44,974 bases of DNA from Bacteroidota bacterium. Its GTDB lineage: Bacteria; Bacteroidota; Bacteroidia; UKL13-3. Position numbers and translations under genes: made by a program. Where the stretch lies: assembly GCA_027488905.1 (NCBI GenBank), contig JAIYAT010000027.1, forward strand, positions 1 to 44,974, read 5' to 3'. Below, in pieces: positions 1-44,974 of the stretch. The notes under the pieces were generated by a model. The model worked only from the letters and a program-made list of their open reading frames with translations, searched no databases and was not told where the DNA came from. Each line of letters opens with the position of its first letter. The first letter of the stretch is position 1.

Positions 1-1001
1 GCAATAAAAAGGTAGTTTTGGTTTCTAAAAGGTGACTTTTGAAGCAACTCCGCCATCTCTATTAAAGCCGCAGTGCCACTGGCATTGTCGTCTGCTCCAT
101 TGTGGATTTGTGGTTTCTCGTTTTGCAATTTACGGTAGGTTGAGCCGCCTAATTCATTATACCCAAGATGGTCGTAATGTGCCCCAACTACAATGGTATT
201 TTTTGCTTTGTTATTGATATAGCCAATTACATTGTGACCTTGCAGGGCTAAGCCTATCGTGTCCATGCTCATTTTAGCTTTGGCATTCACAAAGTGTATG
301 GAATCAAGGTTGTTTTCATGCCCCAGAAAATAGATAGGAACCGACTTAAAGGGTGCTTTCACAATCGGTTTAAAATCGGGTTCAAGCAAATCTTTTTGCG
401 TATTGATAAGGATGATGCCAGCAGCGCCCTTTTCAATGGCTAAATCAATTTTCTTTTCAATTGTAGCATAAGCGCCAAACTTAGAATGAGGATTGCCATT
501 TTCTGGATGCCCCATTTTAATCACCGCAATTTTCCCTTTGATACTTTTGTGTGCTGCATAATCATTGTAGTTTAATTCGGCTGCCTCAATGCCATAACCT
601 ACCCAAGCACATTTATCCGACGCTGCAGCTGGGGCCGACATTGAAAGCGGGTAGTTCTTAGCCGAATTAACTTTGTCGAATATGAAATTTCCTGCCTTGC
701 CTTCAATAACTAAAGAAGATTGCTTAATGGCAAGCTTATTAATAGTAAACGCTTGCAAGTAACCTTGTTCGCCTTTAGGAAGGATATTGAGTGATTGAAA
801 ATTTTCTATGATAAACTCATAAGCCAATTTTTCGCCGCGACTTCCCACCAATCTGCCTTCTAAATGGTCATCTGCCAAATAGGTAAGGTTGTGTTCCAAA
901 GAACGCAATATTTCTTCATCTGGTTTTGGTAAGGTTTGAGCCCAAATAAAGTTGGCTACAAGTAGTAAGGCCAAAGAAAATTTAATGCGTAAAAATTTCA
1001 T
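1..1001 (-). CDS. M28 family zinc aminopeptidase, exported, 3' end cut off by the window
   Basis: The reading frame is open from an ATG at 1001 to the left edge, giving 333 residues without the C-terminus. Residues 1-21 form a signal peptide (hydrophobic core LALLLVANF, likely cleaved after IWA). The middle (about 110-230) resembles a PA domain, as is common in exported M28 enzymes. The zinc-binding start of the peptidase domain is visible: GAHYDH with His275 and Asp277, then IHNGADDNASG, which carries the bridging Asp and is the family hallmark. The remaining metal ligands lie beyond the window. M28 enzymes release N-terminal amino acids; this one probably works in the periplasm or outside the cell. 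The ATG overlaps the end of the upstream TSUP permease gene by 20 bases, so translation is probably coupled. Confidence 0.9.
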   Translation of the reverse strand, partial: MKFLRIKFSLALLLVANFIWAQTLPKPDEEILRSLEHNLTYLADDHLEGRLVGSRGEKLAYEFIIENFQSLNILPKGEQGYLQAFTINKLAIKQSSLVIEGKAGNFIFDKVNSAKNYPLSMSAPAAASDKCAWVGYGIEAAELNYNDYAAHKSIKGKIAVIKMGHPENGNPHSKFGAYATIEKKIDLAIEKGAAGIILINTQKDLLEPDFKPIVKAPFKSVPIYFLGHENNLDSIHFVNAKAKMSMDTIGLALQGHNVIGYINNKAKNTIVVGAHYDHLGYNELGGSTYRKLQNEKPQIHNGADDNASGTAALIEMAELLQKSPFRNQNYLFI

Positions 1002-1800
1002 ATAAAAGTTTGATTAACATTAGGCTTGCAAAAGTAGCAAATACAAATCTGATTATGGTAGGTTTGGTTTTCTGCGCTACCCTAACACCGTAAGGCGCAA
1101 AAAGAAAAGTAGCAGCTATCAAAGGTAAAACTATTGGAAACACAATGTACCCAAATTGCCATTCGCTCACAAAGGTTTTGGGTTGATCCAAAAGATTATA
1201 AACACCTAACACCAATGCAAATAATGGAATTACACCATTGGCAATGGAAGTTGCTTTTCTAATATTGAGCTGCATGATGTCAGTAAATACTGGAGTCATC
1301 ACAATACCCCCTCCTAAACCAGATAGGGAAGTAATAATTCCAGCTGCCATGCCAGTTAAGCTAAATTGGTGAGGTTTTGTAACTTTTTCAATGGGTTTAT
1401 TTACCTGTTTTTTACCAAACATTCTCACCACTATTACTAGCAACATGGCTGCAAACACATAATTGAACCTTGGCTTTGAATACCAAGTGCCATTTTTTAT
1501 TAACCAGGCTGTAATAAGCGCAGAGGCCATTCCTGGCAACGCGGTTTGTATAATTTCCCTTGGATGAAAATTACCCATTTTATATTGTTGGTAGCTGCTC
1601 ATACTGCCTGAGAAAAAAATGGTAAAAAGTGAATTAGCTAAAATTCCTTTTACGAGCATATCTCCACTCATACCAGCCTTTGAGAGAAAGTAATCGGCCA
1701 CAGGTATATAAACCATTCCCCCGCCAACGCCCAAAAAACCTGACATGAAAGCACCTAAAGAGCCAAAGAATAAAATTAACAGGTAATCGTAGTATTCCAA
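982..1800 (-). CDS. TSUP (TauE/SafE) family membrane permease
   Basis: 272 residues, mostly hydrophobic, with about eight membrane segments in two halves. Each half starts with a glycine-rich motif typical of the family: GFLGVGGGM near residues 21-29 and SGLGGGIVMTP near 160-170. Members of the 4-toluene sulfonate uptake permease family move sulfite, sulfoacetate or other organosulfur compounds across the inner membrane; the substrate here cannot be read from the sequence. The gene begins six bases downstream of the S41 peptidase stop and overlaps the M28 peptidase start, so the three probably form one transcript, though no functional link between them is obvious. Family assignment is firm, substrate unknown. 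Confidence 0.88.
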   Translation of the reverse strand: MEYYDYLLILFFGSLGAFMSGFLGVGGGMVYIPVADYFLSKAGMSGDMLVKGILANSLFTIFFSGSMSSYQQYKMGNFHPREIIQTALPGMASALITAWLIKNGTWYSKPRFNYVFAAMLLVIVVRMFGKKQVNKPIEKVTKPHQFSLTGMAAGIITSLSGLGGGIVMTPVFTDIMQLNIRKATSIANGVIPLFALVLGVYNLLDQPKTFVSEWQFGYIVFPIVLPLIAATFLFAPYGVRVAQKTKPTIIRFVFATFASLMLIKLLYEIFTH

Positions 1801-1806
1801 GGAGAA

Positions 1807-3468
1807 TTATTTTTTTGTAGGAGTACCCTGCAATATTTTCTGATATTGACTTGGTTCAGCAAAAAGTTTCATTGCCTCCAGAATGTCTTCATCATGGTTA
1901 AATGAGGTTTCTGTGCGCCCTTTTTGAAAGTAATATCGCTTCACAATTTCTTCTTCAATTAAGTTAATAATTTCCTCTTTATTTTTTTCTACGTCTGCCT
2001 GCTTGTCCCTTTTCAAGCTTTGCTTCATGGTATCATAAGCACCTTTTATGGCTTCAAAATATTTTTCTTCTTCAGCTCTTTTTTTAAGGTCTTCTAATTC
2101 TTTTTCTGTGCTGGTACTATAATCAATATCTTTTTCTTCAACAAATTTCTTGAACGCCTCAAATTCTTCCTTGGTCAACATAAATTTTCTGGCTTCACCT
2201 ATGTTTTCATGGGAGTTTCTATACTTTGTGGCAAAATCAAATATTACCTGCTTATTAATTAAGGTCAAGGCAATTGGCGAATAAGGTTTAGGTGAAACCT
2301 TAATATCTGGGTCAATTCCACCCCCATCAAATACCAATCTGCCATTTTTGGTTTTAAAGCTTTTTCTTAAAGAATCAGGGAGTGCGCCCACACTGCCATC
2401 TTCATTTCTATGGCTGTAGTCTAAAGCTTGAATGCACCTGCCACTTGGGGTGTAATATTTTGCAGTGGTGATTTTGATTTGTGTATTGTAATTAAGTGGT
2501 CGGGTAGATTGAACCAAACCTTTTCCAAAACTTCTTTGCCCAATGACTACTCCGCGGTCCAAATCTTGCAAAGTGCCCGAAACAATTTCAGAGGCAGAGG
2601 CAGAACCTCGGTTCACCAAAACAATTACAGGAATTGTGGCATCTGCAGCGCCGCCTGGTGTAGTATAAGTTTTGTTCCACTCACTAATTTTTCCCTTTGT
2701 TGAAACCACTTCCTGACCTGCAGGTACAAAAACATTCACCACATTAACGGCTTCATTAAGCAATCCACCTGGATTTCCTCTTAAATCTAAAATCAGCTGC
2801 TTGATGCCTTGTTTCTTTAAGTCGATGAGCGCTTCTCTCACTTCTTTTCCAGCTTCTTGGGTAAATCCGCCTAGTTTGATATAGCCCGTATTTGCATCAA
2901 TTAATCCAGCAAATGGAACATTTTTAATTTTTATTTCTTCCCGGGTAATCGACTTAGGAATTTCTTGCCCATTGCGATTGATGACAAGATTTACAGGAGT
3001 GCCTGGCTGCCCTTTTAATAATTTACTTACATCAGAAGTGTTTTTACCTTTAATGTCTTTTCCTTCAATTTTTATGATTAAGTCCCCAGCTCTTAAATCT
3101 GATTTTTGGGCTGGAAATCCTTCGTAGGGGTCTGTAATTACAACATAATTTTCTTTCTGGCTGATTTGTGCTCCCACACCACCATATTGCCCGGTCATTT
3201 GGTACCTAAAGTCCTCAGCTTCTGCTTCACTGATGAAATTGGTATAAGGGTCTAAAGTTTTTAGCATTTCATCAATTGCTTTCTTGTTTAGCTTTCCAGC
3301 ATCAATTTCATCCACGTAATAAGTATTGATTTCTCTAAAAACAGAAGCGTAAAGTTCCAAATTTTTGGAGAGTTCAAAATAGTTATCTGCAACTTTAAAA
3401 GAAAAAGTTAGGGCTGTAAAAACCAATAATAAATGATACCAACGCAGCGCTTTCAGGAATTTTTTCAT
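1807..3468 (-). CDS. S41 family C-terminal processing peptidase (CtpA/Prc-like) with PDZ domain
   Basis: 553 residues. A single hydrophobic segment at about 11-26 serves as signal anchor, placing the enzyme in the periplasm. A PDZ domain (about 90-170, with GGVGAQI and LRAGDLIIKIEG) precedes the S41 protease core. The Ser/Lys dyad is visible: Ser291 in GSASASEI and Lys316 in SFGKG, 25 residues apart as in E. coli Prc. The C-terminal part from about 410 is charged and probably helical. Such enzymes trim or degrade exported proteins from their C-terminus. The gene lies 82 bases downstream of yidD on the same strand. The start MKKFLKALRW fits a signal anchor. Confidence 0.93.
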   Translation of the reverse strand: MKKFLKALRWYHLLLVFTALTFSFKVADNYFELSKNLELYASVFREINTYYVDEIDAGKLNKKAIDEMLKTLDPYTNFISEAEAEDFRYQMTGQYGGVGAQISQKENYVVITDPYEGFPAQKSDLRAGDLIIKIEGKDIKGKNTSDVSKLLKGQPGTPVNLVINRNGQEIPKSITREEIKIKNVPFAGLIDANTGYIKLGGFTQEAGKEVREALIDLKKQGIKQLILDLRGNPGGLLNEAVNVVNVFVPAGQEVVSTKGKISEWNKTYTTPGGAADATIPVIVLVNRGSASASEIVSGTLQDLDRGVVIGQRSFGKGLVQSTRPLNYNTQIKITTAKYYTPSGRCIQALDYSHRNEDGSVGALPDSLRKSFKTKNGRLVFDGGGIDPDIKVSPKPYSPIALTLINKQVIFDFATKYRNSHENIGEARKFMLTKEEFEAFKKFVEEKDIDYSTSTEKELEDLKKRAEEEKYFEAIKGAYDTMKQSLKRDKQADVEKNKEEIINLIEEEIVKRYYFQKGRTETSFNHDEDILEAMKLFAEPSQYQKILQGTPTKK

Positions 3469-3550
3469 AGTGTCGAATGTAATAATAAACTACTAAACGG
3501 AACAAGTCTTTAAATAATTTTAAAACATTGAGCCGTTTATCATAAATGGG

Positions 3551-3778
3551 TTAAGGCACAGGATCATGTCCATGTCCTCCCCACGGATGGCAAGAAGAAA
3601 TTCGTTTGATTGCAAGCCATGAGCCTTTTAATACACCATGTTTTTGTAGAGCTTCCACTGCATAATTACTGCAAGTTGGGGTATACCGGCAGGCCATGGG
3701 TAACATAGGCGAGATAAATAGCTGGTAAATTTTAATCAACAGCAGGAAGGGCGCTATCAGTATTTTTTTTAAGCTCAA
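3551..3778 (-). CDS. yidD: Membrane protein insertion efficiency factor YidD
   Basis: 75 residues, the usual length. The family core is intact: [18 protein letters not shown] with both cysteines, [11 protein letters not shown] and the C-terminal [13 protein letters not shown]. YidD is a small peripheral inner-membrane protein thought to help the YidC insertase. The neighbours rnpA and rpmH are the conserved context of this gene. Its ATG at 3778 lies inside rnpA, giving a 47-base overlap in a different frame. A later start would remove the N-terminal amphipathic segment, so I keep this one. Confidence 0.93.
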
Positions 3779-4163
3779 GAATAAGTTGGTCTAATGCTGA
3801 ACGGAATTTAGGTTCAAACCGACCAAATTCCAAATCTTCCTTACCCACATAATTAATAGAAAGTGCTAAATAGGTTTCGGTTTGAACCAAATATTTAGTT
3901 AGGTTTTCTTTATTGAGTCTGTAAAACTCCTTGAGCAATCTCTTTCTTCTATTTCTATCGACGGCCCTTTTGAGTTTTTTTTTAGAGGCAATACAAACAA
4001 TTTGGCAATGTTCGGCTTGTTCGTTGGTTAGTATTAACCAGGTAAATCTAAATCCAAAAGCGAAAAGGTATGGGGCATTTCTATGAAATAACCTATCTAA
4101 GATTAGCTTGCTTCTGGCTCGCTCACCTTTAATAAGTTTAAAATTTCCTTTTTTTACCTCCAT
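3732..4163 (-). CDS. rnpA: Ribonuclease P protein component
   Basis: 143 residues. The family signature is the basic segment [19 protein letters not shown] at residues 66-84, which binds the RNA subunit (the RNR motif). The protein assists the RNA component in removing the 5' leader from pre-tRNAs. The order rpmH-rnpA-yidD is the conserved one. A hairpin with a T-run lies only about 10 bases before the start codon, between rpmH and rnpA, so rnpA may be expressed by read-through. The gene holds two copies of the iterated 10-mer, at 3811-3820 (encoding the centre of RFEP) and 3879-3888 (encoding VQT 93-95). Confidence 0.92.
3811..3820 (+). repeat. Iterated 10-mer, copy 1
   Basis: GGTTCAAACC inside rnpA; on the coding strand it reads GGTTTGAACC and encodes the centre of RFEP. 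Confidence 0.85.
3879..3888 (-). repeat. Iterated 10-mer, copy 2
   Basis: GGTTTGAACC on the plus strand, inside rnpA; it encodes VQT 93-95. Flanks extend it to the consensus TTTGGTTCAAACCGAA. Confidence 0.85.
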
Positions 4164-4173
4164 ATAATGAAAA

Positions 4174-4192
4174 AATCCGGACGAGCCGGATT
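4174..4192 (-). terminator. Hairpin with T-run between rpmH and rnpA (terminator or attenuator)
   Basis: Perfect 7-bp stem AATCCGG / CCGGATT with a 5-base loop, followed on the minus strand by five T residues counted from the stem end. It ends about 10 bases before the rnpA ATG. It probably ends most rpmH transcripts and lets a fraction continue into rnpA. Confidence 0.7.
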
Positions 4193-4215
4193 ATCAATGT
4201 CTTGAATACAATACC

Positions 4216-4250
4216 CTAAACATTTTTCAAAATTGAAAAATGATGTTTAG
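4216..4250 (-). other. AT-rich stem-loop across the rpmH stop codon
   Basis: On the minus strand CTAAACAT is followed, after a two-base bulge, by TTTTTC, a short AT loop, and the matching GAAAAATGTTTAG. The structure begins at the last rpmH codons and may protect the 3' end of the rpmH mRNA. No T-run follows it, so it is not itself a typical terminator. Confidence 0.4.
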
Positions 4251-4408
4251 TGCTTATGACGCTTTTCGTCTGAAACTGAAATTTTCTTACGACCACGTGC
4301 ACGGCGGGCATTCAACACTTTTCTGCCAGATTCTGAGTTCATACGATCACGGAAGCCATGCTTGTTTTTGCGTTTTCTTATAGATGGATTGAAAGTAGGT
4401 GATGCCAT
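4247..4408 (-). CDS. rpmH: 50S ribosomal protein L34
   Basis: 53 residues from an ATG at 4408: [19 protein letters not shown] and so on, with the L34 hallmarks [33 protein letters not shown] and a basic tail ending KRHKH. The N-terminus differs from the common MKRTFQPS start by one additional residue, and the tail is slightly long, both unremarkable. The protein is part of the large ribosomal subunit. It sits just upstream of rnpA and yidD on the same strand, the standard arrangement, and has its own strong promoter. Confidence 0.96.
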
Positions 4409-4428
4409 TGTTCAAATTTTTAGGACTG

Positions 4429-4459
4429 CGAAAGTAAGACTTTTTCCACTTAAGGCAAA
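4429..4459 (-). promoter_or_regulatory. Promoter of rpmH
   Basis: On the minus strand TTTG at 4459-4456, a 19-bp spacer, then TACTTTCG at 4436-4429, about 20 bases before the rpmH ATG. This matches the Bacteroidota sigma factor consensus TTTG...TAnnTTTG with one change (TTCG for TTTG). Confidence 0.7.
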
Positions 4460-4482
4460 TATTTTTTAGTTTTTTATACAAA

Positions 4483-4514
4483 AAAAAAGTCTCACCCTTT
4501 GGTAAGACTTTTTT
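4483..4514 (-). terminator. Rho-independent terminator after the small lipoprotein gene
   Basis: Stem AAAAAAGTCT / AGACTTTTTT with an inner ACC/GGT pairing. It lies 18 bases beyond the lipoprotein stop and is followed by a run of T on the minus strand. The symmetric A/T runs could allow action in both directions, but only the minus-strand gene needs it. Confidence 0.8.
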
Positions 4515-4532
4515 CTTAGATCAATTTAATGA

Positions 4533-4766
4533 TTAGTGAGCAGCTTCTGTAGTTGTTGCAGCAGCAGCAGCTGTGTCAACAGCGTTAGAATCAACTGGCA
4601 TCATAGACTCTTCTAAAGCTTGTAAAGAATCTTGGTTTCTTTGAGCAGCTTCTGTTGAATCTTGAGCTCTTTTTTCTTCAGCTTTCTTTTTTTCTTCAGC
4701 AGAAGGACCGCAAGCTACGATAGCTAACATAGCAGAAGCGGCAAGGATTGCAAATACTTTTTTCAT
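4533..4766 (-). CDS. Small Ala/Glu/Lys-rich lipoprotein of unknown function
   Basis: 77 residues from the ATG at 4766. A longer frame begins at 4796, but that ATG overlaps the promoter box, so the inner start MKKVFAILAASAMLAIVAC is preferred. The signal peptide ends in the lipobox IVAC, which predicts a lipid-anchored protein. The mature part is a charged segment (about 20-50, KKKAEEKRAQDS) likely to be helical, then a low-complexity Ala/Thr stretch coded by GCA-type repeats. It has its own promoter and terminator and so is a single-gene unit. Such monocistronic small lipoproteins are often abundant, but I do not recognise a family. Confidence 0.75.
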   Translation of the reverse strand: MKKVFAILAASAMLAIVACGPSAEEKKKAEEKRAQDSTEAAQRNQDSLQALEESMMPVDSNAVDTAAAAATTTEAAH

Positions 4767-4793
4767 TTTACTTGGTTTTTTTTGAATACGCTG

Positions 4794-4825
4794 CAAAAGT
4801 ATAGCCTAGTATTTTAATTTCCAAA
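4794..4825 (-). promoter_or_regulatory. Promoter of the small lipoprotein gene
   Basis: Minus strand TTTG at 4825-4822, a 20-bp spacer, then TACTTTTG at 4801-4794, an exact TAnnTTTG box. Its position excludes the upstream ATG at 4796 as the start and supports the start at 4766. Confidence 0.7.
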
Positions 4826-4833
4826 CAAATAGC

Positions 4834-6150
4834 TTATTTTTTTCTAAAATATATTGTAATAGGTACTCCTTTAAAATCCCAGCTCTCTCTCATTTTGTTT
4901 TCTAAATACCTTTTATAGCTTTCACTAATGTATTGTGGTAGGTTACAAAACAAGGCAAACTTGGGGTTTCTACCCGGTAATTGGGTGCCATACTTAATTT
5001 TAACGAACTTGCCTTTTACACTTGGAGGAGGGTAGGCTGAAATAGCATCCTGCAAAAAGTCATTTAATTGACTGGTAGAAATTCTCCTAGTTCTGTTTTC
5101 AAAAACTTCCATCGCAACTTCTACCGCTCTATGGATACGCTGTTTTTCTAGCACTGAGGTAAATACTATTGGAATATCATCAAATGGTTGAAGCTTTTGT
5201 TTGATGTCTTTTTCAAAATCTCTGGCAGTATTCGTAGTTTTATTCGGAATTAAATCCCACTTATTTACCAATAGCACCAATCCTTTTCCATTTTTTACTG
5301 CCAAACCTACTAAATTCAAATCTTGTGAGTCCAATCCTATCGTGGCATCAATTACTAAGATAACAATATCACAGTTTTCAAGTGCCCTTAAAGAACGCAT
5401 CACCGAATAGAACTCAATGTCTTCACTTACCTTTGTTTTCCTTCTTATCCCTGCAGTATCAACCAATAGAAATTCATTTCCATAAGATTTGTAATGTGAA
5501 TGCACAGTATCTCTTGTGGTACCTGCAATCTCAGTAACAATATTTCTATCCTCCCCTAAGAGCGCATTCACTAATGAGGATTTACCTACGTTTGGTCTTC
5601 CAACTACCGCAATTTTAGGAATGGAATCCGCAGGATTTACATCCTCAATCTCATGTGTTGGTAATAATTTAATGATTTCATCCAATAACTCACCACTTCC
5701 GCTGCCACTGCTAGAAGAAATACAAAAAAGATTCTCTAATCCTAATTTGTAAAACTCATAAGCATCATGTTGCTTTTCAAATGTGTCAACTTTATTTGCT
5801 ACCAATAAAACCGGTTTCTTTGTTCGTCTTATTAAGTTGGCAAATGCCATGTCCAAATCGGTAATGCCTACTTGTACATCTACCATGAAAAGTAAAACAT
5901 CTGCCTCTTCTATGGCAATTTTTACTTGCTCAGCTATGGCTTTCTCAAAAATATCGGAACTATTATGGACATACCCTCCAGTGTCAATAATGGTAAATTC
6001 CCTGTCTAGCCACTCCGCTTTTCCATAGTGACGGTCTCTAGTTACACCGCTAAAGTCGTCCACAATGGCTTTAAACTCTCCAATTAAACGATTAAACAAA
6101 GTGGATTTTCCAACATTTGGTCTCCCAACAATAGCTACAATATTTCCCAT
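4834..6150 (-). CDS. der: Ribosome assembly GTPase Der (EngA)
   Basis: 438 residues, normal length. Two consecutive GTPase domains each carry the P-loop GRPNVGKS (residues 9-16 and about 183-190), a DTGG or DTAG Walker B motif, and NKVD / NKWD specificity motifs. The C-terminal KH-like domain (from about 350) ends in PITIYFRKK. Der is needed for maturation of the 50S subunit. It is divergent from ribBA, with 83 bases between the two starts, and carries a good promoter of its own. Confidence 0.97.
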   Translation of the reverse strand: MGNIVAIVGRPNVGKSTLFNRLIGEFKAIVDDFSGVTRDRHYGKAEWLDREFTIIDTGGYVHNSSDIFEKAIAEQVKIAIEEADVLLFMVDVQVGITDLDMAFANLIRRTKKPVLLVANKVDTFEKQHDAYEFYKLGLENLFCISSSSGSGSGELLDEIIKLLPTHEIEDVNPADSIPKIAVVGRPNVGKSSLVNALLGEDRNIVTEIAGTTRDTVHSHYKSYGNEFLLVDTAGIRRKTKVSEDIEFYSVMRSLRALENCDIVILVIDATIGLDSQDLNLVGLAVKNGKGLVLLVNKWDLIPNKTTNTARDFEKDIKQKLQPFDDIPIVFTSVLEKQRIHRAVEVAMEVFENRTRRISTSQLNDFLQDAISAYPPPSVKGKFVKIKYGTQLPGRNPKFALFCNLPQYISESYKRYLENKMRESWDFKGVPITIYFRKK

Positions 6151-6169
6151 ATCAATTTAAAACAAGCTG

Positions 6170-6198
6170 CAAAGGTAAGGGATTCTTCCTTTCCTCAA
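6170..6198 (-). promoter_or_regulatory. Promoter of der
   Basis: Minus strand TTG at 6198-6196, an 18-bp spacer, then TACCTTTG at 6177-6170, an exact TAnnTTTG match about 20 bases before the der ATG. Confidence 0.7.
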
Positions 6199-6207
6199 GA
6201 TTATACC

Positions 6208-6215
6208 GATATTTG
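6208..6215 (+). promoter_or_regulatory. Possible -7 box of ribBA
   Basis: GATATTTG, one mismatch to TAnnTTTG, 19 bases before the ribBA ATG in the divergent der-ribBA gap. No clear TTTG at the expected upstream distance, so this is weak. Confidence 0.35.
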
Positions 6216-6233
6216 CAAGCTTAAAATTATAAC

Positions 6234-7445
6234 ATGAGCCCATTTAACAGCATAGAAGAAGCGATTGAAGATATAAAAAACGGGAAAATGATCATTGTAG
6301 TTGACGATGAAGATCGTGAAAATGAAGGTGATTTTTTAACTGCCGCCAGAAATGTTACTCCAGAAATTATTAATTTTATGGCAAGAGAAGGTCGCGGACT
6401 TATCTGCGCACCGCTTATTGAAAGTCGCTGTTTAGAATTAGGGCTCGATTTAATGGTGCATGACAATACCACCCTGCACGAAACGCCTTTTACAGTTTCG
6501 GTAGATTTACTTGGTAAGGGTTGCACAACTGGTATTTCGGCTCAAGATAGGTCCAAAACGGTTCAAGCCTTAATTGACCCTAGCAGCAAGCCAAGCGATT
6601 TTGGAAAACCTGGACATATCTTCCCATTAAAAGCTAGACCAGAAGGTGTACTTAGGCGCGCTGGCCACACCGAAGCTGCCATTGATTTTGCGCGTCTTGC
6701 TGGTTTTGAACCTGCTGGTTGTATTGTAGAAATTCTAAATGAAGATGGTTCAATGGCGCGTGTGCCCGACTTAATTAAGTTGGCGCAAAAATTTGACATG
6801 AAATTGGTTACCATCAAAGATTTAATTGCCTACAGATTAGAAAAGGAAACGCTTATTCAACGCTTGATTTCAGTTAATATGCCAACCAGTTATGGCGATT
6901 TTATCCTCACTGCTTACAAACAACTTGATAACCTTCAAGAACATATTGTTTTACAAAAAGGAGCTTGGGAGATAGATGAACCAATTCTAGTTCGTGTACA
7001 CAGTTCTTGCATTACTGGTGATATTTTTCATTCGATGCGCTGCGATTGTGGTGACCAGCTTCATAAAGCTATGGAATTGATTGAAAAAGAAGGTAAAGGA
7101 ATGGTTTTATACATTAACCAAGAGGGTAGAGGTATAGGATTGTTTAATAAATTAAAGGCCTATAAACTCCAAGAACAAGGATTAGATACCGTGGAAGCAA
7201 ACCTCCAATTGGGATTTAAAATGGACGAAAGAGATTATGGCGTGGGAGCCCAAATTTTAAGAGACATGGGTGTAACTAAAATGCGCCTCATGACAAATAA
7301 TCCAACCAAACGCGCAGGCTTAATTGGTTATGGATTAGAAATTGTTGAGAATGTAAATCTTGCGGTCAAACCAAACCCACATAATAAAAAATACCTTGAT
7401 ACCAAAAGGGATAAAATGGGGCACGAATTAAAATCTGATGCTTGA
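6234..7445 (+). CDS. ribBA: Bifunctional RibBA: DHBP synthase / GTP cyclohydrolase II
   Basis: 403 residues, typical for the fused enzyme. The RibB half (1 to about 200) has [10 protein letters not shown] at 24-33, the metal- and substrate-binding acidic loop, and RAGHTEA at 142-148. The RibA half (from about 205) has the zinc-binding cysteines C259, C270 and C272 in [19 protein letters not shown], and the GTP-binding NQEGRGIG. Together they supply both precursors at the head of riboflavin synthesis, from ribulose 5-phosphate and GTP. The gene overlaps the following YkgJ-like gene by eight bases. I saw no FMN riboswitch in the short upstream gap. Confidence 0.96.
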
Positions 7446-7926
7446 GTCGTATAAAAAATATTTGAATGTTGCTCAAAAAAATAAATCCTTAAATAAAAAG
7501 ATTCTTGAGCAATTAAGAAAGCAAAGAAAGCCCGGTTTAGACCAACTAATGAACCGTTTACACGAAGAGGCTTTCGAAGAAATTGATTGCTTGCAATGCG
7601 CCAATTGCTGTAAAACTACTGGTCCGCTTTTGCTCAGTAAAGACATAGACAGGTTAGCTGCCGCCCTAAAAATGAGGCCTGCTATTTTTGCTGAAACCTA
7701 TTTAAAAAGGGATGAAGATGGGGATGACGTTTTCAAAAACATGCCTTGCCCTTTTTTAGGTTCAGACCATTATTGTGCTGTTTATGAAGCCAGGCCAAAT
7801 GCTTGCAGAGAATACCCGCATACCCAGCAACGTGACCAATTGCAGAAGTTGAAAATCACCTACGAAAATTCACTGATTTGCCCTGCTGTTGCTAAAATTA
7901 TTGAGCAACTTAAGGAATTTGCATAA
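7438..7926 (+). CDS. YkgJ family cysteine cluster protein
   Basis: 162 residues. Eight cysteines at 51, 54, 57, 58, 104, 113, 123 and 148 follow the family pattern (CLQCANCC, then CPFL...[16 protein letters not shown], then ICP). Members are thought to bind zinc or an iron-sulfur cluster; their role is not established. The start overlaps the end of ribBA by eight bases, suggesting coupled translation, and the 3' end overlaps the convergent queE gene by 17 bases. Confidence 0.88.
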
Positions 7927-8512
7927 ACTTATGCGTTTGAAGGCTGATGGTCCACTTTGGATTTTGCTTCACATAGTCGATTATTAAGGGCAGCATTTTA
8001 TCGCTTTGATCCCACTCAGGTTGTAAGTATAATTTACAATCTTCCGTTACCTGCGAAGCATACTTTTCTGCCCAATCAAAATCAGATTTGTTAAAAACCA
8101 CTACTTTCAATTCATTTGCAAAGCTCAAAACTTCAGGCAAGGGGGCTTTAAATTTTTTAGGCGAAAGCGTAATCCAATCCCAACTTCCACTTAATGGGCT
8201 TGAGCCAGAAGTTTCTATATGCGTTTTGATGTTAAGTGCTTGCAGACTTTCAGTGAGATTATCAAGGTTGTGTAGCAGTGGTTCACCTCCAGTAATTACT
8301 GCAATTGGCGCTTGGGTCAAACCAACCAATTGAGTTATTTCTTCTATTGAAACTAAAGGATGTTTGGCAGCATCCCAACTTTCCTTTACATCACACCAAA
8401 CACAGCCAACATCGCAACCGCCAAGCCTAATAAAATAGGCAGCCTTCCCGCTGTGCACTCCCTCCCCTTGAAGGGTGTAAAAATGCTCCATTAAGGGTAA
8501 TTGCAAACTCAT
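7910..8512 (-). CDS. queE: 7-carboxy-7-deazaguanine synthase (radical SAM)
   Basis: 200 residues. The radical SAM cluster motif is CX3CX2C (C33, C37, C40 in GGCDVGCVWCD), and the N-terminus MEHFYTLQGEGVHSGKAAYFIRL is typical of QueE. The motif ITGGEPLLH follows at about 93-101. QueE converts 6-carboxytetrahydropterin to 7-carboxy-7-deazaguanine, a step towards queuosine in tRNA or deazaguanine DNA bases. No queC, queD or queF is present in this window. Its start overlaps the upstream DUF6913-like gene by four bases, so it is the last gene of the envelope-type operon running from about 11745. Confidence 0.93.
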   Translation of the reverse strand: MSLQLPLMEHFYTLQGEGVHSGKAAYFIRLGGCDVGCVWCDVKESWDAAKHPLVSIEEITQLVGLTQAPIAVITGGEPLLHNLDNLTESLQALNIKTHIETSGSSPLSGSWDWITLSPKKFKAPLPEVLSFANELKVVVFNKSDFDWAEKYASQVTEDCKLYLQPEWDQSDKMLPLIIDYVKQNPKWTISLQTHKFMQIP

Positions 8513-9060
8513 TTTGTTTGAATAACTTTTAAATAATGAATCATTTGCATTCCTAAATTTGTTATTTCCTTTTCGGTTCCTGTGTCAATCAAAAAATCAT
8601 TGTAAGGCAAAGCGCCGTTAATGTTAGCGCCCATGCTAAACTTAGATTTGCTCAAAGCAGAAATTGCTTGAAGTGGAAGCTCTTTTTCAAAGAAAAGGTT
8701 CATCAATAAATCAAATTCAGTATTTAGAAAACTGCTTAATTTTTGTTTGTCTGGCAAATTATATTTGGTAAGTGTTTCTCGCCAATAATACCCAGAACTC
8801 ATATTAAATCTATGATTTTCAGGAAGTTTTTTAGTGTCAATGAACCCTAAGGTAAATACTTTTTTCCCTTCCTTTCTAAGGAGTTCTGCTAAAAGATTTA
8901 CCTGCTCTTCTTGCTTAATAGTGCCAGCATCGTAAACAATCCCAATTTCTTGAATTGAGGAATAATTAGGCATTATTTTGGCTGACCGTTTCTTTTTTAT
9001 TGCAATGCCTTTTAGCAGGTAATTACCTATCGAATCTTTTATGTGTTTAATCCAACCCAT
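8509..9060 (-). CDS. DUF6913-like conserved protein of unknown function
   Basis: 183 residues, no signal peptide and no clear membrane segment. The protein resembles a small Bacteroidota-restricted family, which I recall as DUF6913, mainly through the segment FDLLMNLFFEKELPLQAISALSKSKFSMG (about 115-143) and an N-terminal basic helix. No catalytic motif is apparent. It starts one base after the GT4 stop and overlaps queE by four bases, so it is cotranscribed with both. The family name is from memory and the assignment is moderate. Confidence 0.65.
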   Translation of the reverse strand: MGWIKHIKDSIGNYLLKGIAIKKKRSAKIMPNYSSIQEIGIVYDAGTIKQEEQVNLLAELLRKEGKKVFTLGFIDTKKLPENHRFNMSSGYYWRETLTKYNLPDKQKLSSFLNTEFDLLMNLFFEKELPLQAISALSKSKFSMGANINGALPYNDFLIDTGTEKEITNLGMQMIHYLKVIQTK

Positions 9061-9061
9061 C

Positions 9062-10261
9062 TCACTTTTTTTTCAGTTCTGCCACAAAACCCTCTAACTG
9101 TGCTACAATTTGCTGGTTTTGAAAAGCAGTAAGTGCAAATTTACGCGCTTCTTCGCCAATTTTATCAGCCTCTAAAAGATTTGTAGTGTAAAATAGAATT
9201 GCGTTCTTAAATTCTTCAGGAGAATTTGCCAAAATAAAATGCTTTCCAGCAACGGCTTCAATTCCTTCCATTCCCTTGCTGCTACTGATAATGCATTTGC
9301 CTAAAGCCATGCCTTCCATCACCTTTACGCGCATGCCGCTGCCGCTCAATAATGGAATTACAAGTATTCCGTTTTCCTGCATGTATAAGTCGGAATTTTC
9401 TACTTCACCAACAACTTTTACGCCTTTTTGGTTCAACTTTAGAAAACTTTCTGGCATATTTCTACCTGCAATTTCAAAGCATAATTCTTTTTTTTCGGTT
9501 TGAACCAAAGGCCATATTTTCTCCAAAAAGTAAAGTACAGCAGCTTGGTTTGGCATCCAATCCATGCTGCCTAAATGAAATACTTTTGCTTGGTGTTTAA
9601 CAGGCAACATCTCAGTATTTCTTGGATAGAATCCTACTGGATAGTACAAAGTTGGAACCTTAATATTTAGAGCTGCATAGTGCAAGGCATCTGCTTTTGT
9701 GATGGCCAGAATTCCGTCGAATTTAGCACTCAAAGCAAGTTCTTCTTTTTTAAGCTTAGCTGCTTGGCTTTTAACATAAAATGCCTTGAGCAAGTTTTTT
9801 TCAATTTTGGCTTGTTCTTGCCAAATGTTGAATTCGATATTATGACTTCTTAACAAGCAAATTGCATTAGTTTGATTTCTAACAAAGGGCAAGTATCTGG
9901 CTGTTTGAAGACTTTCAAATATCACTAAATCTGGCGCAAACGTTTGGATCAAACCGCCTAAAATAGCTTCAAACTCTTTTACATAAAACCTGCTTAGGAT
10001 ATATGATTCTTTTTTGAGAAGATTTATAATAGCCCCTTTGATGGTAATTGCATTGTCAATTTCAAATAAGTGAAAGTTAGATAGCTTTTTTACTTTTTCT
10101 GGTAAGGTTTCCCAATTCACATGATGTTTGCTGGTATTTAAAACGGCCGACACCAATTGATGCTGATTGTCGTTTAATCCTTGAAGGTGTGCATAAAAGG
10201 CAAGTGCACCTCCGTCTTTTATGGGCCAAGGAAATCTTGGAAGGATTTGCAGAATTTTCAT
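9062..10261 (-). CDS. Glycosyltransferase family 4 (GT-B fold)
   Basis: 399 residues. N-terminal acceptor domain (PRFPWPIKDGGALAFYAHLQGL) and C-terminal donor-binding domain with VFHLGSMDWMPNQAAV, the E-x7-E-like segment around SGSGMRVKVMEGMALGKCIISS, and GMEGI. This is the GT4 pattern for sugar transfer from a nucleotide-sugar donor. The substrate is unknown; location next to an LPS-transport permease suggests surface polysaccharide synthesis. It overlaps the lptF/G-type gene by four bases. The iterated 10-mer at 9497-9506 encodes VQT 253-255. Confidence 0.88.
   Translation of the reverse strand: MKILQILPRFPWPIKDGGALAFYAHLQGLNDNQHQLVSAVLNTSKHHVNWETLPEKVKKLSNFHLFEIDNAITIKGAIINLLKKESYILSRFYVKEFEAILGGLIQTFAPDLVIFESLQTARYLPFVRNQTNAICLLRSHNIEFNIWQEQAKIEKNLLKAFYVKSQAAKLKKEELALSAKFDGILAITKADALHYAALNIKVPTLYYPVGFYPRNTEMLPVKHQAKVFHLGSMDWMPNQAAVLYFLEKIWPLVQTEKKELCFEIAGRNMPESFLKLNQKGVKVVGEVENSDLYMQENGILVIPLLSGSGMRVKVMEGMALGKCIISSSKGMEGIEAVAGKHFILANSPEEFKNAILFYTTNLLEADKIGEEARKFALTAFQNQQIVAQLEGFVAELKKK
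9497..9506 (-). repeat. Iterated 10-mer, copy 3
   Basis: Inside the GT4 gene, encoding VQT 253-255; flanks match the extended consensus. Confidence 0.85.
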
Positions 10262-11745
10262 TCTACTAATTTCTTTTTAGATTTAAATAGTTTGATGACT
10301 TTATCAAGAAGGTAGCTAAAATCTATATTGAAAAGTTTAGAATCGTTTGAAGCTTTCCATGTGATAAAAAAACCAATTGGCACAAAAACTGCGATGCCTA
10401 ACCACATTCCTTGAAAAGGCGTCCAGGCAAGGGTTTTGGCTGCTTTTTCGCCTGATAAGGAAACAATATGATAGCATACGTAAAATAAGACAGACACAAC
10501 TATTGGTAAGCCAAATCCTCCTTTTCTAATAATTGATCCAAGTGGAGCGCCAATAAAAAACATCACCAAACAGGCTATGGACAAAATAAACTTACGGTGC
10601 CATTCTATTTTATGGCGAACTTGTAATTTGTAGAGTTCCTTATATTCAATAATGCTGTACTCAATTATGTTTTTTGCACTTCTGGCAGAATTAATGGCAT
10701 TGCCGTAAAAGGACAAGGTATTTATTTTGGGAAAATGACTAGAAATATCTGGCTCAGTGGTAGAAACTTTTATCCTTTTTTCATTGGTCACGTAAAGGTT
10801 GCTATCTACGTGCACTCTAGAAAAGTAGTAAAATGGCTGAATAAAGCCAGCTAATTCTTTATGTTTTGTTTTTCTAACCTCCGATAAGGAGTCGCTTGCA
10901 AATTGAAGTTCTATTACATTTAACATTTCCCAATGTTGCTTAAACATGTTTTCATCTGTTCTGCTGAACTTAAAACTGTTCAAATCAAAGGCAATCCTTT
11001 CCTCATTAAAAGTGGTGGTGGTGTGAGGCTGACTGTAATAATATCCTTTAATTTTTTCTAGCTCCTCATATCTTCCTCCTTGAAATAGGTTTAGAAATAA
11101 GTAGCGCCCATCTTCACTCATGGTCATATTTCCTCTTTTAGCAAATAGGATAACAGGGTGGAGTTGACTTTGTCTTTGGTCGTAAATAATAATGTCTTGT
11201 AATTCCTGAGTGTTTCTATCTTTCTTTCCTACTCTAATGGTAATACCAGGAATATCTTGGCTGAAAACGCCTTCTTTGATGGCAAGTGAGGGTTTTTGTT
11301 GACGCACATCATATAAGAGAGAACCTCTTTTGAGATTAGCCTGTGGAATGAGTACATTAGAAACAAAGAAGCCAAAGAGTGAGATTAATACCATAATGCC
11401 CAACATAGGGCGGAACATTTTCCAAATAGAAATACCAGATGCTTTTGCTGCAACTAGTTCATAGCTTTCGCCTAAGGCGCCAAAAGTCATGATGGAGGCA
11501 AGCAAAACTGAAAGTGGGAGGGCTTGCGGGATAAGGCTTGCCGAGAAATAGAAAAGCAATTCAGCAATTACTAACCAATCTAAACCTTTTCCAATGAGTT
11601 CATCTACATAAAGCCAAACTATCTGCATGAGTAAGATTAGCATTACAATGATAAACGTAGGAAAGAAAGCCCTCAAATAGCTATTTATGATGAGCTGATA
11701 AAATTTCTTCACTTGATATGGATTGAGATAAATTTGAATACTCAA
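10258..11745 (-). CDS. LptF/LptG (YjgP/YjgQ) family permease
   Basis: 495 residues. Six membrane segments: three near the N-terminus (about 25-47, 62-85, 107-130) and three near the C-terminus (about 388-405, 412-430, 440-462), separated by a large periplasmic beta domain. This is the LptF/G architecture, the inner-membrane part of the machine that extracts lipopolysaccharide and sends it to the outer membrane with LptB and LptC. Motif LPLSVLLASIMTFGALGESYELVAAKASGIS is typical of the coupling-helix region. It is too symmetric between families to decide LptF versus LptG. A possible promoter box lies just upstream. Confidence 0.9.
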   Translation of the reverse strand: MSIQIYLNPYQVKKFYQLIINSYLRAFFPTFIIVMLILLMQIVWLYVDELIGKGLDWLVIAELLFYFSASLIPQALPLSVLLASIMTFGALGESYELVAAKASGISIWKMFRPMLGIMVLISLFGFFVSNVLIPQANLKRGSLLYDVRQQKPSLAIKEGVFSQDIPGITIRVGKKDRNTQELQDIIIYDQRQSQLHPVILFAKRGNMTMSEDGRYLFLNLFQGGRYEELEKIKGYYYSQPHTTTTFNEERIAFDLNSFKFSRTDENMFKQHWEMLNVIELQFASDSLSEVRKTKHKELAGFIQPFYYFSRVHVDSNLYVTNEKRIKVSTTEPDISSHFPKINTLSFYGNAINSARSAKNIIEYSIIEYKELYKLQVRHKIEWHRKFILSIACLVMFFIGAPLGSIIRKGGFGLPIVVSVLFYVCYHIVSLSGEKAAKTLAWTPFQGMWLGIAVFVPIGFFITWKASNDSKLFNIDFSYLLDKVIKLFKSKKKLVE

Positions 11746-11758
11746 TTAAAATGCCAAA

Positions 11759-11766
11759 CAAAGGTA
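11759..11766 (-). promoter_or_regulatory. Possible -7 box upstream of the lptF/G-type gene
   Basis: Minus strand TACCTTTG, an exact TAnnTTTG match 13 bases before the ATG at 11745. No clear TTTG at the expected upstream distance. Confidence 0.45.
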
Positions 11767-11828
11767 GGCATTAAGCTTACTATCAGAAAAGATGGAATGG
11801 AAAATAAATTAGGCTGATAAATTTTCAA

Positions 11829-12215
11829 TTAACCACCTAAAAGGGTTCTTAGCTCATGAACCTGATTTTCCCACAATAATATTGTGTTTTTTTCATCTGA
11901 GGGCTCCACAAAATCTGTTACAACAAGCGCCACATCATCTGTTAGCTCGTCTTGTAAAATTTCAAATTCAAAATATTCTTCAATATGAGAATCTTTCCAT
12001 CTAAAACGGATGCCTTTGTTGGGTTGCTTTTTCAGTAGTTCAGCAATATTCTCGTCTCCATCCCACTTAAACTTATAGAAGTTATTGTAAATATCAACGT
12101 CACTGCAAAACCATTGAGAAAGACCCGATGGAGAACTTATGTAGTTAAACAACATAGCAGGGGAAGCTTTGATTTCAAACTCCATCCTAATCTTCTTCTT
12201 CGAACTTTTAACCAT
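11829..12215 (-). CDS. START-like domain protein
   Basis: 128 residues. It resembles the Bacteroidota START-like family of the SRPBCC/Bet v1 fold: MEFEIKASPAMLFNYISSPSGLSQWFCSDV at the N-terminus and a final amphipathic helix (LLWENQVHELRTLLG). The fold has a hydrophobic cavity for lipids or other small ligands, but no ligand is known for this group. No signal peptide, so cytoplasmic. Its promoter is clear; the gap to the downstream permease is 83 bases with a second possible promoter, so it may or may not belong to that operon. Confidence 0.82.
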   Translation of the reverse strand: MVKSSKKKIRMEFEIKASPAMLFNYISSPSGLSQWFCSDVDIYNNFYKFKWDGDENIAELLKKQPNKGIRFRWKDSHIEEYFEFEILQDELTDDVALVVTDFVEPSDEKNTILLWENQVHELRTLLGG

Positions 12216-12237
12216 TGCTTAGTCTTTAGGTTTAGAG

Positions 12238-12267
12238 CAAATATATATTTTTAGGCGAGACTGCAAA
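12238..12267 (-). promoter_or_regulatory. Promoter of the START-like gene
   Basis: Minus strand TTTG at 12267-12264, an 18-bp spacer, then TATATTTG at 12245-12238, an exact TAnnTTTG match. A copy of the iterated palindrome (12276-12285) lies nine bases upstream of the TTTG element. Confidence 0.7.
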
Positions 12268-12275
12268 GTTTTTTT

Positions 12276-12285
12276 GGTTCAAACC
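12276..12285 (+). repeat. Iterated 10-mer, copy 4 (intergenic)
   Basis: Part of a perfect 8-2-8 inverted repeat TTTTGGTT CA AACCAAAA, nine bases upstream of the promoter of the START-like gene. Confidence 0.85.
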
Positions 12286-12303
12286 AAAATAAAATATATT
12301 TCT

Positions 12304-13341
12304 TTAGAATTGACTTTTAGTTAAAGTAAAACCAAAGGTTGTTCCAACACCAATATTACTTCTAACATTTACGCTTTGTCTGTGGGCCTCAATGATATGC
12401 TTAACAATGGCTAATCCTAAACCTGTTCCACCTTCTTGAGACTCGCGAGTTCGACTTTTATCTATTCTATAAAAACGTTCAAAAATTCTAGTTAAATGTT
12501 CTTGTTCCATACCCGGACCATTATCTGCAATTTCTATTAAGATATTTTCGTCCATATCGTAATAGGCGGCTGTGGTTGTGCCTTGGTCTCTACCGTATTT
12601 TATAGAATTGCTAATCAGGTTTACCAATACTTGCCTAATTCTGTATTTATCTGCATATACATAAAATGGATGGTTACAGCCATCTTTAACTAAAAGTTGC
12701 ACTTTTTTAGAATGCAATTGCTCATAAACATCTTTCACCAATAAATTGATGTCGAATCGCTCCATTTCCATGGTTAACTCGCCACTTTCAAGTTGTGAGA
12801 TGGCAAGTAAATCAGCAACTAAATCGCTTAATCGGTCTGCACTTTTTGCGGCCTTTTCTAGAAATCTTGAATTTACAGAAGGATCTTCCATTGCGCCATC
12901 GATAAGCGTATGAAGGTATCCTTGAATGTTGAAAATAGGCGTTTTAAGTTCATGAGAAACATTGCCTAAAAACTCTTTTCTAAAATCCGCCAATCTTTTA
13001 AGCTGGTCTATTTCCATTCTGTTATCTCTTGCCCATTTGATAACTTCTTTGTTCATTTCTCCAATTGGATCTTTATCCCAATCGAAGTTTTGCAAAATGG
13101 CGTCGTATTTTTGGGTTTTGAGACTGTGAATAGTCTTGTAAATGAGTTTTATTTTTCGGTAAATGAAAAATTCGAGGGTGTAAAAAAAAAGGAAAAAGCT
13201 TAACCCAAATGTTAAGGTAAAGATAATTACGGAATTAATTAGTTCCCATTCTGACAGAAAAAAACTCACTACACCCAAAATTGCAGAAATAACCAAAGAG
13301 ATTAAGAATGCGATATAGATGGGTTTAGGGTTTCTTGTCAT
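12304..13341 (-). CDS. Sensor histidine kinase, PhoR-like
   Basis: 345 residues. Two membrane segments (about 8-30 and 36-60) with a very short loop between them, so there is almost no periplasmic sensor domain. Then a linker, the H-box NVSHELKTPIFN with phospho-accepting His130, the N-box NLISNSIKYG, and the ATP-binding DNGPGM, FERFYR and GTGLGLAIVKHI motifs. It phosphorylates the response regulator encoded immediately upstream, whose gene overlaps it by four bases. The short loop suggests sensing within the membrane or through partners; the signal is unknown. There are no phosphate genes nearby, so a PhoR name would be premature. Confidence 0.92.
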   Translation of the reverse strand: MTRNPKPIYIAFLISLVISAILGVVSFFLSEWELINSVIIFTLTFGLSFFLFFYTLEFFIYRKIKLIYKTIHSLKTQKYDAILQNFDWDKDPIGEMNKEVIKWARDNRMEIDQLKRLADFRKEFLGNVSHELKTPIFNIQGYLHTLIDGAMEDPSVNSRFLEKAAKSADRLSDLVADLLAISQLESGELTMEMERFDINLLVKDVYEQLHSKKVQLLVKDGCNHPFYVYADKYRIRQVLVNLISNSIKYGRDQGTTTAAYYDMDENILIEIADNGPGMEQEHLTRIFERFYRIDKSRTRESQEGGTGLGLAIVKHIIEAHRQSVNVRSNIGVGTTFGFTLTKSQF

Positions 13342-14015
13342 GCTTCAAACTTGTATCCTACTCCTTTAACAGTGCCGATGTAATCGTCACCTAGTTTTTC
13401 TCTAATTTTTCTGATATGTACATCAATCGTTCTATCAACAACCAAAACTTCCTCACCCCATACTTTTTCTAAAATGTATTCTCTGGTAAATACTTTTCCA
13501 GGTTTGGTAGCTAATAAGAAAAGTAGTTCAAATTCTTTTCTTGCTAATTGAATTTTGTGATCACCGCGATAGATTAAGAAGGATTCTCTATCAATAATAA
13601 TGTCTTTTACCCTGATAGAAGGAGAGGCTTCTTCTTTTATTTTTCTTCTAAGAATAGCATTTAGTCTTGTAAGCAAAACTTTTGGCTTAATTGGCTTAGC
13701 GATATAATCATCTGCACCAGCGTTGAAACCTTCTATTTCTGAATATTCTTCTGCTCTTGCTGTTAAAAACACTACAAATGTTTTGCTAAATTCTGGATCA
13801 GATTTAATAATTCTACATGCCTCTAGACCGTCCATAACAGGCATCATTACATCCAAAAGAATCAAATCAGGTTTAACTTTTAAAGCAATTGGAATTGCTT
13901 CTTTTCCATTGTTCGCAACCCATACCTGATATCCTTCTTTTTTTAAGTTGTAACTGATAAATTCGCAAATATCGGCCTCATCATCCACTACAAGGATTTT
14001 TCCAATGTTTTCCAT
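13338..14015 (-). CDS. OmpR/PhoB family response regulator
   Basis: 225 residues. Receiver domain with acidic pocket D11/D12, phospho-acceptor Asp55 in LLDVMMPVMDG, Thr85 and Lys107 (AKPIKPK). The C-terminal winged-helix DNA-binding domain (about 130-225) has the family ending DRTIDVHIRKIREKLGDD and GVGYKFEA. It overlaps the kinase gene by four bases, so the two are expressed together. Targets are unknown. Confidence 0.94.
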   Translation of the reverse strand: MENIGKILVVDDEADICEFISYNLKKEGYQVWVANNGKEAIPIALKVKPDLILLDVMMPVMDGLEACRIIKSDPEFSKTFVVFLTARAEEYSEIEGFNAGADDYIAKPIKPKVLLTRLNAILRRKIKEEASPSIRVKDIIIDRESFLIYRGDHKIQLARKEFELLFLLATKPGKVFTREYILEKVWGEEVLVVDRTIDVHIRKIREKLGDDYIGTVKGVGYKFEA

Positions 14016-14105
14016 GGGTTAATTTTTTGGTAAGATTCCACCTTTCAACTTATGTCAATGTAAACATACTGTTAATAAATCATTATGCAGCATTTGATGT
14101 TAACT

Positions 14106-15236
14106 TTAAAAACCAAAAATTTCTTTTAGTTTCTTTTCTAAAGCCTCACCCCTAAGTTTTGTGGCAATAATTTTTCCTTCTTTGTCTACTAGCACGGTGT
14201 ATGGAATTGCGTCAATTCCATATTTGCCAACGAGTGGTGAATTCCATTTTTGTAAATCAGAGCCATGAGTCCAAAGTAATTTATCTTTATTAATTGCTTC
14301 AATCCATGCTTCTCTATTATCATCTAAGCTAACGCCAAAGATTTCAAAACCTTTGCTTTTGTATTTATTGTAAAGTAATACATTTTTAGGATTATCTTTT
14401 CTGCAAGGGGCGCACCAGCTTGCCCAAAAATCTATCAATACAATTTTGCCAGTTAAAGAAGAAAGACTTATTGATTTTCCAAATGGGTCGCTAAGGGTTA
14501 TTTCTGGCGCTGCTGCTCCAATATCAGTTTTCATTAATGTTTCAACCTTAGTATGTAAAACATTGCTGTACTTAGAGTAGGGGAAATTCTTTTGTGCATT
14601 GTCGTCTATTAATTTTAGGAAGCTCAATGGCGCATCTGGCAAAAGAAAATTACTCGCAAACAAGGCTGTGAAAGATTCAGGCATGGTCTCAGCTAGGTCC
14701 ATTAACGCGTTTTGGTGGGCAGACTGTAAACTGTCAAATGCGTTTCTAATTTCTGTTTCTACTTCAGGTGTCATGGTTTCTGGAGTATAATTAGCAAATC
14801 TTTGTTCTATGGTTTGACCCGACTTAAAGAATGAAGTATTTAAGTTAAAGAGTTTCTTAAGTTTTAAGTTTTCTTCTGGTCCGCTAACAGCATATTCAGT
14901 AGGTTGGTTGGCATCAATCTCTAAATTAAAGTTTGCATTTGTATCTACTACCAATGCAATGTCACCATCTTGGTTGAACCTAATAATACAAAAGGTTCTT
15001 TCTGGTAAAACACCTTGCATGGTAAAACTACCATCTTCACCAACTGCTGCGGTGTCTAACAAAACTAGGCCAGTTGGTGTTAGTTCATGCAAAGCTAAAC
15101 TGTTGATGGTGCCTGCATTTTTTAGTTTCCCTTGAATTGTAAATCCTTTTTTTGATTTTGAATCAGAGGTATTACAGCTCGTTTGGGTCAAACCCAAAAC
15201 AATAAAGAGGCTAAAAACTATTAATAAATTTTTCAT
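14106..15236 (-). CDS. TlpA-like thioredoxin-fold lipoprotein with N-terminal DUF4369-like domain
   Basis: 376 residues. Signal peptide ending in a lipobox-like TSC near residue 21. Residues about 30-130 resemble the DUF4369 beta domain often fused to such proteins in Bacteroidota (FTIQGKLKNA). From about 240 the protein is a TlpA/AhpC-type thioredoxin fold with the redox pair CAPC (Cys275, Cys278) in WASWCAPCRKDNP and a cis-Pro in IPYTVLVDKEG. It probably reduces or isomerises disulfides in exported proteins while anchored to a membrane. It starts two bases after the gatB stop and is cotranscribed with it. Confidence 0.88.
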   Translation of the reverse strand: MKNLLIVFSLFIVLGLTQTSCNTSDSKSKKGFTIQGKLKNAGTINSLALHELTPTGLVLLDTAAVGEDGSFTMQGVLPERTFCIIRFNQDGDIALVVDTNANFNLEIDANQPTEYAVSGPEENLKLKKLFNLNTSFFKSGQTIEQRFANYTPETMTPEVETEIRNAFDSLQSAHQNALMDLAETMPESFTALFASNFLLPDAPLSFLKLIDDNAQKNFPYSKYSNVLHTKVETLMKTDIGAAAPEITLSDPFGKSISLSSLTGKIVLIDFWASWCAPCRKDNPKNVLLYNKYKSKGFEIFGVSLDDNREAWIEAINKDKLLWTHGSDLQKWNSPLVGKYGIDAIPYTVLVDKEGKIIATKLRGEALEKKLKEIFGF

Positions 15237-15238
15237 TT

Positions 15239-16708
15239 CTATGATTTTTCTAGTGCTTCAATTAACAAATTGGTTGCTGCTTTCGGGTCTGCTTTACCTT
15301 TGCTTGCCTTCATTACTTCTCCCATAAAAAGGCCTGTTAAGCTTTTCTTACCTGCTTTATATTCTGCAACTTTTTCAGGGTATTTTGCTAATGCATCTGC
15401 AATCCATTTGTTTAACTCTCCTGTATCACTTTCTTGCAGTAAATTTAACTTTTCTGCTAGTTGTAATGCAGATAGATGATGTTCTTCTAGCATGGCAGGG
15501 AATAACCTTTGCGAAGCTGCACTATTGCTAATTTTATTTTCGTCTATAAGTGAAATAATTTCTGCAATTTTTGCAGGCTGTAGCACAAAGTCATTTATCT
15601 CAAGGGCTTGTTCATTTAGATAACCCTTGATGTTCACCATTAACCAGTTGGCAGCGGCTTTTGCGTTGTTAGTGTGTTTTAGAATAGCTTCAAAATAGGC
15701 TGCAATGTCTTTATTTTCAGTTAACACTTGTGCATCATATTCACTAAGGCCAATTGCCTTGGTAAATTTCTCAAATAATGCACTTGGCAGTTCTGGCATT
15801 TTGGCTTTCACTGCTTCTAAAAAAGAGGCTGTAATGTGCAAAGGTGGCAAATCTGGTTCAGGAAAATAGCGGTAATCACTCGCTCCTTCTTTGCTACGCA
15901 TAGTAAGGGTTCGGCCTTTAATTGCGTCAAAGTTACGTGTCTCCTGATAAATGGTTTCACCGGTTTCTAGGGCGGTTATTTGTCTTTCGATTTCAAAGTC
16001 TATGGCCCGTTGTACATTTCGCATGGAGTTCATGTTTTTAACCTCCACCTTAGTTCCAAAGGCACTTGCTCCTTTGATTCTTACAGAAATATTGGCATCA
16101 CAACGAAGACTGCCTTCTTCCATGTTGCCATCACAAATATCTAAATACCGCACTAACTTTCTGATTTCACTAATGTATTGATAAGCCTCTTCACCCGTCC
16201 TGATATCAGGTTCTGAAACAATTTCGATGAGTGGAACACCAGCCCTGTTCAAATCTATTAAACTGTGGTAAACATCTTGGTCGTGCATACTTTTACCAGC
16301 ATCTTCCTCCATGTGAATACGAGTTATTCCAATGAGCCTTTCACTGCCATCCTTCATCCGAATGCTAATTTTCCCTGCCGTACAAATGGGAGTTTTGTCT
16401 TGTGTAATTTGATACCCTTTAGGTAAATCTGCATAAAAATAGTTTTTGCGCGCATAGTATTGATGCGAAGCAATTTCGCAATTGCAGGCAATTCCCATTT
16501 TTATAGCATTCTCAACTACCACTTTATTGTGCTTTGGCAAAGTTCCGGGATGGCCAAGACTAATAGGGCTTACTTGTGTATTTGGCTCACCTCCATAAGT
16601 GTAGGGGTCAGAACAATAAGCCTTACTTTTTGTAAGCATTTGAGCATGCACTTCCAAGCCTATTACGGCTTCATATTTTTCGAAATCAATAGTTTTTGAG
16701 TCACTCAT
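15239..16708 (-). CDS. gatB: Asp-tRNA(Asn)/Glu-tRNA(Gln) amidotransferase subunit B
   Basis: 489 residues, usual length. Signature GLEVHAQMLTKSKAYC at the N-terminus, YARKNYFYADLPKGYQITQ, and LRCDANISVR in the GatB core; the C-terminal YqeY-like domain runs from about 340. GatB recognises misacylated tRNA and works with GatA and GatC to form Gln-tRNA and Asn-tRNA; neither partner is in this window, as expected when the genes are dispersed. Confidence 0.96.
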   Translation of the reverse strand: MSDSKTIDFEKYEAVIGLEVHAQMLTKSKAYCSDPYTYGGEPNTQVSPISLGHPGTLPKHNKVVVENAIKMGIACNCEIASHQYYARKNYFYADLPKGYQITQDKTPICTAGKISIRMKDGSERLIGITRIHMEEDAGKSMHDQDVYHSLIDLNRAGVPLIEIVSEPDIRTGEEAYQYISEIRKLVRYLDICDGNMEEGSLRCDANISVRIKGASAFGTKVEVKNMNSMRNVQRAIDFEIERQITALETGETIYQETRNFDAIKGRTLTMRSKEGASDYRYFPEPDLPPLHITASFLEAVKAKMPELPSALFEKFTKAIGLSEYDAQVLTENKDIAAYFEAILKHTNNAKAAANWLMVNIKGYLNEQALEINDFVLQPAKIAEIISLIDENKISNSAASQRLFPAMLEEHHLSALQLAEKLNLLQESDTGELNKWIADALAKYPEKVAEYKAGKKSLTGLFMGEVMKASKGKADPKAATNLLIEALEKS

Positions 16709-16717
16709 ACAAGGAGA

Positions 16718-16725
16718 CGAAATTA
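16718..16725 (-). promoter_or_regulatory. Possible -7 box of gatB
   Basis: Minus strand TAATTTCG, one change from TAnnTTTG, about 10 bases before the gatB ATG. No clear upstream TTTG. Confidence 0.4.
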
Positions 16726-16762
16726 CATAAATACTCGAAGGGGTTTAGAAAAAAATAAATTT

Positions 16763-18013
16763 TTACTGATTGCTTGTAGAAAACCGCTTAATTCCTATGA
16801 GTTCATCGTAATTGTAAATAAGGTTGCGGGTATAAACGAGTATGACATATTCATTTTCAGTTTGAAAATGATTCCCTTCCAAACTGGTTTCATCAGGTTT
16901 GCCTTCAGCATTTTTGATGGCGTAGCAATATTCGTACCTGCCCTGTTTCATAGGAACATCCAAATCAAAGCGTTGCCTGTTTTTATTGTAATACATTTTG
17001 AATTGAGGCATTAAGCGCCAATCAGTAAATTCTCCAATAACATAAACCTCTGCGCCAGGAGGAACGCCCATAACTGCAGAAAGTTGAAAGGTCATATAGG
17101 CATAATCTCCATCTAGGTCGCTATTTGTTCCTTCCTTATTTTGAAGGATTCTTTTCCCATTATAATCTAAGTAATTAAAATATTGCGTTGCTCCTCTGCT
17201 TTCATCCATATTTAGAAGCGCATGTACAACAGAATCTGTTCTTTTGCTTCTAACATTTGGACTAAACTGCCTTAGGTTTCTGGTGTCGAACCATCGAAAT
17301 TCATTGCCTCCATTAAATATACATTGATCTAAGTATTCGTAAGTAAGTTTATTGTTGCTCATAAACTGAGGTTTAAGACCTGTTATCGCATTATCCCACC
17401 TCGCATTTTGCATTACTACCACTTTAATGTCTTCTAATGGGTTTATCACCTGAGAAGGATTGATGCCAATGGTAAATTGTACCTCTTGTTTGGTATATCT
17501 ATATTCGGCTAAAGATGCAGGCCTAGCAAGCGCTTCGATGGAGGTAGAATTGTTAATTACCATCATTCTGCGGGTTAGTATCAAATCCTCTTCATCAAAA
17601 TTTCTGTAAACTTTTACAATATAATTTCCAGCAATTTTTGGTTTCATATTGTCGTTCGGTAGGAAAATATTGTAATGAACATATTTAACATAAACATTTG
17701 TAGAAAACCTAAAGTCGTTTACATTGTCAAAGTTCATCCCAATAAGGTATTCATTAGGGTTTAACTTTGTAGGTTTCCAGTTAGCATCACAATGAACAAG
17801 GGTAAATTGCAAGTTTTCCGACTGATTTGCTAGCATATCAAAGCTTAACTTAAGCACTTCTTGTCCATTTAAATTAATAACTGCATAACGGTCGTCTGTA
17901 CCAACTTTCCCAAATAAAACAGAATGTACAGTTGGGTCAATGATATTATTTTCCCACACCTCTGTTGCTTGCAATTTGAAGGAAAACAGTAAAATTATAA
18001 GAAAAATCCTCAT
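16763..18013 (-). CDS. DUF5103 / type IX secretion system plug-like protein
   Basis: 416 residues from the ATG at 18013, which gives a clean signal peptide (MRIFLIILLFSFKLQA). An alternative ATG three codons earlier (18022) lies only five bases from the promoter box. The protein resembles the DUF5103 family, now linked to the plug that closes the T9SS translocon in the outer membrane: NPNEYLIGMNFDNVNDFRFS, AGNYIVKVYRNFDEEDLILTRRMMV and a C-terminal immunoglobulin-like part (VYVIGEFTDW, YEYCYAIKN). In this role it would be periplasmic and bind the SprA pore. Function is inferred from the family; T9SS presence in this organism is supported by the C25 protein at 35247. Confidence 0.8.
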   Translation of the reverse strand: MRIFLIILLFSFKLQATEVWENNIIDPTVHSVLFGKVGTDDRYAVINLNGQEVLKLSFDMLANQSENLQFTLVHCDANWKPTKLNPNEYLIGMNFDNVNDFRFSTNVYVKYVHYNIFLPNDNMKPKIAGNYIVKVYRNFDEEDLILTRRMMVINNSTSIEALARPASLAEYRYTKQEVQFTIGINPSQVINPLEDIKVVVMQNARWDNAITGLKPQFMSNNKLTYEYLDQCIFNGGNEFRWFDTRNLRQFSPNVRSKRTDSVVHALLNMDESRGATQYFNYLDYNGKRILQNKEGTNSDLDGDYAYMTFQLSAVMGVPPGAEVYVIGEFTDWRLMPQFKMYYNKNRQRFDLDVPMKQGRYEYCYAIKNAEGKPDETSLEGNHFQTENEYVILVYTRNLIYNYDELIGIKRFSTSNQ

Positions 18014-18026
18014 TTTTAACATGGTA

Positions 18027-18054
18027 CAAATTTACTAAAAAGAGTTTAACCAAA
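18027..18054 (-). promoter_or_regulatory. Promoter of the T9SS plug-like gene
   Basis: Minus strand TTTG at 18054-18051, a 16-bp spacer, then TAAATTTG at 18034-18027, an exact TAnnTTTG box. It is so close to the gene that the leader must be very short and the start at 18013 is favoured. Confidence 0.55.
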
Positions 18055-18088
18055 CTCAATAAACAAGTTTAACGCATATTAATATTGA

Positions 18089-18096
18089 TATATTTG
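18089..18096 (+). promoter_or_regulatory. Promoter -7 box of kdsB
   Basis: TATATTTG, an exact TAnnTTTG match 20 bases before the kdsB ATG; TTTA at 18068-18071 is a plausible upstream element at about 17-18 bp. Confidence 0.6.
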
Positions 18097-18116
18097 CCAT
18101 TCCCTAAAATAATGAA

Positions 18117-18860
18117 ATGAAAATAGTTGGAATTATCCCTGCGCGTTATGCAAGTACACGTTATCCTGGAAAACCTTTAATTAATATCATGGGCAAGTCT
18201 ATGATACAAAGGGTTTACGAGCGTGCCATGGAATCTAAATTGCTTACTAAGGTGGTTGTGGCTACTGATGATGCTCGTATTGTGAGCCATGTTGAAGAGT
18301 TTGGTGGGACTTGTTTGCTAACAGCTGCTAATCATCCAAGTGGCACAGACAGGTGTTTTGAAGCTTTAAGCCTTTTGGATGAAAAGTTTGATTATGTTAT
18401 CAATATTCAAGGAGATGAACCGTTTATTGTGCCAGAACAAATTGATGAGTTGGCAAAGGTTTGTGATGGAGAGGCAGAACTTTTAACCCAAATGATAAAG
18501 GTAAGTAGTGAAGAATCATTATTTGATGTAGGTGAGGTGAAAATTGTTTTGAACGATAGGCAAGAGGCCTTGTATTTTAGTAGAATGGTAATTCCTTTTT
18601 TAAAGGGAGTTGACCAAAGTCAGTGGCACCTAAACCATAATTATTACAGACATGTAGGTATGTACGCTTACAGGGCCGATGTTTTAGAAACCCTAACCAA
18701 ACTCAAACCTTCATCTTTGGAGCAGGCCGAAAGTTTAGAGCAATTGAGATGGTTAGAAAATGGGTTTAAAATACGTTTGGTTCAAACCAAATATGAAAGT
18801 CATTGTATAGATACACCTGAAGACTTGGAAAAAGTGCTCAGAACTTTGGCTGATGAATAA
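18117..18860 (+). CDS. kdsB: 3-deoxy-manno-octulosonate cytidylyltransferase
   Basis: 247 residues, normal length. Nucleotidyltransferase motif IIPARYASTRYPGKPL at 5-20, VVATDD, INIQGDEPF with the metal-binding Asp, and HVGMYAYRADVL. It activates Kdo as CMP-Kdo for the LPS inner core, in the cytoplasm. Single gene unit on the plus strand; its stop is separated by one base from the convergent namZ stop. The iterated 10-mer at 18779-18788 encodes VQT 222-224 near the C-terminus. Confidence 0.96.
   Translation: MKIVGIIPARYASTRYPGKPLINIMGKSMIQRVYERAMESKLLTKVVVATDDARIVSHVEEFGGTCLLTAANHPSGTDRCFEALSLLDEKFDYVINIQGDEPFIVPEQIDELAKVCDGEAELLTQMIKVSSEESLFDVGEVKIVLNDRQEALYFSRMVIPFLKGVDQSQWHLNHNYYRHVGMYAYRADVLETLTKLKPSSLEQAESLEQLRWLENGFKIRLVQTKYESHCIDTPEDLEKVLRTLADE
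18779..18788 (+). repeat. Iterated 10-mer, copy 5
   Basis: Inside kdsB, encoding VQT 222-224, with flanks TTT and AAA giving a 7-2-6 inverted repeat or longer. Confidence 0.85.
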
Positions 18861-18861
18861 A

Positions 18862-20040
18862 TCAATTTGAATCTATTCTATCTGAATAGAGTAGGTATTT
18901 ATTTCTGATTGCACGGTATCGAACCAATCCTTTTTGCCACGATTGTCTTATTTCTTCTTCAGATTTACCTGCAATAATTTGTTTTCTTAACTCATCGGTT
19001 CCAGCTAATTTATCGAAAAAATTATTGAAGTAACTGCTTGAATCAGGGTCGTTTCTGTATAGGTCCATCAGCCAAAACAAGTTTAGTTTCCCTTGATAAG
19101 GTGCAATATTATTGCCATAGAATTGAAGGTTGAACCCTTTACATAATTTGCCCTCATGTGGCGGATGGTCTGCTATTCCTGGCAAATGTTTAGGCGTAAA
19201 GGTGTCTGAACCAATTTTGATTCCAGGTTTGCCAACACATTCAAAGGGTGTTTTGGTACCTCTGCCAATGCTGTAATTTGTTCCTTCAAAAAAACATAAA
19301 CTTGGGTACAAATAAATGCTGCTCATATTGGGTAGGTTAGGAGAGGGTTTAATAGGTAATTGATATTTATCCCAATGAGCATAGTTTTTAACCTTAACGA
19401 TTTCCAATTTGCATTGAACTTTGTTTTTTAGCCATTTTTCTCCATTTATCATTTGCGCATATTCTGCAATGGTGCATCCATGAACAACTGGAACTGGATG
19501 CATTCCAACAAAGGATTTGAAATTTGTATCAAGTATAGGCCCATCAATAAAGAAGCCATTTGGATTTGGACGGTCTAGGATAAGCAAAGATTTGTTTTGC
19601 TCTGCGCAGGCTTCCATCACATAGTGTAGTGTAGAAATATAGGTGTAAAATCTTGCCCCTACATCTTGAATGTCAAAAACAACCAAATCTACACCTTGCA
19701 GCATTTCTTTGGTAGGTTTTTTCTGACTTCCGTATAATGAGTAAATTGGAAGTCCTGTTTTAGCATCTAAACTGGATTTTACATTTTCACCAGCGCTGTG
19801 GTCGCCTCTAAATCCATGTTCAGGGGCAAATATGGCTTTAATAACAACCTGCTTTTGTATAAGAAAATCTACAATATGCGATTGTTCTACTTTGGATGTT
19901 TGATTGACAACCAATGCAATTTTTTTCCCTTTAAGCTTGGATAAATAAGCTTCAGGTTGGTTGGCTCCAGTAATAATCTGAGCATTTGTAATGTTGCAAC
20001 AAAGCAGAAAAAGTAGAAATAGGTATGTATATTTGACCAT
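18862..20040 (-). CDS. namZ: DUF1343 protein, exo-beta-N-acetylmuramidase NamZ-like
   Basis: 392 residues from the ATG at 20040, which gives a good signal peptide (MVKYTYLFLLFLLCCNITNA). A longer frame extends upstream to 20199, but it would run through the divergent permease gene and has no signal peptide at its start. Family features: KIALVVNQTS, FAPEHGFRG, GLPIYSLYG, VFDIQDVGARFYTY, LDRPNPNG, GCTIAEYA and SIGRGTKTPFE. NamZ enzymes remove terminal N-acetylmuramic acid from peptidoglycan fragments. Likely role is cell wall recycling in the periplasm. The start codon lies seven bases from that of the divergent permease gene. Confidence 0.88.
   Translation of the reverse strand: MVKYTYLFLLFLLCCNITNAQIITGANQPEAYLSKLKGKKIALVVNQTSKVEQSHIVDFLIQKQVVIKAIFAPEHGFRGDHSAGENVKSSLDAKTGLPIYSLYGSQKKPTKEMLQGVDLVVFDIQDVGARFYTYISTLHYVMEACAEQNKSLLILDRPNPNGFFIDGPILDTNFKSFVGMHPVPVVHGCTIAEYAQMINGEKWLKNKVQCKLEIVKVKNYAHWDKYQLPIKPSPNLPNMSSIYLYPSLCFFEGTNYSIGRGTKTPFECVGKPGIKIGSDTFTPKHLPGIADHPPHEGKLCKGFNLQFYGNNIAPYQGKLNLFWLMDLYRNDPDSSSYFNNFFDKLAGTDELRKQIIAGKSEEEIRQSWQKGLVRYRAIRNKYLLYSDRIDSN
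20028..20035 (+). promoter_or_regulatory. -7 box of the FtsX/LolE-like gene, inside namZ
   Basis: TATATTTG, exact TAnnTTTG, 12 bases before the ATG at 20048 and within the first codons of namZ on the other strand. No clear TTTG at the usual distance. Confidence 0.5.
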
Positions 20041-20047
20041 TGAAACC

Positions 20048-21286
20048 ATGAATATTGGTATTTTTATAGCAGGACGATTAATGCGCCGAGCCTCGGTCCA
20101 AAGTAAAGGAAAGGCGAGCGGATTTTCAAAACTCATTGTTAATTTGGCAGTGAGTGCGGTTGCTGTGAGCATTATGGTGATGATTTTAGCAGTAGCCATC
20201 GTTAAAGGTTACCAAAAGGAAGTTAAGGATAAAATTGTTGGATTTCATGCCCCTCTTCAAATTTCTCATTTGGCAGTAAACAATAGCTTTGAAAGTTATC
20301 CAATTTCTAGAGATAGCAGTTTAGAAATTGAAGTGCCCAATCTTGAAGGAGTTACCCATATCCAACGCTATGGAACTAAGGCAGGTATTATCAAAACAGA
20401 AGAAGCTTTTGAAGGAATAGTTTTGAAAGGTGTTGATGAGAGTTATCGTTGGGATTTTTTTAAACGCAACTTGGTGAATGGGAATGTTCTTGAATGGAAT
20501 AGTAATCAGCTTAAAAACGAATTGTTTATCTCTTTAGAAACAGCAAAAAAACTACAAGTAAAAGTAGGTTCAGAAGTATTAGTTTACTTTATTCAAGACC
20601 CGCCACGTGTTAGAAAATTAAAGATTTGTGGAATTTTTGATACTGGCTTAGGAGATTTGGATCAATTATATGCCTTTACAGATTTGCGTCATGTGCAGAA
20701 ATTAAATAGTTGGAACAGCAATCAAATATCTGGATATGAAATTGGAATAAATAATTTAGCTGATGCTGAGTTCTTGCGGGAAAATGTTGCGATATTGACG
20801 CCTTACAATATGGGATTAAGTACCATTACAGAATTGTATCCATCACTGTTTGATTGGTTAGCTTTGTTGGATATGAACGTAGTTATTATATTAAGCCTAA
20901 TGGTTGCCGTAGCTTCAATAAATATGATTACGGCGTTATTGATATTAATCTTGGAGCGCCTGCAAATGATTGGGTTAATGAAAGCACTTGGTGGCACTAA
21001 CAGGCAAATTTCCACTATTTTTTTATGGATGGCTGCGAGGATTATTGGAATTGGTCTTTTTTGGGGTAACCTCCTTGGTTTAGGTTTAGCGTTAGCACAA
21101 AAAACAATGGGTTTTGTTCGGCTTGACCCCAACGCCTATTACCTAAATAAGGTTCCAATTGCAATTTACCCAGGCGATTTAATATGGATTAATTTGTTGG
21201 CATTTGTAATTTGCCTTCTATTGCTGCTACTTCCAGTGAGGGTAATTGCAAAAATAAGTCCAGCAAAAACAATAAAGTTCAATTAA
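20048..21286 (+). CDS. FtsX-like ABC permease, LolC/LolE-type
   Basis: 412 residues from the ATG at 20048 (MNIGIFIAGRLMRR), chosen because the upstream part of the frame lies in the namZ start region and behind the promoter box. Topology is one membrane segment near 30-52, a large periplasmic domain, and three segments near 275-300, 320-345 and 370-395, the MacB/LolE pattern. The last cytoplasmic stretch (VRVIAKISPAKTIKF) is the usual family ending. LolC/LolE-type permeases release lipoproteins from the inner membrane with an ATPase (LolD), which is not encoded nearby. Followed three bases later by a glycosyltransferase gene. Confidence 0.85.
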   Translation: MNIGIFIAGRLMRRASVQSKGKASGFSKLIVNLAVSAVAVSIMVMILAVAIVKGYQKEVKDKIVGFHAPLQISHLAVNNSFESYPISRDSSLEIEVPNLEGVTHIQRYGTKAGIIKTEEAFEGIVLKGVDESYRWDFFKRNLVNGNVLEWNSNQLKNELFISLETAKKLQVKVGSEVLVYFIQDPPRVRKLKICGIFDTGLGDLDQLYAFTDLRHVQKLNSWNSNQISGYEIGINNLADAEFLRENVAILTPYNMGLSTITELYPSLFDWLALLDMNVVIILSLMVAVASINMITALLILILERLQMIGLMKALGGTNRQISTIFLWMAARIIGIGLFWGNLLGLGLALAQKTMGFVRLDPNAYYLNKVPIAIYPGDLIWINLLAFVICLLLLLLPVRVIAKISPAKTIKFN

Positions 21287-21289
21287 GGA

Positions 21290-22060
21290 ATGAAAAAATT
21301 GCTTCCGAATTGGTTAAAGTTTCCATTTTGGTATATTTTTAAATCACCTCAAAGGGAGTTGGGCTCTAAAAGTGTTTACCTTGATTTATTGGGCATATTT
21401 AGGTTTTTATTGGTTCAAACCTTACCCTTTAAAAAAAGTACAAAACTTAGTATTTGTGTAGGAAATTTGAACAGAAATGCAATGATTTTGAACTATTTGT
21501 TGCCAAGTTTAAACAAGCTAGAATATAAAGAAAATATTGAATTAGTATTAGTAGATTTTGGGAGTGATAATTTCGAAGATCTCAAAGAAAACCTTGAAGA
21601 TCGATGGGCTGGCAGATTAAACATTATTTCTTTGAAGGAGCCATTTACTCGTTCTAGGGCTATTAATGTTGCGGTTGCTGCCGCAAGTGAAGAGTTGTTG
21701 TTTATTGCCGATGCTGATTTCTCATTACCTAAAAATCTAATTGAGCTCTGTTATCGTTACACTTTATTTAATAGCATTTGGTTTCCCATTGTATTTTATC
21801 TTTATAAAGACAAGCCAGAGCGATTTGGAAAAGGAAATGGAGAATGGATGCAATGGGGCGGAAAAGGAATTTTGTCAATCAAAAGAAGTAAGTTTTTAGA
21901 AATGAATGGTTTAAGTGAAAAGTATAAATCTTGGGGAGGGGAAGATGAGGAATTTTGGTTTCGTTGCCATCAGAATGGGGAAGTGGTAATAAGAAGTAGG
22001 TGTAGGGAATTGCTTCACCATTGGCATCCCAGTTTTAATCCTAAATATAATAATTTGTAG
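21290..22060 (+). CDS. Glycosyltransferase family 2, galactosyltransferase-related type
   Basis: 256 residues. GT-A fold signs: LVLVDFGSDNFEDL, RSRAINVAVAAASEELLFIADADFSLP with the DxD metal-binding motif (DAD), and the acceptor-side motif SWGGEDEEFWFRCHQNG, typical of galactosyltransferase-like C-terminal domains. There is a long hydrophobic, basic N-terminal segment of about 45 residues that may attach to the membrane. Begins three bases after the FtsX-like stop. Contains the iterated 10-mer at 21412-21421, encoding VQT 42-44. Sugar and acceptor unknown. Confidence 0.82.
   Translation: MKKLLPNWLKFPFWYIFKSPQRELGSKSVYLDLLGIFRFLLVQTLPFKKSTKLSICVGNLNRNAMILNYLLPSLNKLEYKENIELVLVDFGSDNFEDLKENLEDRWAGRLNIISLKEPFTRSRAINVAVAAASEELLFIADADFSLPKNLIELCYRYTLFNSIWFPIVFYLYKDKPERFGKGNGEWMQWGGKGILSIKRSKFLEMNGLSEKYKSWGGEDEEFWFRCHQNGEVVIRSRCRELLHHWHPSFNPKYNNL
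21412..21421 (+). repeat. Iterated 10-mer, copy 6
   Basis: Inside the first GT2 gene, encoding VQT 42-44. Confidence 0.85.
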
Positions 22061-22094
22061 TTTGGAATAATAGATAGAAGTAGTGTTATATTTG
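22061..22094 (+). promoter_or_regulatory. Promoter of the second GT2 gene
   Basis: TTTG at 22061-22064, a 22-bp spacer, then TATATTTG at 22087-22094, an exact box. The expected transcript start falls at or next to the ATG at 22102, so the mRNA would be nearly leaderless. Confidence 0.6.
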
Positions 22095-22101
22095 CAGTGC
22101 G

Positions 22102-22878
22102 ATGAAAAAGCCTTTAGTATCAATAATTACCCCTTCTTATAATCAGGGTTTTTGGCTTGAGGAAGCTATAAAATCAGTTTTGGCTCAGACTTACCCAAAT
22201 ATTGAGTACATTATCATAGATGGGGGTTCTACTGACAATTCAAAAGAAATAATTGAGCGATATCAAGATAAACTAGCCTATTGGCATAGTAAATCCGATG
22301 ACGGTCAAGCAGATGCATTGAACATAGGCTTTAGTAAAGCAAAGGGTGATTTAATTGCCTATTTAAATGCTGATGATCTTTTATATCCAACAGCTGTTGA
22401 AGGCATAGTTAATGCATATGAGGTAAACCAAGAGTTTGGCATTTATTATGGACTTTGCAAAACCATAGATGGAGAAGGAACAGAACTTATTGGGTTACAA
22501 GGAGACCAAACTAAATTTGATCAATTGGTTACTAATGGAATGCTTCCATATATTTATCAGCCCGCTTGTTTTTTTAACAAGCAATTTTTGGGCAGTGAAA
22601 ATTTGGTAAAAACAAAATATAAGTATGCTTTTGATTATGACCTTATACTTTCAATTGCAAAAAGTAAGAGTATTTTATTTTTGAACCGAGAAATTGCTAG
22701 TTATCGTGTACATGATAAAAGCAAATCTCATTTGCATAAAGTAGAAGCATATAAAGAAAAGCTTAGTATTCAAGAAAATTACAATTCAAAAGATTTTTTG
22801 AAATTGAAATGGAAGCGTTTAAAACTTGTATTGGCTGAAAAGACAGGAAAAATGGTGAATGGAAGAGCAGCTTTATAG
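22102..22878 (+). CDS. Glycosyltransferase family 2
   Basis: 258 residues. Classic GT2 N-terminus VSIITPSYNQGFWLEEAIKS, IEYIIIDGGSTDNS, and the metal motif NADD in GDLIAYLNADDLLYP. The C-terminal part is short and basic. It transfers a sugar from a nucleotide donor, probably for a surface glycan. It has its own promoter, and its transcript can end at a hairpin that lies inside the convergent pfkA gene. Confidence 0.9.
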   Translation: MKKPLVSIITPSYNQGFWLEEAIKSVLAQTYPNIEYIIIDGGSTDNSKEIIERYQDKLAYWHSKSDDGQADALNIGFSKAKGDLIAYLNADDLLYPTAVEGIVNAYEVNQEFGIYYGLCKTIDGEGTELIGLQGDQTKFDQLVTNGMLPYIYQPACFFNKQFLGSENLVKTKYKYAFDYDLILSIAKSKSILFLNREIASYRVHDKSKSHLHKVEAYKEKLSIQENYNSKDFLKLKWKRLKLVLAEKTGKMVNGRAAL

Positions 22879-22889
22879 CCACTATTCTA

Positions 22890-23867
22890 TTAGGTATTAA
22901 AAATATCAATCATGGTTAAAAGGTCGCTATTGAGCGGCTTTTTTTGTTGAATCGCGTCAATAAAGGGGGTAAGGCAAATTTTGTTATTGATTAGTCCAGC
23001 CATTTTATTTTTTTCACCAGCCAATAACGCGTTAACTGCGCCATAGCCTAATTTGGATGCCAGAACTCTGTCATAAGCGGTTGGAGATCCGCCTCTTTGA
23101 ATATGCCCAAGAACCACAACCCTTGATTCAAAGCCCGGGATTTCTTTGTTTAGCATTTGAGAAATTGCAGATGCACCGCCTTCGTAGTTTCCTTCAGCTA
23201 CAATGATGATTGAAAAAGATTTTTTGCTTTCTGACCGGCTTTTAAAAAATTCAACAACTTTATGGTGGTCTTCCTTAATTTCTGGAAGCATTACTATTTC
23301 AGCTCCTCCAGCAATTGTGGCTGCTAAAGAGATAAATCCAGCGTCTCTTCCCATTAATTCAATAAAAAAAGCTCTTCCATGACTATCCGCGGTGTCTCTA
23401 ATTTTGTCAATAGCTTGCACTGCTGTATTAATTGCAGTATCAAAACCAATTGTTAGGTCAGTGCCATAAAGGTCATTGTCAATGGTTCCTGGCGCTCCAA
23501 TTGATGGAATTCCGAATTCATTGTAGAAAATTTCTGCGCCAGTAAAGGTTCCATTTCCTCCAATACATACAATACCTTCAATACCATTAGCTTTTAAATT
23601 TTCATGAGCTTTTTTGCGTCCTTCTGGAGTCATAAACTCTTTACTTCTGGAAGATTTAAGGATGGTACCACCTCGCTGAATAATGTTACCTACAGAACGA
23701 GAAGTTAGGGGTTGAAAATTTTCACCACCTTCTATCATTCCTTTGTAGCCCTGCATAATGCCTACCACTTCCACTTGGTTATATATAGCAGTTCTAACGA
23801 CTGCCCTAATACAAGCATTCATGCCTGGTGAGTCTCCTCCTGAGGTAAATACAGCTATTTTTTTCAT
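22890..23867 (-). CDS. pfkA: ATP-dependent 6-phosphofructokinase
   Basis: 325 residues from the ATG at 23867, which gives the normal N-terminus MKKIAVFTSGGDSPGMNAC; a frame extension to 23900 runs into the terminator of the upstream gene. Active-site features: GGDSPGMN, ATP-binding CIGGNGTF with Gly rather than Asp before N, catalytic PGTIDND, and GRDAGF. The enzyme phosphorylates fructose 6-phosphate in glycolysis. The GGNGTF variation (many PfkA have GGDGS) slightly leaves open whether the phosphate donor is ATP or another nucleotide. A weak -7 box TATCTTTA lies at 23880-23873, just after the terminator. Confidence 0.93.
   Translation of the reverse strand: MKKIAVFTSGGDSPGMNACIRAVVRTAIYNQVEVVGIMQGYKGMIEGGENFQPLTSRSVGNIIQRGGTILKSSRSKEFMTPEGRKKAHENLKANGIEGIVCIGGNGTFTGAEIFYNEFGIPSIGAPGTIDNDLYGTDLTIGFDTAINTAVQAIDKIRDTADSHGRAFFIELMGRDAGFISLAATIAGGAEIVMLPEIKEDHHKVVEFFKSRSESKKSFSIIIVAEGNYEGGASAISQMLNKEIPGFESRVVVLGHIQRGGSPTAYDRVLASKLGYGAVNALLAGEKNKMAGLINNKICLTPFIDAIQQKKPLNSDLLTMIDIFNT
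22918..22945 (+). terminator. Terminator of the GT2 gene, inside the 3' end of pfkA
   Basis: AAAAGGTCGCT, loop ATTG, AGCGGC and seven T. The 11-bp stem has two G-T pairs. It begins 40 bases after the GT2 stop, within the coding region of the convergent pfkA. Confidence 0.65.
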
Positions 23868-23883
23868 GGGTGTAAAGATATAA

Positions 23884-23922
23884 AAAAGAGGCTGTCTCAA
23901 ATTATTTGAAACAGCCTCTTTT
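23884..23922 (-). terminator. Rho-independent terminator after the unrecognised lipoprotein gene
   Basis: Perfect 12-bp stem AAAAGAGGCTGT / ACAGCCTCTTTT, followed by T residues on the minus strand, 19 bases beyond the stop at 23942 and 17 bases before the pfkA ATG. Confidence 0.88.
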
Positions 23923-23941
23923 GTTAAGTTTTCGCTAAATT

Positions 23942-24889
23942 TTATAATTCAGATTTGCAAACGATAGTAAGTGTTGTTTTGTCGTTAGGCGCTACTCCAA
24001 CAATCTTAATTAAACCTCTTTTGCCATCACTTTTTTTGTAACCCAAAACAGTATTTGCTGCTAGATTTGCAATTCTATTTAATGTACCTACAGATAGGTC
24101 AAGTGCATTCAATTCTGTAATGAATTGGCTTCCTGTTAAGGCATCAAACTTAGCAGCAGTAATATCAGTAGCTACTTTAAAAAGTGTATTGTTTTTTGTT
24201 GGCCAAGTAGAAACTTCAGTAAACCAACCTGAACCAGAAGTATATGGAAAATCTGGAGAATAAATTGCATTTCCTACACTAGCAGCATTGTTGTAAAAAT
24301 ATACGAAATCAATTTTGCTAGCATTATCTTTTGCTAAATCAGAACCTGTTGTACCAGCACGATATCTGCGGAAATTATCACTTGTACCAAAGAATCTATA
24401 TTCGTTTGTGGTATTTGCAGGAGCTCCTAATAGGATTTGTCCTGATGATGCCATCGAAGCAATAGTAACCTTGTATACTGCATTTGCAGTTTTAGTTTTG
24501 CTGTCTGTAACTGTAATAGAGTAGGTAATGATATTACCGTCATCAAGAATTACATCACCAGCAACTACATCGTAAACTGTTTCGATAACATTTTGCTCAT
24601 CATAAGTTTTGTCAAAGATTGTTTTTGTAGGTTGACCAGTTACTGCGCGAGTAATGGTAACTTTTTTCATTTTCACATCTGTATCGGCTTTAGCCAAAAC
24701 ATCTAATTTAACTGTATCTAGAGAAAGAGAAGCAAAAGCCTCTGTAGCGCCATTGTTCACAGTTAAGGTTGGTACTTTAGATTCAACAGTTGGATCGTCG
24801 GTCTTTTTGTCGTCATCACCACAAGAAGTAACTAAGAATGAACTACCTACTAAGGCTAGCATTAACATTGATTTAAATAACTTTTTCAT
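23942..24889 (-). CDS. Lipoprotein of unknown function
   Basis: 315 residues. Signal peptide and lipobox: MKKLFKSMLMLALVGSSFLV then TSC at residues 21-23, followed by an acidic linker GDDDKKTDD typical of Bacteroidota surface-exposed lipoproteins (negative residues after the Cys can act as an export signal). Residues about 40-145 look like an immunoglobulin-like beta domain (VPTLTVNN...YSITVTDSKTKTANAVYKVTI). The rest is Ala/Asn/Thr-rich without known motifs. It is a single-gene unit with its own promoter box and a strong terminator. I do not recognise the family. Confidence 0.75.
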   Translation of the reverse strand: MKKLFKSMLMLALVGSSFLVTSCGDDDKKTDDPTVESKVPTLTVNNGATEAFASLSLDTVKLDVLAKADTDVKMKKVTITRAVTGQPTKTIFDKTYDEQNVIETVYDVVAGDVILDDGNIITYSITVTDSKTKTANAVYKVTIASMASSGQILLGAPANTTNEYRFFGTSDNFRRYRAGTTGSDLAKDNASKIDFVYFYNNAASVGNAIYSPDFPYTSGSGWFTEVSTWPTKNNTLFKVATDITAAKFDALTGSQFITELNALDLSVGTLNRIANLAANTVLGYKKSDGKRGLIKIVGVAPNDKTTLTIVCKSEL

Positions 24890-24915
24890 ATAAATTTTCT
24901 AATTTTAAGGATTTT

Positions 24916-24923
24916 CAAATATA
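24916..24923 (-). promoter_or_regulatory. -7 box of the unrecognised lipoprotein gene
   Basis: Minus strand TATATTTG, exact TAnnTTTG, 26 bases before the ATG at 24889. No clear upstream TTTG. Confidence 0.5.
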
Positions 24924-24949
24924 AGATTGTTTCTTAAACTTTTTCTTAA

Positions 24950-25276
24950 TTAAAGATTAATTGGTTTTGTGTCAGTTTCATTTTGCTCATAAGCATCGTG
25001 CCTAAATTCGTCAAAATCATAGTCTGGCATTAAATCTGACTTAATGTGGTTGACGGTCTCATTTAAGGCTTCCATAAATTTGTTAAAATCTTCTTTGTAC
25101 AAAAAGATTTTGTGCTTCACATAATTCCCTTCTTCAAAGCTTTTTTTACTTTCTGTGATTGTGATGAAATAATCTTTCCCTCGGGTAGATTTTACATCAA
25201 AAAAATAGGTGCGTTTCCCCGCTCTAATTTTTTTAGAAAAAATTTCTTGGCTGTCGTTTTTATTGTAATCTTCCAT
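24950..25276 (-). CDS. PUR family DNA/RNA-binding protein (DUF3276)
   Basis: 108 residues from the inner ATG at 25276 (MEDYNKNDSQEIFSKKIRAGKRTYFFDVK), the usual start of this family; an ATG four codons upstream is possible. The PUR repeat is seen in KIRAGKRTYFFDVKSTRGKDYFITITESKK and the following KIFLYKEDFNKFMEAL. PUR-alpha-like proteins bind single-stranded nucleic acid; the role of the bacterial, mostly Bacteroidota and spirochaete, group is poorly known. The acidic C-terminal tail is family-typical. Confidence 0.87.
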   Translation of the reverse strand: MEDYNKNDSQEIFSKKIRAGKRTYFFDVKSTRGKDYFITITESKKSFEEGNYVKHKIFLYKEDFNKFMEALNETVNHIKSDLMPDYDFDEFRHDAYEQNETDTKPINL

Positions 25277-25370
25277 GCAGATTTTCAAAATATGGTGGCA
25301 AAATATATGTTAGCTGCTGCTTTTCAAAACACTTTTTTTGCCAATTTTAATTGTTGATTTTATTGTTGTT

Positions 25371-27155
25371 TTAGGAAACTAATTCCTCTTTAGATTGTTT
25401 ATCGAAAATTTCTTTATACATCCCATTCATTTTCAATAATTCAGCATGTGTCCCTTGTTCAATAATTGCTCCTTGGTCTAATACAATGATATGTTGAGCT
25501 TCCTTTACAGAAGAGGCTCTATGGCTTACAATTATAGTTGTTTTGCCTGCTGAAATATTTCCTAAGTTATTTAATATTTCTGATTCTGTTTTCGTATCTA
25601 AAGCACTTAGGCAGTCATCTAAAATTAATATTTCTGGATTTTTTACAAAGGCTCTAGCCATTGCAATCCTTTGTTTTTGACCTCCACTTAGGCTTATACC
25701 GCGTTCTCCAACTTTTGTTTCATAGCCATCTTTAAATTCAATAATATTGGCATGTACCGCGGCCATTTTTGCTGCTGCTTCTATTTTATTCGCATCTTCT
25801 TTTTGGTTCAAACCAAAAGAGATGTTAGCTGTAATGGTATCACTAAACAAAAAAACATCTTGCGGTACATACCCAATTCTATCTTTCCAATGCTTTAAAT
25901 TACAGTTTATAAGCGATTTGTTGTCTATCAAAATTGTTCCAGTACTTGGATCCATGATGCGCAGAAGCAATTGCACCAAAGTGGTTTTACCCGAGCCAGT
26001 GCTGCCTAAAATCGCGAACTTAGAACCTTTTTTAATACTGAAATCTAAATTTTTTAGCGCAGGAATTTCTTTTCCAGGATAGGTGTAGCTTAAGTTTTCA
26101 AAAGTAATTGAGGTCTCAAATTTATCGTATCCATTTGTGTTTAAATCCAGTTTTGGTTCAATGCTTAAAAACTCATTTATTCTGGCTTGGGAGGCTGCTG
26201 CCCTTTGAATAAGGCTAGTGGTATACCCTAAACTTGTTACAGGCCAAGTAAGCAAATGAACATACATGATAAATTCTGCGATATTTCCCAAAGTAGCAGT
26301 GCCATTGAGCACTTCTAAACCGCCAGCATATACTGTAATAAGTGCACTTAAACCTGTTAAGAAAACCATAATTGGAAAAAATACGGCATCCAATTTAGCT
26401 AGGTCCATTTGCTTGTCTTTGTAAATTTCTGTTTCCTGTTTGAACCAAAAGTAGTTGCGTTTTTCTGCTGCAAAAGATTTAATTACCCGAATGCCAGCAA
26501 AGGCTTCTTGAGTAAAAGAGGTGAGTGTAGATAATTGCTCTTGAATGGCATCGCTTTTTTGATGAATTAAACTATTTACCCTAAATATTAAATAGCTTAA
26601 AAAAGGAAGTGGCAAAATTACAAGCCAAGTTAGTTTTGCATTTACACTAAACATTACACTTAGCACCAAAACTATGGTTACCACCAAGTTTATAGCATAC
26701 ATAATTGCAGGTCCAACATACATTCTCACCCTACTCACGTCCTCGCTGATGCGCGCCATCAAATCACCTGTGCGGTTTTCTCTGTAAAATCCTTGGTCGA
26801 GTTTTTGGTAATGCGCATAAATTTCATTTTTGAGGTCGTACTCAATATGCCTGCTCATCACAATAATAGTTTGGCGCATGAGGTACATAAAGACTCCTCT
26901 TATGAGGGCAAATGCGATTACTAAAAAAGTAAAATACAATACATTTTTTCCAAGTGCATCAACAAGTTCCTGTTTGGCAGTTCCATCTGCTGTTTGTATA
27001 ACAAGTAAATTTTCTTTGATTAGGTCGATAGCATCTCTGACACTTTGAGCAGGAAAAATTGCAAAAAGATTAGAACTTGCCACAAACAGCACGCCTAAAA
27101 GGAGTCTGATTCTGTATTTATAAAAGTACTTCCGGAGATGTTTGAGTGGCTTCAC
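25371..27155 (-). CDS. ABC exporter, MsbA-like (fused membrane and ATPase domains)
   Basis: 594 residues from a GTG at 27155 (reading MKPLKHLRKYFYKYRIRLLLG); a longer frame to 27272 crosses the divergent dehydrogenase promoter and has no family match. Six membrane segments in residues 15-310, then the nucleotide-binding domain: Walker A GSTGSGKTT near 383-391, Q-loop PQDVFLFSD, signature LSGGQKQR, Walker B ILILDDCLSALD and H-loop SHRAS. Such homodimers flip lipids such as LPS precursors or export drugs and peptides. The iterated 10-mer at 25805-25814 encodes GLN 448-450. Confidence 0.9.
   Translation of the reverse strand: MKPLKHLRKYFYKYRIRLLLGVLFVASSNLFAIFPAQSVRDAIDLIKENLLVIQTADGTAKQELVDALGKNVLYFTFLVIAFALIRGVFMYLMRQTIIVMSRHIEYDLKNEIYAHYQKLDQGFYRENRTGDLMARISEDVSRVRMYVGPAIMYAINLVVTIVLVLSVMFSVNAKLTWLVILPLPFLSYLIFRVNSLIHQKSDAIQEQLSTLTSFTQEAFAGIRVIKSFAAEKRNYFWFKQETEIYKDKQMDLAKLDAVFFPIMVFLTGLSALITVYAGGLEVLNGTATLGNIAEFIMYVHLLTWPVTSLGYTTSLIQRAAASQARINEFLSIEPKLDLNTNGYDKFETSITFENLSYTYPGKEIPALKNLDFSIKKGSKFAILGSTGSGKTTLVQLLLRIMDPSTGTILIDNKSLINCNLKHWKDRIGYVPQDVFLFSDTITANISFGLNQKEDANKIEAAAKMAAVHANIIEFKDGYETKVGERGISLSGGQKQRIAMARAFVKNPEILILDDCLSALDTKTESEILNNLGNISAGKTTIIVSHRASSVKEAQHIIVLDQGAIIEQGTHAELLKMNGMYKEIFDKQSKEELVS
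25805..25814 (+). repeat. Iterated 10-mer, copy 7
   Basis: Inside the ABC exporter gene, on the coding strand GGTTTGAACC, encoding GLN 448-450; flanks TTTT and AAAA. Confidence 0.85.
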
Positions 27156-27220
27156 AATGTTAATAGACTTGCAAATAAACTCTTTTATGTGAACAAATTG
27201 GGTAGTAAGTAAAATGCACC

Positions 27221-27249
27221 TTGAAATACCAAAAATTAAGCTACTTTTG
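27221..27249 (+). promoter_or_regulatory. Promoter of the leucine dehydrogenase-like gene
   Basis: TTG at 27221-27223, an 18-bp spacer, then TACTTTTG at 27242-27249, an exact TAnnTTTG box. It lies inside a longer frame, which supports the start at 27286. Confidence 0.7.
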
Positions 27250-27285
27250 CGCCACGAATTTTTGAAACCCAATAATCATTTACTC

Positions 27286-28359
27286 ATGGAGAATCAAGAG
27301 ATTTTCAGCTTGTTAGCTACCTACGATCACGAACAGATTGTATTTTGCAACGACAATGCCACTGGCTTAAAGGCCATTATTGCCATTCACAACACTGTCC
27401 TTGGCCCAGGACTTGGTGGTACGCGTATTTGGAATTATAAAAATGATGCCGAAGCTATTTATGACGTAATGCGTCTATCTAGGGGAATGACTTACAAAGC
27501 AGCCATTTCTGGTTTGAACCTAGGAGGTGCTAAGGCAGTTATTATTGGCGACGCAACTAAAATTAAAACCGAAGCTTTAATGCGTAAGTTTGGAAGATTT
27601 GTTGAAAATCTTAATGGAAAGTACATTACTGCTGAGGATGTTAATACCACCACGCGTGACATGGAGTATGTTCAAATGGAAACCAGCCATGTTGTGGGAT
27701 TACCTGAAAGCATGGGTGGTGGCGGAGATCCTAGTCCGGTTACTGCCTACGGCGTCTACATGGGAATGAAAGCAAGTGCAAAGAATGTATTTGGTTCAGA
27801 CAGCCTAGCTGGTAAAAAAGTTGCTGTTCAAGGTATTGGAAAAGTAGGCGGGCATTTATTAGAATTTTTGCATAAAGAAGGCGCCGAATTAATAATTGCA
27901 GATATCAATGAAACTGTACTGAAGCATTATGCTGAAACAATAGGTGCTAAAGTAGTTGCTGGAGACGAGATTTATAGTCAAGCAGTGGATATTTTTGCAC
28001 CATGTGCTTTGGGTGCAATTTTAAATGATGCAAACATTGCAAAATTAAAATGCGCAGTAATTGCAGGTGCAGCTAATAACCAATTGGCAGAAGAAGAAGT
28101 TCATGGCCCTTTGTTGATTCAAAAAGGAATTACCTACGCACCAGATTTTCTTATTAATGCAGGTGGTTTGATTAATGTTTACCAAGAGCATATTGGGTAT
28201 AACAGAGAAACAGCTTATCGCAAAGCAGAGCATATTTATGATGTGACCTTAGAAATTTTAAAAGTTTCTGCAGACGAAAAGATTCATACTCAAAAGGCTG
28301 CTATTAATTTAGCTGAAAAGCGTATAAAAGATATTGCTAAAGTTAGGGCAACTTATTAA
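27286..28359 (+). CDS. Leu/Phe/Val dehydrogenase of the Glu/Leu/Phe/Val family
   Basis: 357 residues from the ATG at 27286 (MENQEIFSLLATYDHEQ). Substrate domain with LGPGLGGTRIW, the catalytic lysine region MTYKAAISGLNLGGAKAVI (the second Lys of the family signature in GGAK), and the NAD-binding Rossmann motif VQGIGKVGGHL at about 185-195. It interconverts branched-chain amino acids and 2-oxo acids, probably leucine. nusB follows with the stop and start overlapping as TAATG, so translation is coupled. The iterated 10-mer at 27511-27520 encodes GLN 76-78 within the signature. Confidence 0.9.
   Translation: MENQEIFSLLATYDHEQIVFCNDNATGLKAIIAIHNTVLGPGLGGTRIWNYKNDAEAIYDVMRLSRGMTYKAAISGLNLGGAKAVIIGDATKIKTEALMRKFGRFVENLNGKYITAEDVNTTTRDMEYVQMETSHVVGLPESMGGGGDPSPVTAYGVYMGMKASAKNVFGSDSLAGKKVAVQGIGKVGGHLLEFLHKEGAELIIADINETVLKHYAETIGAKVVAGDEIYSQAVDIFAPCALGAILNDANIAKLKCAVIAGAANNQLAEEEVHGPLLIQKGITYAPDFLINAGGLINVYQEHIGYNRETAYRKAEHIYDVTLEILKVSADEKIHTQKAAINLAEKRIKDIAKVRATY
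27511..27520 (-). repeat. Iterated 10-mer, copy 8
   Basis: Inside the leucine dehydrogenase-like gene, encoding GLN 76-78 of the family signature. Confidence 0.8.
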
Positions 28360-29300
28360 TGTTAAATAGAAGGTTTTTAAGAATAAAGGCATTTCAAATA
28401 CTTTACGCTTTATCGCGTGAAGAACAGCCTAATGTTGCAGTGTATCGCAAGAGGCTGTTTGAAGGTTTAGATAAGACGTATGAGCTATTCCTTTTCATGC
28501 TTTCTTTTCCTGAGGCATTTATCGACTTTTTGCAATCCGATTTAGAAGCTCAAAAAGCGAAGTATATTCCAACAAAAGAGCAAATCGATTTGCTAGATGC
28601 AGTGCTTTCCAACAAGGTATTGTTGCAAATCACTCATGATGTTACCTTAAAAAATACAAGGGAAAAAAAGAGTCTACAATGGCTCCAAAGTACTGATGTT
28701 TTGCGCAGGTTTTGGAATGATATCAAAGATGCAGAATGGGTTAAAACCTATGCTGCTTTGCCTACAAAAACTTATTTTAATGATAAGGATTTTGCAGCCA
28801 CTTTATTCGAATTAATCATTTCTGATGAAGATATCTTCTGCGCCTATTTCGAAGAACGCTTCATCAATTGGGATGATGACCAAGTGCTGGTTTTAACTGC
28901 AATTCAACGTTTGTTAAAAGACTTAAAGGATAATTCATTGGTGTTTTTACCTCAAAAGCATAAAGATGAAGAAGAAGACCTTAAATTTGTAAAAGACCTA
29001 TATGATTTATACCTCCAAAATCAAATTGAACTAAGCGATATTGTTACTGCTAGAACCAAAAATTGGGATGAGGAACGTATTGCTTTGGTAGATATGATTT
29101 TAATGAAAATGGCTTTATGTGAATTAATGTATTTTCCATACATACCTGTTAAGGTAACCATAAATGAGTACTTGGAACTTGCAAAACTTTACAGCACTCC
29201 GCAGAGCCATGGATTTATCAATGGTATTTTAGATAAAGCGCAGGCAGAATTAAGAAAGCAAAATAAAATAGAAAAATTAGGAAGAGGATTAGTAGATTAA
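28359..29300 (+). CDS. nusB: Transcription antitermination factor NusB, long Bacteroidota form
   Basis: 313 residues, over twice the E. coli length. The N-terminus RRFLRIKAFQILYAL and the C-terminal half (about 170-310), ending in LYSTPQSHGFINGILDKAQAELRK, match NusB: the final segment is the conserved SPAFVNGVLDK-like helix. The extended middle is usual in this phylum. NusB binds boxA RNA with NusE and supports rRNA antitermination. Shares one base with the preceding gene's stop. Confidence 0.9.
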   Translation: MLNRRFLRIKAFQILYALSREEQPNVAVYRKRLFEGLDKTYELFLFMLSFPEAFIDFLQSDLEAQKAKYIPTKEQIDLLDAVLSNKVLLQITHDVTLKNTREKKSLQWLQSTDVLRRFWNDIKDAEWVKTYAALPTKTYFNDKDFAATLFELIISDEDIFCAYFEERFINWDDDQVLVLTAIQRLLKDLKDNSLVFLPQKHKDEEEDLKFVKDLYDLYLQNQIELSDIVTARTKNWDEERIALVDMILMKMALCELMYFPYIPVKVTINEYLELAKLYSTPQSHGFINGILDKAQAELRKQNKIEKLGRGLVD

Positions 29301-29311
29301 CCATTCATCAT

Positions 29312-29764
29312 ATGAAAAGAATAATCGTAATTGTTTCTTGTTTAGCATTATTTACCGCATGTGGCAATAGTGAGCCCAAGAAAGCCGATGCAAGTATTAT
29401 AAGCAATCCCTTAACTGCATCTGATACTGCGGTTAATTCGGCAGACGCTCCCACCATGACTTTTGAGGAAAACATCCATGATTTTGGAAAATTAATTGAT
29501 GGGGAAGTTGTCACCTATAAATTTAAATTCAAGAACACAGGCAATAGCCCCTTGCTAATTTCAAGTGCTTCGGCTAGTTGTGGCTGCACTGTGCCAAGTT
29601 ATCCTAAGGAGCCAATTGCGACTGGAGAAGAAGGAGCCATTGATGTCCAATTTAATAGTAGCGGAAAAGTTGGGACGTTCGATAAAAATGTAACCATTGT
29701 ATCCAATACCATTCCTAATCAAACCATTTTAGCCATTAAAGGCGTAGTAATTGAAAAAAAATAA
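29312..29764 (+). CDS. DUF1573 lipoprotein
   Basis: 150 residues. Signal peptide with lipobox FTAC at 14-17. The DUF1573 domain, an immunoglobulin-like fold, covers about 45-147: HDFGKLIDGEVVTYKFKFKNTGNSPL, the conserved SASCGCTVPSYPKEPI and GKVGTFDKNVTIVSN. Found frequently in this phylum between nusB and yajC; role not known. Starts 11 bases after the nusB stop and probably belongs to the same transcript. Confidence 0.9.
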   Translation: MKRIIVIVSCLALFTACGNSEPKKADASIISNPLTASDTAVNSADAPTMTFEENIHDFGKLIDGEVVTYKFKFKNTGNSPLLISSASASCGCTVPSYPKEPIATGEEGAIDVQFNSSGKVGTFDKNVTIVSNTIPNQTILAIKGVVIEKK

Positions 29765-29776
29765 TATAACAAAGAT

Positions 29777-30115
29777 ATGTTGAACCAAATTTTATTAATG
29801 GCACCTCCTGCAACAGGAGCCCAAGCTGGAAATCCAATCATGCAGTTTTTACCTTTGATTTTGATATTTGTGGTGTTTTACTTCTTTATGATATACCCAC
29901 AAATGAAAAAGAACAAGGCGCAAAAGAAGTTTAGAGAAGAATTGGGCAAAGGACAAAAAATCATTACAATTGGTGGCGTTCATGCCAAGATTATTGAAGT
30001 AGCAGAAACTACTTTCTTAATTGAAAGCGAAGGAACTAAGTTGAGAATAGATAAAACTGCCGTATCAATGGAAGCTTCTCAAGCGCTTAATAAGCCTGTT
30101 GAAGAAAAGAAGTAA
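29777..30115 (+). CDS. yajC: Preprotein translocase subunit YajC
   Basis: 112 residues. One membrane segment at about 23-43 ([20 protein letters not shown]), then [33 protein letters not shown], the family hallmark. YajC associates with SecDF and the SecYEG translocon in the inner membrane. The last gene of the dehydrogenase-nusB-DUF1573-yajC run; a terminator follows. Confidence 0.94.
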
Positions 30116-30209
30116 TTAGCTGTTCAATCGTAAGTTAACTCCTTAAGGTATTAGGAGAGGTATTATTTCAAAATGCTCTTACTAAACTTGAGGAGTCGCT
30201 TGTAAAAAT

Positions 30210-30247
30210 AAAGGACGAATGATTGCATTCGTCCTTTGTTTTTTTAT
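30210..30247 (+). terminator. Terminator between yajC and the convergent orphan gene
   Basis: Perfect 11-bp stem AAAGGACGAAT / ATTCGTCCTTT with a 6-base loop and a T-run on the plus strand. The sequence before it is also A-rich, so it can serve the convergent gene ending at 30260. Confidence 0.85.
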
Positions 30248-30259
30248 ATTAAAGTTTAA

Positions 30260-30544
30260 TTATTTAACCTTCGTCTTTTTAACAGGAAGCGGTTCTGAAT
30301 TTAGCACTGCATAAATGTGGTTGATGGCTTCGTTTTCGGTAGGACTAATCGTTCTCCTAACATGTAATTCCTTTTTCAAACCATCTTTTCCAATTTGATT
30401 TAAAAAACTTGGATTGTTTCTATAAACTTCTGGAATTAATTTCTCTACAGCCTCAAGGGCTAATAATCTTCTATTGGTAGACAAGTTTCTTGACTCGCCT
30501 TTTATTTGCTTGGTGATTTCTGTAGTAATTTCTTTCCAATTCAT
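30260..30544 (-). CDS. Hypothetical protein of 94 residues
   Basis: From the ATG at 30544 (MNWKEITTEITKQIKGESRNL); a frame extension to 30607 is possible but less likely. Mostly helical and polar, with a basic tail ending KKTKVK. No signal peptide or membrane segment. I do not recognise a family. It is on the opposite strand to its neighbours, between yajC and coaE, in a place where many Bacteroidota carry a YbbR-type gene. Codon use looks ordinary for the window. Confidence 0.6.
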   Translation of the reverse strand: MNWKEITTEITKQIKGESRNLSTNRRLLALEAVEKLIPEVYRNNPSFLNQIGKDGLKKELHVRRTISPTENEAINHIYAVLNSEPLPVKKTKVK

Positions 30545-30648
30545 TGTATTAGATGGTTTTTTGTGTTGGCCGAACGTTAATTCAAATACAAATGTCGGGT
30601 TTTTCAATGTGATTTAATTATTATTGAGAATAAAACCAATTTTATCTC

Positions 30649-30658
30649 GGTTTGAACC
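30649..30658 (-). repeat. Iterated 10-mer, copy 9 (intergenic)
   Basis: In the gap between the divergently oriented orphan gene and coaE. Confidence 0.85.
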
Positions 30659-30678
30659 TAGCATTTGCGGGCAAAACG

Positions 30679-30724
30679 CCTAGGCTGCCTTTGAGGCCTC
30701 TAGCATCTGGCCTCTAGCTTTTGG
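30679..30724 (+). repeat. Short imperfect tandem repeat
   Basis: Two adjacent 14-base units, CCTCTAGCATCTGG (30697-30710) and CCTCTAGCTTTTGG (30711-30724), differ at two positions; a more degenerate unit, CCTAGGCTGCCTTTGAGG, precedes them. Confidence 0.6.
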
Positions 30725-30810
30725 CAGAAACCAATCCAAATGAGATTGAATATTAACTAAAAGAGGGGATGATTGAAATTAGGCGACTCCGAAGGGGTCG
30801 AACTTTTACT

Positions 30811-30818
30811 TACCTTCG
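30811..30818 (+). promoter_or_regulatory. Possible -7 box of coaE
   Basis: TACCTTCG, one change from TAnnTTTG, four bases before the coaE ATG. This would give a leaderless or downstream-started transcript, so it is uncertain. Confidence 0.3.
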
Positions 30819-30822
30819 CCTT

Positions 30823-31407
30823 ATGAAACAAATAGGCATCACTGGCAATATTGGTTCTGGTAAAAGTACCGTAGCTAAAATTTTTGCAACTTTAGGCATT
30901 CCTATCTATGATGCCGATGCCCGCGCTAAAAGCGTGATGACAGAAAATGCTTCCCTAAAAGCAGATTTAATTAACTTGCTTGGAGCAGAAGCTTACCTTA
31001 TGGATGGAAATTTAGATAGGGCTTATATTGCTTCACTTGTTTTTAAAAACCAAGCCTTGTTAAGCGAATTAAACGCTTTGGTGCACCCAGCCGTTTTCAA
31101 AGATTACGATGAATGGGTCTTGGTTCAAACCGCCCCCTATATTTTAAAAGAAGCTGCATTGATGTATGAGAGCGACTCCTATAAAAAGTTGGATAAAATC
31201 ATTGTGGTGCACTGCCCCGATGAATTGCGCATTGCCCGCACCATGCAAAGAGATAACAGCACCCGCGAGGCTGTTTTGGAGCGCCTACAAAAACAAATGC
31301 CGCAAGAAGAAAAAATGGCAAGGGCAGATTATTTACTCAACAACGATGAAAGCCATTTGCTAATTCCACAAGTGATGCAATTGCACCAAAAACTGCTGCT
31401 TTTGTAA
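30823..31407 (+). CDS. coaE: Dephospho-CoA kinase
   Basis: 194 residues from the ATG at 30823 (MKQIGITGNIGSGKSTVAK), whose P-loop position fits the family; the frame extends to 30769 without support. Other features: IPIYDADARAK, LNALVHPAVF and MARADYLLNNDE near the C-terminus. It performs the last step of coenzyme A synthesis. The iterated 10-mer at 31122-31131 encodes VQT 101-103. The stop abuts the convergent uvrD stop. Confidence 0.94.
   Translation: MKQIGITGNIGSGKSTVAKIFATLGIPIYDADARAKSVMTENASLKADLINLLGAEAYLMDGNLDRAYIASLVFKNQALLSELNALVHPAVFKDYDEWVLVQTAPYILKEAALMYESDSYKKLDKIIVVHCPDELRIARTMQRDNSTREAVLERLQKQMPQEEKMARADYLLNNDESHLLIPQVMQLHQKLLLL
31122..31131 (+). repeat. Iterated 10-mer, copy 10
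   Basis: Inside coaE, encoding VQT 101-103. Confidence 0.85.
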
Positions 31408-33675
31408 CTATTTTATTTGCAGCTTCGCAAATTTAAGCACCAACACTTTTCGGCCATGTTCGGTAAAATCTATGGTTGCTTTTTTATTGTCGCCAATGCC
31501 TTCCATAAGCACCACCTCGCCATCGCCAAAACGCTGGTGCGCCACCTTATCACTTACTTTTAGCCCACTGGTATCATCGGCCACAAAATCTGGGTTGATG
31601 GGCGTTGCGGGCTTAGGCGTTGGTTTTTGTAAAGCCAGAACTTTTTTGGGTAAACCTGTCATGGTGCCTGTTCTTGGCGCCTCATCTTTGCCAAAACTTT
31701 GTCCACCACGGTTGCCAAACAAATTATCGAATTGTAAAAACTTAGGGTCAATTTCTTGTAAGAACCTACTTGGTTCGCTATTGATGATGTTGCCAAACTT
31801 AAATCTACTGGTAGCAAAACTTAGCGTAAGTTTTTTCATGGCTCGGGTAATGGCCACGTAAAACAAACGGCGTTCTTCTTCTAACTCTTGCCTACTATTT
31901 AGCGACAATTGTGAAGGAAACAAATTTTCTTCCAATCCTACCACATGCACATATTTGTACTCCAAACCTTTAGCCGAGTGAATGGTCATAAGGCTTACAT
32001 GGTCTTGGTCTTGGCTCTTGTCTTTATCGTCGTTGGTTAGTAAAGCAACATCTGCCATAAACTCATCCAAGGTGCGTGTTTTTACTACTCCTTCTTCGTC
32101 AATTAAATCTTCAATGCTAAACTCTTTGATACCATTGAGAAGTTCTTCAGTGTTTTCGTAACGGGCAATTCCTTCTATGGTTTTGTCTTCGTAAAGGGCT
32201 TTTAGCAATCCACTTTGCTTGGCAATGTGCATGGCCACATCATAGGCATTTCGGTTGAGTAAGGTTTGAAAGCTTTTAATCATAAGCACAAAATCTTCAA
32301 CCGGACCTTGCAGTTTAATTCCAAACTCCCGTGCTTTATCCATAAAAGTCCACAAGCTCACTTTGTTTTCATCTGCGGCTAGCATCATTTTTTCGAGGGT
32401 GGTTTTACCAATGCCGCGGGTTGGGTAGTTAATGATGCGCTTAAGGGCTTCTTCATCATTTGGGTTGATCACAACACGGTAATATGCCAATAAATCTTTC
32501 ACCTCTTTACGCTGGTAGAAGGAAAGTCCGCCATAGATTTTATATGGAATGTTTATTTTGCGCAGCGCCTCTTCCATCGACCTACTTTGCGCGTTGGTTC
32601 TATACAGAATTGCAAAATCTTTGTGGTGCAATTGGCCATTCATCTTATCCTGAAAAATAGAGGAGGCCACCATCTTTCCTTCTTCATTATCAGTGAGTGC
32701 ACGCAAAACCCGAATTTTCTCACCTGTTTCGTTGTCGGTCCAAACTTGCTTAGCAATTTGCTCTTTATTTTTTTCGATGATAGAACTTGCCGCATTTACA
32801 ATGTTTTGCGTGCTGCGGTAGTTTTGCTCTAGTTTGAAGATTTTTACATCGGTATAGTCTTTCTGAAAGCCAAGGATATTTCTGATGTTAGCTCCTCTAA
32901 AGGCATAAATACTTTGCGCATCATCGCCTACTACGGCAATATTTTCATGTACTGCGGCCAATTTTTTCAGAATCATGTATTGGGCATGGTTGGTATCCTG
33001 AAACTCATCTACCATGATATATTTAAATTGATGTTGGTAGCGGTGCAATACTTCTGGATGAAAGTGAAACAAGCGGAAAGTATTTACCAATAAATCGTCA
33101 AAATCCATGGCACCTGCTCTAAAGCAGCGTTCTTGGTACACTTTAAATATATGGGAGAACTTGGGTTTGCCACTGCTAATGTCTTGCTCGGTAAGTTCGC
33201 CATTTTGAATATATTCATCTGCGGTTATTAAGTTGTTTTTAGCCGAAGAAATCCTTGATAAAATGCTCGAAGGTTTGTACACTTTATCGTCTAACTTATT
33301 TTCATTAAGTATAGTTTTGATTAAGCTTTTGCTATCGTCGGTATCATAAATAGTAAAATTTTTAGGGTAGCCAATTTTTTCACTTTCAGAACGTAGGATT
33401 CGGGCGAAGATGCTATGAAAGGTTCCCATCCAAACATTTCTGCCCTCAGAGCCTGCGGCTTCCATGATACGATGACGCATTTCTTTGGCTGCTTTATTGG
33501 TAAAAGTTAAGGCTAAAATTTGAAACGAATCGGCGCCACTGCGCAACATGTGCACAATTCTATAAGTGAGCACACGGGTTTTTCCTGAGCCCGCGCCAGC
33601 TATAATCATCACAGGTCCTTTTATTTGTTCAACGGCCGCGCGCTGCGCCGGATTTAAAGTTGCTAAATACTCCAC
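31408..33675 (-). CDS. uvrD: UvrD/PcrA-type superfamily 1 DNA helicase
   Basis: 755 residues. Motif I AGAGSGKT at 26-33, motif Ia TFTNKAAKEMRHRI, motif II VDEFQDTN, motif III GDDAQSIYAFRGA, motif IV QNYRST, and motifs V/VI LMTIHSAKGLEY and VAITRAMKKLTLSF are all intact. The C-terminus (about 690-755) has a Tudor-like end (VSDKVAHQRFGDGEVVLMEG) as in PcrA. A 3'-5' helicase for DNA repair and replication restart. Divergent from the M20 peptidase gene. Confidence 0.95.
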   Translation of the reverse strand: MEYLATLNPAQRAAVEQIKGPVMIIAGAGSGKTRVLTYRIVHMLRSGADSFQILALTFTNKAAKEMRHRIMEAAGSEGRNVWMGTFHSIFARILRSESEKIGYPKNFTIYDTDDSKSLIKTILNENKLDDKVYKPSSILSRISSAKNNLITADEYIQNGELTEQDISSGKPKFSHIFKVYQERCFRAGAMDFDDLLVNTFRLFHFHPEVLHRYQHQFKYIMVDEFQDTNHAQYMILKKLAAVHENIAVVGDDAQSIYAFRGANIRNILGFQKDYTDVKIFKLEQNYRSTQNIVNAASSIIEKNKEQIAKQVWTDNETGEKIRVLRALTDNEEGKMVASSIFQDKMNGQLHHKDFAILYRTNAQSRSMEEALRKINIPYKIYGGLSFYQRKEVKDLLAYYRVVINPNDEEALKRIINYPTRGIGKTTLEKMMLAADENKVSLWTFMDKAREFGIKLQGPVEDFVLMIKSFQTLLNRNAYDVAMHIAKQSGLLKALYEDKTIEGIARYENTEELLNGIKEFSIEDLIDEEGVVKTRTLDEFMADVALLTNDDKDKSQDQDHVSLMTIHSAKGLEYKYVHVVGLEENLFPSQLSLNSRQELEEERRLFYVAITRAMKKLTLSFATSRFKFGNIINSEPSRFLQEIDPKFLQFDNLFGNRGGQSFGKDEAPRTGTMTGLPKKVLALQKPTPKPATPINPDFVADDTSGLKVSDKVAHQRFGDGEVVLMEGIGDNKKATIDFTEHGRKVLVLKFAKLQIK

Positions 33676-33679
33676 CCTA

Positions 33680-33687
33680 CGAAAGTA
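33680..33687 (-). promoter_or_regulatory. Possible -7 box of uvrD
   Basis: Minus strand TACTTTCG, the same variant as the rpmH promoter, five bases before the ATG at 33675. No clear upstream TTTG. Confidence 0.35.
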
Positions 33688-33750
33688 ACTCTTCTCTGTT
33701 TGTGCTTGTCCTTAAAATTTCAACACCCTTCCAATTTCTGATAAAATATA

Positions 33751-33758
33751 TAGCTTTG
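33751..33758 (+). promoter_or_regulatory. -7 box of the M20 peptidase gene
   Basis: TAGCTTTG, exact TAnnTTTG, 15 bases before the ATG at 33774. It supports that start over an upstream one at 33660. Confidence 0.55.
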
Positions 33759-33773
33759 ACAAAATTTTATTAT

Positions 33774-35150
33774 ATGTCAGCCACTTACTTAAACCAACAT
33801 AAAGACCGTTTTCTGAACGAGTTATTCGAATTGTTACGCATTCCTTCTATCAGTGCAGACTCTGCTTTTAAAGGCGATGTGGAAAAAGCAGCTATTTTTA
33901 TCAAAGACAAATTAATTGCTGCTGGGGCAGATGCGGTTGAAATTTGCCCAACTGCTGGTCATCCTATTGTATATGGAGAAAAAATCATAGACCCTGCATT
34001 GCCAACGGTGCTAGTTTACGGACATTACGATGTGCAACCTGCAGTGCCGCTTGAATTATGGGATACACCTCCTTTTGAGCCACAAGTTAGAAAAACCGCA
34101 ATTCACCCAGATGGAGCCATCTTTGCACGTGGTGCTTGCGATGATAAAGGTCAAGTGTACATGCACCTCAAAGCCTTTGAAATTATGATGGCTGAAAATA
34201 GCTTGCCTTGCAATGTAAAATTTATGATTGAGGGTGAAGAAGAGGTTGGTTCAAGCCACCTTGGCGATTTTTGTATTGCCAACAAAGAGAAACTCAAAGC
34301 TGATGTAGTGCTTATTTCTGATACTTCTATCATTGCCAATGACATTCCAAGTATCGATTGTGGCTTACGTGGCTTGTCATATGTTGAAGTTGAAGTTACC
34401 GGTCCAAACCGCGATTTGCACAGTGGCGTTTATGGTGGAGCAGTGGCTAACCCCATCAATATTTTGGCCAAAATGATTGCCAGCATGCACGATGAAAACA
34501 ACCACATCACCATTCCAGGGTTTTATGATAAAGTATTAGAATTGAGCCAAGAAGAAAGAACCTTGCTTAACCAAGCACCATTTGATTTGGAAGCTTATAA
34601 AAAAGACTTAGACATCAATGATATTTGGGGAGAAAAAAGTTTCAATGTGTTAGAGCGCACAGGCATTAGACCAACCTTAGATTGCAATGGCATTTGGGGT
34701 GGATACATTGGTGAAGGCGCAAAAACAGTTCTGCCTTCAAAAGCTTTTGCAAAAATTAGCATGCGCTTGGTGCCAAACCAATCTTCAAATGAAATCACAG
34801 ATTTATTTAAGCGTCATTTCGAAAGCATTGCACCTGCTGGTGTAAAAGTAGAAGTTAAGCCGCACCATGGTGGCGAACCTGTCTTAACGCCAATAGATTC
34901 TAAGGCTTACAAGGCAGCTGAATATGCCATGGAAAAAACCTTTGGTAAAAAACCTGTTCCTACTCGTGGTGGTGGAAGTATTCCAATTGTGGCTTTGTTT
35001 GAAAGAGAATTAGGGTTAAAATCAGTCTTAATGGGTTTTGGTTTAGACAGCGACGCGTTGCACTCACCAAATGAGCATTATGGTTTGTTTAACTATTTTA
35101 AAGGCATAGAAACTATCCCTTACTTCTTCGAAAAATTTGCAGAAGCATAA
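33774..35150 (+). CDS. M20 family metallopeptidase (dipeptidase)
   Basis: 458 residues from the ATG at 33774 (MSATYLNQHKDRFLNELFELL). Zinc-site residues: His84 in GHYDVQP with Asp86, Asp123 in GACDDKGQ, and the acidic EGEEEVGS at 153-160 with the catalytic and metal-binding Glu residues; a dimerisation domain follows, and HSPNEHY near the C-terminus provides the last ligand. No signal peptide, so cytoplasmic; closest to CNDP-type dipeptidases. Single gene unit. Confidence 0.92.
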   Translation: MSATYLNQHKDRFLNELFELLRIPSISADSAFKGDVEKAAIFIKDKLIAAGADAVEICPTAGHPIVYGEKIIDPALPTVLVYGHYDVQPAVPLELWDTPPFEPQVRKTAIHPDGAIFARGACDDKGQVYMHLKAFEIMMAENSLPCNVKFMIEGEEEVGSSHLGDFCIANKEKLKADVVLISDTSIIANDIPSIDCGLRGLSYVEVEVTGPNRDLHSGVYGGAVANPINILAKMIASMHDENNHITIPGFYDKVLELSQEERTLLNQAPFDLEAYKKDLDINDIWGEKSFNVLERTGIRPTLDCNGIWGGYIGEGAKTVLPSKAFAKISMRLVPNQSSNEITDLFKRHFESIAPAGVKVEVKPHHGGEPVLTPIDSKAYKAAEYAMEKTFGKKPVPTRGGGSIPIVALFERELGLKSVLMGFGLDSDALHSPNEHYGLFNYFKGIETIPYFFEKFAEA

Positions 35151-35246
35151 TCTTCTTCAGACAATTTTTTTCTGATTTGTTGGTTAAGTGTTAAATTTCA
35201 ATACACTATGCCAAATTTCTCTAATTTCTCTTAAATTGCCCTCTGC

Positions 35247-38200
35247 ATGAAAAAGACCTGCAATTTAACCTGTATTGCCTTATTTATTTTGGCCATGAGT
35301 TTGGCCTCAAGCCTACAAGCGCAGAAAAAGTATGGCTTCGAGTGGCTTCGACCTTATATGCCTTACCTAAAAATAAAGTTGATAGATAAGGGCATTTACC
35401 GTTTAGATTCAGTTGCCATGCAAGCAGCAGGCTTTAATTTGGTTGGTTTGAACCCAAACCGTTTACAAGTATTTAGAGATGGGGTAGAGCTGCCAATTTT
35501 TTTGCAAGGGGCAACAGATAATGTTTTTAATGCCACAGATTATCTTGCCTTTTATGGCGAACCCAATTCAGGTAATTTAGACAAAGAACTATATGTTAAT
35601 GCCCAAGAGCAACCGCATTCCTTTAGAAGTCAGTATACCGATACTGCTGTATATTTTCTAACTGTTTTGCCAGATACTTCTTTGGTTCAACCCTTAAGAT
35701 TTGCTAATTATGTTGCCACCGATTACAACGCCTACGCTCCGGAAAGCCAGTTTTTACTAAGTGATTTTTGGGCGCCAATGGAAGATTATTATTATGGTAG
35801 TTTTATTCCAGCCAGCGTAAAATATTATATCAGTGATTATGGTGGAGCAGAGGGCATGATGAGTTATTTAATAGGCTTGGGTCAAACCAGAACCCAAACC
35901 TTTGCCACTCCCAATTGGCTTAGCGGGCAAATTGCTACTGCCGAAATTAAGGTAAATGGTTCTTCTGATTTCTTTTTGGCTAATCCAAATGCGCCAAACC
36001 ACCATTTGCGGATTTATGCCATAGCTGCAAGTAACCAAGAGTTTTTGCTTTGCGATACTACTTTTAGAGGTTATGGACCGCGTGTGATTCAAAAACAAGT
36101 ACCTTCAAATTTGGCAGGAAACACCTTGCGTTTTAGGTTTGAAGTGGTGAATGATTTATCGGTTGGTTCAGACTTTATTGGTATTTCTTATGTGCAACTT
36201 AATTATAGCAAAGGAGCAGATTGGCCCGGTAGCCAAGCTAAACTGGTTTTGCAAAATCCAATCAATGCCTCCAAAACCTTGCTGCAGTTCAATAATTTCA
36301 CAGGTAATACACCCATCGCTTGGGATGTAAAAGCAGGAGTTAGAAGTGCAGGACAAAAGCAAAGTAACCTTGCACAAGTGCTATTGCCCTATGTATCTGG
36401 GCCACGTATAATTTATTTGCAGGAAGCCTCAGATTTTTTGGTGCCAGCTAGTATTCAAAAAGTTACTATCCCCAATTTTTCTCCTTCCAATATTGAGTTT
36501 CTATTGGTTTCTCACCCTAAATTAGAGCCATCTGTCACTGCTTATGCAAATTATCGCTCACAGCGTTTTCAAACTTTGTTGGCCTTTACCCCCGACTTAT
36601 ATAATTTTTATGCCTACGGGTATGAGCATCCTTTAGCGGTTAGAAGGTTTGCTGCGCATTTTTATGACAAGCAATCTAAGAAGCCTAACTTCTTATTGCT
36701 GTTAGGGAGAGGGTATCAGAATAATTTGATTAGAAGTAATTCAATAAATTATAATTTAAATTTAGTTCCTTCTATTGGTGTTCCCTCCTCAGATAATTTG
36801 TTTACCAATGGCCTAATTGGAAATGATGGAGCGCCAGCAATTGCCACAGGAAGAATTCCTGCTGCCTCCAATACCGAAGTTCAAAATTATTTAGATAAAC
36901 TAATTGCTTACGAAACTCGCCCAGATAGCATTGCTGCCTGGCGCAAAAATTACATGCATTTAAGCGGAGGAGAGAATGCTGGGCAACAAGCAGATTTTAG
37001 GAACCAACTTCGTTCTATTGGCAATGAAGTATTAGATGCCCCAGTAGGTGCTAATTTACTTTCATATTATAAATCGAGCACCGAGCCCACAGAAAACAAA
37101 CTGAAGGAAACACTTATCAATCATCAAAATAATGGTTTGAACCTACTCACCTTTTACGGTCATGGTTCGCTTACCGTTCTCGACATGGATTTTGGCGGCA
37201 TCCAAGAATTAAGTCCTAGCAACAAGCCTGCATTTTATTATTTTAATGGCTGTAATATTGGTAATGCCAATGAAGTTGACCCATTGGGCACAGGCTTGGT
37301 GTATGGCAAAGACTTTATTTGTGCTGCCAATAAAGGTGCAATTGGTTGGTTGGCGCATACCAACTTAACATTTACAAGTAATTTGGAGCAGCAAATGCGC
37401 TTGTTTTACCAGCAATTAAGTGGGGCAGGTTATGGCAAGTCTATTGGTGAAAACCTCAAGGCAATTTTACAACTAAGCTCTGCAGGCAATGAACCTTTTG
37501 GTCGCTCTCATGCCTTGCAATTGCTGTTGCAAGCAGACCCAGCCTTGGTTTTATACGCGCCAGCTTTAGCAGATTATACGGTTAGTACAAATAATTTATT
37601 TGTGTTTCCAGAAAATGCAACGGTTCAAAACGATTCTTTAGCTATTGGAATCATCCTTTCTAACAATGGAAAAGCAAACAATAATGATACACTTGTCATT
37701 GAAGTTGAAAGAACTTTGGCAAACAACAAATTGCTAACTTTTGAGCCTTTGAAAGTGATAGCACCTTTGAACCAAGATACTTTCTATTTTTGGATAAAAG
37801 GTCTATCTACAGAAGAAATTGGAAACAATGCCTTTAGGGTAATTTTGAATAAGGCAAAATCATTGGCCGAAAGTAATTTTCAAAACAATGAGGCAACCTT
37901 GAATTACTTTTTGCCAGGCAGTGGCGTGCAAGCTTTATTGCCTGCTAAGTTTGCTATTGTCAATTTTGATACAGTTACGATGATGGCTCAAAACAACAAT
38001 TTATTTGCGCCAGAAACAGAGTATGTGATGGAGCTTGATACCGCTTCAAATTTTGCTTCAATCGGAATGTACCATTTGAGTTCTGGGGTCATAAAGGCTA
38101 AACATTTGGTGCAATGGAAAACTCAAATTCCTTCTATCGATTCTTTAACTTGGTTTTGGCGTGTGAAACAAAACTTGCCAGAAGCAGAAGGAGGCATTTG

Positions 38201-40280
38201 GAGTGGCCAAAGTTTTACGCATATCAAAGCAAATGTTGAAGGGTGGCACCAAGATAAGTATGCGCAATTAAAACAAGCTAGTGCTACCAGATTCATAGTG
38301 TTTGAAGACAGTTTGCAGCGCATTTCCTTTAGCAATAATGAATTGGTGCTGGGCATGGAAAATCGCCGTTGGGATGCTAGAAATATGGGTGTTACAATTC
38401 CATACTTGCTTAATGAAGGTGTATTTAATTGCATGTCTCAAGGTACAGTTGTCTTAGTGTTTGAGCCCTTTCAGGTAGATTGGCCTTATGAATTACCTAA
38501 TTATCCTTTTAACTGTGCTTATGTTCAAAACAATAAAAATAGGCAAAGCAATAGATATTATCCTTTTAATACCAATACGATAGAAGGAGAACAAGCATTT
38601 AGAACATTTATAGATTCTGTTCCAGATGGATACTTTGTTGCTGCATTTAGCCGCTACCAAACAAGTATCAAAAATTGGGAACAGGCAACAAAAAATGCAT
38701 TTTTGAAAATTGGCGGCCAAAAGGTTCAGCAAATTGGAAGCGATTACACCGCTTGGGCAATTATTGGTAAAAAAGGTGACGCACCTGGTTCTGCCGTGGA
38801 GGATACCGTTTATAATGATGGTTTTTTTCCAACATTTCCGCCAGGGCCAAATGACCCTCAAGACAATTTAAAATTGGCCATTCGAAAGAACTTTGTATTA
38901 AGGTGGTTCGAAGGCGATTTCACAACCTCACCTGTTGGTCCAGCTTTAGCTTATGATAAAGTTAAAGTAAGTCTGTCAGAAACAGAAGCGCAAGGTAAAG
39001 GCAGATGGTGGTATGATGTTATTGGGCAAAATCAGCTTGGGGTAGACACTGTTTTTTATTTCGGTTTGAACCAAACGGAGTTTTCGGTAAATACGATTGA
39101 CGCGAAACGTTTCCCTTATTTGAAATTGAAGTTTCATTTTGTAGACAGTGCAAACAGAACGCCTCATGTGATTAATTATGCTCAGGTTGTTTATACGCCT
39201 GTAAGCGAATTAACACTTGATGTAAATGATAATTATACTTTCTATAAAGGACAATTGCCTCAAGGAGATTCAGTGCGATTAGAACTTACTGCTAGAAATA
39301 TTAGCAATAAAACTTCGGACAGTGTTTGGGTATTTGCGCAAGCCACAGATGCCAATCGTTTCAATGCTTGGAGTGCAAGTTGGAAAATCCCAGGTATTGC
39401 TGCCATGTCTAAAGAGCGCATTAAGGTGGTGCTGCCAACCAAGAGTTTGCAAGGGAAGCACAAGCTCAACATTCAACTTAATCCAAACAAACTTGTTCCA
39501 GAAATTAGCTATAACAATAACTTCCTGCAACAAGACTTTAAGGTATTGCGCGACCAACAAAATCCTTATTTGGAGGTAACTTTTGATGGGCAACGCATTT
39601 TTAATGGCGACATAGTTTCGCCTTCACCCTATATTAGAATAAGTGCTACGGATAAAAATCCATACTTACTGCAGCAGGACACCGCTAATTTTAGTTTGTA
39701 TTTGAAAGTGCCGGGCGAATTTGAATTTCAAAGGGTATTTATTGGCAATGGCGAATTGAATTTTATTCCAGCCACAGATGCCAATAACAGAGCAGCACTT
39801 GAGTATAAACCTGCCTTTAAAAAGGATGGTATTTACACCTTAAAAGTAAATGCAAAAGACGCCAGTGGAAACCTTGCCGGTGCAAATGATTATGAAATTG
39901 ATTTTAATGTAATTAGCAAAAGTTCAATTACGCATTTTTATCCTTATCCAAATCCGTTTACCACACAAATGCGCTTTGTTTTCACCTTAACGGGTTCGGT
40001 GGTTCCAGAGCAACTTTTGGTAAGGATTTTAACGATAAATGGGAAGGTTGTAAGAGAAATTCGCAAAGAGGAGTTTGGTTCAATACGAATTGGAAATAAC
40101 ATTAGCGAATTTGCTTGGGATGGCACAGACATGTATGGCGATAGGTTAGCCAATGGAGTTTATTTATACCAAGTATTTACCCAAATAAATGGTCAATCTA
40201 TTGAACATAGAACTACCCGAGCCAAAGACGAATCGCAGTACTTCATTCAAAATACAGGTAAGATTTATTTACTCAGGTAA
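35247..40280 (+). CDS. Giant C25 family cysteine peptidase, PorU-like, with T9SS C-terminal domain
   Basis: 1677 residues. Signal peptide MKKTCNLTCIALFILAMSLA with cleavage near AQA. The N-terminal part (about 40-150) has the PorU-like KIKLIDKGIYRLDS segment. The C25 catalytic pair is visible: His639 in FYGHGS and Cys669 in FNGCNIGN, 30 residues apart as in gingipains. Two CARDB-like beta regions (about 785-890 and 1330-1430), then a FlgD/T9SS-type C-terminal domain from about 1565 (YPNPFTTQMRFVF, LANGVYLYQVF). This size and layout fit what is called PorU2; PorU itself is the T9SS sortase that removes the C-terminal signal and attaches LPS. Three copies of the iterated 10-mer encode GLN at 67, 630 and 1273. 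Ends 16 bases inside the convergent S9 gene. Confidence 0.87.
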   Translation: MKKTCNLTCIALFILAMSLASSLQAQKKYGFEWLRPYMPYLKIKLIDKGIYRLDSVAMQAAGFNLVGLNPNRLQVFRDGVELPIFLQGATDNVFNATDYLAFYGEPNSGNLDKELYVNAQEQPHSFRSQYTDTAVYFLTVLPDTSLVQPLRFANYVATDYNAYAPESQFLLSDFWAPMEDYYYGSFIPASVKYYISDYGGAEGMMSYLIGLGQTRTQTFATPNWLSGQIATAEIKVNGSSDFFLANPNAPNHHLRIYAIAASNQEFLLCDTTFRGYGPRVIQKQVPSNLAGNTLRFRFEVVNDLSVGSDFIGISYVQLNYSKGADWPGSQAKLVLQNPINASKTLLQFNNFTGNTPIAWDVKAGVRSAGQKQSNLAQVLLPYVSGPRIIYLQEASDFLVPASIQKVTIPNFSPSNIEFLLVSHPKLEPSVTAYANYRSQRFQTLLAFTPDLYNFYAYGYEHPLAVRRFAAHFYDKQSKKPNFLLLLGRGYQNNLIRSNSINYNLNLVPSIGVPSSDNLFTNGLIGNDGAPAIATGRIPAASNTEVQNYLDKLIAYETRPDSIAAWRKNYMHLSGGENAGQQADFRNQLRSIGNEVLDAPVGANLLSYYKSSTEPTENKLKETLINHQNNGLNLLTFYGHGSLTVLDMDFGGIQELSPSNKPAFYYFNGCNIGNANEVDPLGTGLVYGKDFICAANKGAIGWLAHTNLTFTSNLEQQMRLFYQQLSGAGYGKSIGENLKAILQLSSAGNEPFGRSHALQLLLQADPALVLYAPALADYTVSTNNLFVFPENATVQNDSLAIGIILSNNGKANNNDTLVIEVERTLANNKLLTFEPLKVIAPLNQDTFYFWIKGLSTEEIGNNAFRVILNKAKSLAESNFQNNEATLNYFLPGSGVQALLPAKFAIVNFDTVTMMAQNNNLFAPETEYVMELDTASNFASIGMYHLSSGVIKAKHLVQWKTQIPSIDSLTWFWRVKQNLPEAEGGIWSGQSFTHIKANVEGWHQDKYAQLKQASATRFIVFEDSLQRISFSNNELVLGMENRRWDARNMGVTIPYLLNEGVFNCMSQGTVVLVFEPFQVDWPYELPNYPFNCAYVQNNKNRQSNRYYPFNTNTIEGEQAFRTFIDSVPDGYFVAAFSRYQTSIKNWEQATKNAFLKIGGQKVQQIGSDYTAWAIIGKKGDAPGSAVEDTVYNDGFFPTFPPGPNDPQDNLKLAIRKNFVLRWFEGDFTTSPVGPALAYDKVKVSLSETEAQGKGRWWYDVIGQNQLGVDTVFYFGLNQTEFSVNTIDAKRFPYLKLKFHFVDSANRTPHVINYAQVVYTPVSELTLDVNDNYTFYKGQLPQGDSVRLELTARNISNKTSDSVWVFAQATDANRFNAWSASWKIPGIAAMSKERIKVVLPTKSLQGKHKLNIQLNPNKLVPEISYNNNFLQQDFKVLRDQQNPYLEVTFDGQRIFNGDIVSPSPYIRISATDKNPYLLQQDTANFSLYLKVPGEFEFQRVFIGNGELNFIPATDANNRAALEYKPAFKKDGIYTLKVNAKDASGNLAGANDYEIDFNVISKSSITHFYPYPNPFTTQMRFVFTLTGSVVPEQLLVRILTINGKVVREIRKEEFGSIRIGNNISEFAWDGTDMYGDRLANGVYLYQVFTQINGQSIEHRTTRAKDESQYFIQNTGKIYLLR
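35445..35454 (-). repeat. Iterated 10-mer, copy 11
   Basis: Inside the C25 gene, encoding GLN 67-69; flanked by additional GGTT and AAACC half-sites. Confidence 0.85.
37134..37143 (-). repeat. Iterated 10-mer, copy 12
   Basis: Inside the C25 gene, encoding GLN 630-632, seven residues before the catalytic His639. Confidence 0.85.
39063..39072 (-). repeat. Iterated 10-mer, copy 13
   Basis: Inside the C25 gene, encoding GLN 1273-1275; flanks match the extended consensus. Confidence 0.85.
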
Positions 40281-42661
40281 CGGTTAAGCCAAGTATCCAT
40301 TTCCCAAAGCATGTGAAGGATGTTTTCTCTTGCAGCATAGCCATGACTTTCAAATGGCAATAGCACCAACCTTGCAGTTCCTCCATTTCCTTTAACGGCC
40401 TGAAACAATCTTTCACTTTGTAATGTAAATGTGCCAGGATTATTATCAGCATCACCATGGATAAACAAAATTGGTGTTTTGAGTTGGTCGGCATAGGTAA
40501 ATGGAGACATCTTTTGATAAACTTCTTTGGCCTGCCAATAGCTTCGCTCCTCTGCCTGAAACCCAAAAGGCGTTAAGGTTCTATTGTATGCGCCGCTGCG
40601 TGCAATGCCTGCTGCAAATAGTTTGGAATGAGCCAATAAATTGGCCGTCATAAAAGCACCATAAGAGTGGCCCATTACTGCACATCGTTTTGGATCAACC
40701 ACACCCATGCTATCTACTGCTTTTATAGCAGCTTCTGCGTCGGCCACCAATTGTTCAAGGTAGGTGTCGTTAGGCTCTTGGTCGCCTTTGCCTATAATTG
40801 GAAACTGAGTATCTTCTAGCACTGCAAAGCCGCGTGTTGCCCAATAAATGGGAGATGCCCAATTGATTGAAATAAAAGCATGTGGAGACTCTTTTACCTG
40901 TGAAGCGTTTTTATCATCTTTAAACTCTGTTGGGTAGGCTTCCATTAACAAAGGTAAACGACCCATTTTTTCTTTGGAATATCCTGCTGGCAAATAAAGC
41001 GTAGCTGATAGTTTAACGCTATCCTTTCTAGTGTAAAAAATCTTTTGTTTGCTCACTTGCATCAAAGCTTTATAAGGGTTTTCCTTAAACGTAATCTGAA
41101 TAGGTTTTGCAGAAGATTTTAAATTTCTAAGGTAAAGATTTGGATACATTTTTGGACTTTCGATGCTGGTAAGTGCAACTAGTTTATCCCAATCTGTAAT
41201 GCGCAATAAACGCTCATAAGTGGTTTTGCCTTCTGCGCGCCAAAGACGTTTGGTTTGCATTAAGTTTAGGTCGTATTCGTCTATAAATGGCTTATTACCT
41301 TCTGGTGAGTATCCTTCACCTGTAAGGTAACATTTAAGGCCGTCTTTACTTAATTTGAGCGACTCTCTATTAAACTGATTGCTCTCAGTAACAAAACTAC
41401 CTGGGTCGCTATAAACATCTTCTGTGCTTCTGTTAAAAATGATTTTCTGAGAGCCTGGAATTCTTTCATTAATGTAATAGGTTTTGGTGTTTCGTGTTTT
41501 ATACCAAAAATCACTAATAATATAAATCCCTGCTTCAGAAGTTGTAATACTTCTAATCCTATTTTGCAAGGAGCCTAATAATACTATTTGATTAAATGGT
41601 GCATCGCTTATATAAACGTCATCTCTGCGGTCTGCCTTTTCTGCAGGATTACCGCCATCAGGTGCTTCAAACCAAATTAAAGTTGATGGCTTTGCTTGAT
41701 GCCAAAAAATGTTTCGCTTACCAGCTTCCACTGCATCAAAGCTAATTGGCATTTGGTCTTGCAAAGGTCTACTATAGAACAACTCATTCGTCTTGTTTTT
41801 TATATTAAAAACATAGGTTTGACTAGCGAAAAAAGAGTAAGGAAATAGGTAGCTATAGGGCTCATTGATAATTTCATATAAGAGATATGTTTCATCTGGC
41901 GAAAGGCTGTATCGCTTGTAAATAGCCTCTGGAAGCAAAGTGTTGGTGCTACCATCAAAACTTGCAAACACAATTTCTGAAGCCGCGTAATATTTAAATT
42001 GGGCCTCATCCTGCTTGTTTTTTAGTAAGTCTTGGTAGGTTCTAGCAGCAGATTTAGATCCATTTGCATCTTGGGTGGAAGGGCCGGTTGGCAGGACCTT
42101 ACTAGTTTTATAGGGAAGTTTACCTTTTTTGCTTTGCGCATAAACACCCGATTCATCATTGGCCCATGTGTATGGATTTCCAAGCACATTGTTCAATTCA
42201 TTTCTTAAGTATTCATTGGCTTGGCCTGTTTTTAAATTAACCACCCATAGCGATAAACCTTGTGGGTTAACTTGAATAAAACTCAAATAATTTTCTTTCG
42301 GGGAGAAGCTAATGTTTTTGGCTTTTAAGGGATAAGGCAGATTGTATAACACAATGGGCTTATTACCTTGAAGCAATTGCAAAGTTAGCTTGGTATAATA
42401 GCTACTTCTTGCAGCATCAAAGGTTTCTGGGTTAATGCGCAAACCTGCAAGGCGTAACTCAGGTTCCGACAGTTCTTCCAAGCTGTTGTAAAGCGGGCGT
42501 TCCATTAATAAAAGGTACTTGTTGCTTTTACTCACCATGGATTGCGCGGGGGCAGACACATCTGCCAACTCCATAATCTCTTTGGGTGGCAATTGGTAAT
42601 TGGTTTGAGCAAAGCTTTGGAAACTTGCTAAAATTAATAATAGTAGAACTATATTTTTCAT
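40265..42661 (-). CDS. S9 family prolyl oligopeptidase-type serine peptidase, exported
   Basis: 798 residues. Signal peptide MKNIVLLLLILASFQSFAQ. A beta-propeller-like N-terminal region (to about 520) and an alpha/beta-hydrolase domain with nucleophile Ser666 in GHSYGAF, acid near Asp739 in IHGDADNNPG and His near 773 in FESHGYA. Resembles exported glutamyl/dipeptidyl S9 peptidases of Bacteroidota that take peptides in the periplasm. Lies 23 bases after the membrane lipoprotein gene on the same strand, so the two probably form a transcript. Confidence 0.92.
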   Translation of the reverse strand: MKNIVLLLLILASFQSFAQTNYQLPPKEIMELADVSAPAQSMVSKSNKYLLLMERPLYNSLEELSEPELRLAGLRINPETFDAARSSYYTKLTLQLLQGNKPIVLYNLPYPLKAKNISFSPKENYLSFIQVNPQGLSLWVVNLKTGQANEYLRNELNNVLGNPYTWANDESGVYAQSKKGKLPYKTSKVLPTGPSTQDANGSKSAARTYQDLLKNKQDEAQFKYYAASEIVFASFDGSTNTLLPEAIYKRYSLSPDETYLLYEIINEPYSYLFPYSFFASQTYVFNIKNKTNELFYSRPLQDQMPISFDAVEAGKRNIFWHQAKPSTLIWFEAPDGGNPAEKADRRDDVYISDAPFNQIVLLGSLQNRIRSITTSEAGIYIISDFWYKTRNTKTYYINERIPGSQKIIFNRSTEDVYSDPGSFVTESNQFNRESLKLSKDGLKCYLTGEGYSPEGNKPFIDEYDLNLMQTKRLWRAEGKTTYERLLRITDWDKLVALTSIESPKMYPNLYLRNLKSSAKPIQITFKENPYKALMQVSKQKIFYTRKDSVKLSATLYLPAGYSKEKMGRLPLLMEAYPTEFKDDKNASQVKESPHAFISINWASPIYWATRGFAVLEDTQFPIIGKGDQEPNDTYLEQLVADAEAAIKAVDSMGVVDPKRCAVMGHSYGAFMTANLLAHSKLFAAGIARSGAYNRTLTPFGFQAEERSYWQAKEVYQKMSPFTYADQLKTPILFIHGDADNNPGTFTLQSERLFQAVKGNGGTARLVLLPFESHGYAARENILHMLWEMDTWLNRYLSK

Positions 42662-42684
42662 GTAATCTTGGTTAAGTGGTTGTT

Positions 42685-43320
42685 TTAATAGAACCCTCCT
42701 GATAAAAGAAAAACTAATAGAAATATAAACAGAATTACAAAAAATAAGATTGCTAAGCTCCCAAAGATTATTGCAATTATTGAGGCAACATAACCATCTC
42801 TGGCTTTTTCTCTTCTGTATTTATTTAACCCAATGATGCCTAAAATTAGAATAGGAACAGCCAAAATCATACTTATCAAAAAGAACACACCCTCATCAAA
42901 GAGAAGTATATCCAATAGTATTCCTGTGCCACTAACTATACTAAGTGCAAGTGCAATGTAAGCAGGAATATTTGGGCTGTCATACTGTTTTTTATCCTTT
43001 GGAAAGTTTCTTTTGATTGGATTTTCTTTACTGCTTTTTATCTCTTTCTTGTCAATTGGTTTTTTGCCTATTAGGTTTCGGTTTGAACCAACTAGGTTGA
43101 TAGCAGAGTCTGACGCAGCTGAAATTAGTTCTTCCTCTTTTTCAATTTCTGCGATTTCAACTTCCTTTGCTTTGCTTAATTCTTTTTTCTCCTTGGCAAT
43201 ATGTTGGGTTGGGTTTTGTTTTACCTTTACTTTGCTTAAATACCCAAAATGCCTTTGTTGACAGGCATTAAGATGCATCAATATCATTACAATGAATAGG
43301 CTTTGTAATATTTTTTTCAT
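42685..43320 (-). CDS. Lipoprotein with C-terminal membrane domain (DUF4190-like)
   Basis: 211 residues. Signal peptide with lipobox LNAC at 17-20, then a 90-residue lysine/glutamate-rich segment, then three predicted membrane helices (about 120-140, 148-170, 180-206). The first two and the GLNKYRREKARDGYVASI loop resemble DUF4190/DUF4870-type small membrane domains. A lipid anchor plus membrane helices is unusual and would keep it in the inner membrane. The iterated 10-mer at 43080-43089 encodes GSN 78-80. Function not known; could also be a membrane protein whose lipobox is fortuitous. Confidence 0.72.
   Translation of the reverse strand: MKKILQSLFIVMILMHLNACQQRHFGYLSKVKVKQNPTQHIAKEKKELSKAKEVEIAEIEKEEELISAASDSAINLVGSNRNLIGKKPIDKKEIKSSKENPIKRNFPKDKKQYDSPNIPAYIALALSIVSGTGILLDILLFDEGVFFLISMILAVPILILGIIGLNKYRREKARDGYVASIIAIIFGSLAILFFVILFIFLLVFLLSGGFY
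43080..43089 (-). repeat. Iterated 10-mer, copy 14
   Basis: Inside the membrane lipoprotein gene, encoding GSN 78-80, a third reading of the same word. Confidence 0.85.
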
Positions 43321-43355
43321 AGGGATTTAAGGGTTTTTTAGAAGCTTAGCTCTTT

Positions 43356-43363
43356 CAAATATA
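43356..43363 (-). promoter_or_regulatory. -7 box of the membrane lipoprotein gene
   Basis: Minus strand TATATTTG, exact TAnnTTTG, 35 bases before the ATG at 43320. The iterated palindrome at 43384-43393 lies 20 bases further upstream. Confidence 0.5.
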
Positions 43364-43383
43364 TTAAATTATCCAACTCTTTT

Positions 43384-43393
43384 GGTTCAAACC
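43384..43393 (+). repeat. Iterated 10-mer, copy 15 (intergenic)
   Basis: In the divergent gap between the membrane lipoprotein and the Pif1-like helicase, with flanks TTT and GAA of the extended consensus. Confidence 0.85.
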
Positions 43394-43477
43394 GAAACCA
43401 ACTAAACTTTGTATTAAAAATGACTGCTGAGCCCAAAGAAATAGCGTTAATTTGTGCCCTAATTTTACTGCTATTAA

Positions 43478-44974
43478 ATGTCTGATACCGTTTCAAAATT
43501 GCTGCGCACTTGGGTTCAAAACTTTATGGCTTCACCTCTTACAAATAGGGAAGAAGGCGCATTGAATAAAGCTTTGGCACACCATCTTTTTTATGGTTCT
43601 GGCAGCAGCGATGAGTTTAACAACTTGCCTTCTGATTTTCAGTTTGTGTATCTCGAAAGAAATAACCGTGGGCAAAGGGCAATAGAAGAAACTTTGATTT
43701 ACTTAGATTTTATTGGCATTAAACTTAATTATAAAAAGCTGTGCGACTATTTTCTGGCGCAACCTCAACAGCAAGAAAAGTTTTTTAGAAGTGCCTATTT
43801 TATCCTTAAAACATTTGCACATGCGGGTGCCGACTTTGATGTGTTTAAGCCCTTTTTATCCGTAGAGGAGTATGCAAAATATTTGGCAGAGATTGCTTTA
43901 AGTGAAGGCACTTTGCCCAAGCAGTATGATATTTTTAACGAACCCAAACTACCCGATTTTTATAGCAAATTAAGTCAGTTGCCGCTAGGCTATGCCGATA
44001 ATTCTATTGTAAAACAATTGTTTGAAAGGATAGAATATTCTCAAGAGTCTTTTTTTATAACAGGGAAAGCGGGTACAGGTAAATCTACCTTTATCCATTA
44101 CTTTGGTGCGGCCTCTAAAAAGAAGGTTATTAAATTAGCGTTTACAGGCATTGCAGCCATTAATGTTGGCGGACAAACCATTCATTCCTTTTTTAGGTTT
44201 CCGTTCAAACCAATGCTGCAACAAGACGATGAGATAACTCGTTTTGCTAAAACCTCAGAGAAATTCAAAATCATTCACCAAACGGATACCTTTATCATAG
44301 ATGAGGTGAGCATGCTACGTGCAGATATTTTGGAGGCCATTGATTATTCTTTGCGCATTAATGGGGGAGATAAGTTTCTGCCTTTTGGGGGTAAGCAATT
44401 GCTTTTTGTGGGAGATATTTTTCAGTTGCCTCCAGTGGTAAACCAAAACAGCGAAGCCGAAAGATTCTTGTTTTCGGAGGAATATAAGAGCATGTACTTT
44501 TTTGACGCACCTGCTTACAAAGTGGCTGCTCCTACTACGGTTGAGTTTCAAAAGAGTCATCGCCAAGCCAATGATTTATATTTTGTTCAGTTATTAGATA
44601 AGGTTAGAACCTGCAATGTAGATTATCATTTAATTGAAGAACTCAATGAGCGGGTAAAACCCAATTATCAATCTTCTGGCGATGATTTTGAAATGAATCT
44701 CTGCACCAGCAATCAGATTGCAGATACCGAAAACAGACGTCAGCTAGAGGCTTTGCCAAGTAATTCGCATGTGTTTGAAGCAAAAATTACCGGAGATTAT
44801 AAGGAAGACAAATATCCAACAGCCTTGCGTTTAGAACTCAAGCAACATGCTCAGGTAATTTTGTTGAAGAATGAACCTTCTATGCGATGGGTAAATGGCA
44901 CTTTGGCCAAGGTTGATTTTATCAGTGAAAATTATATTGAAATACGCCTGCAAGATGGCAGCATTCACAAGTTA
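43478..44974 (+). CDS. Pif1-like superfamily 1 helicase, 3' end cut off by the window
   Basis: 499 residues are visible from the ATG at 43478, the frame being open to the right edge. Walker A GKAGTGKST at 196-204, AFTGIAAINVGGQTIHSFF, Walker B FIIDEVSML with Asp275/Glu276, and GDIFQLPPV identify the Pif1/RecD2 group. The 5'-3' helicases of this group unwind G-quadruplex or fork DNA. The first 160 residues do not match a domain I recognise; the C-terminal motifs V and VI lie outside the window. Divergent from the lipoprotein gene. Confidence 0.9.
   Translation, partial: MSDTVSKLLRTWVQNFMASPLTNREEGALNKALAHHLFYGSGSSDEFNNLPSDFQFVYLERNNRGQRAIEETLIYLDFIGIKLNYKKLCDYFLAQPQQQEKFFRSAYFILKTFAHAGADFDVFKPFLSVEEYAKYLAEIALSEGTLPKQYDIFNEPKLPDFYSKLSQLPLGYADNSIVKQLFERIEYSQESFFITGKAGTGKSTFIHYFGAASKKKVIKLAFTGIAAINVGGQTIHSFFRFPFKPMLQQDDEITRFAKTSEKFKIIHQTDTFIIDEVSMLRADILEAIDYSLRINGGDKFLPFGGKQLLFVGDIFQLPPVVNQNSEAERFLFSEEYKSMYFFDAPAYKVAAPTTVEFQKSHRQANDLYFVQLLDKVRTCNVDYHLIEELNERVKPNYQSSGDDFEMNLCTSNQIADTENRRQLEALPSNSHVFEAKITGDYKEDKYPTALRLELKQHAQVILLKNEPSMRWVNGTLAKVDFISENYIEIRLQDGSIHKL

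Follow-up and report, generated by a model that had tools for sequence, protein, structure and literature searches.

The question raised by this locus is whether a long C25 peptidase is a second sortase of the type IX secretion system (T9SS) or a secreted gingipain-like protease. The window, that is, the whole stretch of 44,974 nucleotides that was analyzed, comes from a Bacteroidota bacterium. A first-pass annotation had described in it a 1677-residue open reading frame with a catalytic pair at His639 and Cys669, and both the frame and the two residues were borne out by the translation, the motif positions and the alignments. The gene starts as follows:

35247–40280, + strand: PorU2 ORF, 1677 aa (open frame; NF052324, 662.8 bits, cut-off 450)
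35247–35321, + strand: probable Sec signal peptide, about residues 1–25 (by eye from the translation)

An M20 dipeptidase gene lies upstream on the same strand (33660–35150) and a convergent S9-type peptidase gene downstream (40265–42661); neither neighbor matched any T9SS family. The contig of the window stops 4.7 kb past PorU2.

The protein was assigned through an NCBIfam profile search. It matched NF052324 ('putative type IX secretion system sortase PorU2') over residues 12–881, and a whole-genome search with the same profile gave 652.8 bits for the gene. The PorU profile, NF033707, aligned over residues 40–782 with 204.5 bits, below its cut-off of 420, leaving PorU2 as the only one of the two families matched above cut-off. 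A canonical porU was looked for elsewhere in the genome and is present on contig C9 (C9:46803–50144, 1295.1 bits), directly followed by porV (480.4 bits). A FastTree tree of the C25 region split 30 PorU cleanly from 114 PorU2 sequences, with a support of 1.0 and a branch of 2.1 substitutions per site. The segments for this tree and for the Arg-column alignments described below were chosen by the pattern GH...C, and are thus silent on the dyad itself; 114 of the 115 distinct PorU2 sequences passed the pattern, and the 115th was left out. None of the 14 control genomes scored above cut-off in the PorU, PorU2 and PorV2 family searches. Judged by the two profile scores, the separate porU and the clean tree split, the window protein is a PorU2, a paralog of PorU rather than a long PorU, as the first-pass annotation had suggested. 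The family had already been named by NCBI, and the window protein adds one member to it. That the protein could simply be a classical PorU lengthened by extra domains is suggested by the span of the PorU profile alignment and by the common fold; the NF033707 score, the true porU on C9 and the C25 tree rule out this identity, which we regard as extremely improbable.

Two AlphaFold2 models were obtained, for residues 26–900 (pLDDT 90.1) and 885–1677 (pLDDT 89.3, pTM 0.65). The domains are laid out as follows:

35280–37889, + strand: PorU2-type N-terminal region including the peptidase, residues 12–881 (NF052324; model compared with 6za2)
36501–37553, + strand: peptidase C25 domain, residues 419–769 (PF01364, E = 4.6e-52; RgpB, Z = 35.1)
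37554–37922, + strand: CARDB/Ig-like domain, about residues 770–892 (3idu, Z = 12.1, 109 residues, rmsd 2.4)
38550–38780, + strand: ILEI (FAM3/POMGnT1-stem-like) domain, residues 1102–1178 (PF15711, 35.2 bits, cut-off 27)
39189–39554, + strand: second CARDB-like domain, about residues 1315–1436 (3idu, Z = 12.7, 110 residues, rmsd 2.8)
39549–40277, + strand: PorU-like C-terminus, Ig-like domain and T9SS C-terminal domain (CTD), residues 1435–1677 (sequence match to PorU)

The N-terminal model aligned with P. gingivalis PorU (6za2) over 577 residues (Z = 22.3, rmsd 6.4). Its peptidase aligned with RgpB over 321 residues (Z = 35.1, rmsd 2.3) and with Kgp (Z = 32.5); the PorU alignment spans a longer multi-domain stretch than these two. 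The pLDDT values in ten-residue blocks were 79 around His639 and 72 around Cys669.

The CARDB-like and FlgD-like regions of the first-pass annotation fall below cut-off by sequence in the window protein (CARDB, PF07705, residues 1337–1427, 19.7 bits, cut-off 22.7; FlgD_ig, residues 1577–1643, 25.0 bits, cut-off 27). They are nevertheless backed by the relatives, with E values of 0.01 or better in 16 of the 28 family sequences scanned for CARDB and in 28 of 28 for FlgD_ig, and the models contain two stretches that match CARDB folds. The family alignments used 28 of 43 sequences (A1) and 50 of 75 (A2, A3). Much shorter relatives were rare (4 of 42, with 1080, 1113, 1124, and 1345 aa).

The ILEI domain had been missed before. 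Its score exceeds the Pfam gathering score, and it was detected at an E value of 0.01 or better in 16 of the 28 sequences. The family profile matched FAM3A (E = 4.4e-7), FAM3C, FAM3B, and the POMGnT1 stem (E = 0.0018). FAM3 structures were absent among the structural matches listed for the C-terminal model by Foldseek and structural alignment, and the ILEI assignment therefore rests on sequence profiles. Foldseek with the whole C-terminal model gave chiefly generic multi-Ig chains, with PorU 6za2 at rank 2. FAM3C and the POMGnT1 stem are reported to bind sugars (PMC9802357). In the printed alignment, PorU2 has no counterpart to the Arg in the FRDxW motif of FAM3A and FAM3C, which makes sugar binding by the PorU2 domain doubtful.

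The active site is defined by three codons:

37161–37163, + strand: catalytic His639 (alignments; gingipain R pairing)
37251–37253, + strand: catalytic Cys669 (alignments; gingipain R pairing)
37362–37364, + strand: Asn706, in a column that is Arg in 30 of 30 PorU (alignments)

His639 lies within YGHGS and Cys669 within NGCN, and a direct alignment with gingipain R matches them to its catalytic dyad. Both residues are conserved in every one of the 44 rows of one alignment (42 relatives, the window protein, designated P0001, and PorU of the same genome) and in 75 of 75 rows of another (74 relatives and P0001). The two collections overlap partly and were not selected for the dyad; an inactive scaffold is ruled out by this invariance.

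According to PMC4560394, Arg722 of P. gingivalis PorU is conserved among PorU proteins, missing from gingipains and suggestive of sortases; that it acts in PorU is a proposal of the same paper. The corresponding column, about 32 residues past the Cys, holds Arg in all 30 PorU and in 1 of 114 PorU2 sequences (two gaps). Asn, Ser, Asp, and Gly are the commonest residues of PorU2 at this place. The two alignments unrestricted by the GH...C pattern contained Arg in 1 of 75 and 1 of 44 rows; the bearers are presumably L171 and the PorU of the window's genome, respectively. The PorU-fixed positions 668, 675, 688, 704, and 706 (P0001 numbering) are all relaxed in PorU2 to a varying degree; position 688, for instance, is Glu in 73% of PorU2 and Lys in the window protein. 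The Arg is also missing in PorU2 copies from genomes without PorU (L082, L087 twice, and L088), and in the PorU2-like protein of L091. The dyad indicates a peptidase. Sortase chemistry is not established for PorU2, since the PorU-specific Arg is missing, and the amine-accepting chemistry of PorU cannot be assumed for it.

A copy of an iterated motif had been pointed out just before the catalytic His:

37134–37143, + strand: copy of the dispersed 10-mer GGTTTGAACC in the PorU2 ORF, encoding Gly630-Leu631-Asn632

The copy is real and ends six residues ahead of His639. The 10-mer has 15 sites in the window, three of them in the PorU2 ORF, which is not unusual for 11% of the window (binomial 0.23). 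On this value, a functional meaning in the active site was rejected; the link looks like coincidence.

At the C-terminus, residues 1434–1655 share 30% identity with the last part of the genome's own PorU, and positions 860–1080 of the PorU profile match the tail with 76.5 bits. Compared with residues 935–1157 of 6za2, the tail gave Z = 10.2 over 199 residues but an rmsd of 13.2; its two domains therefore do not superpose as one body. The type A CTD profile, TIGR04183, scored 23.2 bits on the window protein (cut-off 23), compared with 50–61 bits for the top-scoring CTDs among the cargo proteins listed for this genome. The median length from the NPF motif, located in 84 of 115 PorU2 and 28 of 30 PorU, to the C-terminus was 106 residues in PorU2 and 92 in PorU. 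Published P. gingivalis CTDs, counted from different starting points than these NPF-based lengths, measure 67–88 residues when processed, and 96 (PorZ) and 108 (PorU) when unprocessed (PMC11285876). In genome G178, a second PorU2 copy has a strong type A CTD (59.7 bits).

These data bear on the reading that the protein is a gingipain-like hydrolase, exported as T9SS cargo and either surface-bound or secreted, which degrades external proteins and plays no role in sorting. It would fit the marginal TIGR04183 match, the type A CTD of the second G178 copy, and a catalytic domain that superposes better on RgpB and Kgp than, over a longer span, on PorU; the missing Arg is likewise a trait ascribed to gingipains (PMC4560394). 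A plain secreted gingipain, one of the two options of the first-pass annotation, is nevertheless disfavored, because the N-terminal region and the C-terminus are PorU-like; the other option, a second sortase, is the one that the missing Arg leaves without established chemistry. The distribution also argues against the hydrolase. NF052324 matched in all 53 genomes of the window's family, in 52 of them above cut-off, and only four (G016–G019) carried two copies above cut-off. With the PorV2 linkage described next as a further counterargument, we consider the hydrolase distinctly unlikely.

A PorV-like gene was found directly upstream of PorU2, on the same strand and at a distance of −61 to 171 bases, in 52 of 124 PorU2 copies. 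Four representatives of these genes scored 459–547 bits with NF052325 (PorV2). The 124 copies come from 121 loci, with duplicates retained (L103/L117 and L094/L123 appear, from their equal lengths, to be identical contigs). Of the 72 copies lacking an adjacent PorV2, 11 begin so close to a contig end (under 1.2 kb) that no such neighbor could be visible; in L140 and L185, PorV2 appears further off due to a cut ORF start. In G026, PorV2 is located about 60 bases downstream of PorU2. The PorV2 profile revealed no PorV2 adjoining PorU2 at 20 loci of the window's family, and none in the window. PorV2 is present in 51 of the 53 family genomes (50 above cut-off). In the window's genome it is found at C27:106437–107474 (426.9 bits, cut-off 325), unlinked to PorU2, and its profile scores identify it as PorV2 rather than PorQ or PorV. 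The window's contig carries none of this genome's five PorV-family matches. The earlier remark that no porV or other por genes accompany PorU2 is therefore correct within the window, but does not extend to the genome, with porU-porV on C9 and PorV2 on C27, or to PorU2 elsewhere, which often has PorV2 next to it. The genomic PorV2 adjoins genes for an O-antigen ligase, Wzz, and a flippase. This glycan theme is not general in the family, as Wzy_C occurred in 3 of 98 PorV2 neighbors (alignment set A7, 98 of 102 neighbors, four of L265 being left out).

The association was also examined in a phylum sample of 392 genomes, in which PorU2, PorU, and PorV2 scored above cut-off in 34, 269, and 72 genomes, respectively. 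PorU2 and PorV2 co-occurred in 26 genomes (26/34 and 26/72; odds ratio 22, uncorrected for kinship), leaving 8 of the 34 PorU2 genomes without PorV2 and 46 of the 72 PorV2 genomes without PorU2. PorV2 was above cut-off in 44 genomes of families f5 and f4, none of which had PorU2 above cut-off; PorV2 is therefore not exclusive to PorU2. From their size and genus spread, we take f5 and f4 to be Flavobacteriaceae and Weeksellaceae, the lineage that includes Flavobacterium, a model for the T9SS. No genome of these two families in the sample exceeded the PorU2 cut-off. A scan of named records with one conserved peptide of the tail, of which the best 80 of 584 were kept, contained PorU2-bearing records labeled Flavobacteriaceae or Chryseobacterium (L127, L171, and L189), so either the absence from Flavobacteriaceae and Weeksellaceae is not general or the labels are wrong. 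The same 80 records included Pedobacter, Sphingobacterium, Fulvivirga, Cyclobacterium, Pontibacter, Saprospiraceae, and Bacteroidales MAGs.

PorU2 is spread over many families of the phylum, usually beside a PorU in the genome. PorU accompanies it in 30 of the 34 PorU2 genomes and is absent from G059, G143, G178, and G321. The first three retain PorV, with 8, 52, and 96 type A CTD matches, respectively; in G321, type A and type B are represented by one match each, the former weak, no PorV exceeds its cut-off, and PorV2 adjoins PorU2. Three of these four genomes thus keep type A cargo and PorV, which speaks for PorU2 being a full second sortase, that is, an enzyme which, after cleaving the CTDs of clients, attaches their new C-termini to a surface polysaccharide; the acceptor for PorU is A-LPS, and PorU2 would use a different glycan. 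G234 and G372, however, retain PorV and have 33 and 14 type A matches, respectively, although no PorU or PorU2 exceeds the thresholds in them; surviving cargo is therefore no proof of a replacement sortase, and the proposition that PorU loss proves replacement by PorU2 was rejected.

PorU2 as an enzyme of type B cargo is not supported either. Type B CTD matches numbered 0–1 in six genomes of family f37 with a PorU2-like protein (so termed because its scores, 362–425 bits, do not reach the PorU2 cut-off); in G234 and G372, which have none above threshold, there were 18 and 10. In a comparison of 20 genomes, the numbers of type A and type B cargo both failed to track PorU2, and gave no sign of the different cargo set that had been envisaged for a second sortase.

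The gene context of PorU2 in the window's family pointed to glycans. A neighboring family, c4 (about 326 aa), gave below-cut-off Glycos_transf_1 matches in two of the four members scanned and, on these matches and inspection by eye, appears glycosyltransferase-like. Within the fetched stretches, c4 was found at 13 of 22 PorU2 loci, 0 of 20 PorU loci, and 0 of 18 PorV2 loci of this family. As the c4 profile was built from PorU2 neighbors, its presence there is by construction, and the independent evidence is the absence from the control loci and the genome-wide search. The latter found c4 in 44 of the 53 family genomes, on the contig of PorU2 in 29 of the 44 and at most 17 kb off; in G009, G045, and G049, it shares a contig with an apparent broken-off PorU2 end. 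Gene ends are approximate in these distances, and only the sharing of a contig and the distance in the window's genus were used. Family 2 glycosyltransferases like those neighboring PorU2 occurred at 11 of 22 PorU2, 2 of 20 PorU, and 1 of 18 PorV2 loci. Within three genes, PF00535 was found in 15 of 127 neighbors of PorU2 and at most 1 of 116 around PorU, and PF00534 six times around PorU2 and three times around PorU. At L104, the order is GT2, PorU2, c4, Wzx flippase, UDP-galactopyranose mutase, and, by eye, another probable glycosyltransferase. PorU2 often lies inside a polysaccharide cluster in the window's family; one ancestral arrangement inherited by many genera may explain most of the c4 and glycosyltransferase counts.

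In seven genomes of the window's genus with a shared contig, c4 is located about 10–17 kb downstream of PorU2. In the window's genome it is at C4:8967–9920. As the window's contig ends shortly after PorU2, the same arrangement beyond the contig end is possible, though unseen. The glycosyltransferase link is limited to some members of a single family, and the immediate neighbors of the gene in the window do not show it.

The relatives' polysaccharide clusters, with GT2, c4, Wzx flippase, and UDP-galactopyranose mutase, are a further point for the full second sortase, together with the architecture and CTD held in common with PorU and an ILEI-type domain whose fold has sugar-binding members in FAM3C and the POMGnT1 stem (PMC9802357). 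The loss of the PorU-type Arg, even in copies from PorU-less genomes, the unmatched FRDxW Arg, and the cargo kept by G234 and G372 without either enzyme weigh against it. We hold the full second sortase to be rather unlikely.

We put at about even the chance that PorU2 is a second surface C25 peptidase of the T9SS, probably associated with PorV2, which cleaves a subset of clients, glycan transfer being possible. Family membership, the intact dyad, the distinct clade, and the PorU-like fold and C-terminus are established, as are the PorV2 linkage elsewhere, the presence of PorV2 in the window's genome, and the glycosyltransferase-like linkage in relatives. The parallel is PorU, which is itself a T9SS client, keeps its CTD, and stays on PorV (PMC11285876, PMC10202324), receiving A-LPS from PorZ (PMC8545088). 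PorU2 would be exported by Sec and then by the T9SS via its own PorU-like CTD. We infer that the CTD probably stays on and docks PorU2 to a PorV-type barrel, most likely PorV2, and a subset of T9SS clients would then have their C-terminal signal, or another peptide, cleaved by the Cys-His dyad. In the window's family, the product may pass to a surface polysaccharide from the neighboring glycosyltransferases; this is the weakest step. A PorV2-docked second peptidase is the simplest model because both ends are those of PorU, the dyad is intact, and a PorV paralog is the genomic companion. On transfer onto a glycan, the indications are divided: the gene context and the FAM3-like module point towards it and the missing Arg away from it, and the step, plausible but unproven, is weakened by this loss.

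A bolder extension is that PorU2 and PorV2 form a second T9SS attachment station, in which a rebuilt active site and the FAM3-like module couple a subset of clients to a different surface polysaccharide from co-encoded glycosyltransferases, PorU2 being the sole PorU-type enzyme left in some Bacteroidota. We see this as unlikely.

The original observation and the PorU2 label were thus right, while the sortase function is putative. Four leads are added here: PorU and PorU2 differ in the Arg, PorV2 is kept though unlinked, an ILEI domain is present, and PorU2 is linked to glycosyltransferase-like genes in relatives. In the open literature searched, no paper used PorU2 as a name or dealt with PorV2, and none among the matches listed concerned a second PorU. 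PorU2 is a long, conserved protein, named by NCBI and apparently unstudied, whose true role is testable; the loss of the Arg, together with the PorV2 and glycosyltransferase-like associations, sharpens the choice between second sortase and protease into a testable question.

Compared with known systems, the window protein has no feature that excludes it from the NF052324 PorU2 family. It differs from other members in that its PorV2 is unlinked, whereas elsewhere 52 of 124 copies have PorV2 as the next gene; the 'sortase' of the family name is putative, and the PorU Arg is absent from the window protein. With P. gingivalis PorU (6za2) and the NF033707 family, it has in common the C25 dyad, the N-terminal domains, and the terminal Ig-like domain and CTD. 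Relative to the PorU of its own genome (1166 aa), it is about 500 residues longer, mainly between the peptidase and the tail, where the ILEI and second CARDB-like domains lie. The gingipains RgpB and Kgp (1cvr, 4ief, 4rbm) have the same peptidase fold and dyad, but PorU2 adds a PorU-type N-terminal region and C-terminus. The likeness to FAM3 proteins and the POMGnT1 stem (PF15711) is a profile match of residues 1102–1178, in which the FAM3 motif Arg has no counterpart in the aligned PorU2 stretch.

The PorV paralogue PorV2 (NF052325) was found to have a gene of ~220 aa directly upstream, as at L219:9993-10658. A homologue scan detected this gene at 16 of the 18 PorV2 loci of the window's bacterial family (L219, L227-L230, L252, L253, L255, and L257-L264), and no homologue at any PorU or PorU2 locus scanned. 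Pfam gave no match for the two copies scanned, nor did NCBIfam for the one scanned. It is possible that the gene encodes an unknown partner; it may also be a stable neighbor without any relation to PorV2.

For PorU2 (NF052324, the second PorU-like C25 peptidase), tandem duplication was observed at loci L083, L087, and L176, with PorV2 directly upstream of one copy of the two in these pairs. At the PorU Arg column, Arg was seen at L171 alone among 114 PorU2 sequences. Genome G178 of the phylum sample, which lacks PorU, carries a second PorU2 copy (contig C76, 211960-216843). This copy scores 59.7 bits for a type A CTD, a strong match, as if it had been turned into cargo.

Two other genomes of the sample, G234 and G372, contain T9SS cargo and PorV, and neither PorU nor PorU2 scored above the thresholds used. 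At these thresholds, no known C25 processing enzyme accompanies the cargo in either genome.

In the window itself, sugar genes are scattered over three places:

9062-10261, probable glycosyltransferase (assigned by eye)
18117-18860, CTP_transf_3 cytidylyltransferase
21290-22878, family 2 glycosyltransferase-like pair (assigned by eye)

The 10-mer GGTTTGAACC/GGTTCAAACC occurs at 15 sites in the window, approximately one per 3 kb (for example 3811, 3879, 9497, 12276, 30649, and 43384), 12 of which lie within genes. Two further stretches of the same genome were also rich in it (6 copies in 19 kb and 3 in 18 kb). The relatives' loci L122 and L229 held 4 copies in 23 kb and 2 in 17 kb, respectively, and 1.27 Mb of DNA from other relatives yielded a single copy. 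The 10-mer looks like a dispersed motif at the species level.
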